Positions 1-64,000 of a stretch of DNA of 64,000 nt are shown here, piece after piece. The stretch comes from Catenuloplanes atrovinosus. GTDB lineage: Bacteria > Actinomycetota > Actinomycetes > Mycobacteriales > Micromonosporaceae. Under the pieces are notes generated by a model, which was not told the DNA's origin, did no database searches, and saw nothing but the letters and a program-made list of their open reading frames with translations. The number at the start of each line of letters is the position of its first letter. Within the stretch, counting starts at the first letter, position 1. The stretch covers positions 4,822,001 through 4,886,000 of the forward strand of contig NZ_JAVDYB010000001.1 of NCBI RefSeq assembly GCF_031458235.1, in the 5' to 3' direction. The translations under genes and the position numbers were made by a program.

Positions 1-1
1 C

Positions 2-313
2 GACAACATCCTGACCGGTACGCGCGAGCCGTGGCTGGCGATCGACCCGCACGGCCGCACCGGCGATCCGGCGAGCGAGGCGGGCGCGTTCCTCTACAAC
101 CCCGATCCGTGGGTCCGCGACGACGCGCTGACCCGGCTCGCCCCGGCCCGGGTCGAGCAGATCGCGGATGGGCTGACGCTGCCGTACGATCGCGTCCTGG
201 CCTGGGGTTTCGTGCTGTGCGTGCTGTCCTGGGTGTGGCACGTGGAGGAACGCCCCGACTATCGCGGCCGGGAACTGGACGTGGCCCGGCTGCTCCGGCC
301 GAAGCTGCCCTGA
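2..313 (+). CDS. Aminoglycoside phosphotransferase-like kinase, C-terminal part
   Basis: The reading frame is open from the left edge of the window and ends at a TGA, so only the last 103 residues are present. The fragment opens with DNIL and continues WLAIDPHGRTGDPASEAGAFLYNP. This matches the catalytic-loop and metal-binding end of the APH(6)/hydroxyurea phosphotransferase family, in which a kinase fold transfers phosphate from ATP to a small-molecule hydroxyl (DN for the loop, IDP for the Mg-binding Asp, then GDPAxE). The C-terminal helices (VLAWGFVLCVLSWVWHVEE) also fit that family. The substrate cannot be told from this fragment; chromosomal copies in actinobacteria are often of unknown specificity. 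Confidence 0.75.
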   Translation, partial: DNILTGTREPWLAIDPHGRTGDPASEAGAFLYNPDPWVRDDALTRLAPARVEQIADGLTLPYDRVLAWGFVLCVLSWVWHVEERPDYRGRELDVARLLRPKLP

Positions 314-631
314 GCGCACCACCCGGCGAGACCCGGGATTCTCCGTGGCATCGTTCGGCCCTGACGGCCGCGAGACTCGGCCGGCGCGGGCACGACCGCG
401 AGTCGATCTCCCGGCACTACCGGCCTCGTCCAGGCGTACCGGTGGGTGTTGCGATTCCCGCGGTGGCCCATGCTTTTCGGATGCGATTCCCAACCATAAT
501 GCAATTGCAGGTAAGTGCTGCACCGCGGCTTTGATGCGTTACGATTCGCCGTAAGACGGATCGTCGGCTTCCGATCTGATACCCGACGATCAGTCACCTT
601 ACAAGATCCCTGTCGGGCGGTGAGCCGCACC
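314..631. other. Intergenic stretch, no supported gene
   Basis: I see no convincing protein or RNA gene in these 318 bases. The right half is clearly AT-richer than the surroundings, which fits the promoter and leader of the small membrane protein that follows. The open frames crossing it on both strands have arginine- and proline-rich shadow composition and no family motif. Confidence 0.5.
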
Positions 632-967
632 ATGACGAAGAGCGCACGTACCAACGATCAATCCGCGCAGGGAAACCTCGAGGCGACCACGGACATCTCG
701 GTCCGGGACCTGCTCGCGGTCAAGGTGTCCGTCACGGGCACCGGACACCACGCCATGCGGCCGATCGGCCGGTTCATCACGATGCTCACCGCGCTGCTGC
801 CGACCACGATGTTCCTGCTGGTCTGCACGGTCGCGGGCGTGGACGGCACGATCACGCTGCTGTGCTGCGCGGGCTCCGGCACGGCGACCGCGGCCGCCGG
901 CTGGCTGATCTCCCGCCGCGCGCACCGGGACCGGCCGCGGCGCGCACGGCCACGATCCGGGTCCTAG
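632..967 (+). CDS. Small two-helix membrane protein of unknown function
   Basis: This is a 111-residue protein that I do not recognise. The frame is open further upstream, but the ATG at 632 is the first start giving a normal N-terminus (MTKSARTNDQ). A hydrophilic N-terminal third is followed by two hydrophobic segments (about residues 50-72 and 75-95: FITMLTALLPTTMFLLVCTV and GTITLLCCAGSGTATAAAGW) and a basic tail rich in Arg, so a cytoplasmic C-terminus is likely. It converges on the DUF397 gene and overlaps its end by four bases. No function can be inferred beyond membrane location. Confidence 0.55.
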   Translation: MTKSARTNDQSAQGNLEATTDISVRDLLAVKVSVTGTGHHAMRPIGRFITMLTALLPTTMFLLVCTVAGVDGTITLLCCAGSGTATAAAGWLISRRAHRDRPRRARPRSGS

Positions 968-1152
968 CGGCCGGCCGCGACGCGGAGGAACGCACGCCAG
1001 CGCGCGTGGTCGAATGACAGCACCGGACCGTCCGGATTCTTCGAGTCGCGGACCAGAATCCGCGTGTCGTTTTTCGCGACCTCGACGCACTCACCCTGCG
1101 CGCTGCGCGTGCTCTTTCGCCATGTGAGATCGGCGGGAACCCGAATAGTCAT
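964..1152 (-). CDS. DUF397 domain protein
   Basis: This is a 62-residue protein with the DUF397 pattern: a Trp-Arg-Lys-Ser N-terminus (LTWRKSTRSAQGECVEVA), then ILVRDSKNPDGPVLSF and a Trp near the end (ARWRAFL). DUF397 proteins are small actinobacterial partners of XRE/DUF5753 regulators, and in Streptomyces such pairs affect development and antibiotic production. The start at 1152 is preceded by a GGGAGGG ribosome site; a longer frame to 1269 exists but lacks family similarity. The partner regulator lies just upstream on the same strand, with a 129-bp gap. Confidence 0.85.
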   Translation of the reverse strand: MTIRVPADLTWRKSTRSAQGECVEVAKNDTRILVRDSKNPDGPVLSFDHARWRAFLRVAAGR

Positions 1153-1281
1153 GCGCCCTCCCGGGTGATTGCCGGAAGTCCCCGACCGGACCCACCCACA
1201 GGGCCACTTCCGAACGGCCGGAGCATACGCCCGGAACTCGCCGTCATTCCAGGTGACGGCGCACAACAATTCGTGTTGTAA

Positions 1282-2184
1282 TCAGGCGAACACGGAGTGC
1301 GACTTCAGCCGTTTCAGTGCCGCGTCGATTACCACCGGGAGCATTTCCCGGGAGGTGGCCCGCTTCTCCAGGGAACGGAACCGGTCCGCGAAGCGCACGA
1401 TGGACTCCACGTCCTCCCGGATGATCATCTCATCCTGCGGCGACTCGATGTAGACCAGGCCGTCGTCGAGCTCGTCGTCGAATTCGAGGATCACGAACGG
1501 CGAGCGGATCGCACCGTACAGCCCGGCCGCGAACGGCAGGACCTGGATCGAGACGTGCGGGCGCGCACCCAGCTCACGCAGGTGCTCCAGCTGCGCGGCG
1601 AGCACGCCGTCCGCGCCGGACTCGGCGCCGGCGCGACGATAGAGCGCCGACTCGTCCAGAATGAAGAACGCGTCCGGGGAATCGTCGCGGCGCAGCAGTT
1701 CCGCCCGTTCCAATCGCGCCTCCACCCGTCGCTCGACCACCTCCGCGGGAAGCTCGGTGTCCGGCAGGAAACGCAACGCCGAATACGCGTACTCACGGGT
1801 CTGGAGAAGACCGGGAATGAGCTGCGGCTGGAAATTCCGGATAACGCCGGCACTCTCCTCGTGCTCGACGAATTCGGCCATTCCGGGGGACAGCACGTCA
1901 CGATATCGCGCACTCAGCTCGGAACCGCTGCGCGCCGCGGCCGACAGCTCGTTCAGCGTGTCGATGCGCGCCGGATCCGTGACGCCGTAGTGGTTCAGCA
2001 GCGCCTGCAGGTCGGTGAACGATACGCTGACCTTTCCGGCCTCGATGCGCATCAGTTTCGCACTCGACCAGCGTAATGCGTCGGCGACCTCTTTCTGCGT
2101 CATGTCGCGGGCGACGCGAAGTCTGCGGAGCGCGGTGCGGAGACGACGGCGGCTGACCGCGGCGCTCTGGTTCCGGGGCATCAT
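1282..2184 (-). CDS. XRE-family regulator with DUF5753 domain
   Basis: This 300-residue protein has a helix-turn-helix at residues 14-70 (LRVARDMTQKEVADALRWSS, then KLMRIEAGKVSVSFTDLQALL) and a DUF5753 region from about residue 105 (FQPQLIPGLLQTREYAYSAL, then FFILDESALYRR and HVSIQVLPFAAG). This is the classic actinobacterial regulator that works with a DUF397 partner, which follows on the same strand. Two ATG codons are adjacent at the start; AAAGGGGAAA lies directly upstream, so initiation at the second Met (2181) is equally possible. DNA targets and ligands are unknown. Confidence 0.9.
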   Translation of the reverse strand: MMPRNQSAAVSRRRLRTALRRLRVARDMTQKEVADALRWSSAKLMRIEAGKVSVSFTDLQALLNHYGVTDPARIDTLNELSAAARSGSELSARYRDVLSPGMAEFVEHEESAGVIRNFQPQLIPGLLQTREYAYSALRFLPDTELPAEVVERRVEARLERAELLRRDDSPDAFFILDESALYRRAGAESGADGVLAAQLEHLRELGARPHVSIQVLPFAAGLYGAIRSPFVILEFDDELDDGLVYIESPQDEMIIREDVESIVRFADRFRSLEKRATSREMLPVVIDAALKRLKSHSVFA

Positions 2185-2828
2185 TTTCCCCTTTCGGCAC
2201 TTCCGCTACTCGGGTCACGGCATGCGTCCTCGAGCGCCACCGGCACCGGCCGGTCATCCAACGAACGAGCACACGACGAATTGTCACATCACAATACGTA
2301 AACCGGCTACCCGCGGATCGGCCGACGTGGACGGCCGGACGGCACGCCGAGGTCCGGCTCCGCGCGGCGCGGCACCTCGCACGCCACCGGCCCGATCTCG
2401 GCGACGCCGAAGATCAGGAAGCGGATCAGTGCGCCACCGGGTCGCCCTCGGTCCAGTTGACGTAGACGTGCGGCCCGGTGCCCGGTGTGATCGCGCACCG
2501 CCGGCGGCACGGCCGCGACCGTGTTCGCCACCACCGCCCCTTCCCGGTCGGCGCCCCGGTATCTCTCCCCACACCCGTCAGATCCTGCGAAAAATCGGCG
2601 GAGTCGCGGACCGCGACCTCCAGGATCGGCACGGGCTCGCCGGCCGGGAGGCCTTGATCAACCGCTGGCTGCGCGACCGCGGCGGCCGTCAAGAACGCGT
2701 CAAGAAACCGCGCCGGCGCGTATGCACCGCGTCAGGGATCGCCGGATCGGCCGCGACCAGGCGTTCCATCGGTTACGCGACCGGCGCGCCCGCCGGTCGG
2801 ACGTACCCGATGGTGAAGGAGTCGCACG
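2185..2828. other. Long gene-poor stretch upstream of the kdp operon
   Basis: Over these 644 bases I find no gene that passes inspection. On the minus strand, frames around 2307-2692 contain protein-like pieces (GTGPHVYVNWTEGDPVAH in one frame, LIRFLIFGVAEIGPVACEVP in another) that look like one decayed reading frame broken by a shift. The similarity is too weak to name a family. The right end should hold the kdp promoter and any KdpE operator, but I cannot pick out a convincing -35/-10 pair or an AT-rich KdpE site. Confidence 0.4.
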
Positions 2829-2912
2829 ATGCCTGACGTGGCGTTCGTGCTCGCGACGGTGGCGCTGTTCGGCGCGCTGACCCTGCTGCTGCGGGCGGTG
2901 GAGCGGCTGTGA
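2829..2912 (+). CDS. Tiny membrane peptide leading the kdp operon
   Basis: This 27-residue ORF (starts [18 protein letters not shown]) is one hydrophobic helix followed by RAVERL. Its stop overlaps the GTG start of kdpF (GTGA), and GGAG lies just upstream of the ATG. I believe similar one-helix ORFs with a charged tail sit before kdpF in other actinobacteria, so I treat it as a real accessory peptide or translational coupler for the Kdp complex. No function is established. It could instead be a non-functional leader, although the helix and tight overlap argue against chance. Confidence 0.6.
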
Positions 2913-2998
2913 CCGCCGTGAACCTCGCCGGCCTGGTGCTCGCGCTCGGGCTGGCCGGCTACCTGCTCGTCGCGCTGTTGTTCCCCGAGAAGTTCTGA
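2909..2998 (+). CDS. kdpF: KdpF, small subunit of the potassium P-type ATPase
   Basis: The 29-residue KdpF peptide is a single transmembrane helix ([26 protein letters not shown]). The ending LLFPEKF is the hallmark of the family (YLxxALLxPExF). KdpF stabilises the KdpABC complex in the membrane. The GTG start overlaps the preceding stop by four bases, and a GAGGAGA ribosome site for kdpA follows its own stop by only a few bases, so these genes are translated together. Confidence 0.9.
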
Positions 2999-3009
2999 GG
3001 AGAGCCGCC

Positions 3010-4644
3010 GTGACCCTCATCGTCTCGCTGGTGCTCGCGGTCGTCGCGGTCTACCGGCCGTTCGGCGACCACCTGTTCCGCGTCGTGTCCGGGCGCACCC
3101 ACTCCCGGGTGGAGCGCGGCGTCTACCGGCTCGCCGGCGTCGACCCGGACGCGGAGCAGAGCTGGGGCGCCTACGCCCGCAGCGTGCTGGCGTTCTCCGC
3201 GGTGTCGATCGTCGTCCTCTACGGCCTGCTGCGCCTGCAACGGCACCTGCCGCTGAGCGTCGGCATGCCGCCGGTCGCGGACCACGTCGCCTGGAACACC
3301 GCGGTCAGCTTCGTGACGAACACCAACTGGCAGTCGTACTCCGGCGAGTCGGCCATGGGGCACCTGGCCCAGATGTCCGGCCTGGCCGTGCAGAACTTCG
3401 TCTCCGCCGCGGCCGGCATCGCGATCGCGGTCGCGCTGGTCCGCGGCTTCGCCCGGTCGAGGACGGACCGGCTCGGCAACTTCTGGGTCGACCTGGTCCG
3501 CATCGTGCTGCGCGTGCTGCTGCCGATCGCGGTGCTCGGCGCGATCGTGCTGATGCTCGGCGGCGTCGTGCAGAACCTCGGCTCCGGCACCGTCGCGCAG
3601 ACGCTGGCCGGCGGGACACAGACCATCACCGGCGGGCCGGTGGCCTCGCAAGAGGTGATCAAGGAGTTGGGCACCAACGGCGGCGGGTTCTACAACGCCA
3701 ACAGCGCGCACCCGTTCGAGAACCCGACGTCCTGGACGAACTGGGTCCAGCTGTTCCTGATCCTGCTCATCCCGTTCAGCCTGCCCCGGGTCTTCGGCCG
3801 GATGGTCGGCGACGACCGGCAGGGCTACGCGATCGTCTCCGTCATGGCGCTGCTCGCGATCGCGAGCGTCACCCTGACCACGGCCTTCGAGCTGCACGGG
3901 GCCGGCACGGTGCCGACCGCGGTGGGTGCGGCCACGGAGGGCAAGGAGATCCGGTTCGGCGTGGTGGGATCCGCCGTCTTCGCCGCGGTCACCACGCTCA
4001 CCTCGACCGGGGCGGTCAACTCGTTCCACGACTCGTACACCGCGCTCGGCGGCATGATGCCGCTGGTCAACATGCTGCTCGGCGAGGTCGCGCCGGGCGG
4101 TGCCGGGACCGGCCTGTACGGCATGCTGATCCTGGCCGTGATCACGGTCTTCGTGGCCGGGCTGATGGTCGGCCGCACGCCGGAGTACCTCGGCAAGCGG
4201 ATCGGCGCTCGTGAGATCAAGTTCGCGTCGCTGTACTTCCTGGTCACGCCGATCCTGGTGCTCACCGGCACGGCCGCCGCGTTCGCCACCGGGAACGCGT
4301 CCACCGCGCTGAACACGGGCCCGCACGGGCTCACCGAGGTGTTCTACGCGTTCGCCTCGGCCGCGAACAACAACGGCTCCGCGTTCGCCGGCCTCACCGT
4401 CAACACGCCCTGGTGGAACGCCGCCACCGGCCTGGCGATGCTGCTCGGCCGGTTCCTGCCGATCATCGCCGTGCTCGCGCTGGCCGGGTCGCTGGCCGGG
4501 CAACGGCCGGTCCCAGCGTCCGAGGGCACGCTCCCCACCCACCGGCCGCTGTTCGTCGGCATGGTCGCCGGCGTGACCGTCGTGCTGGTCGCGCTCACGT
4601 TCCTCCCGGCGCTCGCGCTCGGCCCCCTCGCGGAAGGCCTGTGA
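3010..4644 (+). CDS. kdpA: KdpA, potassium-binding channel subunit of Kdp ATPase
   Basis: This 544-residue polytopic membrane protein carries the K+-selective channel of KdpFABC. Repeated selectivity-filter elements are visible: [15 protein letters not shown] near residue 100, [18 protein letters not shown] near 220, [14 protein letters not shown] near 335, and [14 protein letters not shown] near 450. The early [11 protein letters not shown] motif fits the family N-terminus, and the length is close to the usual 555. The GTG start has GAGGAGA at the right distance. The gene overlaps kdpB by four bases. Confidence 0.97.
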
Positions 4645-6773
4645 AAACCATGACCATCGGCACTCTGGAAGCGCCGCAGACCCCGGCGCCGCACGCGCCC
4701 CGGCCACGCCCGGCCGGCGGTGGGCTGTTCGACCCGAAGCAGTTGGCCCGCTCGCTGCCGGACGCGCTCCGGAAGCTCGACCCGCGCGTCATGTGGCGCA
4801 ACCCGGTCATGCTGATCGTCGAGATCGGCGCGGCCTTCACCACCGTGCTGGCGGTGGCCGAGCCGTCCGGGTTCGCGGTCGCCATCACGGTCTGGCTCTG
4901 GCTCACCGTGCTCTTCGCGAACCTGGCGGAGGCGGTGGCCGAGGGCCGGGGCAAGGCGCAGGCCGCCACGCTGCGCGCCGCCAGGAAGGACACGGTCGCC
5001 ACCCGGCTCACCGGATGGCCGGGGCAACACGCGGCGGAGAGCGTGCCCGCCGGCGAGTTGCGGCGGGGCGACGTGGTGGAGGTCGCAGCCGGGCAGGTCG
5101 TGCCGGGCGACGGCGACGTGATCGAGGGCATCGCCAGCGTGGACGAGTCCGCGATCACCGGTGAGTCCGCGCCGGTCATCCGCGAGTCCGGCGGCGACCG
5201 CAGCGCGGTCACCGGCGGCACCCGGGTGCTGTCCGACCGGATCGTCGTCCGGATCACCCAGCGGCCGGGCGAGAGTTTCATCGACCGGATGATCTCGCTG
5301 GTCGAGGGCTCGCACCGGCAGCGCACGCCGAACGAGATCGCGCTCAACATCCTGCTCGCGGCGCTCACCGTGATCTTCCTGCTCGCCGTGGTCACGCTTC
5401 AGCCGCTGGCGATCTACTCGAAGGCGTACCAGGGCGCGGCGCCGGACACGCTCGCGCTGGACGGCGGCGGCGTCACCGGCATCGTGCTGGTCTCGCTGCT
5501 GGTCTGCCTGATCCCGACCACGATCGGCGCGCTGCTCTCCGCGATCGGCATCGCCGGCATGGACCGCCTGGTGCGGCGCAACGTGCTCGCGATGAGCGGC
5601 CGCGCGGTGGAGGCGGCCGGCGACGTCGGCACGCTGCTGCTGGACAAGACCGGCACGATCACGCTGGGCAACCGGCAGGCGTCCGCGTTCCTGCCCGCGC
5701 CCGGCGTCACGGAGGCCGATCTGGCCGACGCGGCACGGCTCTCCAGCCTCGCGGACGGCACGCCGGAGGGCCGCTCGATCGTGGCGCTGGCCAAGGACTT
5801 CGGCTTCCTCGCGCGCGAGGCCGAGGGCGCCGTGTTCGTCGAGTTCACCGCCCAGACCCGGATGAGCGGCGTCGACCTCCCGGCGGGCACGGCCGGCACC
5901 GTGCGGCGCATCCGCAAGGGCGCGGCCGGTGCCGTGCTGGCCTGGGTGCGCCAGAACGGCGGCACGCCCGCGCCCGCCGTCGCGGACCTGGTCGAGCGGG
6001 TCAGCGCGTCCGGCGGCACGCCGCTGGTGGTGGCCGAGGACGACCGGGCGCTGGGCGTGATCCACCTCAAGGACGTGGTCAAACCCGGCATGCGCGCGCG
6101 CTTCGACGAGATGCGGCGGATGGGCATCCGCACCGTCATGATCACCGGTGACAACCCGGTGACCGCCAGGGCGATCGCCGAGGAGGCCGGCGTCGACGAC
6201 TTCCTGGCCGAGGCGAGGCCGGAGGACAAGCTCGCGCTGATCCGCCGCGAGCAGGAGGGCGGGCGGCTGGTCGCGATGACCGGCGACGGCACCAACGACG
6301 CGCCCGCGCTCGCCCAGGCCGACGTGGGCGTGGCGATGAACACCGGCACGTCCGCCGCGAAGGAGGCCGGCAACATGGTCGACCTCGACTCCGACCCGAC
6401 CAAGCTGATCGAGATCGTGGAGATCGGCAAGCAGCTGCTCATCACGCGCGGCGCGCTGACCACGTTCTCCATCGCGAACGACGTCGCCAAGTACTTCGCG
6501 ATCATCCCGGCCATGTTCGCCGGCGTCTACCCGGGCCTGGACACGCTCAACCTCATGCGCCTGGACAGTCCGACCTCGGCGATCCTGTCCGCGGTCGTGT
6601 TCAACGCGCTGGTCATCGTCGCGCTGATCCCGCTCGCGCTGCGCGGCGTGCGGTACCGGCCGAGCGGCGCGTCCGCCCTGCTCGGCCGCAACCTGCTGAT
6701 CTACGGCCTGGGCGGCCTCGTCGCGCCGTTCCTCGGCATCAAGCTCATCGACCTGCTCATCTCGGGGCTCTGA
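4641..6773 (+). CDS. kdpB: KdpB, catalytic subunit of potassium P-type ATPase
   Basis: This is the ATP-hydrolysing subunit (710 residues) of the high-affinity K+ pump. It has the P-type signature DKTGTIT with the phosphorylated Asp at about residue 335, the actuator motif TGESAPV, the nucleotide-domain TPEGRSIV, and the hinge [21 protein letters not shown]. The N-terminal 35 residues are Pro/Ala-rich and the FDP..L element follows. GTG at 4641 overlaps the kdpA stop; an ATG three codons later (4650) is an alternative start. kdpC follows five bases after the stop. Confidence 0.97.
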
Positions 6774-6778
6774 TCATC

Positions 6779-7627
6779 ATGCGTCTTCCCTCCTGGATCT
6801 CCCTGCACCTGGCGGCGCTGCGCGCGCTGCTCGTCCTCACGGTCGCGCTCGGAATCGCGTACCCCCTGGTCATGGTGGGAGTCGGCCGGCTGCCCGGGCT
6901 CAGCGGCAAGGCCGGGGGCTCGCTGATCACGCGCGACGGCACCGTGGTCGGCAGCGCGCTGATCGGCCAGCACTTCACGGACGCGAACGGCGACCCGATC
7001 CCGCGCTACTTCCAGTCCCGCCCCTCGGCCGGCGGCGACGGTTACGATCCGCTCACCACCGGCGCGTCCAATCTCGGCCCGGAGAGCGTGGTCGACACGC
7101 CGGGCTCCCCCAGCCTGCTCACCCGGGTCTGCGCGCGCAGCCTGGCCGTCGGGCGGCTGGAGGGCGTGGACGGCGGGCGGCCCTACTGCACCGCGGACGG
7201 GGTCGGCGCGGTGCTCAGCGTCTACCGCGCGGACGGCCTCACCGGCGCGGTCACCCGCGCGGTCAGCGTCAACCAGGCCTGCCCGGCGACACCCTTCACG
7301 ACCACCTTCGAGGGTACGGCGGTGGAGTGCGCGAACCCGGGCCAGGACTACACCGGCGGGCTGGTGACGCCCGTCCGCGGCACGGCACCGGACAGGCCGG
7401 CGGTCCCGGCCGACGCGGTCACCGCCTCCGGCAGCGGCCTCGACCCGCAGATCAGCGTCGCCTACGCGGAGTTGCAGGCGCCGCGCGTCGCCCGCGAGCG
7501 CGGCATGCGGCCGGCCGACGTGCTCGCGCTGATCGAGGAGCACACCACCGGCCGCGCGCTCGGTTTCATGGGCGAGCCGGGCGTCGACGTCCTGGCGCTC
7601 AACCTCGCGCTGGACGACCGCGCCTGA
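6779..7627 (+). CDS. kdpC: KdpC, potassium ATPase chaperone subunit with a large cysteine-containing insertion
   Basis: KdpC has one N-terminal membrane helix (residues 11-35) and an extracellular domain that helps KdpA/KdpB bind substrate. Conserved pieces are FQSRPSAGGDGYDP (79-91), GASNLGPES (95-103) and, near the end, VTASGSGLDPQIS (214-226), GRALGFMGEPGVDVLALNLALD. At 282 residues it is much longer than the usual 190-220. The extra roughly 85 residues lie between SNLGP..SPSLLTRV and the VTASGSGLDP motif and hold four cysteines (118, 137, 168, 184), which suggests disulfides outside the cell. Confidence 0.93.
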   Translation: MRLPSWISLHLAALRALLVLTVALGIAYPLVMVGVGRLPGLSGKAGGSLITRDGTVVGSALIGQHFTDANGDPIPRYFQSRPSAGGDGYDPLTTGASNLGPESVVDTPGSPSLLTRVCARSLAVGRLEGVDGGRPYCTADGVGAVLSVYRADGLTGAVTRAVSVNQACPATPFTTTFEGTAVECANPGQDYTGGLVTPVRGTAPDRPAVPADAVTASGSGLDPQISVAYAELQAPRVARERGMRPADVLALIEEHTTGRALGFMGEPGVDVLALNLALDDRA

Positions 7628-7669
7628 CCGGGGGCCGCGGGTAGCCTCACGAGTGAAAGGATCAAGGGC

Positions 7670-10243
7670 GTGGCACGCGGGCGACTCCGGATCTACCTGG
7701 GCGCGGCGCCGGGTGTGGGCAAGACCTACGCCATGCTGGAGGAGGCCGTGCGCCGGGCCGCGCGCGGCACCGACGTGGTGATCGGATTCGTGGAGACGCA
7801 CGGGCGGCCGATGACCGAGGCGATGATCGGCGGCCTGGAGGTCGTGCCGCGCCGGGCCGTGACGTACCGCGGCGTCGAGTTCACCGAGCTGGACCTGGAC
7901 GCGGTGCTGGCCCGCCGGCCCGAGGTGGCGCTGGTCGACGAGCTCGCGCACACCAACGTGCCGGGGTCCCGCCACGAGAAGCGCTGGCAGGACATCCAGG
8001 AGCTGCTGGACGCCGGCATCGACGTGCTGTCCACGGTCAACGTGCAGCACCTCGAGTCGCTCAACGACGTGGTCGAGGAGATCACCGGCGTACCGCAGCG
8101 GGAGACCGTGCCGGACGAGTTCGTGCGCGCGGCCGAGCAGGTCGAGCTGGCCGACCTGACGCCGGAGGCGCTGCGCCGCCGGATGGCGCACGGCAACGTC
8201 TACCGGCCGGAGAAGGTCGACGCGGCGCTCGGCAACTACTTCCGGGTCGGCAACCTCACGGCGCTGCGCGAGCTGGCGCTGCTCTGGCTGGCCGGCACGG
8301 TCGACGACCAGCTCGACCGGTACCGCTCCGAGCACGAGATCGCCACCACCTGGGAGACGCGGGAACGCGTGGTCGTGGCGCTGACCGGCGGGCCGGAGGG
8401 CGAGACGCTGATCCGGCGCGCGGCCCGGATCGCGGACCGGACCAAGGGCGCGGAGCTGCTCGCGGTGCACGTGGCGCGCAACGACGGGCTGGCCGGCGCG
8501 GACCCGGCGCTGCTGGCGAGGCAGCGCGTGCTGGTGGAGAGCGTCGGCGGCACCTACCACCAGGTCGTCGGCGGCGACGTGCCGGCCGCGCTGCTCACCT
8601 TCGCGCGCGGGGTCAACGCCACCCAGCTCGTGCTCGGCGCCAGCCGGCGCGGCCGGATCGCGCGACTGCTCTCCCCCGGCGTCGGCGTCACCACCACGGC
8701 CCGGTCCGGCGGCATCGATGTGCACCTGGTCACGCACGAGCAGGCGGGGCACGGGCGGCCGCGGTCGTTCGCCGGCACCACCGCGCTGTCCCGGCGCCGC
8801 CGGATCGCCGGGTGGGTGCTGGCGATCGCCGGGATGCCGCTGCTCACCGTGGGCGTGCACCTGCTGCCGGAGAGCCTCACGCTGGACATCCTGATCTTCC
8901 TTGCCGCGTCGGTCGGCGTGGCGCTGGTCGGCGGGCTGTGGCCGGCCCTGGTCGCGGCCGTCGGCGGATCGCTGCTGCTCAACTACTTCTTCACGCCGCC
9001 GACCGGCCGGTTCACCATCGCGCAGCCGGACAACCTGCTCGCGCTGACCATCTTCGTGGTGGTGGCCGCGTCCGTGAGCACGGTCGTCGACCTGGCCGCG
9101 CGCCGCTCCCGGGAGGCGGCCCGGGCCAGCGCGGAGGCGACCACGCTGGCGCTGGTCGCGGGCAGCGTGCTGCGCGGCGCCCGGCCGCTCACCGCGCTGC
9201 TCGAGCGGCTGCGGGAGACGTTCGGGCTCACCGCGGTCACGCTGCTGGAGCGGGTGCCGGGCGCGGGCGGGCGCCCGGACGCGCACCGCGATCCGCGGGC
9301 CTGGACCGTGGTCGCGGGCGTCGGCGGGCCGCCGTGCGGCGCGCCCGCGGAGGCCGAGGCGGACGTGCCGGTCGACGAGTCGCTCAGCCTTGCGCTGCGC
9401 GGCGCGCCGCTGGCCGCGGACGACCGGCGGATCGTGGAGGCGTTCGCGGCGCAGGCCGCGCTCGCGCTGCGCCAGGAGCGGCTGGCCGCAGAGGCCGCCA
9501 CCGCGAAACCGCTGGCCGCGGCGGACCGGATGCGCACCGCGCTGCTGGCCGCGGTCAGCCACGACCTGCGTACGCCGCTCGCCTCCGCGAAGGCCGCGAT
9601 CACGTCGCTGCGCGGCGCGTCCGGCGAACACGCGGAGGTCGCGTTCGACGACGAGGACCGCGACGAGCTGCTCGCCACGGCGGACGAGTCGCTGGACCAG
9701 CTCGGCCGGCTGGTGGCGAACCTGCTGGACATGAGCCGGTTGCAGGCGGGCGTCCTCGGGCTGTCGCCGATCGAGATCGGGCTGGAGGACGCGGTGCCGC
9801 GCGCGCTCGACGAGCTCGGGCCGGCCGCGCACGACGTGCGGGTGGACATCCCGCCGGACCTGCCCGCGGTCTCCGCCGACCCCGGCCTGCTGGAGCGCGT
9901 GCTGGTCAACCTGGTGGCGAACGCGCTGCGCTACAGCCCGCCGGGCGCGCCGCCGGTGGTGTCGGCCAGCACGCACGACGGCGAGGTGGAGCTGCGGGTG
10001 ACCGACACCGGGCCGGGCATCCCGGAGGAGGACTGGGACACCGTGTTCCTGCCGTTCCAGCGGCTCGGCGACCGGGACAACCACACCGGCGTCGGGCTCG
10101 GGCTGGCGCTGTCCCGCGGCTTGGCGGAGGCGATGGGCGGCACGCTCACCCCGTCGGCCACACCCGGTGGCGGCCTCACCATGGTCCTGGCGCTCCCGGC
10201 CGTACCCCCGCAGGCCCTCGACCTCGATCTGGAGATCGAATGA
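7670..10243 (+). CDS. kdpD: KdpD, turgor/potassium sensor histidine kinase
   Basis: This 857-residue sensor controls kdp expression with KdpE. Domains in order: the KdpD N-terminal domain with Walker-like GAAPGVGKTYAML (about 10-22) and VDELAHTNVPGSRHEKRW; a universal-stress-like domain (about 240-360); four closely spaced helices of the DUF4118 sensor (about 380-475); a GAF-like region; HisKA with SHDLRTPLASAK (His about 631); and HATPase motifs NALRYSPPG and DTGPGIPEEDW with GVGLGLAL. A GTG start lies 42 bp after kdpC, with GAAAGG upstream. kdpE overlaps its stop. Confidence 0.96.
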   Translation: MARGRLRIYLGAAPGVGKTYAMLEEAVRRAARGTDVVIGFVETHGRPMTEAMIGGLEVVPRRAVTYRGVEFTELDLDAVLARRPEVALVDELAHTNVPGSRHEKRWQDIQELLDAGIDVLSTVNVQHLESLNDVVEEITGVPQRETVPDEFVRAAEQVELADLTPEALRRRMAHGNVYRPEKVDAALGNYFRVGNLTALRELALLWLAGTVDDQLDRYRSEHEIATTWETRERVVVALTGGPEGETLIRRAARIADRTKGAELLAVHVARNDGLAGADPALLARQRVLVESVGGTYHQVVGGDVPAALLTFARGVNATQLVLGASRRGRIARLLSPGVGVTTTARSGGIDVHLVTHEQAGHGRPRSFAGTTALSRRRRIAGWVLAIAGMPLLTVGVHLLPESLTLDILIFLAASVGVALVGGLWPALVAAVGGSLLLNYFFTPPTGRFTIAQPDNLLALTIFVVVAASVSTVVDLAARRSREAARASAEATTLALVAGSVLRGARPLTALLERLRETFGLTAVTLLERVPGAGGRPDAHRDPRAWTVVAGVGGPPCGAPAEAEADVPVDESLSLALRGAPLAADDRRIVEAFAAQAALALRQERLAAEAATAKPLAAADRMRTALLAAVSHDLRTPLASAKAAITSLRGASGEHAEVAFDDEDRDELLATADESLDQLGRLVANLLDMSRLQAGVLGLSPIEIGLEDAVPRALDELGPAAHDVRVDIPPDLPAVSADPGLLERVLVNLVANALRYSPPGAPPVVSASTHDGEVELRVTDTGPGIPEEDWDTVFLPFQRLGDRDNHTGVGLGLALSRGLAEAMGGTLTPSATPGGGLTMVLALPAVPPQALDLDLEIE

Positions 10244-10920
10244 TCCGCATCCTCGTCGTCGACGACGAGCCCCAGATCCTCCGCGCGCTCAGGATCAACC
10301 TCAGGGCCCGGGGGTACGCCGTGGAGGTCGCCGCGGACGGCGGGTCCGCGCTGCGCGCGGTCGCGCGGCACCATCCCGACCTGATCGTGCTCGACCTGGG
10401 CCTACCCGACCTGGACGGCGTCGAGGTGATCCGCGGCGTGCGCGGCTGGACCGCGGTGCCGGTGATCGTGCTGTCCGGGCGCGCCAGCAGCGAGGAGAAG
10501 GTGGCCGCGCTGGACGCGGGCGCCGACGACTACGTCACCAAGCCGTTCGGCGTGGAGGAGTTGCTGGCCCGCATCCGCGCCGTCACCCGGCGGATCAACA
10601 CGGCCGGGGACGCCGCGCCGGTGACCCGGATCGGGCGGTGGACCGTCGACCTCGCGGACCGGACGGTACGCGGGGACGACGGCGAAGAGCTGCGGCTGAC
10701 GCCCACCCAGTGGCACATTCTGGAAATCATGCTGCGCAATCCCGGGAAGCTGATCAGCCAGCGACAGCTCCTCCAGGAGGTATGGGGACCGCAATTCCGG
10801 ACGGAGACGAACTACCTCCGCCAGTATCTGGCGCAACTGCGCCGCAAGCTGGAGGACGACCCCGCCCGCCCCCGGCACCTGATCACCGAGCCGGGGATGG
10901 GCTATCGGTTCCGCCCTTAG
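10240..10920 (+). CDS. kdpE: KdpE, response regulator of the kdp operon
   Basis: This is an OmpR/PhoB-class response regulator of 226 residues. The receiver domain has the acidic pair DDE (8-10), the phospho-acceptor Asp52 in LIVLDLGLPDLDG, and the conserved Lys in DDYVTKPFG (about 101). The winged-helix DNA-binding domain starts near 128 and contains LTPTQWHILEIMLRNPGKLISQRQLLQEVWG and ends with GMGYRFRP. ATGA overlap with kdpD indicates co-translation. It converges on lsr2, and the two genes abut without a visible terminator. Confidence 0.97.
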   Translation: MIRILVVDDEPQILRALRINLRARGYAVEVAADGGSALRAVARHHPDLIVLDLGLPDLDGVEVIRGVRGWTAVPVIVLSGRASSEEKVAALDAGADDYVTKPFGVEELLARIRAVTRRINTAGDAAPVTRIGRWTVDLADRTVRGDDGEELRLTPTQWHILEIMLRNPGKLISQRQLLQEVWGPQFRTETNYLRQYLAQLRRKLEDDPARPRHLITEPGMGYRFRP

Positions 10921-11268
10921 TCAGCGCTTGTTGAAGGCCTCGACCACGTTGGCCGGGATGCGGCCGCGCTCGGAAACGTCGTAACCGTTCTCCGCGGCCC
11001 ACTCGCGAATCGCCTTGTTCTGATCGCGATTGGACCGGACCGTGCCACCGGCGGCGCGACGGCCACCGCGCTGCACGGTCACGGCGCCGCTGCGGCCGAC
11101 GCGAGTGCCCGCCGCGATGTACGGATCGAGCAGCTTGCGCAGCTTGCCGGCGTTCTTCTCGGAAAGGTCAATGGTGTAGGTCACGTCGTCCAGCGCAAAC
11201 TCGACGGTGCGGTCAGCCTCGCTGCCGTCGAGGTCGTCGGTCAACAGCGTGATGACTTGCTTAGCCAC
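10921..11268 (-). CDS. lsr2: Lsr2, nucleoid-associated H-NS-like silencer
   Basis: This 115-residue protein has the Lsr2 architecture. An N-terminal dimerisation domain ([42 protein letters not shown]) is followed by an Arg/Gly linker and the C-terminal AT-hook-like DNA-binding domain ([26 protein letters not shown]) with the minor-groove RGR motif. Lsr2 bridges and silences AT-rich and horizontally acquired DNA in actinobacteria. The start is GTG with GGGAG further upstream. It is transcribed toward kdpE as a single gene. Confidence 0.96.
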
Positions 11269-11378
11269 GGCGGCTCACTCCCGGTCAGGAAGAACAATGC
11301 AAACGGATGGGTACCGAAATGCAGTCTGCCTGAAGCGCACAATATCCCGCAACCTGCCCGGAAATTGATGTGACGTGC

Positions 11379-12323
11379 CTATTGCCCGGCGATCCTTTCG
11401 CGAACATCGTAAGCCCAGCTCAATCGCGGTTCATAGGCGGTGGGGCCGGCCGACTCGTACCAGGCGATGGCCTCTTCGACATTCTTACGAGCTTCGATGA
11501 GATAACCGGCCTCGGCCAGGATCTGTGCGTGGTCCACCAGCAGATCCGCGAGGTCGGGCTCGGAAACCCCTCTCGCGCGGGCCACCCGGCGCGCGATGTC
11601 CACCGCCTGGCGCGAGTCCTCCACCGCGGCGCCGGACCGGCCGGCCAGGCTGTTCGCGGCCGCCAGGTTACGCAGTGCCGTCGCATAGGCCGGGCCGTCC
11701 ACCAGCAACTCCCAACCTGCGGGAATCGGGCCGGCATTCGACGGCGAGAAGAGCACCTCGCCGCCCTCGTCCGCCGCTCGGAACAGGTCCGCGGCCTCCG
11801 CCATCGCCTCCGTGGCGCGCTCCAGCTCACCCGCTTCCGCCAGCATTTCCCCGAACCGGACGAGTGTGCGCGCCAGCCCCGCCCGATGACGCGGCGCGTC
11901 GAACACGGTTTCCCGATACTGGCGCACCGCCTCCGCGATCGGCTCGCGCGCCTCGTCCTTCCGTCCGGTCGCCTCAATGGCCGCACCCAGGCGTACCAGC
12001 GCATCCGCCAGATAGGGCCGGTAAAACGCGGGATCGGCCGGAACCAGCTCACGGAACAGCGCGGCCGACTCCGCCGCCGCGGTCACCGCCGCGTCATTTC
12101 GCCCGACCCGTTGCAGAAAATGCGAGCGGTTGTGCAGCAGTCCGGCCGCGGCCATGACGTGGCTCGCATTCTCCGGCGCGATCTCCCGCAACCGCCGGAT
12201 CGTGCCGCTCGCACTCTCGCTCGCGGCCAGCGCATCCTCGTAACGTCCCTCCGCGGCGGCCGCCTCCATGGCCGCCACCTCTTCCCTCAGCCGCGCTTCA
12301 CCCTCGTTCTCCCCGAGCCCCAT
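11379..12323 (-). CDS. TPR-repeat protein
   Basis: This is a 314-residue, almost all-helical protein. Tetratricopeptide-like units recur: EGRYEDALAASESASGTIRR, VGRNDAAVTAAAESAALFREL, TGRKDEAREPIAEAVRQYRE, AGELERATEAMAEAADLFR, and AGYLIEARKNVEEAIAWYES. It has no signal peptide or enzymatic domain, so it is probably cytoplasmic and protein-binding. The gap to the divergent ABC transporter is 156 bp, which may hold both promoters. Function unknown. Confidence 0.75.
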   Translation of the reverse strand: MGLGENEGEARLREEVAAMEAAAAEGRYEDALAASESASGTIRRLREIAPENASHVMAAAGLLHNRSHFLQRVGRNDAAVTAAAESAALFRELVPADPAFYRPYLADALVRLGAAIEATGRKDEAREPIAEAVRQYRETVFDAPRHRAGLARTLVRFGEMLAEAGELERATEAMAEAADLFRAADEGGEVLFSPSNAGPIPAGWELLVDGPAYATALRNLAAANSLAGRSGAAVEDSRQAVDIARRVARARGVSEPDLADLLVDHAQILAEAGYLIEARKNVEEAIAWYESAGPTAYEPRLSWAYDVRERIAGQ

Positions 12324-12479
12324 ACGTTTCTCTATGCCCCACCCTTTCCCGCCTCACACGGCCTTCGCCGCCGGCTTACGCACCCCGATCTCAGGCGGCG
12401 TCGCGACAGACTCGCGCGTGAGGCTTTCACTCACGCTCCATGCTCAGTCGATCGCGCCGGGTCCCGGCATCCTGGGACG

Positions 12480-14354
12480 GTGACGGCGAACACGGAGTCG
12501 GTGCTGCCCGAGTTGCGCACGATGTGGTGGGAGACCGGCATGCGCCGCCGGGCGGACGCGGGCCTGTTCGGCGTGTTCGCGGAGCTGCCCGCGCTGGTCC
12601 GGCGGGCACTCGCGGTGAGCTGGCGCGCCGACCGGCTGCGCACCTCGATCGTCGCGACCGCGACCGTCGGCGCCGGCGTGATGGCCACGTTCGGCCTGCT
12701 GGCCACGCAGCGGGTGCTGGTCGAGCTGTTCGCGGGCGGGCCCACGCCGGACCGGGTGACGGCCGCGCTGCCGGCGCTCGGCGCGCTGGCCTGCGCGACC
12801 GCGATCCGCGCCGGGCTCGGCATCGCCACCGGCTACGCGCAGAACGGCCTCACGCCGCGGGTCAGCCGGGAGATCGAGCGCGGGCTGTTCGAGGTGACCA
12901 CGTCGGTACGGCTGGACGCGTTCGACGAGGACGCGTTCGCGGACGACATGGAGCGCGCGTCCCGCGGCACCGACTCCGCGATCGGCCTGGTGCAGGGCGT
13001 GATGAACCTGCTCTCCGGCGCGGTCGGCATGCTCTCCGTCGCGGTCGCGGTGGTGCTCATCCACCCGCTGCTGCTGGTGGCGCTGCTGGTCGCGACCGTG
13101 CCGAACGCGTGGGGCTCGCTGCACGCCGGGCATCAGCGCTATCAGACGTATCTCGCCGGCTCGGTCCGCCGCCGGCGGCTCTGGATTCTGCACCGCCTGA
13201 TGGCCGAGCGCGTCTCCGCGCACGAGCTGCGCTCGTACGGCCTGCGGCGGTTCCTGCTCGACCAGTACGACCGCGTGATGGCCGTGGAGACCGCGATCCA
13301 GTTGGCGCTCGCCCGGCGGGTGACCACGTCCACCAGCGTCGGCGCCGCGGTCGGCGGCGTCGCCACCGGCGCGGTCTACGTGCTGCTCGGCGTGCTGCTG
13401 CTGCGCGGCCACATTCCGCTCGCCGCGGCCGCCACCTGCGTGATCGCGGTGCAGGCCGCGCAGCGCTCGCTGGCCACCGTGACGTTCCAGATCGACCGGG
13501 TCTACACCGAGGGGCAGCACTTCGGCGACTACACCGGGTTCATGAGCCGGGCCGCCCGCTACCTGCCGTCCGGCGGCGACCGCCCGGCGCCCGGCCCGCT
13601 GCGTGCTCTGGAGGTGCGCGGCGTGACGCTGCGCTACCCGGACCGCGACACCGCGGCGGTGGACGACGTGTCGCTGACCGTGCGCGCGGGGCAGACCGTG
13701 GCGTTCGTCGGTGAGAACGGTTCCGGCAAGTCCACGCTCGCCGCGATGATCGCCGGGCTGCGCGAGCCCACGTCCGGCCACATCCTGTGGAACGGCCGCC
13801 CGCTGCCCGGGTGGGACGTGGCCGCGCTGCGCGCCCGGATCGCGGTGGTCACCCAGGAGTACCACAAGTGGCCGTTCACCGCGGCCACGAACATCGCGGT
13901 CGGCGATCCGGAGGCCGAGCCGGACCCGGCGCGCATCGAGACCGCCGCGCGCCGCGCCGCCGCCCACCAGATGATCTCGGACCTGCCGCACGGGTACGAG
14001 ACGCTGCTCGACCGCACCTTCGCCCGCGGCCAGGACCTCTCCGGTGGCCAGTGGCAGCGCGTCACGGCCGCCCGCGGCTTCCTCCGCGACGCCGAACTGC
14101 TGATCATGGACGAGCCGTCGTCGGCGCTCGATCCGCGCGCGGAGGACGCGTTGTTCCAGGCGATCCGCGACCGGCAGGGCACGGCCACCACGATCCTGAT
14201 CACGCACCGGCTCGCGAACGTCCGGCACGCGGACCGCGTCTTCGTGCTCGACGAGGGCAGGCTGGTCGAGGCCGGCACGCACGACGAGCTGATCCGCGCC
14301 GGCGGCCGCTACGCGGACCTCTTCCGGCTCCAGGCGGCGGGGTACGCGAGCTGA
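12480..14354 (+). CDS. ABC transporter, fused permease and ATPase
   Basis: This 624-residue half-transporter has a membrane domain with helices from about residue 55 to 330 and a C-terminal ATPase. The ATPase shows Walker A GENGSGKST, Q-loop VVTQEYHKWPF, signature LSGGQWQR, Walker B LLIMDEPSSALD and the H-loop THRLANV, all intact. The family exports peptides, lipids or drugs as a homodimer or paired heterodimer. No partner gene adjoins it, so a homodimer is likely. The GTG at 12480 with GGGACG upstream was chosen because the longer open frame upstream is shadow sequence of the TPR gene. Substrate unknown. Confidence 0.9.
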   Translation: MTANTESVLPELRTMWWETGMRRRADAGLFGVFAELPALVRRALAVSWRADRLRTSIVATATVGAGVMATFGLLATQRVLVELFAGGPTPDRVTAALPALGALACATAIRAGLGIATGYAQNGLTPRVSREIERGLFEVTTSVRLDAFDEDAFADDMERASRGTDSAIGLVQGVMNLLSGAVGMLSVAVAVVLIHPLLLVALLVATVPNAWGSLHAGHQRYQTYLAGSVRRRRLWILHRLMAERVSAHELRSYGLRRFLLDQYDRVMAVETAIQLALARRVTTSTSVGAAVGGVATGAVYVLLGVLLLRGHIPLAAAATCVIAVQAAQRSLATVTFQIDRVYTEGQHFGDYTGFMSRAARYLPSGGDRPAPGPLRALEVRGVTLRYPDRDTAAVDDVSLTVRAGQTVAFVGENGSGKSTLAAMIAGLREPTSGHILWNGRPLPGWDVAALRARIAVVTQEYHKWPFTAATNIAVGDPEAEPDPARIETAARRAAAHQMISDLPHGYETLLDRTFARGQDLSGGQWQRVTAARGFLRDAELLIMDEPSSALDPRAEDALFQAIRDRQGTATTILITHRLANVRHADRVFVLDEGRLVEAGTHDELIRAGGRYADLFRLQAAGYAS

Positions 14355-14384
14355 GCGCGCCCCCACCGCACCGGAGACGACCGG

Positions 14385-16013
14385 TCAGCGGACGTCGATG
14401 AAGATCGGGTTGGTGTAGAGCCAGGTGTCGGCCCACGGGTCGCCGTCGCCGGGGGCATGCGCGACCGGACCGTGCGGGTCGATCGCCGCGCCGAGCAGGC
14501 CGGCGCCGTGCCGGTTGCCGTCGCTGCCGCGCAGCCGGAGGTAGCCGGACTCCCGCACCGCGCCGAGCGGGACGCGCAGCGTGTACGTACCCCGCTTGCG
14601 CCCGGTGTCCGTGGTGTGGACGACGCGCGTGTCCGGCGCCCGCCAGTCGTCGCGGCCGATCGAGGAGCGGGTCACGCCGCGGATCACGTCGAGGTGGGCC
14701 AGGCGCGGCAGGATGCCGTGGTAGTTCGGGCGGGACGACGACGTGACGGTCACGGTCAGCGTGAGGCGGGTGCCGCGGCGCACCCGGAGGCGGCCGCCGA
14801 GCGTGACGCGCCGGCCGTCGCCCTCGAGGCGCACGTCCAGGCCGTCGACGAGCTGGCCGTGGTCGACCCACACGCGGCCGGCGCGCAGCGCGTCCATCAC
14901 CTGGCGGTGGCCGTACCCGGTGACGCCCACGTGGGTGCGGCTGAACTGGCCGGGCCACAGGTCGCTGCCGGGCTGCGCCACGCCCGTCTCCACCGGGTCG
15001 GGCAGCTGGCCGGCGTTGTCGAAGTTCTGGCCGGGGGCCCAGTCGCCGTTGCGCAGCGTGTCGTGGACGGTCCGGTGGTTGTCCGAGTTGCTGGTGATGG
15101 TGAACAGCTTGCCCTCGGAGAGCATCGAGTCCCAGAGGCCGCCGACCGTGGCGGTCATCCAGTCGAAGCCGCCGTACGTCACGTACGCCTCGGCGGGATA
15201 GCCGGCCCAGGACTGCGCGGACGGCTTGTTCTCGTACTCGCCGCGGATGCTCGACGCGCCGCGCAGGCCCGCGATGGCCGCACCCTGGGCGCCGGGCGCG
15301 CCCTCCATGCCGATCATGATCTCCGGGGCGGCGTCCCGCCAGGCCCGCAGCTCGTGCGGGGAGTCGATGCCGAGCCGGGACGGGTGGTTGGCCAGGACCA
15401 GCACGTCCGGGACCTCGCCGGCGCGCCGGCGCGCGGCCAGCCACCGGATCGCCTCGGCCGACAGCGCCTCGTTCGCCGCGGAGCCGTCGGTGCGGCCGAG
15501 CAGCTTGCCGTCGTACGTCTTCTCGAACGTGCGCAGGATCTCGGCCTCGTGGTCGCCGGGCGCGGTGAAGACCGTGCAGTGCTCGGCGCCGGGGATGTAC
15601 CACTCCAGGCCCTGGAAGATCAGCAGGCGCGGGTTCTCCGCGCGGGCCAGCTTGATCTGCTCGCGCTCGCGCAGCGCGCCGCCGGCGTCCGCGTGCCCGA
15701 CGTTGCTGTGCTCGGTGAACACCATCCAGTCCAGGCCGAACTGCGCCGCGCGCCGGGCCAGGTCGGCCAGCCGGTACTTCGCGTCGTGGCTGAAGACGGT
15801 GTGCACGTGGTGGTCGCCGACCAGCCACGCCAGGTCCGGGTCGTCGTCGCCGTCGCCGCCGTGCGCCGCGGCCGGAGCCGCGCCGAGCAGGGACACCCCC
15901 GCGAAGCCGGCGCCGAACAGGCCCGCCCGCCGCAGCAGCACCCGGCGGGACAGGCCCTGCGGGTCGAGATCGGACTCCGGCACGGCCGGGTCGGCCCACT
16001 CCGGCAACGTCAT
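14385..16013 (-). CDS. Tat-exported PHP-domain metallophosphoesterase
   Basis: This 542-residue protein starts with a twin-arginine signal (LSRRVLLRRAGLFGAGFAGV, ending AAPAAAHG near residue 50). The PHP domain then begins with the metal-binding DHHVHTVFSHD, followed by WMVFTEHSN and VLVLANHPSRLGID. PHP domains hydrolyse phosphoesters using several metal ions. The C-terminal part (about 400-542) looks like a beta-sandwich accessory region. It faces the secreted phytase-like esterase across 127 bp, so the two may share a promoter region and a role in extracellular phosphate release. Exact substrate unknown. Confidence 0.85.
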   Translation of the reverse strand: MTLPEWADPAVPESDLDPQGLSRRVLLRRAGLFGAGFAGVSLLGAAPAAAHGGDGDDDPDLAWLVGDHHVHTVFSHDAKYRLADLARRAAQFGLDWMVFTEHSNVGHADAGGALREREQIKLARAENPRLLIFQGLEWYIPGAEHCTVFTAPGDHEAEILRTFEKTYDGKLLGRTDGSAANEALSAEAIRWLAARRRAGEVPDVLVLANHPSRLGIDSPHELRAWRDAAPEIMIGMEGAPGAQGAAIAGLRGASSIRGEYENKPSAQSWAGYPAEAYVTYGGFDWMTATVGGLWDSMLSEGKLFTITSNSDNHRTVHDTLRNGDWAPGQNFDNAGQLPDPVETGVAQPGSDLWPGQFSRTHVGVTGYGHRQVMDALRAGRVWVDHGQLVDGLDVRLEGDGRRVTLGGRLRVRRGTRLTLTVTVTSSSRPNYHGILPRLAHLDVIRGVTRSSIGRDDWRAPDTRVVHTTDTGRKRGTYTLRVPLGAVRESGYLRLRGSDGNRHGAGLLGAAIDPHGPVAHAPGDGDPWADTWLYTNPIFIDVR

Positions 16014-16140
16014 GGCGCACTCCTACACGGGTCTCCAAAAGATCAACAAAGAACCTAGAGGGGGTACGTGAAGCGCCGGTGCACGTCGATTGTCCGTCGT
16101 GTGCACCGACAGTTCATGTCCGGCTGGCAGAACTGCGGAC

Positions 16141-17241
16141 ATGAACCACAGAGCAACGCTCACCGCGGTGACCGCGCTCGCCGGCGCCGCGCTGGTGGCC
16201 ACGCCCACGGCCGTCCAGGCGCACGGCACCGGCCTGCCCCGGCTGTCACTGGTCGAGACGATCTCGGTGCCGGCCGGCACGGTCCAGCTCGGCACCGCGT
16301 TCGGCGGTCTGTCCGGCATCGACTACGACCCGGCGACCGGTACGTACACGGCGATCAGCGACGACCGGTCCGCGCTGGCCCCGGCCCGCTGGTACACGCT
16401 GCGCCTGCCGCTCGACCGCACCGGCTTCCGGGACGCCGCGCCGCGGGTCACCGGCGTCACCACGATCCTGGACCGGACCGGCGCACCGTTCGCGAACGGC
16501 ACGGTCGACCCGGAGTCGATCCGCCTCGCCGGCCGCGACCGGGTGCTCTGGACCAGCGAGGGCGCGGCCGCCACCGGCATCGCGCCCACCATCCGGGAGG
16601 CGTCGAAGGACGGCGCGTTCCGCCGCGACTACCGGCTGCCGGACGCGTACCCGCCCGCGGAGGGCCGGGGCGTGCGGAACAACCTGGCCTTCGAGTCGCT
16701 GACGCTCTCCGCGGACGGCCGGTCCATCGTGGCCGCGACCGAGAGCGCGCTGGCCCAGGACGGCCCGATCGCCACGCTGACCGAGGGCGCGGACGCGCGC
16801 GTGCTGGTGCTGGACCGGTCCTCCGGCCGGGCGCGCGCCGAGTACGTCTACCACACCGACCCGATCACGAACGCGCCCACCGACCCGGCCAACCCGTTCG
16901 CCGACCGGGGCCTGACCGAGCTGCTGGCGCTCAACGACACCGACTACCTGGCGATCGAGCGCAGCTTCGCCGGCGGCGTCGGCTTCACGGTCCAGGTCTT
17001 CTGGACCACCACGCGCGGCGCCACGAACGCGCTCGGCCGGGACGCGCTGACCGGCACCGAGCGCGCGATGCCGAAGCGGCTGCTGCTCGACCTGAACGCG
17101 ACCGGCACGCCGGTCGACAACGTCGAGGGCATCACCTGGGGCCCGCGCCTGCCCACCGGCGACCGGTCCCTGGTGCTGGTCGCGGACGACAACTTCGCCA
17201 CCGTCACCCAGTTCCACCTGCTGCGGGTCCGCACCCGCTGA
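16141..17241 (+). CDS. Secreted esterase-like protein of phytase family
   Basis: This 366-residue protein has a Sec-type signal peptide (hydrophobic TAVTALAGAALVATPTAVQA, cut near residue 27). The body matches the 'esterase-like activity of phytase' beta-propeller family: GGLSGIDYDPATGTYTAISDDRS, VDPESIRLAGRDRVLWTSEG, AFESLTLSADGRSIVAATESAL, and VDNVEGITWGPRLPTGDRSLVLVADDNF. ATG 16141 was chosen over an upstream GTG/ATG frame because it directly precedes the signal peptide. The gene ends in a strong hairpin shared with the convergent lipoprotein gene. Confidence 0.88.
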   Translation: MNHRATLTAVTALAGAALVATPTAVQAHGTGLPRLSLVETISVPAGTVQLGTAFGGLSGIDYDPATGTYTAISDDRSALAPARWYTLRLPLDRTGFRDAAPRVTGVTTILDRTGAPFANGTVDPESIRLAGRDRVLWTSEGAAATGIAPTIREASKDGAFRRDYRLPDAYPPAEGRGVRNNLAFESLTLSADGRSIVAATESALAQDGPIATLTEGADARVLVLDRSSGRARAEYVYHTDPITNAPTDPANPFADRGLTELLALNDTDYLAIERSFAGGVGFTVQVFWTTTRGATNALGRDALTGTERAMPKRLLLDLNATGTPVDNVEGITWGPRLPTGDRSLVLVADDNFATVTQFHLLRVRTR

Positions 17242-17245
17242 GGTC

Positions 17246-17285
17246 CGGCGTGACGGCGCCGCGCACCGGCGGTGCCGTCACGCCG
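17246..17285. terminator. Bidirectional terminator hairpin
   Basis: Perfect 12-bp arms (17246-17257 and 17274-17285) separated by 16 bases lie between two converging genes. The right arm covers the last codons of the DUF4232 gene. There is no clear T-run, as is normal at this GC content. Confidence 0.65.
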
Positions 17286-17820
17286 AGAACGGGCGCACCT
17301 TGCCCACGCCCTTGTCCGTCTCGGTGCAGGCCTGCTGCGGCGAGCTGACGAAGATCGCGGTGGTCTCCTGCGGCGGCAGAATCCGGAAGCCGGTCGCCTC
17401 GGCCCCCTTGCACTTGGCCGCGCCGGGGCTGGTCAGCACCAGATCGCTGCGGGCCGAGTCGCCGGGCTTCAGCGTCAGCTTCTCCGCCTTGTCGCCGTCG
17501 TGCGCGAACTCCGCGCCGACCTGCGCGCCCTCGTCCCCGGCCACGAACGTCACCCCCGGGAAGCCCTCCAGCGTGCACGGCTGCGCGGAGACGTTGGTGA
17601 ACGTGAGCGTCTGGCCGCCCTGCCGGTCGGCGATCGTCACGGTCAGGTCCGCGGTGCGGCACCGGCCGGGCTCCGACGGGTTCGGCGCCGCGGTGGCGGC
17701 CGACTGCACCGGCGACGCGGCCGCCTCCGCCGTGTCCCGCTCCTCCGCACCGCACCCGGAGAGCAGCAGCGCCAGGGCTGCCGCGGAGACCACCGACGCG
17801 CGTACCCGCAAGCTCCTCAT
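17278..17820 (-). CDS. DUF4232 domain lipoprotein
   Basis: This 180-residue lipoprotein has signal MRSLRVRASVVSAAALALLLSGC with Cys23 as the lipidated residue (lipobox LSGC). The mature part has a short acidic/Ala linker and then a DUF4232 beta domain (CRTADLTVTIADRQGGQTLTFTN, PCTLEGFPGVTFV, and a Cys pair near the end). DUF4232 proteins are common surface lipoproteins of actinobacteria with no known activity. The start at 17820 has an AGAGGACC ribosome site; the longer frame upstream is Arg-rich shadow. Confidence 0.85.
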   Translation of the reverse strand: MRSLRVRASVVSAAALALLLSGCGAEERDTAEAAASPVQSAATAAPNPSEPGRCRTADLTVTIADRQGGQTLTFTNVSAQPCTLEGFPGVTFVAGDEGAQVGAEFAHDGDKAEKLTLKPGDSARSDLVLTSPGAAKCKGAEATGFRILPPQETTAIFVSSPQQACTETDKGVGKVRPFSA

Positions 17821-17937
17821 GGTCCTCTGTGATCCCCGCGAGCCGCGCTCACGAAACCCGGCGAATCCACCGGAACGCGACGCCGGACGTCGGCGCCGCG
17901 AGCGCGCGGTCGGAACGTAGCACCATCCGCCTGGTCG

Positions 17938-17971
17938 CGAGGGCGCGGCCGACGACGCGGCCACGCCCTCG
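17938..17971 (-). terminator. Terminator of the riboflavin operon
   Basis: Thirteen-base arms (17938-17950 and 17959-17971, one mismatch) with an 8-base loop lie just after the stop of ribH and before the next gene on the same strand. The position fits the end of the rib transcript. Confidence 0.55.
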
Positions 17972-17986
17972 AGAGAGTGGTCCGCG

Positions 17987-18463
17987 TTACGCCTTGTGGA
18001 TCTCGCGGATCGCGAGCGCGGCGCCGAGCGCCGCGACCGTGGACGCCCAGCCCTTGTCCTCGATCGAGTCCTCCAGACCGGCCCGGTCGCGGGCCTGGCC
18101 GAGCGACTCGACCGTGAGCACGCCCTGGCCGACCGGCGTGTGCGCGTCCAGCGCCACCCGGGTGAGGCCGCTGGTCACGGAGTCACAGACGTACTCGTAA
18201 TGGGAGGTCTCGCCGCGGATGACCACGCCGAGCGCGACGACGGCGTCGCAGACCTCGGCGAGCGCCTGCGCGACCACCGGGATCTCCACGGACCCGGCCA
18301 CCCGCGAGACCATCACCTCGGTCACGCCGCACGCCCGCGCGGCGGCCTGGGCGCGGGCGACCATGTGGTCGACCAGCTCGTGGTGCCAGCGGGCCGCGAC
18401 GATGCCGAGCGTGAGGCCGCCGGCCTCCACGGTGCTCAGGTGCGGGTCTCCGAATCCAGCCAT
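17987..18463 (-). CDS. ribH: 6,7-dimethyl-8-ribityllumazine synthase
   Basis: Lumazine synthase (158 residues) condenses 5-amino-6-ribitylaminouracil with 3,4-dihydroxy-2-butanone 4-phosphate, the step before riboflavin synthase. Motifs are LTLGIVAARWHHEL at the N-terminus, VAGSVEIPVVAQAL, GVVIRGETSHYEYV with the catalytic His (residue 88), and VALDAHTPVGQGVLTVES. Length is typical. It is the last gene of the leftward rib operon, 23 bp after ribBA, and is followed by a terminator hairpin. Confidence 0.97.
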   Translation of the reverse strand: MAGFGDPHLSTVEAGGLTLGIVAARWHHELVDHMVARAQAAARACGVTEVMVSRVAGSVEIPVVAQALAEVCDAVVALGVVIRGETSHYEYVCDSVTSGLTRVALDAHTPVGQGVLTVESLGQARDRAGLEDSIEDKGWASTVAALGAALAIREIHKA

Positions 18464-18486
18464 GTGCGGTGCTCTCTCTCGTGAGA

Positions 18487-19725
18487 TCAGGCGAGTCCGT
18501 TGAGGACCTGCTCGTCGGCCTCGTCGTAGGTGTGGCCCATCCGGTCGCGCTTGGTGCGCAGATAGCGGACGTTCTCCGGGTGCGGGCGGACCGGCAGGCC
18601 CTCGCGCCCGACGATCTGCAGCCCGTACCCCTCCAGCCCGGCCCGCTTCGCCGGGTTGTTGGTCAGCAGCGTCATGGTCCGCACGCCCAGGTCGTAGAGG
18701 ATCTGCGCGCCGGTGCCGTAGTCCCGGGCGTCCGCGGGCAGGCCCAGCTCCAGGTTCGCGTCGACCGTGTCCAGCCCACGATCCTGCAACTGGTACGCCT
18801 GGAGCTTGTGCAGCAGCCCGATCCCGCGCCCCTCGTGGCCGCGCACGTAGAGCACCACGCCGCGCCCCTCGCGCGCGACGCGGGCGAACGACGCGTCCAG
18901 TTGCGGGCCGCAGTCGCAGCGCTGGGAGCCGAAGACGTCGCCGGTCAGGCACTCCGAGTGCACCCGGACCAGCACGTCCGTGCCGTCGCCGATCTCGCCG
19001 TAGACCATCGCCACGTGCTCGGCGCTGTCGAACGCGACCCGGTAGCCGAACGCGCGGAACACGCCGTGCGGCGTCGGGATGCGCGCCTCGGCGACCCGCT
19101 CGACCTGCTTCTCGTGCCGCCGCCGGTAGGCGATCAGCTCCGCGATGCTGATCAGCACCAGCCCGTGCTCGGTGGCGAACGCCTCCAGCTCCGGCATGCG
19201 CATCATGGTGCCGTCGTCGTTGACCATCTCGCAGAGCACGCCGGCCGGGTGCAGGCCGGCCAGCTCGGCGAGGTCGATCGCGGCCTCGGTGTGGCCGGGC
19301 CGGCGCAGCACGCCGCCGGGCCGGGCGCGCAGCGGGACCACGTGGCCGGGCCGGGACAGGTCGGTGGGGCCGGTGGCCGGGTCGGCGAGCAGCCGCAGCG
19401 TGTGCGCGCGGTCCGCGGCCGAGATGCCGGTGTCGATACCCTCCCGGGCGTCGACCGTGACCGTGTACGCGGTCCCGCGGCGATCCTGGTTCGTGTGGTA
19501 CATCGGCGGCAGCTCGAGCCGGTCCGCGTCCGCCTCGGTGAGCGGCGCGCAGATGTAGCCGGACGTCCACCGGCGCATGAACGCGACCAGCTCCGGCGTC
19601 GCCTTCTCGGCCGCGAAGATCAGGTCGCCCTCGTTCTCCCGGTCCTCGTCGTCCACCACGATGACGGGGCGGCCCTCGGCGATCGCCGCGACCGCCGCCT
19701 CGACCGTGCCAAAGCCAGTGGTCAT
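18487..19725 (-). CDS. ribBA: Bifunctional DHBP synthase / GTP cyclohydrolase II
   Basis: This 412-residue fused enzyme supplies both riboflavin precursors. The N-terminal half is 3,4-dihydroxy-2-butanone 4-phosphate synthase ([19 protein letters not shown], then [23 protein letters not shown]). The C-terminal half is GTP cyclohydrolase II, with Zn-binding cysteines in [18 protein letters not shown] and the motif [16 protein letters not shown]. The start at 19725 overlaps the ribE stop by four bases (ATGA), which settles it against the longer open frame. Confidence 0.97.
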
Positions 19726-20318
19726 CGCGGGTCCCTCAGCATCTTCTCGACATATTTTGCGATCACGTCGACCTCCAGGTTCACGGGATCGCCGATCCGC
19801 TTGTGCCCGAGGGTGGTTAGCTTGAGCGTGGTGGGGATCAGGCCGACCGAGAACTCGTCCTCGGTCACCGCGGTCACGGTCAGCGAGACGCCGTCGATCG
19901 TGATCGAGCCCTTCTCCACCACGTACCGGCCGAGCTCCGGCGGCAGGCTGACCGTGACGGTCTCCCACTGGGCCGCGGGCTCGCGCCGGAGGATCCGGCC
20001 GACGCCGTCCACGTGGCCCTGCACCAGGTGGCCGCCGAGCCGGCTGCCCAGCGTGGCCGCGCGCTCCAGGTTGACCGGCGAGCCGGTCCGCAGGCTGCCC
20101 AGGCTGGACCGGCGCAGCGTCTCACCCATCACGTCCGCGGTGAAGACGCCGTCCCCGACGTCGACCACGGTCAGGCACACGCCGTTGACCGAGATCGAGT
20201 CGCCGTGTCTCGCGTCCTCGCTGACCAGCGACCCGCGCACGGTCAGCAGGGCGGAGTCGTCGCTGGTCCCGGCCAGATCCGCGACCTCGCCGAGTTCCTC
20301 CACGATGCCGGTGAACAT
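19722..20318 (-). CDS. ribE: Riboflavin synthase, alpha subunit
   Basis: This 198-residue enzyme dismutates two lumazines into riboflavin. It begins with the diagnostic [10 protein letters not shown] and contains the two internally repeated lumazine-binding domains: [15 protein letters not shown] and [14 protein letters not shown] in the first, [15 protein letters not shown] and [23 protein letters not shown] in the second. It starts two bases after ribD ends. Some databases call this gene ribC. Confidence 0.97.
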
Positions 20319-20320
20319 CG

Positions 20321-21559
20321 CTACTCTTCCCCCTTCTCCTTGGTGGTCCCGGTCCGGATCGGCACGCCGCGCATGATCTCCGAGCTGGCGCGTTCCTCCG
20401 CCGAGATGTCGGCTTCCCTCGGCACCTGAGGCGTCATCCGCTCCAGGTGCGCGGTCAAGCTCGTCCGGGCGGCGGGCGAGCGGCGGATCGGCACGGCCGT
20501 GTACCGGATGTCCGGTCCGACCAGCGTGATCTCGGTGAACTCCAGGTCGATCGGCTCGCGCAGGATGCCGACGCCGACGCCGTTGCTCAGTTCCTTGCCG
20601 GACAGCGCGGCCCGGCCGGCGCCCAGCAGCTTCGGCGCCATGTAGCCGATCACGCGGTCGACCAGGCCGGCGGAGAGGAAGCCGGCCGCCAGCGTGGGGC
20701 CGCCCTCCAGCAGCGCCGCGCGCACGCCGCGCTGGTACAACCCGCGCAGCAGCGCGCGCAGGTCGACCAGGCCGTCCGGGCCGGTGCCGACCTCCTTCGC
20801 GGTCGCGATCCAGGTCTCGGCCAGCCCGTCGCGCACGCGCGCGTCCGGCGGCGTCTCGCCGTCGCCGTCCACCACCACGCGCAGCGACTGGCGGATGGCC
20901 AGGCTCCCGTCGCGGACGTTGCGCACGGTCAGGCGCGGGTTGTCGGCCAGCACGGTGCCGACGCCGATGATGATCGCGTCGGCCTCGCCGCGCAGTTGGT
21001 GCACGTCTATCCGGGCGGCCTCCGACGTGATCCACTCGGAGGAGTTGTCCACCGCGGCGGTACGCCCGTCCAGCGTGGAGGCGACGCGCCAGGTCACGTA
21101 CGGCCAGCCCCGGCGGACCGCGGTCAGCCAGGCCACGTTGCCGGTGGCGGCCTCCTCCTCGCGTACCCCCAACTCGACCTCGATCCCCGCGGCGCGCAGC
21201 GTCGCGGCGCCGTGACCGGCGGCCGGGTTCGGATCGGAGACCGCGATCACCACGCGGCGGATGCCGGCCTGGATGAGCGCGCGCGTGCACGGCCCGGTCC
21301 GGCCCATGCTGTCGCAGGACTCGAGCGTCACCACGGCGGTGCCGCCCTTGGCCCGCTCCCCCGCGTGCGCCAGCGCCACGATCTCCGCGTGCGGCCCGCC
21401 GGCGTAGGCGTGGAAGCCCTCGCCGACCACGCGCTCCTGCGAGTCCAGGATGACGCAGCCCATCACCGGGTTCGGGCTGGTGGTCCCGAGACCGAACCCG
21501 GCGAGCGCGATCGCGTGCCGCATCGCCTCGTCCTCGGCCCGGCTAGCCATGGCGGCCAT
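20321..21559 (-). CDS. ribD: Bifunctional pyrimidine deaminase / reductase RibD
   Basis: This 412-residue protein carries out the second and third steps of riboflavin synthesis. The N-terminal deaminase has GPHAEIVAL (zinc His and catalytic Glu) and the Cys motif TLESCDSMGRTGPCTRALI. The C-terminal reductase contains VTWRVASTLDGRTA and LLEGGPTLAAGFLSAGLVDR. The Cys motif reads ESC where EPC is usual; both zinc cysteines remain. The C-terminus has about 45 extra Arg/Glu-rich residues beyond the usual end. It is the first gene of the operon, about 120 bp downstream of the FMN riboswitch. Confidence 0.95.
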   Translation of the reverse strand: MAAMASRAEDEAMRHAIALAGFGLGTTSPNPVMGCVILDSQERVVGEGFHAYAGGPHAEIVALAHAGERAKGGTAVVTLESCDSMGRTGPCTRALIQAGIRRVVIAVSDPNPAAGHGAATLRAAGIEVELGVREEEAATGNVAWLTAVRRGWPYVTWRVASTLDGRTAAVDNSSEWITSEAARIDVHQLRGEADAIIIGVGTVLADNPRLTVRNVRDGSLAIRQSLRVVVDGDGETPPDARVRDGLAETWIATAKEVGTGPDGLVDLRALLRGLYQRGVRAALLEGGPTLAAGFLSAGLVDRVIGYMAPKLLGAGRAALSGKELSNGVGVGILREPIDLEFTEITLVGPDIRYTAVPIRRSPAARTSLTAHLERMTPQVPREADISAEERASSEIMRGVPIRTGTTKEKGEE

Positions 21560-21675
21560 CTCCCCTCGCTCGCGGTGTGGTCACGCGCAGCGGAGGGGAG
21601 GAGCATCGGGACACGGGTACGGCAAGCCGTACCCCCGGGGCCGCCCATGGTCAGGGCAGCCTCGATCGTCCGCGC

Positions 21676-21860
21676 GCTGTCTCCCATCCGGACTGTCTGA
21701 CCGCGGCCGTGGCCGGCCGGGTCAACCGTCGGCCCCGGATTCTCACCAGGTCCACCGGCCGTACAGGTCGCACGTCCGGGTCGCGGGCTGACCGCTCCTG
21801 CTCGGAACGGATCACCGCCGGTTCGGAATTACACCGAGTCCCGCCAGCGCGTGGTGGGCT
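21676..21860 (-). promoter_or_regulatory. FMN riboswitch (RFN element)
   Basis: Read on the minus strand, this stretch contains the conserved RFN blocks in order: the 5' block ending in AACCGGCGGTGATCC, the GGACCTGGTGAGAATCC block, GGGGCCGACGGTT, and the 3' block CAGTCCGGATGGGAGA. The ends are approximate. FMN binding normally closes an expression-blocking structure, so flavin represses the operon. It lies directly upstream of ribD. Confidence 0.95.
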
Positions 21861-21949
21861 ACCCCTGAGTCTTACACGTTCCCGCGCGATCGTCTGCCAT
21901 CGGGGGACCGACGTCACAGCCCGGTGCGCTCCGCCACCGGGTACCGCCG

Positions 21950-22924
21950 CTACGCCGTGCCGCGGCGGTCGATCGCGACGTACGAGCCGGGCTGGTTCTT
22001 CGCGGTCTTCTTCATGTCGGAGGCGATCGCCATCACCATCCGCGGGTCGTCGAAGCGGCGGCCCTCGCCGGAGGTGGCCACCCCGATGGAGAGCGTGACC
22101 AGCGCGGCCCGCTGCTTGCCGCCGCGCCGGTCCGGCACCTCGATGTAGCCGCGCCGCGCGTGCTCGGGATCGTAGAGCGCGTCCGCCGCGGCCTCGAAGT
22201 CGACGACCATGGCCTGGGTCAGCGGCCGGATCTGCTCCGGCGTGCAGATGAAGATGAAGTCGTCGCCGCCGATGTGGCCGAGGAAGACCGGCGGCAGGCC
22301 GACCTTGACCACCGCGCGGTGCAGGCTGCGGGCCAGCGCCTGGATGAACGCGTCGCCGCGGTCGAAGCCGTACACGTCGTTGACCGCCTTGAAGCGGTCG
22401 ATGTCGATGTAGCCGACCGCGTAGTCGACGCCGCTGCGGATCCGGTCGCTGATCTCCCGCTTCATCCGGCTGTTGCCGGGCAGCCCGGTGAGCGGCGACA
22501 CCTCGCGCGACTCCTGGTTGCGGCTCAGCGTGTTGCGCACGCGCGCGACCAGCTCGGACGTGTCGAACGGCTTGACCATGTAGTCGTCCGCGCCGGCCTT
22601 GAGGCCGTTGACCTTGTCGATGGTCATGCTCTTCGCGGTCAGCATGATGATCGGCAGCGTGGACGTGATCGGGTTGGCCCGCAGCCGCCGGGTCAGCTCC
22701 AGGCCGTCGATCTCCGGCATCATCAGGTCGATCACGGCCAGCGACGGGCGCTGCTTGTCGATCTCGTCGAGCGCCTGTTTGCCGTCGTTCGCCACGACCA
22801 CGTCGAAGCCGTCGAGCTTGAGGTTGAGCGCCACGAAGTGCGCGATGTCCCGGTCGTCGTCCACCACGAGTATCAGGTCGCGGCCCGGCTCCGCCCCGAA
22901 CTCGTCCCGCTCATTACTGCTCAT
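21950..22924 (-). CDS. Response regulator with GGDEF domain
   Basis: This 324-residue protein has a receiver domain (ILVVDDDRD, phospho-Asp in LAVIDLMMPEIDG, Lys in DDYMVKPFD) joined to a GGDEF diguanylate cyclase domain from about residue 145 (PLTGLPGNSRMKREI, YIDIDRFKAVNDVYGF, active-site loop GHIGGDDF). The loop is GGDDF, still compatible with catalysis. No RxxD inhibition site is visible. It probably makes c-di-GMP under phosphorelay control. The start at 22924 is conventional, but the frame stays open through the upstream tandem repeat to 23104, so a longer N-terminus is possible. Confidence 0.88.
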   Translation of the reverse strand: MSSNERDEFGAEPGRDLILVVDDDRDIAHFVALNLKLDGFDVVVANDGKQALDEIDKQRPSLAVIDLMMPEIDGLELTRRLRANPITSTLPIIMLTAKSMTIDKVNGLKAGADDYMVKPFDTSELVARVRNTLSRNQESREVSPLTGLPGNSRMKREISDRIRSGVDYAVGYIDIDRFKAVNDVYGFDRGDAFIQALARSLHRAVVKVGLPPVFLGHIGGDDFIFICTPEQIRPLTQAMVVDFEAAADALYDPEHARRGYIEVPDRRGGKQRAALVTLSIGVATSGEGRRFDDPRMVMAIASDMKKTAKNQPGSYVAIDRRGTA

Positions 22925-23104
22925 GCCGTCGTCCACGGTACGCCGCGGTGACGCCGTGCGCGGCGCTGAGCCGATGATTGGCTCGCAAGCTCGCTCAAAG
23001 CCATCATCCACGGCACGCCGCGGTAACGCCGTGCGCGGCGCCGAGCCGATGATTGGCTCGCAAGCTCGCTCAAAGCCGTCACCCACGGCACGCCGCGGTG
23101 ACAC
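22925..23104. repeat. 75-bp tandem repeat, about 2.4 copies
   Basis: Units begin at 22925, 23000 and 23075; the third is partial. The first two are nearly identical over 75 bases. Each full unit contains the inverted pair GAGCC...GGCTC. As 75 is divisible by three, the minus-strand frame stays open and encodes the repeated peptide DDGFERACEPIIGSAPRT in frame with the GGDEF regulator. Confidence 0.85.
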
Positions 23105-23123
23105 GCCCCGCCCGCAGGATCGG

Positions 23124-23795
23124 TCATGAGCGCACGGATCCGAGTGCGCGGAGCCGGCGGATCGCCTCGGCCGGGTCGTCGGCGCCGTAGACCGCGGTGC
23201 CGGCCACGAACGCGTCCGCGCCGGCCTCGGCCGCGGCCTCGATGGTGTCCGCCGCGATGCCGCCGTCCACCTCCAGGCGCACCTCCAGGTGACCGGCGTC
23301 GATGTGGCGGCGGGCGGCGCGAACCTTGTCCAGCGTCCCGGGTAAGAACTTCTGCCCGCCGAAGCCCGCCTTGATCGTCATGATCAGCAGCGTGTCGAAG
23401 TGCGGGAGCAGCTCGAGGTACGGCGTGACGTCGGTGTCCCGGTCGATCGCCAGCCCGGCCTTGGACCCGGCCGCGCGCAGCGTCTTGGCCAGCGCGGCGG
23501 GATCGTCCGTGGCCTCCGCGTGGAACGTCACGTTGTACGCGCCGGCCTCCGCGTACCCGGGCGCCCACCGCTCCGGGTCCTCGATCATCAGGTGCACGTC
23601 GAACGGGATCGGCGTGGCCGCGCGCAGGCTCCGCACCACCGGCAGGCCGATCGTCAGGTTCGGCACGAAGTGGTTGTCCATCACGTCGACGTGCAGCCAG
23701 TCGGCCTCGCCCTCGACCGCGCGCGCCGCATCGGCGAGGCGGGCGAAGTCGGCGGCCAGAATGCTCGGGGCGATGATCATCGACGGCGCGTCCAC
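23124..23795 (-). CDS. rpe: Ribulose-phosphate 3-epimerase
   Basis: This is a TIM-barrel enzyme of the pentose phosphate pathway (223 residues) that interconverts ribulose 5-phosphate and xylulose 5-phosphate. Motifs are [31 protein letters not shown] with metal/catalytic residues, [32 protein letters not shown] and [11 protein letters not shown]. The '[10 protein letters not shown]' loop has Ile-Lys where Val-Asn is common (MTVNPGFGGQ), an actinobacterial-style variation. The GTG at 23795 gives the full length; an ATG five codons later (23780) is equally possible because neither has a strong ribosome site. Confidence 0.94.
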
Positions 23796-23884
23796 GAACG
23801 CCAGTCTACCGAGCGCCCGCCTTTTGGATCACCAGTGGCGCATAGGGTTGCGGCGAAACCACGGATCGAGGGGAAAACACTCAG

Positions 23885-24352
23885 ATGCCACGCACGATCG
23901 CCACGAACACCCGGGTCGGCCGCGACGAGCTGATCGGCTTCCTCCGCCCGCGCCACCACGCGATCCTGATGACCACGCGCGCGGACGGCCGCCCGCAGGC
24001 CTCGCCGGTGGCCTGCGGCGTCGACACCGAGGGCCGCATCGTGATCTCCACGTACCCGGAGCGCGCCAAGTCCGCTAACGTCCGGCGGAACCCGGCCGTG
24101 TCCGTGTGTGTGCTGTCGGACGAGTTCAACGGCGCGTGGGTGCAGGTGGACGGCACCGCCGAGGTGCTGGACCTGCCGGAGGCGCTGGAGCCGCTCGTCG
24201 AGTACTTTCGCTGCATCTCCGGCGAGCACCCGGACTGGGACGAGTACCGCGCCGCCATGGTCACGCAGGGCAAGTCGCTGATCCGCGTGACGATCGAGTC
24301 CTGGGGCCCGATCGCCACCGGCGGCTTCCCCGCCCGCCTGGCCGAGGACTAA
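23885..24352 (+). CDS. PPOX-class (F420/FMN-dependent) oxidoreductase
   Basis: This 155-residue split-barrel protein of the pyridoxamine-phosphate-oxidase-like superfamily begins with an [27 protein letters not shown] strand-turn-strand. [27 protein letters not shown] follows, which is typical of the F420-dependent branch. GAGGGGAAA lies ahead of the ATG. Such proteins reduce small molecules using F420 or FMN, but the substrate cannot be told. It converges on the glucosidase gene with a four-base overlap of ends. Confidence 0.85.
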
Positions 24353-25935
24353 CCGGCGAACCAGGCTCCGGCGTCGGCGGGCAGGCGGCCGTCGGCGCCG
24401 AGCGGCGCGCTGGTCAGCAGCGGCGTCGCGCCGGCCACGCGCGGGTGGAGCGCCGCCGGCGTCTCGCCCAGGTTGATCGCGCAGATCAGGTCCCCGGGGG
24501 TACGGCGGAAGCACAGCATCGCCTCGCCCGGCGCGGACAGCCACTCCAGCTCGCCCTCGCCCAGCCGCTGCTTCCGGATCTCCAGCGCGGCGCGGTAGAG
24601 GGTCAGCATCGAGTCCGGGTCCGACTGCTCGGCCTCCACGGTGTACGCGGCCCAGGACTCCGGCTGCGGCAGCCACGGTGCGCGCGGCGTGCCCGCGGCG
24701 GGGTCGGAGAAACCGAACGGCGGCGTGGTGCCGGACCACGGGATCGGTACCCGGCAGCCGTCCCGGCCGCGCTCCGCGCCGTTCGTGCGGATGAAGTTCG
24801 GGTCCTGGCGCAGCTCGTCCGGAATGTCCAGCACCTCCTCCAGCCCCAGTTCCTCGCCCTGGTAGAGGTAGGCGCCGCCGGGCAGCGCCAGCATCAGCAG
24901 CGCCGCCGCCCGGGCCCGGGCCCGGCCGCGCGCGCCGCCGCCGTACCGGGTGGCGTGCCGGACCACGTCGTGGTTGGAGAGCACCCAGGTGGCGGGCGCG
25001 CCGACCGGTGCGAGCCCGGCGAGCGTGTCGTCGATCGCGGCCCGGAACGCGCCGGCGTCCCACGGCGCCACCAGGAACGCGAAGTTGAACGCTGTGTGCA
25101 GCTCGTCCGGGCCCAGGTAGCGGCCGAGCCGCGCGAAGTCCAGCACCCACGCCTCGGCGACCATGGTGCGGTCCCCCGGGTACGCGTCCACCACGCGCCG
25201 CCAGCCGCGCCAGACCTCGTGCACGTCGTCGCGATCCCAGAACGGGTGCCCCGGCTGCGCGACGTGCACCGGCAGGCCCGGGTCGAGCGTCTCCGGCAGC
25301 TCCGGGAACGCCGGGTCCTTGTGCAGCCCGTGCGCGACGTCGATGCGGAACCCGTCCACGCCGCGGTCCAGCCAGAACCGCAGCACGTCCTGGAACTCCG
25401 CGACCACCTCCGGGTTGGTCCAGTCCAGGTCCGGCTGCGCCGCGTCGAACAGGTGCAGGTACCAGCCGCCGTCCGCCACGCGCGTCCAGGCCGGCCCGCC
25501 GAACACCGACCGCCACCCGTTCGGCGGCGCGTCCCCGTGCCCCTCACGGAAGATGTAGCGGGCCCGGGCGGACGCGTCACCCGCCAGCGCGGCCCGGAAC
25601 CAGGCGTGCTCGGACGAGGTGTGGTTCGGCACGATGTCCACGATGATCCGCAGGCCTGCCTCGTGGGCGGCGGCGATCAGCGCGTCCGCATCGGCCAGGG
25701 TGCCGAACAGCGGTTCGACGTCGCGGTAGTCGGCCACGTCGTAGCCGGCGTCGGCCTGCGGCGACGGGTAGAAGGGGTTGAGCCAGATCGCGTCCACGCC
25801 GAGGCCGGCGAGGTAGGGCAGGCGGGAGATCACGCCGGGGAGATCGCCGATGCCGTCCCCGTCGGAGTCCGCGAAGCTGCGCGGATAGACCTGGTAGATC
25901 ACCGCGTCACGCCACCACGGGGAGTTCTCCGTCAT
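24349..25935 (-). CDS. GH13 alpha-glucosidase
   Basis: This 528-residue intracellular glycosidase of the oligo-1,6-glucosidase/alpha-glucosidase branch of GH13 starts with [33 protein letters not shown]. The conserved regions are [25 protein letters not shown] (catalytic nucleophile Asp), MVAEAWV (acid/base Glu) and [14 protein letters not shown] (transition-state Asp). There is no signal peptide. It hydrolyses short alpha-glucosides such as maltose or isomaltose. The start at 25935 ([10 protein letters not shown]) was chosen because the longer frame is shadow of the topoisomerase gene. Confidence 0.93.
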
Positions 25936-25988
25936 GTCCCGATGATCCCATCCCGGCGCCGGAGAAGTGGCCCGGTGCGCCCCGCATC

Positions 25989-26972
25989 CTAGTGTTCGAG
26001 CAGCTCGCGGACCTCGCGTTCGCTGCCGGTACGGATCTCGCCGCCCTCCTCGTAGTGCTCGACGATCCGCGGGTCGACGTACGAGGCGCGGGCGACCGCG
26101 GGCGTGTTGCCCAGCGCCTCCGCGACCTGCTTCATCGCGCGCGAGACCACCCGGCGGCGCTTGGCCCTGGTGGGCTGCTGGCCGCTCGCGGCCAGGGCCG
26201 AGGCGGCCTCCACGGTGCCGTGCCAGGTGCGGAAGTCCTTGGCGGTCATCCGCCGGTGGCTGACCTCGCGCAGGTACGCGTTGATCGTCTCGGCGGAGAC
26301 CTCGGCCCAGCGGCCGGTGTCCGCGTCGCGGTAGACCAGCAGCCGCTCGCCGCCGTGCCGGCGCTTCTTCAGGCGGGACAGCACGGAGTTGACCAGCTCG
26401 TCCTCGATCGTGACGCAGTGTTCGACGCCGGACTTGCCGGGGAAGCAGAGCGTGGCGGCGCCGCGCGAGATCGTCAGGTGGTCCGCGCGCAGCGTGGACA
26501 GGCCGAACGACGGGTCCTCGTCGCGTGCGGCGTACTCCTCGCCGCCGACCCGGAACAGGCCGAGGTCCAGCATGCGCACGCTGGCGGCCAGCACCCGCTC
26601 GCGGCTGAGGTCGTCGCCGCCGGTGAGGTCGCGGCGCACCCGCGCACGCACGCCGGGCAGGTGGCGCGCCGCCTCCAGGACCCGGTCGAACTTCTTCGCG
26701 TCGCGCGCGGCCCGCCAGTCGTCGTGGTAGCGGTACTGCTTGCGGCCGGCGTCGTCGACGCCGGTGGCCTGGATGTGGCCGCGCGGGTCCGGGGAGATCC
26801 ACACGTCCTTCCACGCCGGCGGGATGACCAGCGCCCGGATCCGGCGCAGCGTGTCCGCGTCCCGGATCGGCCGGCCGTCGGCGTCCCGGTAGCTGAACCC
26901 GGTCCCCTGCCGCCTGCGGCTGAGTCCCGGCTTGGTGAGTGTGCTTCGCCGCAGGCGCCCCGGGTTGGTCAT
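25989..26972 (-). CDS. DNA topoisomerase IB
   Basis: This is a 327-residue poxvirus/bacterial-type topoisomerase IB that relaxes supercoils by a 3'-phosphotyrosyl intermediate. The N-terminal domain has [14 protein letters not shown] and [36 protein letters not shown]. The catalytic domain has [12 protein letters not shown]..., DFRTWHGT and the nucleophile Tyr298 in [17 protein letters not shown]. Length fits the family. The N-terminal tail is Arg/Lys-rich ([17 protein letters not shown]). It stands alone, about 65 bp from the divergent NUDIX gene. Confidence 0.94.
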
Positions 26973-27026
26973 GGCGCGTGGATACCCCGCCTCGGGACGA
27001 TCTCACCTGCGTGACGGCCGGCCGGT

Positions 27027-27032
27027 TAACCT
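27027..27032 (+). promoter_or_regulatory. -10-like element for a possible leaderless NUDIX transcript
   Basis: TAACCT (pattern TANNNT) ends six bases before the ATG of the NUDIX gene, and no ribosome site is visible. This spacing is usual for leaderless actinobacterial mRNAs that start at the A of ATG. No clear -35 was found. Confidence 0.4.
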
Positions 27033-27038
27033 TGATCG

Positions 27039-27512
27039 ATGACCGACGATTACACCAGGACGTTGCCGCGCAAGCGGATGAGCGCCGGGCTGCTCCTCAC
27101 CGATGAGCGGGGCCGGGTGCTGCTGGTGGAACCGGCCTACAAGCCGTACTGGGAGATTCCGGGCGGCACGGTCGAGGCCGACGAGTCGCCGTACGCGGCC
27201 GCGGTGCGGGAGATCGCGGAGGAGCTGGGCCTGGCGCTCACGCCGGGGCGGCTGCTGGTCACCGACTGGGTGCCGCCGCGCCCGGGGCGTACCGAGGGGC
27301 TGCACCTGGTCTTCGACGGCGGCGTGCTCCCGCCGGAGCGGGAGGCGCTGATCCGCGTGCCCGCCGACGAACTGCGCGGCTGGGCGTGGTGCACGGAACG
27401 GGAGGCGGCCGCCCGCCTGCCCGCCGTGCTCGCCCGGCGGGTCGCGGCGGCGGCTCGGGCGCGCGCCGAGGGCACCGCGCTCTACCTGGAGAACGGCACG
27501 CCGGTCGGATAG
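27039..27512 (+). CDS. NUDIX hydrolase
   Basis: This 157-residue NUDIX protein has a complete Nudix box (G-x5-E-x7-REUxEExGU) within GGTVEADESPYAAAVREIAEELGL, preceded by LLVEPAYKPYWEIPGG. NUDIX enzymes cleave nucleoside diphosphates linked to another moiety, with Mg2+. The C-terminal part has helices but no second domain, and the substrate is unknown. The gene ends at a strong hairpin. Confidence 0.93.
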   Translation: MTDDYTRTLPRKRMSAGLLLTDERGRVLLVEPAYKPYWEIPGGTVEADESPYAAAVREIAEELGLALTPGRLLVTDWVPPRPGRTEGLHLVFDGGVLPPEREALIRVPADELRGWAWCTEREAAARLPAVLARRVAAAARARAEGTALYLENGTPVG

Positions 27513-27545
27513 CGGCCCCCGCCGCCGGTGCGACGGCGGGGGCCG
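27513..27545. terminator. Bidirectional terminator hairpin
   Basis: Perfect 12-bp arms (27513-27524 and 27534-27545) with a 9-base loop lie between the convergent NUDIX and alpha/beta hydrolase genes. The left arm begins at the end of the NUDIX stop codon. Confidence 0.7.
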
Positions 27546-27552
27546 GAGGCGG

Positions 27553-28596
27553 TCAGCGGCAGTCGAGCACGGCCCGCGGGTACGGTCCGCGGCCGAGCGT
27601 GTGGTCGATCCAGTCGAGCGCGGTCTCGCTCGCCCGCACCGCGGAGCGGTGGAGCTGGATGGAGTGGCCGGCGTCGCGCACCACCGTGGCGGAGAGCGCG
27701 GCCTGCGGGTAGAGCGCTTTCTCACGCGCGCAGAGGTCGGCCGGCTCCGCGCAGCTCAGGCCGTTCGCCGCGTTGCAGAAGAGCAGGTCGCTCGCGCCCA
27801 GCTGGAGCAGCACCGGGCGCCGGACCCGGCTGGTGTACGTCGGGTCCGCGAGCTTCTTCAGCGACATCAGCTCGCCGGTCGTGCCCGTGGTGCGCAGTCG
27901 CTCGTCGGCGTCCGCCATACCGTCCACGAGCCCGGGCGGGTGCAGGTAGGCGCGGCGGCGGAAGTTCGCCGCCTGGGTCAGGTAGCCCTCCGGCGCGCCG
28001 GGCGCCGGGCGCAGGTGGTCCCGGATCATGAGCTGGGTGGGCACGTCGGTCGCGTGCAGGTATCCGGTGAGCACCAGCGCGTCCACGTCGTCGTAGTGGT
28101 ACGCCGCCGCGGCCCAGATCAGCGAGCCGTAGGAGTGCCCGACGGCCACGACCGTGCGGTACCGGTCCGCGCGCAGCCGGCTCACGAGCTGGTGCGCCAC
28201 GTACGCCTCGGTGTCCGCGGTGACGAGCTGCGCGGGCGGCCGGTCACTTCCGCCGACTCCAATTCGATCGACATACAAAACCGCATAACCGGCCGCGATC
28301 GCGGATTGCACGTACGATCTCCGGCCCGGACTCGCCACCGTCCAGTAATGGTGATCGTACGTGAATCCCGACATCAGAACTTGCACCGCCGAGGTGGGTC
28401 GTTCCGGCGTGCACAGCCACGTCGCCAGCCGGTAGCGAGGCGCGGCGCGGTCGGCGGTCAAGGCGACCATGACCTGTTGGTTCTCGCACTGCCCGCCGTG
28501 CGCGGGCGCCGGGGTGGTCGCTGCGAGACCACCCGCCACCGCGATCGAGATCACGGCGACAAAGCGCGGAAAAGATCGATAGAACAGTGCCATCAT
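27553..28596 (-). CDS. Secreted alpha/beta hydrolase
   Basis: This 347-residue protein has a signal peptide (FVAVISIAVAGGLAATTPAPAHG, cut near residue 32) and an alpha/beta-hydrolase fold. The oxyanion region is VLMSGFTYDHHYW, the nucleophile elbow is VAVGHSYGSLIW (Ser in GHSYG), and the late His is in VVRDAGHSIQLH. Paired cysteines (CNAANGLSCAEPADLC) suggest disulfides, which fits export. Starts: ATG at 28596 or 28593; an in-frame GTG lies at 28602. Substrate unknown. A lipase- or esterase-like activity is an inference. Confidence 0.85.
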   Translation of the reverse strand: MMALFYRSFPRFVAVISIAVAGGLAATTPAPAHGGQCENQQVMVALTADRAAPRYRLATWLCTPERPTSAVQVLMSGFTYDHHYWTVASPGRRSYVQSAIAAGYAVLYVDRIGVGGSDRPPAQLVTADTEAYVAHQLVSRLRADRYRTVVAVGHSYGSLIWAAAAYHYDDVDALVLTGYLHATDVPTQLMIRDHLRPAPGAPEGYLTQAANFRRRAYLHPPGLVDGMADADERLRTTGTTGELMSLKKLADPTYTSRVRRPVLLQLGASDLLFCNAANGLSCAEPADLCAREKALYPQAALSATVVRDAGHSIQLHRSAVRASETALDWIDHTLGRGPYPRAVLDCR

Positions 28597-28713
28597 GCGC
28601 ACATAATCGCCGCAAATTAGAGGTGAGAAAGTCTCATTCCGGCCTCATTCATCCTTGAGGATCTCCGAGTCACTTTATCGACACCCGTCATCGGCGCGTA
28701 CGAGTGATCGGGT

Positions 28714-30291
28714 TTACCCGAATGAGGTCCGCGCGGCCACCACGCGGTCGCGGCCCGCGTGTTTCGCGGCGTAGAGGTGGCGGTCCGCGGCGGCCAGCAG
28801 CGCGGCCATCGTGGCGTGCCCGTCCGCCGTGGTGGCGACGCCGACGCTGGTGGTCACCGGCAGCACGCCGGTCAGCGGCGCCCACGCGTGCGCGCGCACC
28901 CGCCGCCGCAGCCGCTCCGCCCGGGTGACCGCGGCCGCGGCCGGCGTACCGGGCATGACCAGCACGAACTCCTCGCCGCCCAGCCGGGCCGCGAAGCCGC
29001 CGGCCTCGGCCGCCTCCTCCAGCAGCCGGGCCACCTGCTGGAGGACGGTGTCGCCGGTGGCGTGCGAGAGCGTGTCGTTGATGCGCTTGAAGTGGTCGAG
29101 GTCCACGATGGCGACGGAGAGCGGGCCGCCGCCGTCCGCGACCTCGGCCAGCAGCGCGGGCAGGCGCTCGTCCACGTACCGCCGGTTGTACAGGCCGGTC
29201 AGCGCGTCGCGGTGGGCCATCTCGCGGAAGTGCTCGGTGGCGCGCCGCGCCTCGTCCGCCTCGAACAGCGCCTGCAACGCGAACGCGCGGGCCTGCTGGC
29301 GCTCCCGGTAGAGCGCGGTGGACTCGGCGTGGAAGATCCGGTGCTCCTCGTACGCCTCCCGGTAGCGGCCGGCGGCGGCGTGCAGCGCGGCCTGTTCCTG
29401 CCGGGCCTGCGCGCGCACGCCGGCGTGGCCGTTGGCGTCGCAGCGCGCGACCGCGTGGTCCAGGGCCGCCTGCGCGTCCTCGAAGCGGCCGTCCCGGCGG
29501 CGCGCCTCGGCCAGGGTGAGCAGGCACTCCGCGATGCCGTCGCCGTCGTGGTCGGGCAGCGCGCCCGCCAGCGCGCCGGCCAGCGTCTCCTCCACGGCCG
29601 CGTACCGCCCGCCCATCATCTCCACCCGCGCGATCGTGTCCCGCTCCTTCGCCGCGAGCGGCTGGCCGAAGCGCGCGCCGGCCTGGCGCATCAGCTCGGC
29701 GAGCGCGATCGCGCCGGACTCGTCCCCGGTCTCGTACGCGTTGTAGGCCATGTTGTTGAGCACGCGCAGCGTGAGCGAGCGGTCGCGCACGTCCGAGGCG
29801 ATCTCCAGCACGGTCCGGTAGTAGCGGTCGCTGTCCGCGAAGCGGCCGTTGTCGTCCAGCGAGACGGCCAGCATCATCAGGTGCTGCGCGCGGGTGCCCG
29901 GCGTGGCGTCCTCCAGGCCGGCGACGCACTGCACCGCGTGCGCGAGCGCGTCGGAGAACTCGCCGACCAGGCGATGAAAGAGCGCCAGCTCGCGGTGGGC
30001 ACGGGCGCGCAGGAACGGCCGGTCGTGCTGCTCGGCCCAGGCGAGCACCTGCTGCGCCATCCGGCCCCCCTCGGCCAGCCGGCCGTCGCGGAGCAGCACG
30101 TCCGCGTGGAGCAGGATGGCGCGCCGGGCAGACTCCTCGTCGCCCAGTTCCTCGGCGAGCCGGCGGGCCTCGATCGCCGGTCCGAGGATGGCGTGCGGGT
30201 CGCCGACGGAGCGGCTCTCGTGCGCGTCCAGCACGGCGGCGAGCGTGTCGCGCGGATCGCCCGTTCGACGCGCCTCCGCCCCGATCGTCAC
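28714..30291 (-). CDS. TPR-repeat GGDEF diguanylate cyclase
   Basis: The N-terminal part (about 1-345) is a run of TPR-like helices (DGRLAEGGRMAQQVLAWAEQ, NGRFADSDRYYRTVLEIA, DGRFEDAQAALDHAVARC). A coiled-coil link (about 350-375) leads to a C-terminal GGDEF domain with MAHRDALTGLYNRRYVDE, VDLDHFKRINDTLSHATGD and the loop RLGGEEFVL. All catalytic residues are present, so c-di-GMP synthesis is likely. No membrane segment or inhibition site is seen. The GTG at 30291 with GGGAAG upstream is my preferred start; TTG at 30333 gives 14 more residues. Confidence 0.88.
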   Translation of the reverse strand: MTIGAEARRTGDPRDTLAAVLDAHESRSVGDPHAILGPAIEARRLAEELGDEESARRAILLHADVLLRDGRLAEGGRMAQQVLAWAEQHDRPFLRARAHRELALFHRLVGEFSDALAHAVQCVAGLEDATPGTRAQHLMMLAVSLDDNGRFADSDRYYRTVLEIASDVRDRSLTLRVLNNMAYNAYETGDESGAIALAELMRQAGARFGQPLAAKERDTIARVEMMGGRYAAVEETLAGALAGALPDHDGDGIAECLLTLAEARRRDGRFEDAQAALDHAVARCDANGHAGVRAQARQEQAALHAAAGRYREAYEEHRIFHAESTALYRERQQARAFALQALFEADEARRATEHFREMAHRDALTGLYNRRYVDERLPALLAEVADGGGPLSVAIVDLDHFKRINDTLSHATGDTVLQQVARLLEEAAEAGGFAARLGGEEFVLVMPGTPAAAAVTRAERLRRRVRAHAWAPLTGVLPVTTSVGVATTADGHATMAALLAAADRHLYAAKHAGRDRVVAARTSFG

Positions 30292-30499
30292 CTGTGCCCG
30301 CTTCCCACGCCGAACAACGCTCAGTTGTCGCAAGATTACAACAGGTGTTCACACTCCAGGCCGAACGACCGCGAACCCGACACCGCGCACCTTGACACGC
30401 CCGCAACATGCGGGTAGCCATTGAGAAACCTCAATGCTATTCCGACCGGCACGTCCGTACCGGCGCGAATGGATCGTTTCAAGGGGAAGGACTCTCCTC

Positions 30500-31735
30500 G
30501 TGGCTCCACACGACACCACCGCGCGTACGCCCACGCGCGCGGCCTCCCGTCCCGTCCGCCGCCGACGACGCGCGGCCCTCGCCGGCACGGCCGCCGCGCT
30601 GCTCGCCGCCGCGCTCGCCGTCACCCCGCAGGTCGACGCGGCCACGGCCGGAGCGCCCGCGGCCGGCGCCGAGCTCGCGGCCTGCGGGGACGGCACGTTC
30701 CAGTCCCAGGTCACGGTCAGCGGCAACACTTGGACCGCGCGCAACGCGGCCGGCGCCGCCGTCTACACCGGCACCGACTTCCGGGCCGCGGTGCAGGCCG
30801 GCATCGGCAGCCTCACGGCCGGGCGCACCTCGATGCAGCGCGTGCTGGTGCGCGGCAACGGCACCATGTCCGCCGGCAGCCGGATCTCGCTGGCCAGCTG
30901 GACCTCGCTGTCGGTCTGCGGCACGATCTCGGTGACCGGCTCCGGCAGCGGCGACCAGGCACCGATCTACGCGCGCGGCGTCAGCAACATCGAGGTGCCG
31001 TACCTGAACGTGACCGGCAGCCCGCTGTACGGCGTCTTCATGCGCAACGTCACGAACGTGTGGCTCGGCCAGATCGACATGCGGCTGTCCGGCGGGCTCG
31101 GCGTGCGCATCGACAACCGCGGCGACACCGCGCAGTGGACCCGCAACGTGCGGATCGACAACGTGTACGTCTCCGGCGCGTCCTCGCACGCGGTGGAGAC
31201 CTACGGCGTGGACGGCCTGACCATCGGCACGGTCACCGCACGCGGCGTCGGCGAGTCCGGCCTGCTGCTCAACCAGACCATCAACGCCACCGTGGGTACG
31301 GTCGACGCGGAGAACGCCGGCAGCGGCACCGGATACGCCGCGTTCCGGATGGCCAACCGCAACGGCCGGGTCGGCAGCTCGTACCCGAACAACATCCGGG
31401 TCGGCACGGTCAAGGCGCGCGGCGGCGGACGCGGCGTGTTCTGCGTGTCGGAGAGCGGCGGCGCGACCATCGACCGCGTCGACATCGCCAACACCGGCAA
31501 CAACTCGATCCTGATCGAGAACTGCTACAACGTGACCATCGCCGGCGCGTCCGGCACGGTCAGCGGCGGCGGCGAGATCCGCATCGCGGCCCGCACCGAG
31601 TTCCCGCCGTCGTCCGGCATCCGGTTCCAGAACCTGACGGTGTCGAACACCAACATCACCTGGAGCCCGTGCACGGGCAGCAACAACACCATCGCCAACG
31701 TGACCCGGTCCAACTCCACGCTGACCTGGTGCTGA
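30500..31735 (+). CDS. Secreted right-handed beta-helix protein
   Basis: This 411-residue exported protein has an Arg-rich N-region (RPVRRRRRAALAG) and a hydrophobic core (TAAALLAAALAVTPQVDA). Parallel beta-helix coils follow from about residue 120, with repeating strands such as GVSNIEVPYLNVTGSPLYGVFMRNVTNVWLGQIDM and NVRIDNVYVSGASSHAVETYGVDGLTIGTV. This fold is typical of pectate lyases and other polysaccharide-acting enzymes, but I see no diagnostic active-site motif, so a binding or lyase role stays open. The start is GTG 30500, after AAGGGGAAGG. The gene ends at a strong hairpin. Confidence 0.8.
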   Translation: MAPHDTTARTPTRAASRPVRRRRRAALAGTAAALLAAALAVTPQVDAATAGAPAAGAELAACGDGTFQSQVTVSGNTWTARNAAGAAVYTGTDFRAAVQAGIGSLTAGRTSMQRVLVRGNGTMSAGSRISLASWTSLSVCGTISVTGSGSGDQAPIYARGVSNIEVPYLNVTGSPLYGVFMRNVTNVWLGQIDMRLSGGLGVRIDNRGDTAQWTRNVRIDNVYVSGASSHAVETYGVDGLTIGTVTARGVGESGLLLNQTINATVGTVDAENAGSGTGYAAFRMANRNGRVGSSYPNNIRVGTVKARGGGRGVFCVSESGGATIDRVDIANTGNNSILIENCYNVTIAGASGTVSGGGEIRIAARTEFPPSSGIRFQNLTVSNTNITWSPCTGSNNTIANVTRSNSTLTWC

Positions 31736-31745
31736 CGTCCTGACG

Positions 31746-31774
31746 TCCGGCGGGTCCGCCGCGGACCCGCCGGA
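31746..31774. terminator. Bidirectional terminator hairpin
   Basis: Perfect 13-bp arms (31746-31758 and 31762-31774) with a 3-base loop lie between two convergent genes, four bases before the end of the minus-strand gene. Confidence 0.75.
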
Positions 31775-31777
31775 CCG

Positions 31778-32746
31778 TCAGGAGCGGTCCTCGTAGAGCG
31801 CCAGGTAGAGCCGGTACACCTCGTCCCGGGCGGTGCCGACGTCGTTCGGGTCGACCGGGTCGTGGCCGAGCCCGGACTCGGCCGGGAACTCGTGGACGGT
31901 CAGCGGCACCCCGCGCGCGTCCGCGATCGCGCGCGGCACGGAGATCGCCCGCTCCATGTCGATCAGGTCGTCGTTGACGGCGGTGACCACCGCTATCGAG
32001 GCCAGGTTGCCGCCGGACCGGCCGGTGTCGGTGGTCTCGGCCAGGCGCACGTACTGGGCGAGGGCGGCGTACGACATGTTCTTGTCGTCGACGTGGTCGG
32101 GCAGCAGCCGGAAGCCGTAGAGCACGATCAGCGGCCGGATCGTGACCGGCGCGGCCTGGGCCGGGGCCGGGCGGTAGAACGGCGAGATGGACAGCAGCCG
32201 GCGTACGTCGTCCGGGCGCTCGGCGGTGAGCCGGGTGGCCAGCATCGCGCCGCCGGACAGCCCGATCACGCCGGCCTCCGCGCCCAGCGCCACGGTCACG
32301 TCGAGCGCGGCGGACGCGTACTCGGCCAGGTCCCGCGCGCGCAGGTCGCCGAGCGCCTCCCGATCCGGGTAGCCGTGCCGCGGCGCCAGCGGCACGTAGA
32401 CGTTGTACCCCTGGTCGTAGAAGGTGGCGGCGAGCTGCGCGAACTGCACCGGGCAGTCGGTGAACCCGTGCAGCATCAGCACCGACCGGGCCGCCGGCCG
32501 GTCCTCGTGCACCAGCGCCATCGACCGGCACTCGGGCAGGATGCCGGGGTCGGCCTCCTCGGCCGCGACCTTCTCGGCGACCCGGGCGCGGGCCTCGGCG
32601 AAGCTCAGCCGCTGCCCGGCCGGGTGCAGCCCGTCCGCGTCCAGCGGCCAGGTGAACACCGCGGCCACGGCCACCAGCAGGACGGCGAGAAGGGCGGCGA
32701 CCGCGATACCGGCGGTACGCAGCACGCGCGCGACGGTGGGATTCAT
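31778..32746 (-). CDS. Membrane-anchored alpha/beta hydrolase
   Basis: This 322-residue protein has an N-terminal membrane helix (residues 10-34: TAGIAVAALLAVLLVAVAAVF) without a clear cleavage site, then an alpha/beta-hydrolase domain. It contains SVLMLHGFTDCPVQFAQLA (oxyanion HGF), GVIGLSGGAMLA (nucleophile Ser in GLSGG) and a late GLGHDPVD (candidate His). The family includes serine aminopeptidases and lysophospholipases. It probably acts on the outer face of the membrane. The neighbours do not suggest a substrate. Confidence 0.85.
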   Translation of the reverse strand: MNPTVARVLRTAGIAVAALLAVLLVAVAAVFTWPLDADGLHPAGQRLSFAEARARVAEKVAAEEADPGILPECRSMALVHEDRPAARSVLMLHGFTDCPVQFAQLAATFYDQGYNVYVPLAPRHGYPDREALGDLRARDLAEYASAALDVTVALGAEAGVIGLSGGAMLATRLTAERPDDVRRLLSISPFYRPAPAQAAPVTIRPLIVLYGFRLLPDHVDDKNMSYAALAQYVRLAETTDTGRSGGNLASIAVVTAVNDDLIDMERAISVPRAIADARGVPLTVHEFPAESGLGHDPVDPNDVGTARDEVYRLYLALYEDRS

Positions 32747-32816
32747 CGGTGGGACGGCTCCGGGGACGAGGGATCGGCCTGCCGATCATCCACCGTGGGA
32801 GCCGCCCGCACCACCG

Positions 32817-35006
32817 TCAGCCGTGCACCAGCGCGGCCGGCTCCTCGGACAGCAGCCGCTCGACGCTGATCGGCAGCGTGCGCACGCGGCGGCCGGTGGC
32901 GTGGAACACCGCGTTCGCCACCGCCGCGGCCACGCCGGTCAGCCCGACCTCGCCGATGCCCTTCGCGCCGCCCGGGTTGAGCGGGTCCGGCTCGCCCACG
33001 AACGTGATGTCGTGGTCCGGCACGTCCGCGTTGACCGGGATCAGGTAGTCGCCGAACGTGGCGTTCGGCGGGCGGCCGGTGCCGTCCTCCCAAGCGATCT
33101 CCTCCAGCAGCGCCATGCCCAGCCCCATCACCGCGCCGCCGAGGATCTGCGACCGCGCGGTCTTCTCGTTCAGCACGCGTCCCGCGTCCACGGCCGTGAC
33201 CAGCCGGGCGACCCGCAGCCGGCCCAGTTCCTCGTCCACCCGCACCTCCACGAAGTGGGCCGCGAACGCGCCGGACCGGGCCAGGCCGTCGCTGTCCGCC
33301 GGATCGAACTGGCCGTCCGCGCTCAGCTCCGGCAGCCCGTGCCGGGCCAGGACCTCGGTGAACGACACGCCGGTCGACGGGTCCGCGCGCAGGTGCACGC
33401 GGCCGTCCGTGGCGGCCAGTTCGTCCGCGGCGCGGCTGGCCAGCGCGCCACCGGCCAGGCCGGCGACCGCGCGCAGCAGTTCGCCGGACGCGGCCAGCAC
33501 CGCGCCGGTCACGGCCGTGGCCAGGCCGGAGCCGCCGGACTGCGGCGCCGGCGGCAGGTCGGTGTCGCCGATCTCCGCGCGCACCCGGGTAAGCGGCAGG
33601 CCGAGCCGGTCCGCCGCGACCTGGGTGACGATCGTGGCGGTGCCGGTGCCGATGTCGGTCGCGGCGGTCCGCACCACCGCGCACCCGTCGGCGCCGAGGT
33701 CGATCCGGGCCCGGCAGCCGCCCACGTACCAGCTGTACGAGGTGCCGGCCATGCCGTACCCGATCAGCTCGTCCCCGTCGCGGGTGGACCGGGGCCGCGG
33801 GTCGCGCGCGGACCAGCCGAAGCGCGCCGCGCCCACCCGGTAGCAGTCGCGCAGCGCGTTGCTGGACCACGGCAGCCCGCTGTGCGGGTGGGTGGCCCGG
33901 AAGTTGCGCAGCCGCAGCTCGACCGGGTCGATGCCGAGCCGGTGGGCGAGTTCGTCCATGGCGGACTCGACCGCGAAGTTCATCTCGCCGTGGCCGGGCG
34001 CGCGCAGGAACCCCGGGTTCGGGATGTGCAGCCGGACCTGGCGGTCGTGCGTGGCGATGTTCGGGCAGTCGTACGCCTCGGCCGTACCGGTGACGATGCC
34101 GGAGAACAGCGTCTCGTCGATACCGACCGTGGACGTGGCGTGGTGGTCGATCGCGGTGAGCCGCCCGTCCGGCCCGGCCGCGATGCGCAGCCGCTGCACG
34201 GACCGCGACCGGTGGCCGGTCCCGGCGAACATCTGCGGCCGGTCCAGCACCAGGCGCACCGGGCGGCCGGTCATCCGCGCCGCGACCGCGGCCAGCACGG
34301 TGTGCGGCCAGACCTTCAGGCCCGCGCCGAACCCGCCGCCGACGAACCGGCACAGCACGCGCACGTCCGGCTCCGGGACGCCGAAGACACCGGCCAGCAC
34401 GGACCGGACCGACACCGGCCACTGGGTGGAGTCGTGCACGGTGAGCCGGTCGCCGTCCCACCGGGCGACCGTGGCGAACAGGCCCATCGGGCTGTTCGAC
34501 TCCGCCGGGATCGTGAACGTCTCGTCGTATCCGAACTCCGCGCCGGACGCGTCACCGATCGCGACCTCCAGGCCGAACGGGTTCTCCACGACCTCCGCGC
34601 GCGGGTCGTCCATCCGCACGACCGGCGGCTCCGCGGCGTAGGTGACGTCCAGCAGCCGGGCGGCGGCGGCCGCCTCCCGGCGGGTGCGCGCGACCACCAC
34701 GGCCAGGTACTGCCCGTAGTGCCGGATCACGTCGTCGGCCAGCGGGAACCGGGGCGGCGGCCCGAGCGCGGTGGCGGGCGCCGGGCGCAGCGGCAGCACG
34801 TTCTCGTGGGTGATCACGGCGAGCACGCCGGGCGCCGCCCGCGCGGCCGTCGCGTCGATCGCGGTGATCCGCCCGGCCGCCACGGTCGCGCCGGCCAGCA
34901 CCGCGTGCGCCAGGTCCGGCCACGTCTCGTCCGCCGGGTAGCGCGCGGCGCCGTGCACCTTGAGCGGGCCGTCCACCCGGTCGACCGGCCTCCCGACCAG
35001 CGTCAT
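32817..35006 (-). CDS. Molybdopterin-binding subunit of a xanthine dehydrogenase-family aldehyde oxidase
   Basis: This 729-residue subunit holds the molybdenum-MCD cofactor and substrate pocket of a three-subunit molybdenum hydroxylase. Motifs are DGPLKVHGAARYPADE at the N-terminus, VGGGFGAGLKVWPH, LRAPGHGEMNFAVES, DIGTGTATIVTQVAA and, near the C-terminus, GGAKGIGEVGLTG, whose Glu (about 686) is the expected base. Length and the separate FAD and 2Fe-2S genes match E. coli PaoABC (YagTSR) aldehyde oxidase, hence 'paoC-like'. It overlaps the FAD gene by four bases. The substrate is not determined. Confidence 0.92.
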   Translation of the reverse strand: MTLVGRPVDRVDGPLKVHGAARYPADETWPDLAHAVLAGATVAAGRITAIDATAARAAPGVLAVITHENVLPLRPAPATALGPPPRFPLADDVIRHYGQYLAVVVARTRREAAAAARLLDVTYAAEPPVVRMDDPRAEVVENPFGLEVAIGDASGAEFGYDETFTIPAESNSPMGLFATVARWDGDRLTVHDSTQWPVSVRSVLAGVFGVPEPDVRVLCRFVGGGFGAGLKVWPHTVLAAVAARMTGRPVRLVLDRPQMFAGTGHRSRSVQRLRIAAGPDGRLTAIDHHATSTVGIDETLFSGIVTGTAEAYDCPNIATHDRQVRLHIPNPGFLRAPGHGEMNFAVESAMDELAHRLGIDPVELRLRNFRATHPHSGLPWSSNALRDCYRVGAARFGWSARDPRPRSTRDGDELIGYGMAGTSYSWYVGGCRARIDLGADGCAVVRTAATDIGTGTATIVTQVAADRLGLPLTRVRAEIGDTDLPPAPQSGGSGLATAVTGAVLAASGELLRAVAGLAGGALASRAADELAATDGRVHLRADPSTGVSFTEVLARHGLPELSADGQFDPADSDGLARSGAFAAHFVEVRVDEELGRLRVARLVTAVDAGRVLNEKTARSQILGGAVMGLGMALLEEIAWEDGTGRPPNATFGDYLIPVNADVPDHDITFVGEPDPLNPGGAKGIGEVGLTGVAAAVANAVFHATGRRVRTLPISVERLLSEEPAALVHG

Positions 35007-35977
35007 CGTCGCTCCCCCACGGTACGCAGGACGCGCGTCAGCGTCCGCTTGGCCAGCTCCACCTTGAACTCCGTGCCCGGCACGGTGAACGGGTCGGCCA
35101 CCGCCGCCTCGGCCGCGGCCCGGAACGTCTCCGCCGTGGCGGGCGCGCCGACCAGCACGTCCTCCGCCTCGCGCGACCACCAGGGCACGGTGCCGACGCC
35201 GCCGAGCCCGATGCCGGCCGCCTCGATCACGCCGTCCCGCACCCGGAGCACGGCCGCGGCCGAGGTGAGCGCGAACTCGTAGGACGCCCGGTCCCGCACC
35301 TTGAGGTAGGCCGATGCCGCGTCCGGGACCGGCACCTCCACCGCCGTGATCAGATCGCCGTGCCCGAGCACGGTCTCCACGTCCGGCCGCGATCCCGGGC
35401 GGACGTGCAGATCCCGCAGCGGTACGGAGTAGGACCCGCCCGGCCCGGTCACGTGCACCACCGCGTGCAGCGCCACCAGCGCCACGCACAGGTCGGACGC
35501 GTGCAGCGCGATGCACTCCGGCCCGGCGCCGAGGATCGCGTGCATGCGCGGCGTGCCGTCGATCGCGGCGCAGCCCGTACCCGGGACGCGCTTGTTGCAC
35601 CGGGACACCGCCGCGTCGCGGAAGTAGCGGCACCGGGTGCGCTGCAACAGGTTGCCGCCGATCGTGGCGAGGTTGCGCAACTGCACCGACGCGCCGGCCA
35701 GCAGCGCCTCCCGCACCACCGGCAGCCGCGCGGCCACCACCGGGTGGGCGGCCAACTCCTCCATGGTGGTCAGCGCGCCGACGGTCAGCCGGTCGCCGCC
35801 GTCCTCGACGCCGCGCAGCGGCAGCCGCCCGATGTCGACCAGCAGCGAGCGCGTCACCACCCGGTCCTTGAGCTGGAGGTCCAGCTGTGTGGTGCCGCCG
35901 GCCAGGTAGGCCGCGCCGGGCTCGTCGCGGACCAGCGCGACCGCGGTGGCCAGGTCCGTGGGACGTTCGTACCTCAT
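35003..35977 (-). CDS. FAD-binding subunit with extra 4Fe-4S motif, PaoB-like
   Basis: This 324-residue protein is the FAD subunit that passes electrons from the 2Fe-2S subunit to the acceptor. The FAD loop is YLAGGTTQLDLQLKD and RNLATIGGNLLQRTRCRYF. The cysteine set CRYFRDAAVSRCNKRVPGTGC and CIALHASDLC matches the extra 4Fe-4S cluster reported for PaoB-type subunits. The C-terminal domain (KVRDRASYEFALTSAAAVL) is typical of the CO-dehydrogenase flavoprotein family. It overlaps both neighbours by four bases. Confidence 0.92.
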   Translation of the reverse strand: MRYERPTDLATAVALVRDEPGAAYLAGGTTQLDLQLKDRVVTRSLLVDIGRLPLRGVEDGGDRLTVGALTTMEELAAHPVVAARLPVVREALLAGASVQLRNLATIGGNLLQRTRCRYFRDAAVSRCNKRVPGTGCAAIDGTPRMHAILGAGPECIALHASDLCVALVALHAVVHVTGPGGSYSVPLRDLHVRPGSRPDVETVLGHGDLITAVEVPVPDAASAYLKVRDRASYEFALTSAAAVLRVRDGVIEAAGIGLGGVGTVPWWSREAEDVLVGAPATAETFRAAAEAAVADPFTVPGTEFKVELAKRTLTRVLRTVGERR

Positions 35978-36423
35978 CGCCCGGCCACCTCCCGGATCGC
36001 GGCCACGATGTTCGCGTACGCGCCGCAGCGGCACAGGTTGCCGCTCATGAACTCGCGGATCTCCGCGTCCGAGCCGGTGCGTCCCTCGCCGAGCAGCGCG
36101 ACCGCGGACATGATCTGCCCGGGCGTGCAGGCGCCGCACTGGAACGCGTCGTGCCGCACGAACGCGTCCGTGACCGGGTGGTCCGTCACGCCCTCGACCG
36201 TGGTGACGTCGCGGTCCTCGCACTGGACGGCCAGCACCAGGCAGGAGACCACCCGGCGGCCGTCCAGCAGCACCGTGCAGGCACCGCAGGCGCCCTGGTC
36301 GCACCCCTTCTTCGTGCCGGTCAGGCCGAAGTCGTCGCGCAGCGCGTCGAGCAGCGTGGTCTCCGTGTCCATGGTGGACTTCATCGGCTCGCCGTTGACC
36401 CGCACCGTCACGTCCCTCTCCAT
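35974..36423 (-). CDS. 2Fe-2S subunit of molybdenum hydroxylase, PaoA-like
   Basis: This 149-residue subunit carries two 2Fe-2S clusters. The plant-ferredoxin-type motif is GCDQGACGACTVLLDG plus a later Cys, and the second cluster is bound by QCGACTPGQIM and CRCGAY. It lacks the Tat leader found in periplasmic PaoA, so this enzyme is probably cytoplasmic. The start at 36423 (MERDVTV) is the natural family start; a longer open frame runs into the intergenic region. It is the first gene of the three, facing the AraC regulator across 128 bp. Confidence 0.93.
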   Translation of the reverse strand: MERDVTVRVNGEPMKSTMDTETTLLDALRDDFGLTGTKKGCDQGACGACTVLLDGRRVVSCLVLAVQCEDRDVTTVEGVTDHPVTDAFVRHDAFQCGACTPGQIMSAVALLGEGRTGSDAEIREFMSGNLCRCGAYANIVAAIREVAGR

Positions 36424-36551
36424 GCGCTCCCCTGTCGTCGCGTCCGCCGGACCCGTCCACCCTCCACCGCGCCGCGGGTGATCACATAGGCCGATCCGCT
36501 CCGCGCGTTGCACGATCCGATCAATCTGCGCGCGGTGGCAGAATCGTCACC

Positions 36552-37421
36552 ATGGATCGGCTGGCGGAGCTGCGGGAGCTGATCCCCCACCTGGACCCGG
36601 CGCGCGGCGCGTGGCTGCCGCACGCGGGCGTCATGCGCGAGGAGCGGGTGACGGAGCCGACCGGCTCGGTCACCCGGCCGCTGGTCGCGCTGACCGTGAG
36701 CGGCCGGAAGCGCACCACGCTCCCCGGTCACGAGTTCGACTACGCCGCCGGGCAGTACCTGGTGACGTCCGTGGGACTGCCGCTGACCGCGCAGCTCACC
36801 GAGGTGCCGTACCTGGCGTTCGGCATGGAGCTGCGGCCCGAGGTGATCGCGGAGCTGCTGCTGCGCGCGCCGTCCCCGGCACCGGCCGCGCGCGCCGGGC
36901 TGGGCATCGCGATCGCGGACGCGGCGCCGGAGCTGCTCGACGCGGTGCTGCGGCTGCTGCGGCTGGTGGACCGCCCGGACGACTTCGCGGTCCTCGCGCC
37001 GGCCGTGGAGCGGGAGATCCACTGGTGGCTGCTGCGCGGCCCGCTCGGCGGCCTGGTCCGCCAGGTCGGCCGGGCGGACGCGCGCGCCGCCGTCGCGCGG
37101 GACGCCGCGGCCTGGATCAACGAGCACTTCACGGAGACGATCCGGATCGCGGACCTGGCCCGGCACGTGGGTGTGAGCGCGCCCACGCTGAACCGCTACT
37201 TCCGCGAGCTGACCGGCATGAGCCCGGTGCGGTACCAGAAACAGCTGCGCCTGCAGCTGGCCCGGGTCCGGCTCGCCGCCGCGCCGGACGACGTGGCCGC
37301 GGCCGGGTTCGCGGTCGGCTACGACAGCCCGTCCCAGTTCAGCCGCGAGTACCGTCGCCTGTTCGGCCGGCCGCCCGGCGAGGACGCCCGCCGCCTCCAG
37401 GACGCCGCGCCCGGCTCCTGA
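36552..37421 (+). CDS. AraC-family transcriptional regulator
   Basis: This 289-residue protein has an AraC N-terminal cupin-like ligand domain (about 1-170, with YAAGQYLVTSVGLPLTAQLTE) and a C-terminal double helix-turn-helix (IRIADLARHVGVSAPTLNRYFRELTGMSPVRYQKQLRLQLAR, then GFAVGYDSPSQFSREYRRLFGRPPGED). The family's aldehyde- and alcohol-responsive branch often sits next to the gene it controls. Here the divergent paoABC-like operon is the obvious target. Confidence 0.93.
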   Translation: MDRLAELRELIPHLDPARGAWLPHAGVMREERVTEPTGSVTRPLVALTVSGRKRTTLPGHEFDYAAGQYLVTSVGLPLTAQLTEVPYLAFGMELRPEVIAELLLRAPSPAPAARAGLGIAIADAAPELLDAVLRLLRLVDRPDDFAVLAPAVEREIHWWLLRGPLGGLVRQVGRADARAAVARDAAAWINEHFTETIRIADLARHVGVSAPTLNRYFRELTGMSPVRYQKQLRLQLARVRLAAAPDDVAAAGFAVGYDSPSQFSREYRRLFGRPPGEDARRLQDAAPGS

Positions 37422-37433
37422 TCACTCCAGTTC

Positions 37434-37467
37434 GGACCCCGGGGAGGCGTGGCCCTCCCCGGGTCCG
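37434..37467 (+). terminator. Terminator hairpin after the AraC gene
   Basis: A 14-base arm (37434-37447) pairs with 37454-37467 apart from a one-base bulge. It follows the AraC stop and precedes the Fur-type operator of the next operon. Confidence 0.55.
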
Positions 37468-37494
37468 CCGTGCTACCTTCCGGGCGACCCATAA

Positions 37495-37509
37495 TGGGAA
37501 TGGTTTTCA
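37495..37509. promoter_or_regulatory. Possible Zur-type operator upstream of the anchored-repeat operon
   Basis: TGGGAATGGTTTTCA agrees at 12 of 15 positions with TGAAAATGATTTTCA, the form I recall for actinobacterial Zur boxes. It lies about 30 bases before the first anchored-repeat gene, where a repressor would block the promoter. It is less symmetric than the site at 41604. Confidence 0.5.
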
Positions 37510-37537
37510 AATCAGAAAACCCCGGGAAGGGTGATCC

Positions 37538-38968
37538 ATGAATGCTCTGCGACGGCGGGCGACAGCCGGCGCGGTCGTGGCGGGACTGCTGGCCGGTCTG
37601 GTCGCGGCCGGGCCGGCACGCGCCGCCGGCCCCGTGGTGCTCGCTCAGGGCCATACCGACGCGATCGACGTCCACTACGCGGACGGGCGGCTGGAGCTGC
37701 GCGTCAACGACGACACCGTCAGCCCGCCGGTCCCGCGCGCGGTCGGCGACGTGACATTCCAGGTGCTGCCGGGCGCCCGCACCGAGGTGCCGGACCTTCC
37801 GGCCTTCGCGTTCCTCGGCGCGCCGGGCACGCCGATCTGGATGCTGCCCCAGGTCCAGGACCCGGCGCTGCTCTGGCCGGGCTGGAACACCACCGCGCTC
37901 GCGCCCGGCACGTTCCGCGGCGACGGCGTGCGGCTCAGCCTGGTCGGCGTGGACGGCCCGGGCGCGGTCACGGTCTTCGACACCAGTTCGCTCGGCGAGC
38001 CGAACATCCGCTTCCGCAGCACGGACGGGCTGCCGGACTCCATCGACGTGCCGGTGCACACGCACGCGCACGCGAGCTGGGTGTTCGGCGCGACCGGCCG
38101 CTACACGCTCACGTTCCAGGTGGACGCCACGCTCGCGGACGGCACCGCGCTGTCCACCGGGCCGGTGCCGTACCGGTTCGTGGTCGGCGACGCGGCCGAG
38201 GAACCGGTGTCGCTGTCCATCTCCGGCCTGGCCGCCTCCTACCGGCCGGGCGAGACCGTCACGCTGCAGGCGGTGCAGACGCCGCGCGGGCCGTCCACCG
38301 GCTATCGGTGGTCCAGCCGCCCGGCCGGCGCGGACGCGTTCACCGAGATCGCCGGCGAGACCGGCGCGGCCTACCGCTTCACCGCGACCGAGGCGCTGGA
38401 CCGGACCGAATACCGGGTCGGACTCGCGGACGGCACGTCGAGCCCGCCGGTCACGCTGCGCGTGACCTCGGCACCGGCACCGGAGGGTACGTCCAAGAGC
38501 GTCACCGCGTCGATCGATCCGTCGGCCGGCGCACTCGTGATCAGCGTGCTGCCCGAGGACCGGACCGTCACGCTCCCGCCCGCCGCCCTCTCCCCCGGCG
38601 GCGACGCCTGGGAGACCGGCGGCGCGCTGCGCCCGGTCACGGTCACCGACACCCGCACCGGCACGCCCGGCTGGACCGTCTCCGGCCAGGTCTCCGGCGG
38701 CTTCCGCGCCACCACCGGCGCCTCGTTCGGCGCCGAGCACCTGGGCTGGACGCCCGCGGTCGTGTCCCAGGGCGCCGGGCAGGGCGTGGTGGCCGGGCCG
38801 GTCGCGACGCCGGGCGGCTCCGGGCTCGGCACCGGCGCGCCGCTGGCCACCGCGCCGGCCGGTCGGGGCCGCGGCACCGCGCGGCTCGACGCCCAACTGC
38901 GGCTGCGCGTCCCGACCGAGACCGCGGCCGGCACCTACACCGGCACGCTCACGCTCACCGTCATCTGA
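37538..38968 (+). CDS. Secreted choice-of-anchor M protein, first gene of the anchored-repeat locus
   Basis: This 476-residue protein has a Sec signal (MNALRRRATAGAVVAGLLAGLVAAGPARAA, cut near 30). The surface-anchored repeat domain follows (about 35-215): GHTDAIDVHY, FAFLGAPGTPIWMLPQ, LLWPGWNTTAL, and HTHAHASWVFG with a Tyr-Leu strand. An Ig-like segment comes next (about 217-310: YRPGETVTLQAVQ...YRWSSRP), and the C-terminal domain (about 315-476) ends with GTYTGTLTLTVI. There is no sortase signal or C-terminal helix, so it is probably released or held by another protein. It matches the family next to 'anchored repeat' ABC transporters. Confidence 0.85.
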   Translation: MNALRRRATAGAVVAGLLAGLVAAGPARAAGPVVLAQGHTDAIDVHYADGRLELRVNDDTVSPPVPRAVGDVTFQVLPGARTEVPDLPAFAFLGAPGTPIWMLPQVQDPALLWPGWNTTALAPGTFRGDGVRLSLVGVDGPGAVTVFDTSSLGEPNIRFRSTDGLPDSIDVPVHTHAHASWVFGATGRYTLTFQVDATLADGTALSTGPVPYRFVVGDAAEEPVSLSISGLAASYRPGETVTLQAVQTPRGPSTGYRWSSRPAGADAFTEIAGETGAAYRFTATEALDRTEYRVGLADGTSSPPVTLRVTSAPAPEGTSKSVTASIDPSAGALVISVLPEDRTVTLPPAALSPGGDAWETGGALRPVTVTDTRTGTPGWTVSGQVSGGFRATTGASFGAEHLGWTPAVVSQGAGQGVVAGPVATPGGSGLGTGAPLATAPAGRGRGTARLDAQLRLRVPTETAAGTYTGTLTLTVI

Positions 38969-38983
38969 TCCCCCTCCCCGCGC

Positions 38984-39020
38984 GAGGCGGCGGCCGTCCC
39001 CCACCCTCGGCCGCCGCCTC
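38984..39020 (+). terminator. Hairpin between first and second locus genes
   Basis: Perfect 13-bp arms (38984-38996 and 39008-39020) with an 11-base loop. Because the following genes are on the same strand and tightly linked, this may be a partial terminator that lowers downstream expression. Confidence 0.55.
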
Positions 39021-39045
39021 GCCACCCCCGCGGAACGGACACCCG

Positions 39046-40068
39046 ATGCACAGGCTCGTCGGCCTGCTGATCACGCCGCTGCTGGCCACGGCTCCCGTGC
39101 CGGCGCCCCCGGCGCCCTCGCCCTCCCCGATCACCTGGTCCGTGGCGCCGTCCGGGCCGGCCGGACCGGACGGGCGGACCGCGCTGGACTACAAGCTGGA
39201 CCCGGGCGCCACGCTCACCGACCACGTGGTGGTCACCAACCACTCGCGGCGGACGCTCACGCTGCGCGTCTACGCCACCGACGCGTTCACCACGCCGGAG
39301 GGCGGCTTCGACCTGCTGCCCGCTGACCGCGCGCCGGCCGGCGCCGGCGCCTGGCTGACCCCGGAGCGGGAGACGGTCGTGCTGCCGTCGGCCTCGCGCG
39401 TGGTGGTGCCGGTGACGGTCGCGGTGCCGGCGAACGCGACGCCCGGTGACCACGTCGGCGGCGTCGTGGCGTCGCTGACCGGGTCCGCCACCGGGCCGGA
39501 CGGGTCCGCGGTCGCCGTGGACCACCGGGTCGGCACGCGCGTGCACCTGCGGGTGACCGGCGCGCTGCGGCCCGAGTTGAGTCTGCGCGACGCGCGGGTC
39601 GAGCGGCACGTGCCGTGGAACCCGCTGCGCCTGCCCACGCTGACCGCCACGGTCACGGTCGCGAACACCGGCAACGTGCGGCTGGCGGGCGCGGCCTCGG
39701 TGCGTACCCCCGGATCGGTCTTCGCCGGCCCGGGCCTGCCGCAGGTGCTGCCGGGCGGCGAGGTCCGCGCGACCGTGCGCACCGGCGGCGTGTGGCCGCT
39801 GTTCCGGGTGCCGGTGGAGATCGCGGTGGCGCCCGTGGCGGTGGACGGGCAGCCGCTCGATCCACGGCCGGCACCGGCGGTCGTGCGTACCGCGGTCTGG
39901 CTGGTGCCCTGGTCCCAACTGGCCGTGCTCGGCGCGCTGCTGCTGCTGACCACCGCCGCGCTGCTGGCCCGGCGCCGGCGGCGACGGCGGCTGGCCGCCG
40001 CGCTCGCGGCGGCCGAACGGCGCGGCCGTGACCTCGCCCTCTCATCCCCGAAGGAGTCGAATCCGTGA
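39046..40068 (+). CDS. DUF916-like membrane-anchored surface protein
   Basis: This 340-residue protein has a signal peptide (LVGLLITPLLATAPVPAP), two beta-sandwich domains and one C-terminal helix (about 288-312: LVPWSQLAVLGALLLLTTAALLA) followed by an Arg-rich cytoplasmic tail. The pattern LDPGATLTDHVVVTNHSRRTLTLRVYATDA, then PATPGDHVGGVVASL resembles DUF916/WxL-interacting proteins of Gram-positive surfaces, which bind peptidoglycan-associated proteins. It has no anchored-repeat domain. It overlaps the next gene by four bases, so it belongs to the operon. Confidence 0.75.
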   Translation: MHRLVGLLITPLLATAPVPAPPAPSPSPITWSVAPSGPAGPDGRTALDYKLDPGATLTDHVVVTNHSRRTLTLRVYATDAFTTPEGGFDLLPADRAPAGAGAWLTPERETVVLPSASRVVVPVTVAVPANATPGDHVGGVVASLTGSATGPDGSAVAVDHRVGTRVHLRVTGALRPELSLRDARVERHVPWNPLRLPTLTATVTVANTGNVRLAGAASVRTPGSVFAGPGLPQVLPGGEVRATVRTGGVWPLFRVPVEIAVAPVAVDGQPLDPRPAPAVVRTAVWLVPWSQLAVLGALLLLTTAALLARRRRRRRLAAALAAAERRGRDLALSSPKESNP

Positions 40069-41600
40069 GAGCTCTCCGGGTGGCCGCCGCGACGGCCGCC
40101 GCCCTGACCACGCTGGTGACGACCGCCGCGCCCGGACTGGCCGCGCCGCCCGCCGTCCCGGCGGACGGCGCCGATCTGATCGCCGTCACCGACGACGGCG
40201 GTGGCGGGCTGTCCCTGCGGTTCCGCGACGCGGCCGGGACGGTGCGCGATCCCGCGGGCCTGCGGCTCGGGCCGGACGGCGGGCTGGCCACGACCGTGCC
40301 GGACGATCCGGCGTACGCGTTCCTCGGCGCGCCCGGCCGCGCGGTCTGGTCGCTGTCCGCGGGCGGCTCGCGGTTCCCCGCGATCGACACCACGGGGGCA
40401 CCGGGCCCGCTCTCGCTCCGACTGGACAGTGTGGACGGTCCGGGCGGTTTCGCGGCCTACACGGTGTCGGGGTGGGGGCGGCCGGCCGTGCTGGTGGACA
40501 GCGACGGCCCGGCGACCGCCGCGCTGCCCGCGGGCGCGCGGCTGACGAACGTGGCGTGGACGTTCGACACGCCCGGCGTCTACCGGCTCGGCTTCACGGT
40601 CTCCGGCGAGCCCGCGGCGGGTTCGGCCTCGGCGGTCTACACGGTGGAGGTTCCGGAGATCGTCCCGGCGGAGCCCGGCACCGCGACTGCGGCGCCGGGT
40701 GGGCAGGTCCGGGCACAGGTGCTGCCACCGGTCCAGCCGCAGGTGCGGGTGCAGCCGCGGGCCGCACCGCAGGCGCCGGCACAGGCGCCGGCCGCGCAGG
40801 CCCGGACCGCCGCCACGCCCGCCGTCACGACCGCCGCGCCCACCGCCGGCCGGGTGATCAGCGACGGGCACGTGGACATGGGGCCCACGCTGGAGAACGG
40901 CGCCTGGCGGATCAGGCTCAAGGACGACGCCGCGAACCCGCCCGCCTGGCTGGAGCTCTCCGACGTGGTGCTCAGGGTGACCGACAAAGCGAAAATCCCG
41001 GTGCCGGCCGGCACCGGCTACGCGTTCCTCGGCCGCGAGGGCGCGCAGGTCCACCTGCTGCCGCAGACCCAGCAGGCCGGCATCGTCTGGCCCGGATGGA
41101 ACACCCAGCACTCCACCGTCACGTCCGGCGTGACCGGCGACGTGACGTGGACGCTGAAGGGCGTCGAGGGTCCCGGCACGTTCGCACTGTTCCTGACCGG
41201 CTCGTTCGGCACGCCGCAGGTGCTGTTCGACTCCGCGAAGCCGATGCCGCAGAAGCTCGCCGTCCCGCTCAACACGCACGCGCACGGCAACTGGGCGTTC
41301 ACCGCGCCCGGGCTCTACCGGCTCGCCGTGGAGATGTCCGCGACCACGAAGGCCGGCGCCGCGGTCTCGGACACCCGCACGCTGACCATCGCGGTCGGCG
41401 ACGCCACCGACCCGGGCGCCGGGAACACCGGCGGCGGCGGCACGAGCGCACCCGCGCCGAGCGGCGGCGGCCTGCCGCTCACCGGCGCGAACGTGCTGCT
41501 CATCGCGGCCGTCGGCGCGATCCTGGTGGTGGCCGGCGCCGGTGCGGTCCTGATCGGACGCCGCCGGACCGTGACCCAGGACACGCTTCCCCGCAGTTAA
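40065..41600 (+). CDS. Sortase-anchored protein with two choice-of-anchor M domains
   Basis: This 511-residue protein has a signal peptide (ending PGLAAPP), a degenerate first domain (about 30-215: VPDDPAYAFLGAPGRAVWSL but no HTHANW), a Pro/Gln/Ala linker (about 216-262) and a full second domain (about 263-455: GHVDMGPTLENGAWRIRLKDD, YAFLGREGAQVHLLPQTQ, HAHGNWAFTAPGLYRL). It ends with LPLTG at residue 470, a hydrophobic helix and RRR, a complete sortase signal. The first copy has lost the His-rich strand seen in the others. GTG start overlaps the preceding stop. It resembles the 'ABC transporter-associated repeat' cell-wall family. Confidence 0.88.
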   Translation: MRALRVAAATAAALTTLVTTAAPGLAAPPAVPADGADLIAVTDDGGGGLSLRFRDAAGTVRDPAGLRLGPDGGLATTVPDDPAYAFLGAPGRAVWSLSAGGSRFPAIDTTGAPGPLSLRLDSVDGPGGFAAYTVSGWGRPAVLVDSDGPATAALPAGARLTNVAWTFDTPGVYRLGFTVSGEPAAGSASAVYTVEVPEIVPAEPGTATAAPGGQVRAQVLPPVQPQVRVQPRAAPQAPAQAPAAQARTAATPAVTTAAPTAGRVISDGHVDMGPTLENGAWRIRLKDDAANPPAWLELSDVVLRVTDKAKIPVPAGTGYAFLGREGAQVHLLPQTQQAGIVWPGWNTQHSTVTSGVTGDVTWTLKGVEGPGTFALFLTGSFGTPQVLFDSAKPMPQKLAVPLNTHAHGNWAFTAPGLYRLAVEMSATTKAGAAVSDTRTLTIAVGDATDPGAGNTGGGGTSAPAPSGGGLPLTGANVLLIAAVGAILVVAGAGAVLIGRRRTVTQDTLPRS

Positions 41601-41603
41601 TGA

Positions 41604-41618
41604 AAACGATTATCGTTT
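41604..41618. promoter_or_regulatory. Perfect 7-1-7 Fur-family palindrome (Zur-like box)
   Basis: AAACGATTATCGTTT is a perfect 7-1-7 inverted repeat, the symmetry typical of Fur/Zur/Mur operators. It follows directly after the sortase-anchored gene and about 50 bases before the next start. The site supports a second, metal-controlled promoter in front of the small domain proteins and the transporter. An ATG falls next to it, but translation more likely begins at 41669. Confidence 0.65.
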
Positions 41619-41668
41619 GGCCCGAGCCCGTCCATCGGGGACGGGCCACCATCCGAAGGAGACAGTCC

Positions 41669-42319
41669 GTGCGACACTCCCTCCGCCTGCTGGCCGGGAC
41701 CGGCGCGGTCGTGGCCGCGCTGGCCGCGACCGCGGGCCCGGCGCAGGCGTCCCCCGCGCCGGCCGTGCTGAGCACCGGCCACGTCGACGCGATCGACGTG
41801 GCGTTCGAGGACGGCGCGCTCGAGCTCGCGATCCACGACGGGACCACCGACACCGAGTTCGCGCCCGCCGACGCCGTGCTGCTGGTCAAGCCCGCGGCGA
41901 AGACCGCGGTGCCGGACGACCCGGCCTACGCGTTCCTCGGCCCGGCCGGCGCGCCGGTCTGGGTGCTCCCCCAGGTGCAGAACCCCGACCTGCTGTACGC
42001 GGGCCTCTCCGCCGCGGAGGTGGAGCCGGGCGTCCTCGCGGCCGACACCGTGCGGATCAACCTGCTCGCCGTCCGCGGCCCGGGCGACATCGCCGTCTTC
42101 ACGCAGGACGCGGTCGGCACCCCGGCCGTGCTCGCGGACGACACCGACGGCCTGCCGGACACGCTGACCCTCCAGGCCGGGCAGCACGAGCACGCCAACT
42201 GGGCGTTCGACCGCGCGGGCACGTACCGGCTGACCGTCACCGCCTCCGCCGAACTGGCCGCGACCGGCGAGACCGTCACGTCCGACCCGGCCGTCTTCAC
42301 GTTCACGGTGCGGCGATGA
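41669..42319 (+). CDS. Secreted single-domain choice-of-anchor M protein
   Basis: This 216-residue protein consists of a signal peptide (LLAGTGAVVAALAATAGPAQAS, cut near 28) and one anchored-repeat domain: GHVDAIDVAFEDGALELAIHD, AKTAVPDDPAYAFLGPAGAPVWVLPQVQ, and HEHANWAFDRAGTYRLTV. It has no anchor. A GTG start with AAGGAGA upstream was chosen over the ATG at 41601, which lies inside the palindromic operator. The stop overlaps the next ATG. Confidence 0.86.
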   Translation: MRHSLRLLAGTGAVVAALAATAGPAQASPAPAVLSTGHVDAIDVAFEDGALELAIHDGTTDTEFAPADAVLLVKPAAKTAVPDDPAYAFLGPAGAPVWVLPQVQNPDLLYAGLSAAEVEPGVLAADTVRINLLAVRGPGDIAVFTQDAVGTPAVLADDTDGLPDTLTLQAGQHEHANWAFDRAGTYRLTVTASAELAATGETVTSDPAVFTFTVRR

Positions 42320-42933
42320 GCGGCCGGCTGCTCGCCGCCGCGCTGACCGCGGCCGTCGCCGGCACGCTGCTGGCCTCGCCGGCCCAGGCCGCGCCGGTCA
42401 CGCTCACCGCCGGGCACGTCGACGTGCTCGACGTCGACTACGCCGGCGGCGCGCTCACGCTGGATCTGCGGGACGGCACCGGAAGCACGCCGGTCGACCG
42501 GGCACCGGCCGAGGTGACGCTCGCGGTGCCGGCCGCCGCGAAGACCACGGTCCCGAGCGGGTCCGCGTGGTCGTTCCTCGGCACGCCGGGCAGCACGGTC
42601 TGGGTGCTGCCGCAGTCGCAGAACCCGAGCCTGCTCTTCGCGGGCTGGGACACCACCGGCGCCACCGGCGTCTCGTCGCTGACGTTCCGGCTCACCGGCG
42701 TCAGCGGGCCGGGCCGGTTCAGCGTCTACACGACCGGCTCGTTCGGCACCCCGGCGAAGCTGTTCGACTCCGGTGACGGGCTGCCGGACAGCCTGGCCGT
42801 GGCGGCCGGCACGCACGCGCACGCGAACTGGGCGTTCGGCGCGGCCGGCACCTACGCCGTGACGTTCGAGGTGACCGGCGCCGGCGTGCCCGGCACCGCG
42901 ACCGCCACCTACACGTTCGCGGTCTCGCACTGA
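42316..42933 (+). CDS. Second secreted single-domain choice-of-anchor M protein
   Basis: This 205-residue protein has a signal peptide (MSGRLLAAALTAAVAGTLLASPAQAA) plus one domain: GHVDVLDVDYAGGALTLDLRD, WSFLGTPGSTVWVLPQSQ, LLFAGWDT, TTGSFGTPAKLFDS and THAHANWAFGAAGTYAVTF. It is the shortest clean example here and defines the domain order (first half GHVDV...LPQ, second half GSFGTP...HAHANW). It ends at a strong hairpin, so the transporter genes after it may depend on read-through. Confidence 0.86.
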   Translation: MSGRLLAAALTAAVAGTLLASPAQAAPVTLTAGHVDVLDVDYAGGALTLDLRDGTGSTPVDRAPAEVTLAVPAAAKTTVPSGSAWSFLGTPGSTVWVLPQSQNPSLLFAGWDTTGATGVSSLTFRLTGVSGPGRFSVYTTGSFGTPAKLFDSGDGLPDSLAVAAGTHAHANWAFGAAGTYAVTFEVTGAGVPGTATATYTFAVSH

Positions 42934-42937
42934 CCGG

Positions 42938-42976
42938 GTCGCGGCCCGCTCCACCGGAACTGGAGCGGGCCGCGAC
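42938..42976 (+). terminator. Strong hairpin before the binding-protein gene
   Basis: Perfect 16-bp arms (42938-42953 and 42961-42976) with a 7-base loop, between the domain protein and the transporter genes. It could terminate most transcripts coming from the Zur-like promoter. Confidence 0.65.
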
Positions 42977-42999
42977 GACCACCAGCGTACGGAGAGCGG

Positions 43000-44532
43000 A
43001 TGAGAACGACGATCGCGGCCGTCGCGGCGCTCGCGGCGGGCGCGCTGAGCGCGTGCGCGGCGCCGCCCGCGTTCACCGGCGACGAGGACCGGGTGCAGGT
43101 GGTCACCACCACCGGCATCCTCGCGGACCTGGTCCGCAACGTCGGCGGCGACCGCGTGCTGGTCGACTCGCTGGTGCCGGACGACGCGGACCCGCACGGC
43201 TACGAGCCGACGCTGCGCGACGTGCGCAACACCGTCTACGCGGACGTGGCGTTCAGCAACTACCTGATGCTCGAACCGGCCGCCGTGATCAAGGCGCTGG
43301 ACGCGAACCTGCGCGACGGCGTCCCGAACATCTCGCTGGCCGAGGGCGCCACGAAGTACGCCGCCGAGATCATCCCGCTGGTGGAGAACGTCTCGCTCGA
43401 CACGATCTGGCTGGGCCTGCGCGCCCGCGGCACGGGCGCGGAGTACGGCGTCACCCGCTCCTCGGACGTGCGGCTCACCGCCACCCGCGCGGACGGGCCC
43501 GGCCGCCTCCTCGCCTACCTGACCGGTTCGTTCGGCGCCCCCGAGATCGTCTTCGACTCCGCGGAACGGCAGGGCACGGTCGTGTTGCCCGCCGACGCGC
43601 ACACGCACATGAGCTGGGCGTTCACCGAGCCGGGCGTGTACCGGCTGACGGTGCGCGCGGACCTGGCGATCGCGGCCGACTCCGGCACCGTGCCGCTGGG
43701 CGAGAACACGTTCACGTTCGCGGTCGGCGTCGACCCGCACAGCGTGCCCGGCATGGCCGGCGCGGACGTGCTCGGCCACGGGCACGCGGACCTCACCGCG
43801 GACATCGACACCGGCGAGCTGTACCTCTACGCGGACCCGCACGAGGGCGGCGCGGCGCACCAGCACCGGTACGACCCGGCGCGCACCGTGATCGAGGTGC
43901 CGGCCAAGGCGTACCAGGAGATCCCGGGCGGCACCGCGTTCCGCTTCCTCGGCCGCGCCGGCGAGCGCGTCTACCAGCTGCCGCAGGCGGTGCTCGGCCG
44001 GCACGTGCACGGCGAGATCGACCCGCACCTGTGGCAGGACGTGGGCAACGCGATGGCGTACACCGAGCTGATCCGGGACACCCTGATCGGCGCGGACCCG
44101 GCCGGGACCGGCACCTACCGCCAGAACGCGGACCGCTACCTGCGCGAGCTGACCGCGCTCGACGCCTACCTCGCCGGGACGATCGCGTCGATCCCGGCGT
44201 CCCGGCGGTACCTGGTCACCACGCACGACGCGTTCGCCTACCTGGCCGCGGCGTACGGCATCCCGGTCGCCGGATTCGTCACGCCCAACCCGGCGACCGA
44301 ACCGAGCCTCGCGGACCGCCGCAAGCTCACCGAGACGCTGCGGACGCTGCGCATCCCGGCCGTGTTCCTGGAGCCGAACCTGCGCGCCCGCTCGTCCACG
44401 CTGACCGAGGTCGCGCGCGAACAGGGCGTGGCGGTCTGCGACATCTACGGCGACGCGTTCGACGACCGGATCACCACGTACCTGGCGATGATGCGCTTCA
44501 ACGCGGACTCGCTCCACCGCTGTCTCTCCTAG
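43000..44532 (+). CDS. Metal-binding lipoprotein of the anchored-repeat ABC transporter, with permuted domain insert
   Basis: This 510-residue lipoprotein (lipobox LSAC, Cys19) is a ZnuA/cluster-9-type binding protein: N-lobe with DPHGYEP (His66), C-lobe with HVHGEIDPHLWQ (His335, 337, 343), VTTHDAFAYLA (His409) and CDIYGDAF. Between the lobes, residues 130-335 are an insert of anchored-repeat sequence in swapped order: second-half motifs first (GSFGAPEIVFDS, HTHMSWAFTEPGVYRLTV at 175-218), then first-half motifs (LGHGHADL, FRFLGRAGERVYQLPQ at 258-329). The insert is also rich in His. It probably captures Zn or Mn outside the cell. Confidence 0.9.
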   Translation: MRTTIAAVAALAAGALSACAAPPAFTGDEDRVQVVTTTGILADLVRNVGGDRVLVDSLVPDDADPHGYEPTLRDVRNTVYADVAFSNYLMLEPAAVIKALDANLRDGVPNISLAEGATKYAAEIIPLVENVSLDTIWLGLRARGTGAEYGVTRSSDVRLTATRADGPGRLLAYLTGSFGAPEIVFDSAERQGTVVLPADAHTHMSWAFTEPGVYRLTVRADLAIAADSGTVPLGENTFTFAVGVDPHSVPGMAGADVLGHGHADLTADIDTGELYLYADPHEGGAAHQHRYDPARTVIEVPAKAYQEIPGGTAFRFLGRAGERVYQLPQAVLGRHVHGEIDPHLWQDVGNAMAYTELIRDTLIGADPAGTGTYRQNADRYLRELTALDAYLAGTIASIPASRRYLVTTHDAFAYLAAAYGIPVAGFVTPNPATEPSLADRRKLTETLRTLRIPAVFLEPNLRARSSTLTEVAREQGVAVCDIYGDAFDDRITTYLAMMRFNADSLHRCLS

Positions 44533-44543
44533 AAGGAACCGCC

Positions 44544-45428
44544 GTGTTGACACTCGTGAGCCGCGTCCTGCTGGCCGCCGCGCTGGCCGTACCGTCGCCG
44601 GACGGCCTCTCCCAGAGCCTCGACCCACGCCAGGAGCAGGCCACCGGGCCCGCCGTGCTGGAGGCCGGGCACGTCGACGTGGGACCGCGCTACCGCGACG
44701 GCGCGTGGACGGTCCAGATCCACGACGACGAGCGGGTCCCGCCGGTGTGGCGCAGCCCGGACGACGCGGTCATCCGGGTGCGCGACGCCGCGCGGCAGGC
44801 GATCCCGGACGACCCGGCGTACCGGTTCCTGGGCGAGGCGCCGGGCACGTCCGTGCACGTGCTGCCGCAGACGCAGCAGGAGGGCGTGGTGTGGCTCGGC
44901 TGGAACACCCAGGACCCGGGCGTGCTGGAGCACGCCGGGCGCGGCGTCACGATGAACCTGCGCGGCGTGCACGGGCCCGGCCGGCTGACCGTGTTCCTCC
45001 AGTCGGGCACGCTCGGCGCGCCGCAGGTGCTGTGGAGCACGGACACCGCGTACCCGCAGGCGCTCTGGGTCGACCGGAATACGCACACGCACGCGAACTG
45101 GGTGTTCGGCCGGCCCGGCGTCTACCTGGTCGCGCTGGACGTGACCGCGGAGCTGGCCGGCGGCGGCACCGCGACCGCCAGTGCCACGCTGCGCTTCGCG
45201 GTCGGCGACGCGACCGACCCCGACCAGGCCCGCGCCGCCGCGCTCACGCTGCCGCCGGCCTCGCCGTCACCGGCCGCCGCCGCGGTCGCCGGGGGCGACG
45301 CCGTGCCCGGATGGCTCGCCGTCCTGCTCGGGCTCGCCGCGGTGCTGCTGGTCGCGCTGCTGATCGGCGTGGCCGTGCGCGGCGCCGCCGTCCGCCGCCG
45401 CGCCGAACGCGAGCGGGGTGCAGCGTGA
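44544..45428 (+). CDS. Membrane-anchored choice-of-anchor M protein
   Basis: This 294-residue protein has a short signal (LTLVSRVLLAAALAVP), one domain (GHVDVGPRYRDGAWTVQIHDD, YRFLGEAPGTSVHVLPQTQQ, VVWLGWNT, HTHANWVFGRPGVYLVAL) and a C-terminal helix (about 255-278: WLAVLLGLAAVLLVALLIGVAV) with an Arg-rich tail. It has no LPxTG, so it stays in the membrane. Its domain is closest by eye to the second domain of the sortase-anchored protein. The GTG start has AGAAGGA ahead of it. The stop overlaps the ATPase start. Confidence 0.85.
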   Translation: MLTLVSRVLLAAALAVPSPDGLSQSLDPRQEQATGPAVLEAGHVDVGPRYRDGAWTVQIHDDERVPPVWRSPDDAVIRVRDAARQAIPDDPAYRFLGEAPGTSVHVLPQTQQEGVVWLGWNTQDPGVLEHAGRGVTMNLRGVHGPGRLTVFLQSGTLGAPQVLWSTDTAYPQALWVDRNTHTHANWVFGRPGVYLVALDVTAELAGGGTATASATLRFAVGDATDPDQARAAALTLPPASPSPAAAAVAGGDAVPGWLAVLLGLAAVLLVALLIGVAVRGAAVRRRAERERGAA

Positions 45429-46138
45429 GCCCGGTGCTGGAGCTGTCCGGGGTGACGGTGCGGCTGGGCGGCCGCGTCGCGCTGGAGGACGTCACCATGA
45501 GCGTCGCCGGCGGCGAGTTCGCCGCGCTGCTCGGCCCGAACGGCGCCGGCAAGACCACGCTGCTGCGCGCCGCGCTCGGCCTGCTGCCGCTGGCCGGTGG
45601 CCGGACCACGATCACCAATCCGGGGTACGTACCGCAGCGGCACGAGTTCGCCTGGGACTTCCCCGCCTCCGTGCAGGACGTGGTGCTCAGCGGCCTGGTC
45701 CGGCGGATCGGCCTGTTCCGCCGCCCGCGCGTGGCGCACTGGACCGCGGTCTGGGACGCGCTCGACCGGGTGCGGCTCGCCGACCTGCGCACCCGGCCGG
45801 TCGGCGAGCTCTCCGGCGGGCAGCGGCAGCGCGTGCTGGTCGCCCGCGCGCTGGCGCTGGACCCGGCCGTGCTGCTGCTGGACGAGCCGTTCACCGGCCT
45901 GGACATGCCCTCCCAGGAGGTGCTGACCGAGCTGTTCACCACGATCGCGCGGGAACGGGCGGTGCTGATGGCCACGCACGACCTGGCCGCCGCGGCGTAC
46001 ACCTGCGATCGGCTCATTCTCATCAACCGCACCGTGGTGGCCGCGGCTCCCCCGGGGGACTTGCGCGACCGCGAGGTGTGGATGCGCGCGTTCCAGGTCG
46101 GCGCGGAGAGTCACCTGCTCAAGGCGCTGGGGGTCTGA
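45425..46138 (+). CDS. ABC transporter ATPase of the anchored-repeat system
   Basis: This 237-residue ATPase of the Zn/Mn (ZnuC/MntB) type has Walker A GPNGAGKTT, VPQRHEFAWDFPASVQDVVLSG (Q-loop and the family's PxSVxDVV element), signature LSGGQRQR, Walker B LLLDEPFTGLD and an H-loop His in ATHDLAAA. It powers metal import. GTG overlaps the preceding gene. The stop abuts the permease start directly, so the ATPase and permease form a tight pair. Confidence 0.95.
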   Translation: MSPVLELSGVTVRLGGRVALEDVTMSVAGGEFAALLGPNGAGKTTLLRAALGLLPLAGGRTTITNPGYVPQRHEFAWDFPASVQDVVLSGLVRRIGLFRRPRVAHWTAVWDALDRVRLADLRTRPVGELSGGQRQRVLVARALALDPAVLLLDEPFTGLDMPSQEVLTELFTTIARERAVLMATHDLAAAAYTCDRLILINRTVVAAAPPGDLRDREVWMRAFQVGAESHLLKALGV

Positions 46139-46996
46139 ATGTCGCCGCTGGACTTCCTCGCCGACCTGGTCAACCCCGACCTGGCGTTCCTGCCGAAGGC
46201 GCTGGCGATCGCGGTCATGTCGGCGATCATGTGCGGCGTGGTCGGCTGCTACGTGGTGCTGCGCGGCATGGCGTTCATCGGCGACGCGGTGGCGCACGCG
46301 GTGTTCCCCGGCCTGGCCGTGGCATTCCTGTTCTCCGGCAGCCTGGTGCTCGGCGGCATCACGGCCGGCGTGCTCACCGCGCTGCTCGTCGCGCTCTTCT
46401 CGCAGAACCGGCGGGTCCGCGAGGACTCGGTCATCGGCGTCTTCTTCGTGGCCGCGTTCGCGCTCGGCATCGTGATCATCTCGCGCGCGCCCGGGTACGC
46501 CGGTTCGCTGCAACAGTTCCTGTTCGGCTCGATCACCGGCATCCCGGACCGGGACCTGCTCGTGGTCGGCGGCACCGGCCTGTTCCTGCTGCTCGCGGTC
46601 GCGCTGCTGCACAAGGAGTTCGTCGCGGTGACGCTGGACCGGGAGATGGCCCGCGCGCTCGGCCTGCGCGTGCTCCCGCTCGACCTGACGCTCTACGTGC
46701 TGGTCACGCTGGCGGTGGTGATGGCGGTGCAGACCATCGGCAACATCCTGGTGCTCGCGCTGCTGGTCACGCCCGCGGCCACGGCCCGCCTGCTCACCGA
46801 CCGGCTGGCCGCGATGATGGTGCTGGCGCCGGCGATCGGCGCCGGATCCGCGGTGGTGGGCCTCTACCTGTCCTGGTCCTGGGATCTGCCGGTGGGCGGC
46901 ACCGTCGTGCTGGTGCTGACCGCGGCCTTCCTGCTCGCCTTCCTGCTGGCGCCGCGCCACGGCGCGCTCACCCGGCTGGCCCGGGCCCGCCTCTAG
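46139..46996 (+). CDS. ABC permease of the anchored-repeat system
   Basis: This 285-residue permease of the ABC-3 (ZnuB/MntC) family has eight or more helices, with GCYVVLRGMAFIGDAVAHAVFPGLAVAFL early and TIGNILVLALLVTPAATARLLTDRL late. Its sequence from residue 30 to 65 is the usual family core. Together with the ATPase and lipoprotein it makes a complete importer. It starts immediately after the ATPase stop. A short palindrome overlaps its own stop codon (46981-47007). Confidence 0.95.
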   Translation: MSPLDFLADLVNPDLAFLPKALAIAVMSAIMCGVVGCYVVLRGMAFIGDAVAHAVFPGLAVAFLFSGSLVLGGITAGVLTALLVALFSQNRRVREDSVIGVFFVAAFALGIVIISRAPGYAGSLQQFLFGSITGIPDRDLLVVGGTGLFLLLAVALLHKEFVAVTLDREMARALGLRVLPLDLTLYVLVTLAVVMAVQTIGNILVLALLVTPAATARLLTDRLAAMMVLAPAIGAGSAVVGLYLSWSWDLPVGGTVVLVLTAAFLLAFLLAPRHGALTRLARARL

Positions 46997-47021
46997 GACG
47001 GGCCCGGATGCCGGCGACGGC

Positions 47022-47783
47022 TCAGCGGAACAGGCCGACCAGCGCCTTCTTCAGCGTGCCGTCGTGCCGGTCGCCGGCCCAGAGCGCGGTGTCCAGCGAT
47101 CGGCCCTCGCGGCGCGCCTGCGCGCAGTACGCCCGCACGTCGTCCGCGGCCGGCACGTCCGTGATGGCCAGCGCCGCGTGCGCCCGGTGGTGGTAGGCGG
47201 CCTCCTCCGCGTCCCGGACCGCGACCCGGCCGTCGTCGCCGTGCCGCGGCGCGATCGCCACCCGGCGGCCGAACAGCGGCACCAGCAGCACGCCGGCCGG
47301 CCCTGAGTGCGGGATCAGGACCTCGGTGTTCGCCCGGGCCAGCGCGTCGGCCACCGCGCGCTCGTAGTGCGGCGCGACCGCGGCCTGCGCCTGCCGGGGG
47401 TCCATCTTCGAGAGCACGTCCGGCTGCACCTCGGTCGGCAGCGAGCCGTAGAGCGCGCTGGACACCGGACCGGGCAGCCGGTCGACGATCGCGACCAGCT
47501 TCTCCTCCGGCAGCACGCGCAGCACCCCGACCGCCACCTCCTGGGGGAGCTTCCCGGCCACGCCGATCAGCTGCGCGTCGGACAGCATCCCGATGACCCG
47601 GTCGCGGTAGTCACCGCTCATCGCGGGCAACAGCCGCGCCAGATCCGCCGGGGTCAGCTCCGCCACGACCACCGGCAGGCGGTCGGGCGGCATCCCTTTC
47701 ATCAACGTCACGCCGTTCGCCGGCGGCGAGTTTCGGATCATGACTATCAGCTGGGTAACGGGCATCATCCCGCCCATCAGCAT
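47022..47783 (-). CDS. MgtE-N-like helical repeat protein
   Basis: This 253-residue protein I recognise only partly. Residues about 30-155 are short repeated helices of the type LPEEKLVAIVDRLP and MDPRQAQAAVAPHYERAVADAL, resembling the N-domain repeats of MgtE magnesium transporters. No membrane helices follow, so it is not a transporter. The C-terminal 100 residues (VAIAPRHGDDGRVAVRDAEEAAYHHRAHAALAITDVPAADDVRAYCAQ) are unassigned. It follows the transporter operon on the other strand. Several Met codons near the N-terminus make the exact start uncertain. Confidence 0.7.
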   Translation of the reverse strand: MLMGGMMPVTQLIVMIRNSPPANGVTLMKGMPPDRLPVVVAELTPADLARLLPAMSGDYRDRVIGMLSDAQLIGVAGKLPQEVAVGVLRVLPEEKLVAIVDRLPGPVSSALYGSLPTEVQPDVLSKMDPRQAQAAVAPHYERAVADALARANTEVLIPHSGPAGVLLVPLFGRRVAIAPRHGDDGRVAVRDAEEAAYHHRAHAALAITDVPAADDVRAYCAQARREGRSLDTALWAGDRHDGTLKKALVGLFR

Positions 47784-47956
47784 GGTGGTCTCCCTGGTGG
47801 TCGCCCGGCCTGAGACAGGCCGTGGATGACCTGCTTACCGACTGCTCAGGACTGGATAGCACGACCGGGAACCGAACGCCATCGCCGAACGGTGCGGTTC
47901 GGCACACTGTTCGCCTCGGCGGTGGCGGCCCGGCGCACCCGGGCCGCCACGCTGTG

Positions 47957-49576
47957 TCACCTCTTGACGGTCCAGGACTGCTTGGCGTGGTGGACGCACC
48001 ACCAGATGACGACCGGCAGCCCGGCCTCGCTCTCGTTCAGGTCCAGGCAGTAGTTGCTGTCCAGTCCGGTGTAGAGGGTGTTGTCGGCGATCGTCCACTG
48101 CTGTGCGGCCGTGCCGTTGCAGACCGCGGTCTGCACCTTCACGTTGTTGTCCACCTTGGCCCACGCCACGTCCAGGCAGAGGCCGGTCTTGAACGAGCGG
48201 ACCGTGCCGTCGGAGCGGACGTCCCAGCGCTGTCCCGCGTTGGACGTCGGGTTGCACTCCGTAACCGTCATGATCACGCCGTCCGTGGCCGCGCCGGCGT
48301 CGACGCACTTCTTCGTCTTCGAGTTCTGGATCTGCTGCCCGGGCAGTGGCGGCGGCGCCGGCGCCGGCGCGTTCGTCGCGCCCTGCGTCGCGGCCGGCGG
48401 GGCCGCCTTGGCCGGCGTGCCCGGCGTCGGGCTGGGCGTCGCGGACGGCGTCGCGGACGGGCCGGCACTGCCGCTCGCGGACGGGGAGCCGGTGCCCGGC
48501 GTCGGCGCCACCGGCGTGCCCAGCCGCGAGTCCAGCCGGTAGTACTCGGTGTAGTCGGTGACCCTGCCCAGAAACGCGCGGGTCATCGCGTCCGGCAGGC
48601 CACCGGCCCGGCGCACCGTGTCCGGGCCGGCGTGGAACGCGGCCAGCGCCGTCGCGTACGGGTCGCCGCCGAGCCCGTCCAACTCCTCGGTCAGCGCGCA
48701 CAGCACGGTGCCGAACGTCGGGATCGCGGAGCCGGGCTCCCATACGGAGGCGCCGGGCGGCGCGTACTCCGACCACACGTCCATCCGGAACTGCGCGACG
48801 CCCTGCCGCCCCGCCTCACCGATCTTGCGCGCGTCGAACCCGGACGCGGCCATCAGCTCCGCCGCCACCGCGGCCGGCGTCACCTCGGGGCAGACCCGGC
48901 CGGCCTCGGCGACGAACGGCACGTACTCGTCCGGCAGCGGCTGCGCGTCCGGCGTGTCGCCCGCCACGGCTGCCACCACCTCGGTCGCCCCGGCGGCGCC
49001 GAACTGCGGCAGGTCCTCGTAGTAGGCCGCGTAACCGGCGGACTCGTCGACGTACTGCCGCGCCTCCTCCGGGACGCCACCGGCCGCCGTCACCGCGGGC
49101 ACGCCCGACCGGTACGCGGCCAGCGCCAGCCGCCACGGGTCGCCGGTCACCCCGGCCAGCCGCAGCTCACCGCTGAGGCCGCACATCTGGTGGGCGAGCG
49201 CGAGCGTGCTGGCGGTGGTGTCGGTGCGCGGCGCGCCGGCCCACGGCGCCCACTTCTTCCAGTCCTCGTCGTCCTGGCCGGCGATGCCGGAGCCGCCCGA
49301 GACCGTACCGCTGGCGGAGGTGTTCAGCCCCGACTCGGCCATCATCTGGCCGGCCAGCCGGGCCGAGCTGAGCATCGGGCAGGAGTGTGCCGCGCTCAGG
49401 ACCGCGGCCAGTTGGACGTCCGACACCGGCTTGCCGGTGATCTTCTGATCGTCCGCCCGGGCCATGTCCCAGCCGAGGACCGCCGCCGTGAGAACGACGA
49501 TCGCGAGAGCGGTACTCAGGGCCGCGGTGCCCCGCCCGGTACCGGTCCTCGGCAATCGGAGGCTGATGTTCGGCAC
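47957..49576 (-). CDS. Secreted lytic-transglycosylase-like protein with ricin-type lectin domain
   Basis: This 539-residue exported protein has a signal/anchor (ALSTALAIVVLTAAVLGW). Two lysozyme-like regions follow (about 55-170 and 200-330, the first with SARLAGQMMAESGLNTSASG, the second with AAVAAELMAASGFDARKIG); the first holds a plausible catalytic Glu in AESG, the second has Ala-Ser in its place. A Ser/Pro/Thr linker (about 345-400) leads to a ricin B-type beta-trefoil (about 405-539, QxW repeats AGQRWDV and AAQQWTI). It probably acts on or binds cell-wall polymers. It is transcribed from the same side as the conservon. Confidence 0.85.
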   Translation of the reverse strand: MPNISLRLPRTGTGRGTAALSTALAIVVLTAAVLGWDMARADDQKITGKPVSDVQLAAVLSAAHSCPMLSSARLAGQMMAESGLNTSASGTVSGGSGIAGQDDEDWKKWAPWAGAPRTDTTASTLALAHQMCGLSGELRLAGVTGDPWRLALAAYRSGVPAVTAAGGVPEEARQYVDESAGYAAYYEDLPQFGAAGATEVVAAVAGDTPDAQPLPDEYVPFVAEAGRVCPEVTPAAVAAELMAASGFDARKIGEAGRQGVAQFRMDVWSEYAPPGASVWEPGSAIPTFGTVLCALTEELDGLGGDPYATALAAFHAGPDTVRRAGGLPDAMTRAFLGRVTDYTEYYRLDSRLGTPVAPTPGTGSPSASGSAGPSATPSATPSPTPGTPAKAAPPAATQGATNAPAPAPPPLPGQQIQNSKTKKCVDAGAATDGVIMTVTECNPTSNAGQRWDVRSDGTVRSFKTGLCLDVAWAKVDNNVKVQTAVCNGTAAQQWTIADNTLYTGLDSNYCLDLNESEAGLPVVIWWCVHHAKQSWTVKR

Positions 49577-49592
49577 TACTCACACCCTTCTA

Positions 49593-49629
49593 CGCGCCGG
49601 AAGTCGGCTCTGAAACGAGATCCGGCGCG
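49593..49629 (-). terminator. Hairpin after the conservon
   Basis: Nine-base arms (49593-49601 and 49621-49629) flank a 19-base loop, between the conservon GTPase stop and the start of the lytic-transglycosylase gene. Weak evidence for a terminator. Confidence 0.4.
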
Positions 49630-49654
49630 CGAAGGTTCACCACCAGACACGCCC

Positions 49655-50215
49655 TTAGACGCGGGTACTCGCCGGGAGGCGGGTCATCGCGTGCTTGACC
49701 AGCGCGATCAGCGCCTGCTTGCTGGACTGGCGATCGCGGGCGTCGCACCAGACCAGCGGCACGCCCTGGGTCAGCTTGAGCGCCTCGCGGATCTCGTCCT
49801 CGGTGTACGGGCACTCACCGAAGAACATGTTCACCGCGGCCACGAACGGGATGCGCCGCCGCTCGAAGTAGTCGATCGCGGGGAAGCTGGCGTCCAGCCG
49901 CCGCGTGTCGACCAGCACGATCGCGCCGATCGCCCCGACCGCCAGCTCGTCCCAGATGAACCAGAAGCGGTCCTGGCCCGGCGTGCCGAACAGGTAGAGC
50001 ACCACGTCGGAGTTGACGGTGATCCGGCCGAAGTCGAGCGCGACCGTGGTCTTGTTCTTGCTCTCGATGCCGGTCAGGTCGTCCACGCCCTCACTCGGCG
50101 CGGTCAGCACCTCCTCCGTGGTCAGCGGCGCGATCTCGCTGACCGAGCCGACGAGCGTGGTCTTGCCGGTGCCGAACCCGCCCGCGACCACCACCTTGGC
50201 TGATGTGCGATTCAC
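49655..50215 (-). CDS. Conservon GTPase (CvnD-like)
   Basis: This 186-residue small GTP-binding protein of the actinobacterial conservon family has Walker A AGGFGTGKTTLVGS, switch LYLFGTPGQDRFWF (DxxG equivalent GTPGQ) and a base-recognition region with AVNMFFGEC. In place of Ras NKxD it has AVNM, as in other CvnD proteins. It is the last of four genes in the order kinase, roadblock, DUF742, GTPase. Such modules signal through a membrane-associated complex. Confidence 0.92.
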   Translation of the reverse strand: MNRTSAKVVVAGGFGTGKTTLVGSVSEIAPLTTEEVLTAPSEGVDDLTGIESKNKTTVALDFGRITVNSDVVLYLFGTPGQDRFWFIWDELAVGAIGAIVLVDTRRLDASFPAIDYFERRRIPFVAAVNMFFGECPYTEDEIREALKLTQGVPLVWCDARDRQSSKQALIALVKHAMTRLPASTRV

Positions 50216-50233
50216 GAAGTGGAGTCCTTTGAA

Positions 50234-50599
50234 CTAGAGGCGCTGAAGCCGGTCGAGGATGGTTTCCAGGAGCCGGTAGTCGGTCACGGTGCGCTCCGCC
50301 GGATCGCCGAGCGCCAGGAAGCCGCGCTCGAGCAGCACGTCCACCAGCAGCTTCACCACGGTGAGCTGCTTGTTGAGGTACGCGGCGAGCTCGGCGACGG
50401 AGATCCAGCCGGTGCAGCAGGCGATGATCTCCCGGTACTCCGGCTCCAGCGCGGACGTGTCCACCGGCAGCGCGGTCACCTGGGTGGCCAGGTTCAGACT
50501 GGTGTTGCGCGGCGTGGTCCGCCCGTTGACCAGCATGTAGAGCGGGACCAGCCGGCCACCGGGCTCGCCGTCGTCTCCGTACCAGGTCTCGTCCGGCAT
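50234..50599 (-). CDS. DUF742 protein (CvnC-like)
   Basis: This 121-residue protein has the DUF742 fold: RLVPLYMLVNGRTTPRNTSLNLATQV, then EYREIIACCTGWISVAELAAYLNKQLTVVKLLVDVLLERGFL, a winged-helix-like region. It is the third member of the conservon. The start at 50599 overlaps the roadblock stop (TAATG); the longer frame upstream is shadow. Confidence 0.92.
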   Translation of the reverse strand: MPDETWYGDDGEPGGRLVPLYMLVNGRTTPRNTSLNLATQVTALPVDTSALEPEYREIIACCTGWISVAELAAYLNKQLTVVKLLVDVLLERGFLALGDPAERTVTDYRLLETILDRLQRL

Positions 50600-51003
50600 T
50601 AGGCGGCGCCCTGGGGTACGCGGAGGGTCGTGCCGAGGTACTGACCGATGCGGGTGACCAGGCGGCCCATCTCGTAGGCGACCGTGCCCATGTCCACGTC
50701 CTGGCCGCACAGCACCGCGAGGCGCGCGTGCGGACCGGCCGCCGCCACGAACAGGGTGTGGCCCTGGTACTCCACGATCACCTGACCGACCGGCCCGCTC
50801 TCGAACCGCCGCCCGGTCCCGGCCGCCACGCTGTGCAGCGAGGACGCGCCGGCCGCGAGCAGCTCCGCGGCGTCCTGCTGGAGCGCGGTGGACTTCTGGA
50901 TGATCAGGCCGTCCGCGCTCAGAACCACCGCGTGGAGCACGTCGGGGACCGCCACCAGCTCGTCGAGCATCCAGGTGAGATCGTTCTGCGATGTCGGGTC
51001 CAT
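50599..51003 (-). CDS. Roadblock/LC7 protein (CvnB-like)
   Basis: This 134-residue protein has the roadblock/LC7 fold: LTWMLDELVAVPDVLHAVVLSADGLIIQKS, then GQVIVEYQGHTLFVAAAGPHARLAVLCG. In conservons and in MglB-like systems this protein interacts with the GTPase. It overlaps the stop of the upstream kinase gene by one base (TGATG) and the next gene by one base. Confidence 0.93.
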   Translation of the reverse strand: MDPTSQNDLTWMLDELVAVPDVLHAVVLSADGLIIQKSTALQQDAAELLAAGASSLHSVAAGTGRRFESGPVGQVIVEYQGHTLFVAAAGPHARLAVLCGQDVDMGTVAYEMGRLVTRIGQYLGTTLRVPQGAA

Positions 51004-53447
51004 CAGGCTTTCCTGTCTCCGTCGGTACGAGGTCCGTCCCCCTCGGCGGAGCGACCGGCCTTCCAGCCTCGCTGGTACTGCGAGAGGCGGGAACGGGCCT
51101 GCTCCGGCGAGCGGGTGGTATCCGGTGCCTGCGGCTCGGCCACCGGGCCCGGAGGCTCCTCGCGCAGCTGCTGCGCGAGGTGCTCCTGCGGGCGGCGGAC
51201 CGGCAGCGGCGGGCGGGACGCGGCCCGGGGCGTCGGCGGTGCGTGCGTGGGTGCGATCGTCTGACCTCCTACGGCGGGGATCCCGTCCTTGATCGCCGGC
51301 ATCTCGGCGGTCGGGTACGAGTCGTCCATCGGCGGTTCCGCCACGGCCACCGGGGCCGCCGTGGTCGCGGGGGTCTGCGGCGCCGGTGCCGCGGCGGGCT
51401 CGGGCGCGCGGCGCGGCACGGCCGGCGGCACGGCCGCGGGCGGGGTCATCCGCTCGCGGGTGGCCGGCGGCGTGGCGGCCGCGTCCGGTGCGGTCAGGAT
51501 CAGGCGGGTGGGCAACAGCACGATCGCCATCAGGCCGCCGTACGCGCTGGTGCGCAGCGAGACCTGGATGCCGCCGCGCTTGGCCAGCTCCGCGACGACC
51601 CAGAGACCGACCTGGGCGCCGTCACGCAGCGCGGTCACGTCGGGCGTGGGCGCGTCCGCGAGCATCGCGTTCGCCTTCTGCAGCGCGTCGTGCGGCATGC
51701 CGACGCCGGCGTCCTCGATCTCGATGACCACGCCGTGGCTGGCCTGGCCGCAGCTGATGAAGACCTCGGACTCCGGCGGCGAGAACGTCAGCGCGTTGTC
51801 CAGCAGCTCGGCCAGCAGGTGCGTGGTGCCGGCGACCGCGGCCGCGGCCAGCGACAGGTCCGGCGTGTTGCGCAGCGTGACCCGGCGGTACTTCTGCGTC
51901 TCCGCGATCGCGCCGAGCAGCACGCGGCGCAGCGGCACCGGCCGGTGGAACCGGCGGCCGATCTGCCCACCGGCGAGGATGACCAGGTTCTCCAGGAAGC
52001 GACGGGTCTGCGCGAGCTGGTGGTTGACGTCGAACAGCTCCGCGAGCACCTCCTCGTCGCCGAGCTTGTTCTGCAGCTCCTCGATGGTGCGCAGGCCGCG
52101 TTGCAGCGGGCGCTGCGGGCGGCGGGCGACGCCCATCAGCATCGCGGTACCGGCGGCACGGGTGGCGGCCTCGTCGACGGCCGCGCCGACCGCCGCGTTC
52201 AGCGACCGGTTCAGCACGTCCGCGAGCCGGCCGATCTCGTCCTGGCCGTAGTCGCGGCTGGCCAGCTCCACGTGCGTGTCGATCTTCTCCCGGCGGCGCA
52301 GCCGCTCCATCATCTCCGGAAGTCGCTTGTCGACCATCGTGGCCGCGTCCCGGCCGAGCTGCTCCAGGCGCACCGACAGCGCGCGGTCGACCAGGATGCG
52401 GGACTGGCGGACGGCCCAGACGATCGCGGCGACCGCGACCAGGATCGCGGCGAGGCTCACCAGCAGCGCGGTGATCAGCGTGGTGTTGGCGTCGCCGAGC
52501 GTGCGCGCGGAGACCGCGTCGGCCTGGGTGATCGAGAGGTCGAGCAGCCCGTCCGAGACCTGGGTGGTGACCGCGTCCCACGCGGCGGCGTCCACGCGCA
52601 GCCCGGGCGGCACGGTGTCGCCCCACGGCCCGGCCGCGATCAGCTCGTTCTCCGCGGCGATCAGGCGGGACCAGGCGTCGCTCTTGAGCAGTGCGTCGTA
52701 CCGCTCCTTGGCGGCCGGCTCCAGGCTCTCGGCCGCCTCGTCCAGCTCGCCGTGGTACGCACCGAGCAGGCCGACGAACTCGCGGTGCTCCTCCGGCGTC
52801 AGCGACCGCGCACCGTACGCGCTGGAGATGATCGAGCCGGACCGGGACATCAGGTCGGAGACGCGGAACGTCTCGGTGGCCGTGATGCCGCCGAGCGCGC
52901 CGTCCTTGGCCGGCACCACCCGGGCCTGCTCGTCGAAGAGTGCGGTGGCCGCGTCCAGAATGCCGTCGTAGTAGTCGGTGACCTTGTCCCGCGACGTGGC
53001 CCGGTAGTCGATCGCGCTGCGCTGCTGCGGCAGCTGGTCCAGCCGGGCGACCAGGTCGTCCCACCGGGTGGTGATCGAGCGAGGCGCGATCGCCAGCGCG
53101 GTGTCGGCACTGGTCCGCATCTCCGCCAGCGCGGCGTCGGTGCGGGCGCGCTGCTCCTGGAGGTCCGGCGCGGCGGCGCCGTCGGCCTGCGCGGCGAAGT
53201 CGATGCTCAGCCGCCGTTCCCGCTGCACGTTGGCCAGCGCGGTGGCAGCCGGGATGGAGACCTCGCGCACGCTGGTGGCGACCGCGCGGGCGTAGTAGCC
53301 GTTGAAGACGAGGTATCCGGCGCCGGCCAGGGCCAGGACCAGCGCCACGACGCTGGGGATGAGGACGAGCCGGATGACCCGCCGGCTGATCGACTGCTGT
53401 CGTCCGCCCTTCGCCTGAGCGGCTCTGGTGTCGGGTCGCTTGGTCAC
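51003..53447 (-). CDS. Nitrate/nitrite-sensor-domain histidine kinase (CvnA-like)
   Basis: This 814-residue membrane kinase has helix 1 (about 22-52), a NIT-type extracellular sensor (about 60-315), helix 2 (about 325-348), a HAMP-like region (350-410), then an ATPase domain with LLDNALTFSPPES, IEDAGVGM and a variant lid (GAQVGLWVVAELAKRGG). A classical His box is not obvious; the likely His is in VNHQLAQTRRFLENLVIL. A long Pro/Ala-rich tail (about 650-814) is probably disordered. It is the first gene of the conservon, 187 bp downstream of the TetR gene on the same strand. Confidence 0.92.
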   Translation of the reverse strand: MTKRPDTRAAQAKGGRQQSISRRVIRLVLIPSVVALVLALAGAGYLVFNGYYARAVATSVREVSIPAATALANVQRERRLSIDFAAQADGAAAPDLQEQRARTDAALAEMRTSADTALAIAPRSITTRWDDLVARLDQLPQQRSAIDYRATSRDKVTDYYDGILDAATALFDEQARVVPAKDGALGGITATETFRVSDLMSRSGSIISSAYGARSLTPEEHREFVGLLGAYHGELDEAAESLEPAAKERYDALLKSDAWSRLIAAENELIAAGPWGDTVPPGLRVDAAAWDAVTTQVSDGLLDLSITQADAVSARTLGDANTTLITALLVSLAAILVAVAAIVWAVRQSRILVDRALSVRLEQLGRDAATMVDKRLPEMMERLRRREKIDTHVELASRDYGQDEIGRLADVLNRSLNAAVGAAVDEAATRAAGTAMLMGVARRPQRPLQRGLRTIEELQNKLGDEEVLAELFDVNHQLAQTRRFLENLVILAGGQIGRRFHRPVPLRRVLLGAIAETQKYRRVTLRNTPDLSLAAAAVAGTTHLLAELLDNALTFSPPESEVFISCGQASHGVVIEIEDAGVGMPHDALQKANAMLADAPTPDVTALRDGAQVGLWVVAELAKRGGIQVSLRTSAYGGLMAIVLLPTRLILTAPDAAATPPATRERMTPPAAVPPAVPRRAPEPAAAPAPQTPATTAAPVAVAEPPMDDSYPTAEMPAIKDGIPAVGGQTIAPTHAPPTPRAASRPPLPVRRPQEHLAQQLREEPPGPVAEPQAPDTTRSPEQARSRLSQYQRGWKAGRSAEGDGPRTDGDRKA

Positions 53448-53634
53448 GATGCTTCGAGGTTCCTAGCCGGGTGCGGGCATGCGGGCATGCGGGCGAAGAA
53501 AGCTGACAGCCCTCCCCATCCGCCGACCGGCCACACAGGATCGCCGGGCCCGGTCGACGAGGGCGATTCGCCGACCCTACCGAAGACGCCCGGTTTGCAC
53601 CACCCTGAGTGGACGCCCAACGGTCCACAAGAGA

Positions 53635-54324
53635 CTATCGCTGAGCTGCGGCGGCGCGTTCCAGACCGTCCAGGAGCAGGGCAAGCGTGAATTCGAACTC
53701 AGTCTGCGAGTCACACCATCCGAGGACCGGGTCGGCCGCGTCGTGCAGCTCGGCCGCGACCATCGCGGTCAGGTGCGGCAGCCGCTCCGCCATCGCGGCG
53801 AGATCCGCCTCGGCCGCGTCCACGTCCGCGGCACCGCCGGCCGCCTCCGGCCGGAACAGCTCCTGGGTGAACCCGAGCGCCATCGTCCCGAACGCGTGCA
53901 CGGCCCGGTGCGCCAGCCGGTGCGACAGTCCCGCGCCGGTCATCGTCCCCACGATGCCGTCGTAATAGGCGAACAGCCGCGGCGGTACGGTCGTGCGCGC
54001 GCCGAGCAGCGCCGGCGCCCACGGGTGGCGCAGCACCACCACGCGCGCGGCCAGGAACGTCCGGCGCAGCCGCTCCTTCCAGCCGGTGGCGTCGTCCACC
54101 ACGTCCGCGGCCGCGGCCTGGATCTCCGCGATCAGCGCGTCGGCCACGCCGTCGAGCAGCGCCTCCTTGCCGGGCAGATGATGGTAGAGCGACATCGCCT
54201 CGACGCCCAGTTCCGCGCCGAGCCGGCGCATGGTCAGCGCCTTCAGCCCCTCCACGTCCGCCACCCGCGTGGCGGCGGCCAGCACCCGGTCCCGGGTCAG
54301 CGGCGGGCGTTCCTCCGTGGTCAT
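53635..54324 (-). CDS. TetR-family repressor
   Basis: This is a 229-residue regulator (with start at 54324). The N-terminal helix-turn-helix is TRDRVLAAATRVADVEGLKALTMRRLGAELGVEAMSLYHHLPGKEALLDGV. The ligand domain resembles the TetR-C class that responds to tetracycline-like or other hydrophobic compounds. An ATG six codons upstream is an alternative, but GGGAAGCC precedes 54324. The palindrome at 54353 in front of it suggests autoregulation and control of the divergent DUF4386 gene. Confidence 0.92.
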   Translation of the reverse strand: MTTEERPPLTRDRVLAAATRVADVEGLKALTMRRLGAELGVEAMSLYHHLPGKEALLDGVADALIAEIQAAAADVVDDATGWKERLRRTFLAARVVVLRHPWAPALLGARTTVPPRLFAYYDGIVGTMTGAGLSHRLAHRAVHAFGTMALGFTQELFRPEAAGGAADVDAAEADLAAMAERLPHLTAMVAAELHDAADPVLGWCDSQTEFEFTLALLLDGLERAAAAQR

Positions 54325-54352
54325 GGCTTCCCACCCTTGCATCCACCCGCTA

Positions 54353-54367
54353 CCTTACAACGTAAGG
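54353..54367. promoter_or_regulatory. Likely TetR operator palindrome
   Basis: CCTTACAACGTAAGG is a perfect 6-3-6 inverted repeat in the 83-bp gap between the TetR gene and the divergent DUF4386 gene, 29 bases from the repressor start. Position and symmetry fit autoregulation. Confidence 0.65.
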
Positions 54368-54407
54368 CGTCCATTCCTCAGGACCTCGGACTCGCAGGAG
54401 CCGCCAC

Positions 54408-55091
54408 ATGCGCGCCACCGCCCGTCTCACCGGCCTCTTCTACCTCGCCCTCGCCGTCGCCGGCGCCCTCGGATACCTCACCGTCCGCCCGATGCTCTTC
54501 GCCGCCGGCGACCCGGCCGGCACGCTCGCCAACCTGACCACGCAGCCCGGGCTGGCCCGCGCCGGCATCGCGCTGGAACTCTTCCTCGTGCTCGCCCAGT
54601 CGCTGTGCGCGGTCTGGTTCTACCGGCTGTTCCGCCCCGTCGACCCGTTCGCCGCCGCCTGCATCGCCGCGTTCGGCCTGATCAACGGCATCGCCGTGCT
54701 CGGCAGCGCCGCCGCACTCGGCACCGCGTACCAGATCGCCGCCGACCCGTTCGACGGCGCCGCCGGCGCCGTCCAGCTGCTCTACCTGCTCGGCGACAAC
54801 CTGTGGACGGCCGGCTCGATCTTCTTCGGCCTGTGGCTGATCCCGATGGGCGTGTGCGTCCTCCGCGCGGGCGGGATGCCCCGCGCACTCGGCTGGCTGC
54901 TCATCGCGGGCGGGCCGCTCTACGTGGCAAGCGCGTTCACGCCATACCTGCTCCCCGGCACCCCACTGGTCGACGACCTGCTCGCCATACCCGCCTCCAT
55001 CGGCGAGATCTGGATGGTCCTCTACCTGCTCATCCTCGGCCCCCGCGGCATCCGCACCCCCACCCCGACACCCGCCCCAGCCCTCACCTGA
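54408..55091 (+). CDS. DUF4386 integral membrane protein
   Basis: This 227-residue protein has about six transmembrane helices and the DUF4386 pattern: ARLTGLFYLALAVAGALGYLTVRPMLFAAGDPAGTLANLT, LAQSLCAVWFYRLFRPVDPFAAACIAAFGLINGIAVL, FFGLWLIPMGVCVLRAGGMPRALGWLLIAGGPLYV. It has no known activity. It faces the TetR repressor across a palindromic operator, so it is likely the repressor's target. Confidence 0.88.
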   Translation: MRATARLTGLFYLALAVAGALGYLTVRPMLFAAGDPAGTLANLTTQPGLARAGIALELFLVLAQSLCAVWFYRLFRPVDPFAAACIAAFGLINGIAVLGSAAALGTAYQIAADPFDGAAGAVQLLYLLGDNLWTAGSIFFGLWLIPMGVCVLRAGGMPRALGWLLIAGGPLYVASAFTPYLLPGTPLVDDLLAIPASIGEIWMVLYLLILGPRGIRTPTPTPAPALT

Positions 55092-55101
55092 CCTCCCCCC
55101 C

Positions 55102-55171
55102 TGGCGTCGATCTAGGCCGGATTCGCGCGAACGGAGATCAACGCGCTGGAACCCGACCTAGATCGACGCCA
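55102..55171. repeat. Inverted repeat between convergent genes
   Basis: Fifteen-base perfect arms (55102-55116 and 55157-55171, core GGCGTCGATCTAGG) flank 40 bases that contain further short pairings. It lies between convergent genes and may act as a terminator, or it may be a small dispersed repeat. Confidence 0.6.
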
Positions 55172-55202
55172 CATGGTGGGCGGGCGCGCGGGGGGGGGGT
55201 GG

Positions 55203-57023
55203 TCACTCGCGGGGGGTGGTGACGCCGAGGCAGGTGTCGGCGGCGGCGGTGGCGGGGGTCGGCGTCCCGGGGGGTGGCGGGGGCGTGGTGGTGGCGGGGC
55301 GCAGGATGACCGTGTAGAGGGCGCCGATGCCGAACTTGTCGGGGCCGGAGACCGTGCCGAAGTCGGTCAGTGCGGCGGCGATCTTCGCCTCGCCGGGGGT
55401 GCCTCCGGCCTGCATGCCGGCGTAGACCAGCAGGCGGGAGTAGCCGCGCGCGGTGTCGGCGAGCGGGGTGGCCTTGGCGTCCTTGCATCCGGTCCAGAGG
55501 ACGTTGACCGGGGCGAGGGTGGTGGCGCCGGCGTACCACTTGATCGCGGGCCAGGCGGACGGGGTGACCAGGAGGAGATCGCCGTCCTGGCGTGCGGCGG
55601 CGATGGCGGCGACGGCGGAACGGTCGTCGACGCCGTTGGTGAGCGGGGCCGGGCGGGCGGTGGCGACCGCGGCGGGGGCCAGCGCGAGCACGGCCACGGC
55701 GGTGAGCAGGGCGGCGCCGGCGGCGGCCACGAGGGTACGGACCGCGACCGCCGGGCTCCGCAGCGCGCTCAGGGAGCGGAGCCGTGTGCCCAGGGAGCGG
55801 ACCAGCGTGGCCACGATCAGATCGGTGGCGATGCCGACGGCGATGAACAGCGGTGGCAGCAGTTGAATGGCGAACCTGCCGTAGAGCGGTACCGCGTGGA
55901 CCGCGGCCGCCGCGAACGCGGTGACCACGGGGGCGGCCAGGATCACCCCGAGGGCCCACCGTGGCGCGCTCCGCCACCCGGGTGCCGCCACCGCACCGGT
56001 GTGCGGCTCCGACGGCCCGGCGGCTTCCGCTCCGGACGCGGGCGCGTCACCGGAGGGCGACGGGTCACCGGGAGAAGCGTCGCCCGAGGACGCCGAAGCC
56101 CCGGCCGGCTCACCGGAGCCGGCGGGGGCGGGGGTGAGGGAGGCGCGGCGCGGGAGGAGCAGGGCGGCGAGCACGCCGGCCCCGGCCAGGAGCCAGAAGG
56201 CGGCGCCGAGCGTTCCCGGTACGCCGATCGGGTCGCCGGCCAGGGTGAACGGGCGGCGGATCAGCCATCGGACCGTGGGCACCAGGCCCTCCGGCGGGAA
56301 GCCGAGCCGGGCGTTGAGCGCGGCCAGCGCGGTGTCGCCGATCGCGAACCGCAGCGCCAGCACGTAGTGCACGCCGATCGACAGAATCCAGAGCGCGACG
56401 CCGGCCGCGTGCCGACGCACCGTCGCCACCGGACCGGCATCGCGGACCGCCACGATCAGCATGACCAGCGCGATCCCCGGCATCACCATGATGGCCGCGG
56501 TGCTGAACAGCCCGCTGATCGCCGCCGCGCCCCAGAAGGCCAGCGGGCCGGTCCAGCGCGACGGGGGTTCCGCGGCCGGGCGGCGGATCGCGGCGATCGC
56601 CAGGAACAGCAGCAGGAGCACGGTGAACGCGTCCGCGGAGTACTGCTTGAGCTCGGTGGCGTAGCGCATCAGCGAGCCGTTCACCGCGAGCAGCGTGACC
56701 AGCGCGAGCGTTCCGGCCGGGCCGAGCAGGCGGCGGCCGGCGTAGTAGGCCAGCACCAGCGTGCCGATGCCGAACAGCAGCGGGATGAGCCGCAGCGCGC
56801 GCTCACCGTCGCCCAGGATCAGCAGGACCACGCGCTCGGACCAGAGCCACCCGATCGGCGCGCTCTGGTCGTGAGCGAGGTCGGTCGCGAGACCCGCGAA
56901 GCCGCGGTCCCGGATGTTTATAGCGATCATCTGCTCGTCGAGCCAGAGCGGCCGGTCGGCGAACCACCGGGCCACTCGGGCGGCCGAGCCCAGAATGACG
57001 ACGAGAAGAGCCAGTATGCGCAC
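55203..57023 (-). CDS. Multi-pass membrane protein, GT39/ArnT-like
   Basis: This 606-residue polytopic protein begins RILALLVVILGSAARVARWFADRPLWLDEQMIAINIRDRGFAGL. The WLDE loop after the first helix matches the acidic motif of GT-C (family 39/83) glycosyltransferases. About nine to ten helices follow, with a low-complexity Ala/Ser/Gly/Pro loop near 300-345. The final 130 residues (LLLVTPSAWPAIKWYAGATTLAPVNVLW) form a soluble domain outside the membrane. It probably transfers a sugar from a polyprenyl-phosphate donor. Acceptor unknown. Confidence 0.75.
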   Translation of the reverse strand: MRILALLVVILGSAARVARWFADRPLWLDEQMIAINIRDRGFAGLATDLAHDQSAPIGWLWSERVVLLILGDGERALRLIPLLFGIGTLVLAYYAGRRLLGPAGTLALVTLLAVNGSLMRYATELKQYSADAFTVLLLLFLAIAAIRRPAAEPPSRWTGPLAFWGAAAISGLFSTAAIMVMPGIALVMLIVAVRDAGPVATVRRHAAGVALWILSIGVHYVLALRFAIGDTALAALNARLGFPPEGLVPTVRWLIRRPFTLAGDPIGVPGTLGAAFWLLAGAGVLAALLLPRRASLTPAPAGSGEPAGASASSGDASPGDPSPSGDAPASGAEAAGPSEPHTGAVAAPGWRSAPRWALGVILAAPVVTAFAAAAVHAVPLYGRFAIQLLPPLFIAVGIATDLIVATLVRSLGTRLRSLSALRSPAVAVRTLVAAAGAALLTAVAVLALAPAAVATARPAPLTNGVDDRSAVAAIAAARQDGDLLLVTPSAWPAIKWYAGATTLAPVNVLWTGCKDAKATPLADTARGYSRLLVYAGMQAGGTPGEAKIAAALTDFGTVSGPDKFGIGALYTVILRPATTTPPPPPGTPTPATAAADTCLGVTTPRE

Positions 57024-57081
57024 GATCGGCAGATGATAGCCCCGGTCGATCGTGATCGGGCGGGCGGGCGCCGGGTGCGGT

Positions 57082-57561
57082 TCAGCCCGCGCGCAGCACC
57101 GCGTCGAGCGTGGTGAACACGGCGTCGTCGCCGCCCTCCCACGGCGGCGCCGGGTCGGGCTGACCGGGCGCCGGGGACCACAGCCACCACAGGTCGCCCC
57201 ACGGGTCGCGCATGCGGGCCAGCGTCGTCTCGCCGTAGAACGGGATCGGCTCGGTGACCACGACGGCGCCGCGCGCCACCGCCCGGGCCAGCACCTCGGC
57301 CGCGTCCCGCACCCACACCTGCAACAGGCCGGGGCGGGCCGGCCAGCCGTCCAGCCGGTCGACCATCATGAGGTCGACGGTGCCGAGCCGCACCTGCGCG
57401 TGGATGAGTTTGCCGTCCGGCATCGGCGTCCGCGCCGCCACGGTCTCGGTCACCCCGAAGACCTCGCAGACGAACTCGATCAGCCCGGCCGCGTCGTCGA
57501 CGATCACGAACGGGTTCAGAGCGGCGGCGCCGTCCGGCGCCACCAGCATGGTGTCGGTCAT
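57082..57561 (-). CDS. VOC (glyoxalase/bleomycin-resistance) superfamily protein
   Basis: This 159-residue protein has the paired beta-alpha-beta-beta-beta fold of the VOC superfamily: LNPFVIVDDAAGLIEFVCEVFGVTETVAARTPMPDGKLIHAQVRLGTVDLMMVD, then LLQVWVRDAAEVLARAVARGAVVVTEPIPFYGETTLARMRDPWGDLWWLW. The second half ends with the DPWGDLWW motif of the 'PhnB-like' branch. The metal ligands are not all clear. Substrate unknown. Confidence 0.85.
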   Translation of the reverse strand: MTDTMLVAPDGAAALNPFVIVDDAAGLIEFVCEVFGVTETVAARTPMPDGKLIHAQVRLGTVDLMMVDRLDGWPARPGLLQVWVRDAAEVLARAVARGAVVVTEPIPFYGETTLARMRDPWGDLWWLWSPAPGQPDPAPPWEGGDDAVFTTLDAVLRAG

Positions 57562-57612
57562 GCCCCCACCCTGTACCGCTCAGCGGTCAACCACTGACCG
57601 CTGAGCGGCCGG

Positions 57613-58710
57613 TCAGCGGCGCCAGGTCTCCGCGGGCGTGAGCGGGACCGGGGACGGGCGCTCGGCCGTGGTGGTCAGCGGGATGCGCCGGCCCTCCGCG
57701 GCGGAGCGGAGCAGCGCGGTCATCGCCTCCAGCACGTGCAGCGCGAGCGCTCCCCCGGCGCGCGGCTCCGCGGCACCGGTGGTGATCATGTCGAGCAGGC
57801 CGATGCCGCGCCCGGCGTCCACGTAGCCGGCCGACGGGGGCAGCACCCGCCAGGCGTCGCCACCCAGCGGGAACACCCGGACGTCGCCGTCGAACATGTT
57901 CGGGTCCGGTACGGCCAGCGTGCCGGACTCGCCGTGCACCTCGATCGGGGCGGCGCTGGTCCGTACCCCGTCGAAGCTCGTGGTGATCGTGGAGAGCGCG
58001 CCGCCGGTGTGCTCCAGGACGCCGGTGACGTGCGTGTCCACGCCGACCGGGATGCGCTCGCCGGCGCGCGCGCCGGACCCGATGGTGCGCTCGCCGCGCA
58101 GTCGCGCGCCCGCGCCGGTCACCGCGCGGATCGGGCCGAGCAGCTGGACCAGCGCGGACACGTAGTACGGCCCCATGTCCAGCAGCGGGCCGCCGCCGGG
58201 CGCGTAGTAGAAGTCCGGGTTGGGGTGCCAGCGCTCGTGGCCCGGCGTCACCATCACGGCCAGTGCGGACAGCGGGCGGCCGATGCTCCCGGCGTCGATC
58301 GCGGCGCGCGCGGTCTGGATGCCGGTGCCGAGCACGGTGTCCGGCGCGCAGCCGATCCGCACGCCCGCCCGCGCGGCGTGCTCGACCAGCGGGCCGGCCT
58401 CCTCGAAGGTGGCCGCCAGCGGCTTCTCCCCGTACACCCCCTTCCGCTCGGTCATCGCGCGCAGCGCGATCTCGGCGTGCGCGGCCGGGATCGTCAGGTT
58501 GAGCACGGTGTCCACGTCCGGGCTGCCGAGCAGTTCGTCCACGGTCAGCGCGCGGGCGCCGGGCACGCGGGCGGCGATCGCGGCGGCCCGCTCGGCGTCC
58601 AGGTCCGCGATCGCGGCGACCCGGACCGCGGGGTGGCCGGCCAGCGTCTCCAGGTATGCGCCGGAGATGTAGCCCGCGCCTATGATGCCGATGCCGTGCG
58701 GGTCGCCCAC
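57613..58710 (-). CDS. Gfo/Idh/MocA-family oxidoreductase
   Basis: This 365-residue dehydrogenase has a Rossmann NAD(P) motif GIIGAGYISGAYLETL, the family EKPLA loop (YGEKPLAATFEEA, with the conserved Lys), and a C-terminal alpha/beta domain containing GGGPLLDMGPYYVSALVQLLG. It acts on sugars, inositols or related polyols. The GTG start at 58710 lies 30 bp inside the end of the ThuA gene, with GGAGAGGGG upstream. Such pairs usually work on the same carbohydrate. Confidence 0.92.
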   Translation of the reverse strand: MGDPHGIGIIGAGYISGAYLETLAGHPAVRVAAIADLDAERAAAIAARVPGARALTVDELLGSPDVDTVLNLTIPAAHAEIALRAMTERKGVYGEKPLAATFEEAGPLVEHAARAGVRIGCAPDTVLGTGIQTARAAIDAGSIGRPLSALAVMVTPGHERWHPNPDFYYAPGGGPLLDMGPYYVSALVQLLGPIRAVTGAGARLRGERTIGSGARAGERIPVGVDTHVTGVLEHTGGALSTITTSFDGVRTSAAPIEVHGESGTLAVPDPNMFDGDVRVFPLGGDAWRVLPPSAGYVDAGRGIGLLDMITTGAAEPRAGGALALHVLEAMTALLRSAAEGRRIPLTTTAERPSPVPLTPAETWRR

Positions 58711-59381
58711 ACCATGCCCCTCTCCACGATGGTCCGTACGCTCGGGTGTTCCAGCACGTCCAGGCTGTGCCCGGGGGTCGACACGGCGATCCGGCCGGCG
58801 CCCCAGCGGCGGGTCCACACGGCCGGCGAGGTGACCGGCCGGTGCCACGGATGCCACGGCGGCGCCGGGTGCGTGGTGGTCGCCAGCACGTCGTTGAGGT
58901 CGTCGTGCAGCACCCAGTACTGCTCCGTGGTCAGTGTGAAGTCGTCCAGCCCGGTGGTGATCGGGTGTGCCGCGCCGAGCGCGGTGAACTCGACCGTGTA
59001 CGGCAGGAAGTTGTCCTCCGGCCCGCCGGCGCACGCGCCCGGCTCCTTGCTCGGATGCGTGGCGAACTGCCCGCCGACCAGTTGCAGATAGTCCGACGAC
59101 GCCCGGAACGAGTCCGCGATGCCGCCGTGCCACCCGGTGAACCCGGTGCCGGCCGCGACCGCGTCCCGCAGCCCGCGCACCGCGTCGCCGCCGATCTCCG
59201 ACATGGTCACGCACTGCACGATCAGATCGGTGCGCGCCATCTCCGCCGCGTCCGCGTAGATCCCCGGATCGCCGCTGACCCGTACGTCGTAGCCGTTGTC
59301 CTTCAGGAACGGCAGGAACAGCTCGGTCGCCTCGACCGGCCGATGTCCCTCCCACCCGCCTCGCACCACCAGTGCCCTCAT
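58680..59381 (-). CDS. ThuA-like (trehalose utilisation) protein
   Basis: This 233-residue protein has a class-I glutamine-amidotransferase-like fold of the ThuA type: MRALVVRGGWEGHRPVEATELFLPFLKDNGYDV, GTGFTGWHGGIADSFRASSDYLQLVGGQFATHP and HPITTGLDDFTLTTEQYWVLHDD, with AVSTPGHSLDV near the end. ThuA proteins occur in sugar-use operons with Gfo/Idh/MocA oxidoreductases, and here the two genes overlap. The start at 59381 (MRALVVRGG) was chosen over a frame beginning at 59450. Confidence 0.88.
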   Translation of the reverse strand: MRALVVRGGWEGHRPVEATELFLPFLKDNGYDVRVSGDPGIYADAAEMARTDLIVQCVTMSEIGGDAVRGLRDAVAAGTGFTGWHGGIADSFRASSDYLQLVGGQFATHPSKEPGACAGGPEDNFLPYTVEFTALGAAHPITTGLDDFTLTTEQYWVLHDDLNDVLATTTHPAPPWHPWHRPVTSPAVWTRRWGAGRIAVSTPGHSLDVLEHPSVRTIVERGMVWATRTASAS

Positions 59382-59448
59382 CCATCCATCATCCCGCATG
59401 GATCGGGTTTGCGGAGATCTACCGGGTACGGCGTGAAAGGCTGTCCGC

Positions 59449-59937
59449 ATGTGGGAGACCGCCCGGATGGCCGGGTATTTCGCGGCGCACGCGGTGTGGA
59501 GCGTGTCGGACGGGGAGACGCTGGTACCGATGTACGGCTACGAGACGCCGGACGGTCGGCGCGGGCTCGACCGATTCCCCGGCGATCTGCGGGCCGCGGC
59601 CACGGCGGTGCGGGCGGCGCTGCGGGACAACCCGCACGGCGCCGTGCACGCGGTGTCGGTGCTGGACGCGTTCATCGACCTGCCGGGCGGGAAGACGGAC
59701 GCGCTGATCGTGGAGGCGGTCGGCTATCCGCCGGCGGACTTCGCGCTGCGCATGGCGATTCCGTACCGGCCGGAGGACGGCGCGGCGGGGTTCGCGGTGC
59801 ACCGCCCGAAGTTCCTCGGCGTGACCGGCGCGCCCCAGGAGGAGTACCAGAAGGTGGCGGAGGCGTTCTTCGAGGGCGTCGACGCGCACGAGAAGGCCGG
59901 CCCGATCTGGGCCGCTCACCTGGACGAGTCACGCTGA
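59449..59937 (+). CDS. Conserved-looking hypothetical protein
   Basis: This 162-residue protein has no family I recognise. It is a soluble alpha/beta protein with no signal peptide or helices in the membrane. It begins MWETARMAGYFAAHAVWSVSDGETLVPMYGY and contains AVSVLDAFIDLPGGKTDALIVEAVGY and a central FALRMAIPYRPEDGAAGFAVHRPKFLGV. GAAAGG lies before the ATG. Codon and amino-acid usage look like a real gene. The downstream gap carries the promoter of the cellulase. Confidence 0.75.
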   Translation: MWETARMAGYFAAHAVWSVSDGETLVPMYGYETPDGRRGLDRFPGDLRAAATAVRAALRDNPHGAVHAVSVLDAFIDLPGGKTDALIVEAVGYPPADFALRMAIPYRPEDGAAGFAVHRPKFLGVTGAPQEEYQKVAEAFFEGVDAHEKAGPIWAAHLDESR

Positions 59938-59967
59938 CCGGCACGCCGGACCATCAACGTAGCTCGA

Positions 59968-59997
59968 TTGACAAAGTTTGACGAATCAACTTAGCCT
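59968..59997 (+). promoter_or_regulatory. Likely promoter of the cellulase gene
   Basis: TTGACA (59968-59973) and TAGCCT (59992-59997, TANNNT pattern) with an 18-base spacer lie 50 bases before the ATG. A second TTGAC begins ten bases after the first, giving two direct half-sites on one helix face. I see no CebR-like inverted repeat. Confidence 0.55.
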
Positions 59998-60047
59998 CCG
60001 CGTGACCGGGTCTTCGCCCACACCCGGAGGACAGGAGTCGCACGACC

Positions 60048-62090
60048 ATGACACTCACGAGCCGGTGGCGAGCCGGCCTCATCGTCAGCGCCGCGGCCGC
60101 GCTGCTCGCCGGCGGGGTCGCGGTCGCGACCACCGCGCAGGCGGCGGCCGGGTGCCGGGTGACCTACGCGGTCGGGTCGCAGTGGAACGGCGGGTTCACC
60201 GCCGACGTCGGCGTCACCAATCTGGGTGACGCGCTCGACGGCTGGACGCTGACCTGGACGTTCCCGGGGAACCAGACCGTCACCCAGGCGTGGAACGCCA
60301 CCGTCACGCAGCACGGTGCCGCGGCCACCGCGCGCGACGTCGGCTACAACGCGAGCCTCGGCACGAACTCCACCGTGTCGTTCGGCTTCAACGGCTCATG
60401 GAGCGGCTCCAACACCGGCCCGGCCTCGTTCGCGCTGAACGGCACCACGTGCACCGGCGCGGTCGCCCCGACCACCGGCGGCCCGGCGAGCCCCACCCCG
60501 ACCGCCACGCCGCGGCCGGCCGGCAACGCCATGGAGGCGGTCGCGGCCATGCAGCCCGGGTGGAACCTGGGCAACTCCTTCGACGCGGTCGGCGCGGACG
60601 AGACCGCGTGGGGCAACCCGCGCGTCACCGAGGAACTGCTGGACAACGTGCGCGCACAGGGGTTCAACAGCATCCGGATCCCGGTCACCTGGAGCAACCA
60701 CCACGGGCCGGCGCCGGACTACCCGATCGACCCGGCCTGGCTGGCCCGCGTTCAGGAGGTCGTCGGCTGGGCCCTGGACGACGGCTTCTACGTGATGATC
60801 AACATCCATCACGACTCGTGGCAGTGGATCAACACGATGCCCACCGACCGGGCTAACGTGACCGCGCGCTACACCGCGCTCTGGACGCAGCTCGCGGCCG
60901 CGTTCCGGGACGCTCCGGCGAGGCTCACGCTGGAGAGCGTGAACGAGCCGCAGTTCACCGGCTCCTCCGGTGACGCGCAGAACGCGGAGCTGCTCAACGA
61001 GCTGAACACGACGTTCCACCGGATCGTGCGCGCGTCCGGCGGCGGCAACGCCACCCGGCTGCTGGTGCTGCCCACCCTGCACACCTCCGCGGAGCAGGCC
61101 CGGATCGACGAGCTGACCGCCACGTTCACCGCACTCGACGACCCGAACCTGATCGCCACCGTGCACTTCTACGGGTACTGGCCGTTCAGCGTGAACGTGG
61201 CCGGCGGCACCCGGTTCGACGCGACCACGCAGCAGGACCTGATCGACCAGTTCGACCGGGTCCACAACGCGTTCGTGGCGAAGGGCATCCCGGTGATCAT
61301 CGGGGAGTACGGACTGCTCGGCTTCGACCGGCACACCGGCACCATCCAGCAGGGCGAGAAGCTCAAGTTCTTCGAGTTCCTCGGCTACTACGCCAGGTTG
61401 CGAAAGATCACCACGATGCTCTGGGACAACGGCCAGCACTTCGGCCGGACCAGCTTCCAGTGGTCCGACCCGGAGCTGTTCGCGCAGATCAGGTCCAGCT
61501 GGACGACCCGGTCCGGCACCGCGTCCAGCGACCAGATCTACGTGCCCCGGACCGGCGCGATCACCGCGAAGTCGCTGACGCTGAACCTGAACGGCACCAC
61601 GTTCCAGGGGCTGAACGGCGCTGATTACACGCTCAACGGCAACACGCTGACGCTCAGCGCCGAGACCGTCACCCGGCTGGTCGGCGACCGCGCCTACGGC
61701 GTCAACTCGACGCTCCAGGCCCGCTTCTCCACCGGCGTGCCGTGGCGGATCGACGTCATCACGTACGACCCGCCGCTGCTGTCCGCCGCGACCGGCACCA
61801 CCGAGACGTTCGCGGTGCCGACGCAGTTCCGCGGCGACCAGCTGGCGACGATGGAGGCGAAGTACGCGGACGGGTCGTTCGCCGGCCCGCACAACTGGAC
61901 GTCGTTCAAGGAGTTCGACGTCGCCTTCGCGCCGGACTACCCGGGCAACCGGATCGTGCTCAAGCCCGCGTTCTTCGCGGAGGTCAACGAGGGTGCACGG
62001 GTGACGCTCACGTTCCACTTCTGGAGCGGCACCACGGTCACGTACCACGTGACCAGGTCGGGCACGTCCGTGACCGGCACGCTGTCGTGA
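60048..62090 (+). CDS. Secreted GH5 cellulase with CBM2 and X2 modules
   Basis: This 680-residue secreted enzyme has a signal peptide (cut near 33), an N-terminal CBM2 cellulose-binding module (36-136, with Cys36/Cys135 and surface Trp residues WNGGF, GWTLTW), a Pro/Thr linker and a GH5 catalytic domain (about 160-500). Catalytic Glu300 is in ESVNEPQF and nucleophile Glu420 in IIGEYGLL; QPGWNLGNSFDA starts the barrel. C-terminal CBM_X2-like beta domains (about 515-680) follow. It hydrolyses beta-1,4-glucans outside the cell. Confidence 0.93.
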   Translation: MTLTSRWRAGLIVSAAAALLAGGVAVATTAQAAAGCRVTYAVGSQWNGGFTADVGVTNLGDALDGWTLTWTFPGNQTVTQAWNATVTQHGAAATARDVGYNASLGTNSTVSFGFNGSWSGSNTGPASFALNGTTCTGAVAPTTGGPASPTPTATPRPAGNAMEAVAAMQPGWNLGNSFDAVGADETAWGNPRVTEELLDNVRAQGFNSIRIPVTWSNHHGPAPDYPIDPAWLARVQEVVGWALDDGFYVMINIHHDSWQWINTMPTDRANVTARYTALWTQLAAAFRDAPARLTLESVNEPQFTGSSGDAQNAELLNELNTTFHRIVRASGGGNATRLLVLPTLHTSAEQARIDELTATFTALDDPNLIATVHFYGYWPFSVNVAGGTRFDATTQQDLIDQFDRVHNAFVAKGIPVIIGEYGLLGFDRHTGTIQQGEKLKFFEFLGYYARLRKITTMLWDNGQHFGRTSFQWSDPELFAQIRSSWTTRSGTASSDQIYVPRTGAITAKSLTLNLNGTTFQGLNGADYTLNGNTLTLSAETVTRLVGDRAYGVNSTLQARFSTGVPWRIDVITYDPPLLSAATGTTETFAVPTQFRGDQLATMEAKYADGSFAGPHNWTSFKEFDVAFAPDYPGNRIVLKPAFFAEVNEGARVTLTFHFWSGTTVTYHVTRSGTSVTGTLS

Positions 62091-62097
62091 CGGCGGG

Positions 62098-62131
62098 GGT
62101 GCGGCGGCGGAGAACCTCTCGCCGCCGCACC
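62098..62131. terminator. Bidirectional terminator hairpin
   Basis: Perfect 12-bp arms (62098-62109 and 62120-62131) with a 10-base loop, between the convergent cellulase and anti-sigma-like genes. Confidence 0.7.
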
Positions 62132-62140
62132 TCCCTCCGG

Positions 62141-63379
62141 TCAGGCGCAGGTGGAACGGAACGGGGTTCCGGTGGCCTCCGGCGGCATCACGTACCCGGT
62201 CACCACGCGGTTCTCGGAGAGGCCGATGAGCTCGTAGAGCGTGCCCTCCGCCGCATCCGGGTCCAGCACCCGGACCTCGCCGCCGACCAGCAGGACCGCG
62301 TGGTGGCCGCGCGAGAACACGATCGGCGCGGACACCGCCGTGCCGGCCACCGTGCCGTCCGTGGCGACGTCCGACGGCCAGATGATCTGCGCGGGCAGCC
62401 GCTCGATCTTCTTCGTCGGCACGTGGTAGCGGAACGCGGACCCGTCCGAGACCAGGCCGACCACCCAGTCGCCGCGCATCGCGGTCGGGCGCACCCACTC
62501 CGCGCCCTCGGGGAGCGGCAGGAACGCCGGATCGGCGTCCGCGGACGGCCAGATCACGCCGGTGCCGACCGCACCGTCCAGGGTGATCTCGGTGGTCTCG
62601 CCGCGGCCGATCGTGCCGAGCACGCTCTTACCGTCGTCGCCGAGCGCCACCACCTCGCCGGACCGGTAGCCCTCCGGCAGCGCCAGCTGGGTCGGCTCGG
62701 CCGCGGGCGTGGCCCAGACCACCGGCCGCTCGCCGGCCTTGCCACCGATCGCGGTGCCGGTCTCCGCGACCGCCACGGCCTGCGCCTGCTCGCCCTTGAG
62801 CGGCGTCGGCGTGTTGTCCACGTACGCGTAGGCCCGCGAGGTCTGCGAGGGCGCGTAGGCCCAGGCGACGAACGTGCCCGACGAGTTGATGTCGGTCACG
62901 ATCAGCACGCTGCCGTCCCCGTCGACGCCGGGGGCCGGCGGCACCTGGCCGACCTCGGCGCCGTTGTCGAGCAGGTAGGACGTGCCGTACTTGCCTTCGC
63001 TGACCACGGTCCACCGGCCGGTGCGGTCGACCGCCATCGGCGTACCGGCACGCGCCGCGAACTCGGTGACGGCGCAGGCCGCCCCCTCCGGTGCCGGCTC
63101 GCCCACGCCCACCGGGACCGGCGGTGGCACCGGCGCGGACGACCCCGCCGCCACCGGCGTGCCGGCCGAGCCGCCGCCGGGCAGCGAGGCGAGGCCGACG
63201 CCGGCCGTCACGGCCAGCACCGCGGCGAACGTCGCGCCGCCCGCCACCGTCCGGGTGCGGCGCCGCCGCGTACCGACGCGCATGGTCTCGTCCACGTCGA
63301 TCCTCGGGTCGGTCGGCGGGTCCTCCGCCAGTGGCGCGAGCATCCGCCGGGCCTCCGCTTCCTCGTTGTCGTTCTTCAT
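62141..63379 (-). CDS. Membrane-anchored partner of the adjacent sigma factor
   Basis: This 412-residue protein has a cytoplasmic N-terminal segment (about 1-43) with acidic and Arg-rich parts (MKNDNEEAEARRMLAPLAEDPP, then RVGTRRRRTR). One membrane helix follows (about 45-67: VAGGATFAAVLAVTAGVGLASL), then a large extracellular part with repeating strands that look like a beta-propeller. It overlaps the sigma-factor gene by four bases, so I infer that it binds or senses for that factor. The N-terminal segment is too short to show a known anti-sigma domain. Confidence 0.7.
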   Translation of the reverse strand: MKNDNEEAEARRMLAPLAEDPPTDPRIDVDETMRVGTRRRRTRTVAGGATFAAVLAVTAGVGLASLPGGGSAGTPVAAGSSAPVPPPVPVGVGEPAPEGAACAVTEFAARAGTPMAVDRTGRWTVVSEGKYGTSYLLDNGAEVGQVPPAPGVDGDGSVLIVTDINSSGTFVAWAYAPSQTSRAYAYVDNTPTPLKGEQAQAVAVAETGTAIGGKAGERPVVWATPAAEPTQLALPEGYRSGEVVALGDDGKSVLGTIGRGETTEITLDGAVGTGVIWPSADADPAFLPLPEGAEWVRPTAMRGDWVVGLVSDGSAFRYHVPTKKIERLPAQIIWPSDVATDGTVAGTAVSAPIVFSRGHHAVLLVGGEVRVLDPDAAEGTLYELIGLSENRVVTGYVMPPEATGTPFRSTCA

Positions 63380-63891
63380 CGGGATACCTCCAGGGTCAGG
63401 CTCGGCATCCGCTCGCCGAGAATCCTGCGCATGGCGGTCAGGGCGTGCTTGGTCTGGGACTTGACGGTGCCCTCGGACACGCCGAGGACCTGTGCCGTGT
63501 CGGCCACGCTCTGATCGCAGAGGAACCGCAGCACCAGCACGGCCTGCTGGTTCGGGGTGATCCGGGCCAGCGCGGCCCGCAGCACCTGCCGCTCCTCCAC
63601 GTTCACGGCGCCCGACTGCTGCTCGGGGGCGGCCTCGCCGAACAGGCGCACCTTCCACCACCCCCGGCGGCGCTCGTTGAGGAATGTGCGCACGAGGATC
63701 CGGTGCACGTACCCGTCGACGTTGTCCGCCTGCGACACCCGGTGCCATCGCGAGTACACGGTGGTCAGCGTCTCCTGCACCAGGTCGTCCGCCTGGTGCG
63801 TGTCGCCGCTGAGCAGGTACGCCCATCGGCGCAGCGTCACCATCCGCCCGTGCACGTACGCGAGGTAATCGGCGTCCGTACCGTCGCTCAT
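63376..63891 (-). CDS. SigE-family RNA polymerase sigma factor
   Basis: This 171-residue sigma-70 factor is of the actinobacterial SigE family. Region 2 is VHGRMVTLRRWAYLLSGDTHQADDLVQETLTTVYSRWHRV, and region 4 is ERQVLRAALARITPNQQAVLVLRFLCDQSVADTAQVLGVSEGTVKSQTKHALTAMR. The start at 63891 has AGGAG at the right distance; Met codons upstream extend the frame without family similarity. It is co-translated with the membrane protein that follows and may be controlled by it. The trigger is unknown. Confidence 0.93.
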   Translation of the reverse strand: MSDGTDADYLAYVHGRMVTLRRWAYLLSGDTHQADDLVQETLTTVYSRWHRVSQADNVDGYVHRILVRTFLNERRRGWWKVRLFGEAAPEQQSGAVNVEERQVLRAALARITPNQQAVLVLRFLCDQSVADTAQVLGVSEGTVKSQTKHALTAMRRILGERMPSLTLEVSR

Positions 63892-64000
63892 GTCCGCTCC
63901 TGTCGACATGTCACGAACCAGAGACACGAGCGGCCCGCATCCGGTTGTAGAAGAACCCGGAAAATCATCATGCGGTACGCGACACACCTTCCCGATCCCG

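What the first reader, a model, noticed from the sequence alone, without database searches (positions are those of the whole stretch)
43000..44532. Binding lipoprotein contains the surface domain in permuted half order
In the single-domain proteins the order is GHVDV...FLG...LPQ, then GSFGTP...HAHANWAF...Y. In the lipoprotein, residues 130-335 show GSFGAP...HTHMSWAFTEPGVYRLTV first and GHGHADL...FRFLGRAGERVYQLPQ second, between the two metal-binding lobes. This looks like a circular permutation or a nested insertion. It places the domain's ends next to the metal-site residues (His335-343), so the domain may hand over or gate the metal.
Basis: seen in the sequence. Interest (0 to 1): 0.7.

Follow-up and report, generated by a model that had tools for sequence, protein, structure and literature searches.

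The report
Permuted zinc domain inside zinc-binding lipoprotein
A bacterial zinc-import lipoprotein carries, inside the loop next to its metal site, a copy of the zinc-related domain of the neighbouring cell-surface proteins with its two halves in swapped order, which suggests a built-in zinc hand-over module.

Summary
The lipoprotein (43000-44532) is an anchored-repeat ABC-transporter binding protein (TIGR03772): a ZnuA/AztC-type metal-binding fold interrupted at residues ~127-329 by one choice_anch_M domain, second half first. A doubled domain profile aligns to the insert as one continuous turn (E 3e-37); predicted secondary structure agrees at 158 of 182 mapped positions. So it is a circularly permuted domain nested in a binding protein. 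The order is C-half then N-half in 81 of 81 binding proteins scored and in 12 of 12 pairs listed in a survey made by the domain alone. The insert sits where AztC has its D-loop, needed to take zinc from the chaperone AztD (PMC7463823). HxH, HxD and the receptor ligands are invariant in 81 of 81. Likeliest role: a built-in zinc-capture and docking domain feeding the transport site; that step is untested. The reversed HxD/HxH order is already in print for Corynebacterium diphtheriae ZnuA (PMC12445094); my searches listed no paper calling it a permutation. No coordinates were available, so no 3D superposition was done.

The parts
43000..44532 (+). Lipoprotein substrate-binding protein, 510 aa, TIGR03772 anch_rpt_subst
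   Evidence: 742.8 bits vs cut-off 350.45, model 1-486/486; Cys19 in 81 of 81
43000..43377 (+). Signal/lipobox and N-lobe of the cluster A-I metal-binding fold (residues 1-126); ligand His66 at 43195-43197
   Evidence: phmmer to MntA/AztC/PsaA; His66 81 of 81; AF2 confidence low over residues ~67-126, block means 45-59
43390..43728 (+). C-half of the choice_anch_M domain (residues ~131-243), placed first; HxH = His201/His203 at 43600-43608
   Evidence: NF038134 71-184; hhalign; both His 81 of 81
43729..43767 (+). Linker joining the domain's normal C-terminus to its normal N-terminus (residues 244-256)
   Evidence: between the two halves in hhalign, mostly unaligned
43768..43986 (+). N-half of the choice_anch_M domain (residues ~257-329), placed second; HxD = His262/Asp264 at 43783-43791
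   Evidence: hhalign; genome hit 2-73; 81 of 81
43987..44529 (+). Conserved junction AVLGRHVHGEIDPHLW and C-lobe (residues 330-510); ligands His343 (44026-44028), His409 (44224-44226), Asp485 (44452-44454)
44553..45428 (+). Membrane-anchored choice_anch_M protein in normal order (position of ZnuE in C. diphtheriae)
   Evidence: NF038134 1-184, 197.5 bits; a normal-order domain gene starts within 400 nt after the binding protein in 80 of 81 loci
45401..46138 (+). ABC ATPase TIGR03771 (exact start not settled)
   Evidence: 303.6 bits vs 268.8
46139..46996 (+). ABC permease TIGR03770
   Evidence: 443.8 bits vs 296.8
42316..42933 (+). Single-domain secreted protein, normal order (reference for the permutation)
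   Evidence: NF038134 2-184, 176.3 bits; AF2 pLDDT 97.9
41696..42319 (+). Second single-domain secreted protein, normal order (stretch read; true start upstream, not settled)
   Evidence: 178 bits
40065..41600 (+). Two-domain LPXTG-type wall protein TIGR03773
   Evidence: 315.1 bits vs 190.3; LPXTG anchor 17.2 vs 15.9 bits
37538..38968 (+). Secreted protein with one normal-order domain
   Evidence: 181.1 bits
37495..37509 (+). Zur-like 7-1-7 palindrome, 2 mismatches to TGAAAA-N3-TTTTCA, upstream of 37538
   Evidence: consensus in PMC2823685
41601..41615 (+). Zur-like palindrome, 2 mismatches, at the start of the single-domain genes

Best explanation
The protein is the lipoprotein receptor of a zinc ABC importer whose metal-capture loop has been replaced by a circularly permuted copy of the HxD/HxH domain that its wall and membrane partner proteins carry in normal order. 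Shown here: one domain, cut between ...LPQ and the following strand, halves swapped, old ends joined by a ~13-residue linker (about 0.97). Shown by alignment: it sits in the loop before DPHxW, the place of the AztC D-loop (about 0.9). Inferred: the domain binds zinc with HxH plus HxD, docks on or receives zinc from the like domains of the partner proteins, and passes it to the His66/His343/His409/Asp485 site, whose His343 is 14 residues away in sequence (about 0.45). Permutation would fit a domain whose normal ends do not suit that loop; this too is inference.
For: One continuous turn on a doubled profile: template 72-255 of 360, Prob 99.9, E 3e-37. Secondary-structure agreement 158/182 = 87% in register against a mean of 43% over 179 circular shifts and 73% for the best other shift, which is one residue off (models). 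Order CN in 81 of 81 binding proteins scored, NC in the other domain genes, and no frame outside this family that reads CN alone. Leaving out residues 127-329 makes the rest align to MntA, AztC and PsaA in one piece, the join falling at the AztC stretch that the loop-deletion AztC (5kzj) lacks; PMC7463823 (passages) states that the D-loop and each of its three His are essential for zinc transfer from AztD. Domain ligands and transport ligands invariant 81 of 81. HxD and HxH are kept or lost together: of 356 domains scored, 327 keep both, 29 lack both, 0 have one, as for one site. Zinc-type ligand set (His409 where MntA and PsaA have Glu and AztC has His). Zur-like sites: 68 in 80 loci against 1.1 expected. 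In C. diphtheriae ZnuE, ZnuF and ZnuG shift in melting with zinc, and the motif His residues of ZnuE and ZnuG matter in growth assays (PMC12445094).
Against: No metal binding or transfer by the insert is shown anywhere I looked. In C. diphtheriae ZnuE with the three motif His changed still responds to zinc, and the authors could not prove that the motif binds it; deleting znuA has only a weak effect. In AdcA the attached second zinc domain is not needed for import (PMC7858048). The AF2 model of the lipoprotein (five models, mean pLDDT 73-81) is weak in the N-lobe (residues ~67-126, block means 45-59) and at the C-side junction (residues ~327-346, 52-57), and no coordinates or PAE were available, so the distance between the two sites is unknown. 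Which free domain the insert came from is unresolved.
Confidence: 0.5

Rival explanations
1. Docking-only module: the permuted domain is an adaptor that binds like domains of the wall/membrane proteins (44553-45428 and others) and brings them to the receptor, but does not itself carry zinc in transit.
For: A normal-order domain gene directly follows in 80 of 81 loci. 32 positions are at least 96% fixed in the 77 receptors of A2 but shared by under 70% of 110 free domains (or without counterpart); 16 of the 32 lie in residues 125-155 or 326-327, at the junctions, as expected of contact surfaces.
Against: HxH and HxD are invariant in 81 of 81 receptors, whereas 27 of 35 first tandem domains have lost both.
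Confidence: 0.22
2. Lid or sensor: the domain closes over or gates the transport site, or senses zinc, without handing zinc over.
For: Insert lies in the loop beside the metal site; junction residues 125-141 and 326-345 hold many nearly invariant positions, suggesting fixed geometry.
Against: No geometric evidence; a 200-residue domain with its own ligand set is more than a lid needs.
Confidence: 0.18
3. Fixed accident: a fragment of a tandem domain protein running from mid-domain 1 to mid-domain 2 landed in the loop, folded, and was kept without any specific role for the permutation.
For: Such a fragment has exactly the order C-linker-N; BLASTP aligns lipoprotein 165-329 collinearly across the domain-1/domain-2 boundary of the neighbour 40065-41600 (residues 124-334, 28% identity, E 8e-11). 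Each half of the insert forms one clade (FastTree, 74 and 79 receptor leaves, 0.996 and 1.0; careful trees with 12 of 76 receptors, 100/98 and 100/100).
Against: Half-domain trees do not show the expected parents: FastTree puts the N-half near first domains (0.76) and the C-half near second domains and the downstream protein (0.80), the reverse of the simple fragment; grouping with the downstream protein is not rejected for either half (p-AU 0.134 and 0.40). Strong conservation over many genera argues for function of the domain, though not of the permutation.
Confidence: 0.1

Closest known systems
TIGR03772 anchored repeat ABC transporter substrate-binding protein, including C. diphtheriae ZnuA/TroA (dip0438)
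   Same: Member: full-length model match; same gene set; the same reversed HxD/HxH order is reported for C. diphtheriae ZnuA (PMC12445094 section 5)
   Different: The report gives motif order and 45 residues between motifs (58 in 47 of 81 here, range 53-61), not a whole-domain permutation, breakpoint or loop position
AztC with its separate chaperone AztD
   Same: Same receptor fold (5kzj Z 24.1), same zinc-type ligands in the alignment, insert in the place of the D-loop that takes zinc from the chaperone
   Different: AztD is a separate beta-propeller; here the extra domain is a beta-rich domain within the receptor itself; NF040870 cut-off not reached
AdcA (ZnuA-like plus ZinT-like domain)
   Same: Zinc receptor lipoprotein with a second zinc-binding domain in one chain (PMC7858048 passages)
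   Different: Second domain is C-terminal, of another family, and dispensable for import
ZnuE, ZnuF, ZnuG, CmrA (HxD/HxH surface proteins of C. diphtheriae)
   Same: Same motif set, zinc-linked; taken here as the choice_anch_M family, not tested on their sequences
   Different: HxD before HxH, wall or membrane bound, no receptor fold reported

Membership tests
TIGR03772 anch_rpt_subst | Whole-protein score over curated cut-off, full-length match | tested here: met
   742.8 vs 350.45 bits, 1-486/486
TIGR03772 anch_rpt_subst | Set beside TIGR03770 permease, TIGR03771 ATPase and TIGR03773-type surface protein | tested here: met
   443.8, 303.6 and 315.1 bits, each over its cut-off
Cluster A-I metal-binding lipoproteins (PF01297) | Two-lobed fold, four metal ligands, lipobox | tested here: met
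   PF01297 222.6 vs 29 bits; Z 24.6 to MntC 3ujp, rmsd 3.0, 242 aligned; His66/343/409, Asp485 and Cys19 81 of 81
choice_anch_M (NF038134) | Score over cut-off | tested here: met
   105.6 vs 55 bits
choice_anch_M (NF038134) | Model positions in order 1-184 | tested here: not met
   70/71-184 precedes 2-73: a permuted relative of the domain
Circular permutant of choice_anch_M | One continuous turn of the domain | tested here: met
   doubled profile 72-255, E 3e-37
Circular permutant of choice_anch_M | 3D superposition with permuted connectivity | not testable with these tools
   model coordinates not released; secondary-structure register 158/182 is the substitute
AztC (NF040870) | Score over cut-off | tested here: not met
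   189.5 vs 350 bits
AdcA (NF033605) | Score over cut-off | tested here: not met
   74.8 vs 700 bits
Zinc importer | Zinc binding and uptake | not testable with these tools
   inferred from ligand set, Zur-like sites and C. diphtheriae work

The most novel reading that the evidence does not exclude
A zinc relay built from one repeated domain: wall-anchored, secreted and membrane-bound copies in normal order capture zinc and pass it, like domain to like domain, to a permuted copy built into the receptor, whose rewired ends place its metal site against the transport site. The permutation itself would then be the adaptation that turns a surface collector into an intramolecular hand-over arm.
Probability: 0.3. 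Interest if true: 0.75.

Novelty: new variant of a known kind. Interest (0 to 1): 0.52.

Why it matters
How zinc crosses the thick wall of these bacteria to a membrane receptor is open. A receptor that carries, in its capture loop, the same domain as its surface partners makes a like-to-like relay testable by simple mutants. It is also a natural, widely kept case of a circularly permuted domain inserted in a binding protein, an arrangement that protein engineers make by hand (for example a permuted beta-lactamase in maltose-binding protein, PMC3375305, abstract start seen in the listing).

Tried and rejected
Chance or two unrelated half-matches: rejected by one continuous alignment on the doubled profile.

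Normal-order insertion: none seen among the 81 receptors scored. The 27 frames with other orders (CNC, CCNC, NNCCNC, C alone and so on) are listed; none is CN alone. They are mostly long multi-copy frames with weak or missing N-half hits or frames with a single half, and I did not resolve each.

Tracing the donor domain: half-domain trees did not resolve it. FastTree neighbours of the two halves differ (0.76 and 0.80 support); holding receptors together with the downstream protein is not rejected for either half.

Known fold of the free domain: no sequence relative in the PDB (best E 0.071); Foldseek best E 3e-3 with low TM-score; VIA-align best Z 7.0, which its note says may be only a common arrangement. 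No claim of a new fold.

A Zur pattern with a four-base spacer matched only outside the cluster; with three bases it gave five window matches against 0.30 expected, two of them (the two with 2 mismatches) in the cluster and three (3 mismatches) elsewhere. The ZepA paper PMC10957091 (find only) has no hit for anchor, TIGR03, permut, actinobacter or HxH.

Paper searches bearing on the permutation: 15 of 924 listed; 4 of 4; 12 of 309; 1 of 1; 2 of 2; no listed title or abstract start concerns this permutation, and most listed papers were not opened. Only open-licence PMC papers are held.

Full report
WHAT IS THERE. The window holds a zinc-type ABC import cluster: surface proteins with the choice_anch_M domain (37538-38968, 40065-41600, one ending at 42319, 42316-42933), the lipoprotein (43000-44532), a membrane-anchored single-domain protein (44553-45428), ABC ATPase and permease (to 46996). 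NCBIfam names the lipoprotein TIGR03772 anch_rpt_subst over its full length (742.8 bits, cut-off 350.45) and the partners TIGR03771, TIGR03770 and TIGR03773. The whole genome (8.9 Mb, one contig) gives eight hits of the domain model, all in this cluster; two of the eight are the two halves of the lipoprotein's domain.

THE PERMUTATION. The domain model NF038134 runs 71-184 on lipoprotein residues 126-242, and its first half falls downstream. I aligned 77 lipoproteins (A2: the window and 76 of the 80 loci) and 110 normal-order domains (A3: 109 of 209 dereplicated locus domains, and the window's) and compared the insert with A3 by hhalign. With A3 as it is: two pieces, template 72-179 (E 2.2e-25) then 2-75 (E 9e-16). 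With A3 written twice: one alignment of 182 columns over template 72-255, i.e. 184 positions of a 180-residue domain, one full turn with a four-residue overlap at the LPQ motif, Prob 99.9, E 3.1e-37. With the halves exchanged in silico: one piece 2-179, E 2.2e-39. The cut is after ...LPQ(329) / before the strand at ~137-143, and the old ends are bridged by residues 244-256. 65 of 182 aligned residues are identical to the 205-residue protein.

STRUCTURE. AlphaFold2 gave the single domain pLDDT 97.9 and the mature lipoprotein 81.3 (five models 73-81); over the insert (model 111-300) the ten-residue means are 77-96 with one block of 67, but the N-lobe is poor from full-length residue ~67 to ~136 (45-66) and so is the C-side junction at ~327-346 (52-57). 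The strands and one helix follow one another in the permuted order: single E3-5...E69-73 | E82-90...E169-178; lipoprotein (model numbers, add 26) E111-117...E204-216 | E230-232...E297-301. Mapped by the sequence alignment, the state agrees at 158 of 182 positions (87%); over 179 circular shifts the mean is 43% and the best other value 73%, one residue off. The tools release no coordinates, so a real superposition and the distance between the two metal sites remain undone. The receptor part matches MntC (Z 24.6, 242 of 484 residues aligned), Listeria MntA (24.1) and AztC (24.1); from the aligned lengths the insert must be largely skipped.

HOW GENERAL. The search for related loci scanned named GTDB genomes: 417 places encode a relative and the best 80 were kept. 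Its two search peptides lie in this protein, so the set is biased to close relatives (63-80% identical over the mature protein). With half-domain profiles made from five window domains, 81 of 81 receptors (80 loci and the window) read C-half then N-half; other frames read NC (211), NCNC (48), NCNCNC (10), or other orders (27, several of them C or N alone); none reads CN alone. A survey that does not start from the receptor: of 295 genomes of the class, 23 have the domain model; 22 of these have a hit to the C-half only (starting between 30 and 77 of 184) in a frame of 512-901 aa, which I take to be the receptor (read as such only in the window's genome, G214 and G246); for 12 the N-half hit in a frame of the same length is listed and lies downstream in 12 of 12; the other 10 N-halves are not in the cut list; one genome (G484) has only two fragments. 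An earlier phylum draw found the receptor over cut-off in 3 of 396 genomes, so the family is patchy. Each half of the insert forms one clade: FastTree with 74 and 79 receptor leaves (0.996, 1.0) and careful trees with 12 of 76 receptors among 62 rows (100/98, 100/100). One origin is the simple reading.

SITE OF INSERTION. With residues 127-329 left out, the receptor aligns to solved MntA, AztC and PsaA in one stretch (E 1e-39, 6e-35, 2e-32), against two stretches before. The join falls just before DPHxW, on the AztC stretch HYHYIDGKAVFHA, which is missing from the loop-deletion AztC 5kzj. PMC7463823 (passages read) says that the D-loop (117-133 by its numbering; it names H138 as a zinc-site residue, which I take to be the DPHxW His) and each of its three His are essential for transfer of zinc from the chaperone AztD. 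So the inserted domain occupies the docking loop. Around it, IIPLVE..LDT.WLGLR and QLPQAVLGKHVHGEIDPHLW hold many invariant positions. 32 positions of residues 124-329 are at least 96% fixed in A2 but shared by under 70% of A3, or lack a counterpart; 16 of them lie in 125-155 or 326-327.

LIGANDS. Receptor ligands His66, His343, His409, Asp485 and domain residues His201, His203, His262, Asp264 are invariant in 81 of 81, as are His335 and His337. The four domain residues are also invariant in 110 of 110 rows of A3. Over 356 domains (receptors, NC and NCNC frames with both halves at least 75% covered; NCNCNC and the 27 other frames were left out), 327 have HxD and HxH, 29 have neither in full and none has only one; 27 of the 29 are first domains of tandem wall proteins, 27 of 35. 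In most of these the Asp remains (GxD). This co-loss fits one joint site split between the halves, which the permutation keeps.

ZINC LINK. TGAAAA-N3-TTTTCA with up to two mismatches occurs 68 times in the 80 loci (1.05 Mb) against 1.1 expected in local shuffles; 34 of 68 lie near a domain-gene start by my rough start estimates, in 28 of 80 loci; the other 34 do not. The window has two such, 37495-37509 and 41601-41615. PMC2823685 (passages) gives TGAAAATGATTTTCA as the Streptomyces coelicolor Zur consensus. In C. diphtheriae the corresponding gene set (dip0438-dip0445) is repressed by zinc and Zur (PMC6711530, passages; dip0445 itself changes little).

PRIOR PRINT. PMC12445094 (abstract and sections 5, 8, 12 read) reports that C. 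diphtheriae ZnuA has the HxD/HxH motif in reverse order, 45 residues apart, and that ZnuE, ZnuF and ZnuG show zinc-dependent thermal shifts; 'permut' does not occur in its main text. Thus the raw oddity is known for one protein; the whole-domain permutation, its cut point, its loop position and its generality are what this work adds. Searches bearing on this: with capped listings in 11 and 29.

HOW IT PROBABLY WORKS. Zinc caught by surface copies of the domain is passed to the receptor's built-in copy and from there to the transport site. Shown: architecture, conservation, position. Inferred: zinc binding by the insert, contact with partners, transfer. Against: the motif's zinc binding is not proven in the best-studied relatives, a znuA deletion has a weak effect, which the authors suggest other binding proteins may explain, and in AdcA the extra zinc domain is dispensable (PMC7858048 passages). 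Docking-only and lid/sensor roles remain open.

Noticed in passing
window 40065-41600, first domain (residues ~35-200): First domain of the two-domain wall protein lacks both HxD and HxH; in 27 of 35 such first domains both motifs are incomplete together, as if the domain were kept for another role.
   Followed up: partly
window 42938-42976: Perfect 16-bp inverted repeat (7-nt loop) just after the single-domain gene, leaving only 23 nt before the lipoprotein ATG: terminator or leader structure between two parts of the cluster.
   Followed up: no
window 41600-41615: The first ATG of the 41600-42319 frame overlaps the upstream stop and lies on the Zur-like palindrome; either the real start is further downstream or the operator lies inside the gene start.
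   Followed up: no
window 38636-38953 (C-terminus of the 37538-38968 protein): Weak WxL surface-domain match (16.6 bits, below the cut-off of 25), a possible other way of wall attachment.
   Followed up: no
L041/L051, L076/L110, L084/L087/L103: Some genomes hold two or three permuted receptors: Micromonospora endolithica, Conexibacter sp. CPCC 205762, Bifidobacteriaceae MAG Pcl387_bin9 (a MAG may be mixed).
   Followed up: no
L068, L085, L100, L103, L106, L107: Frames of 1539-1969 aa with six or seven C-half hits, the leading ones without an N-half hit in most: very long multi-copy wall proteins.
   Followed up: no
L073, L076, L080, L081, L083, L099, L110: Thermoleophilia (Conexibacter, Solirubrobacter; class recalled) carry receptors 65-67% identical (best segment) to the window's, close for a different class; possible gene transfer.
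   Followed up: no
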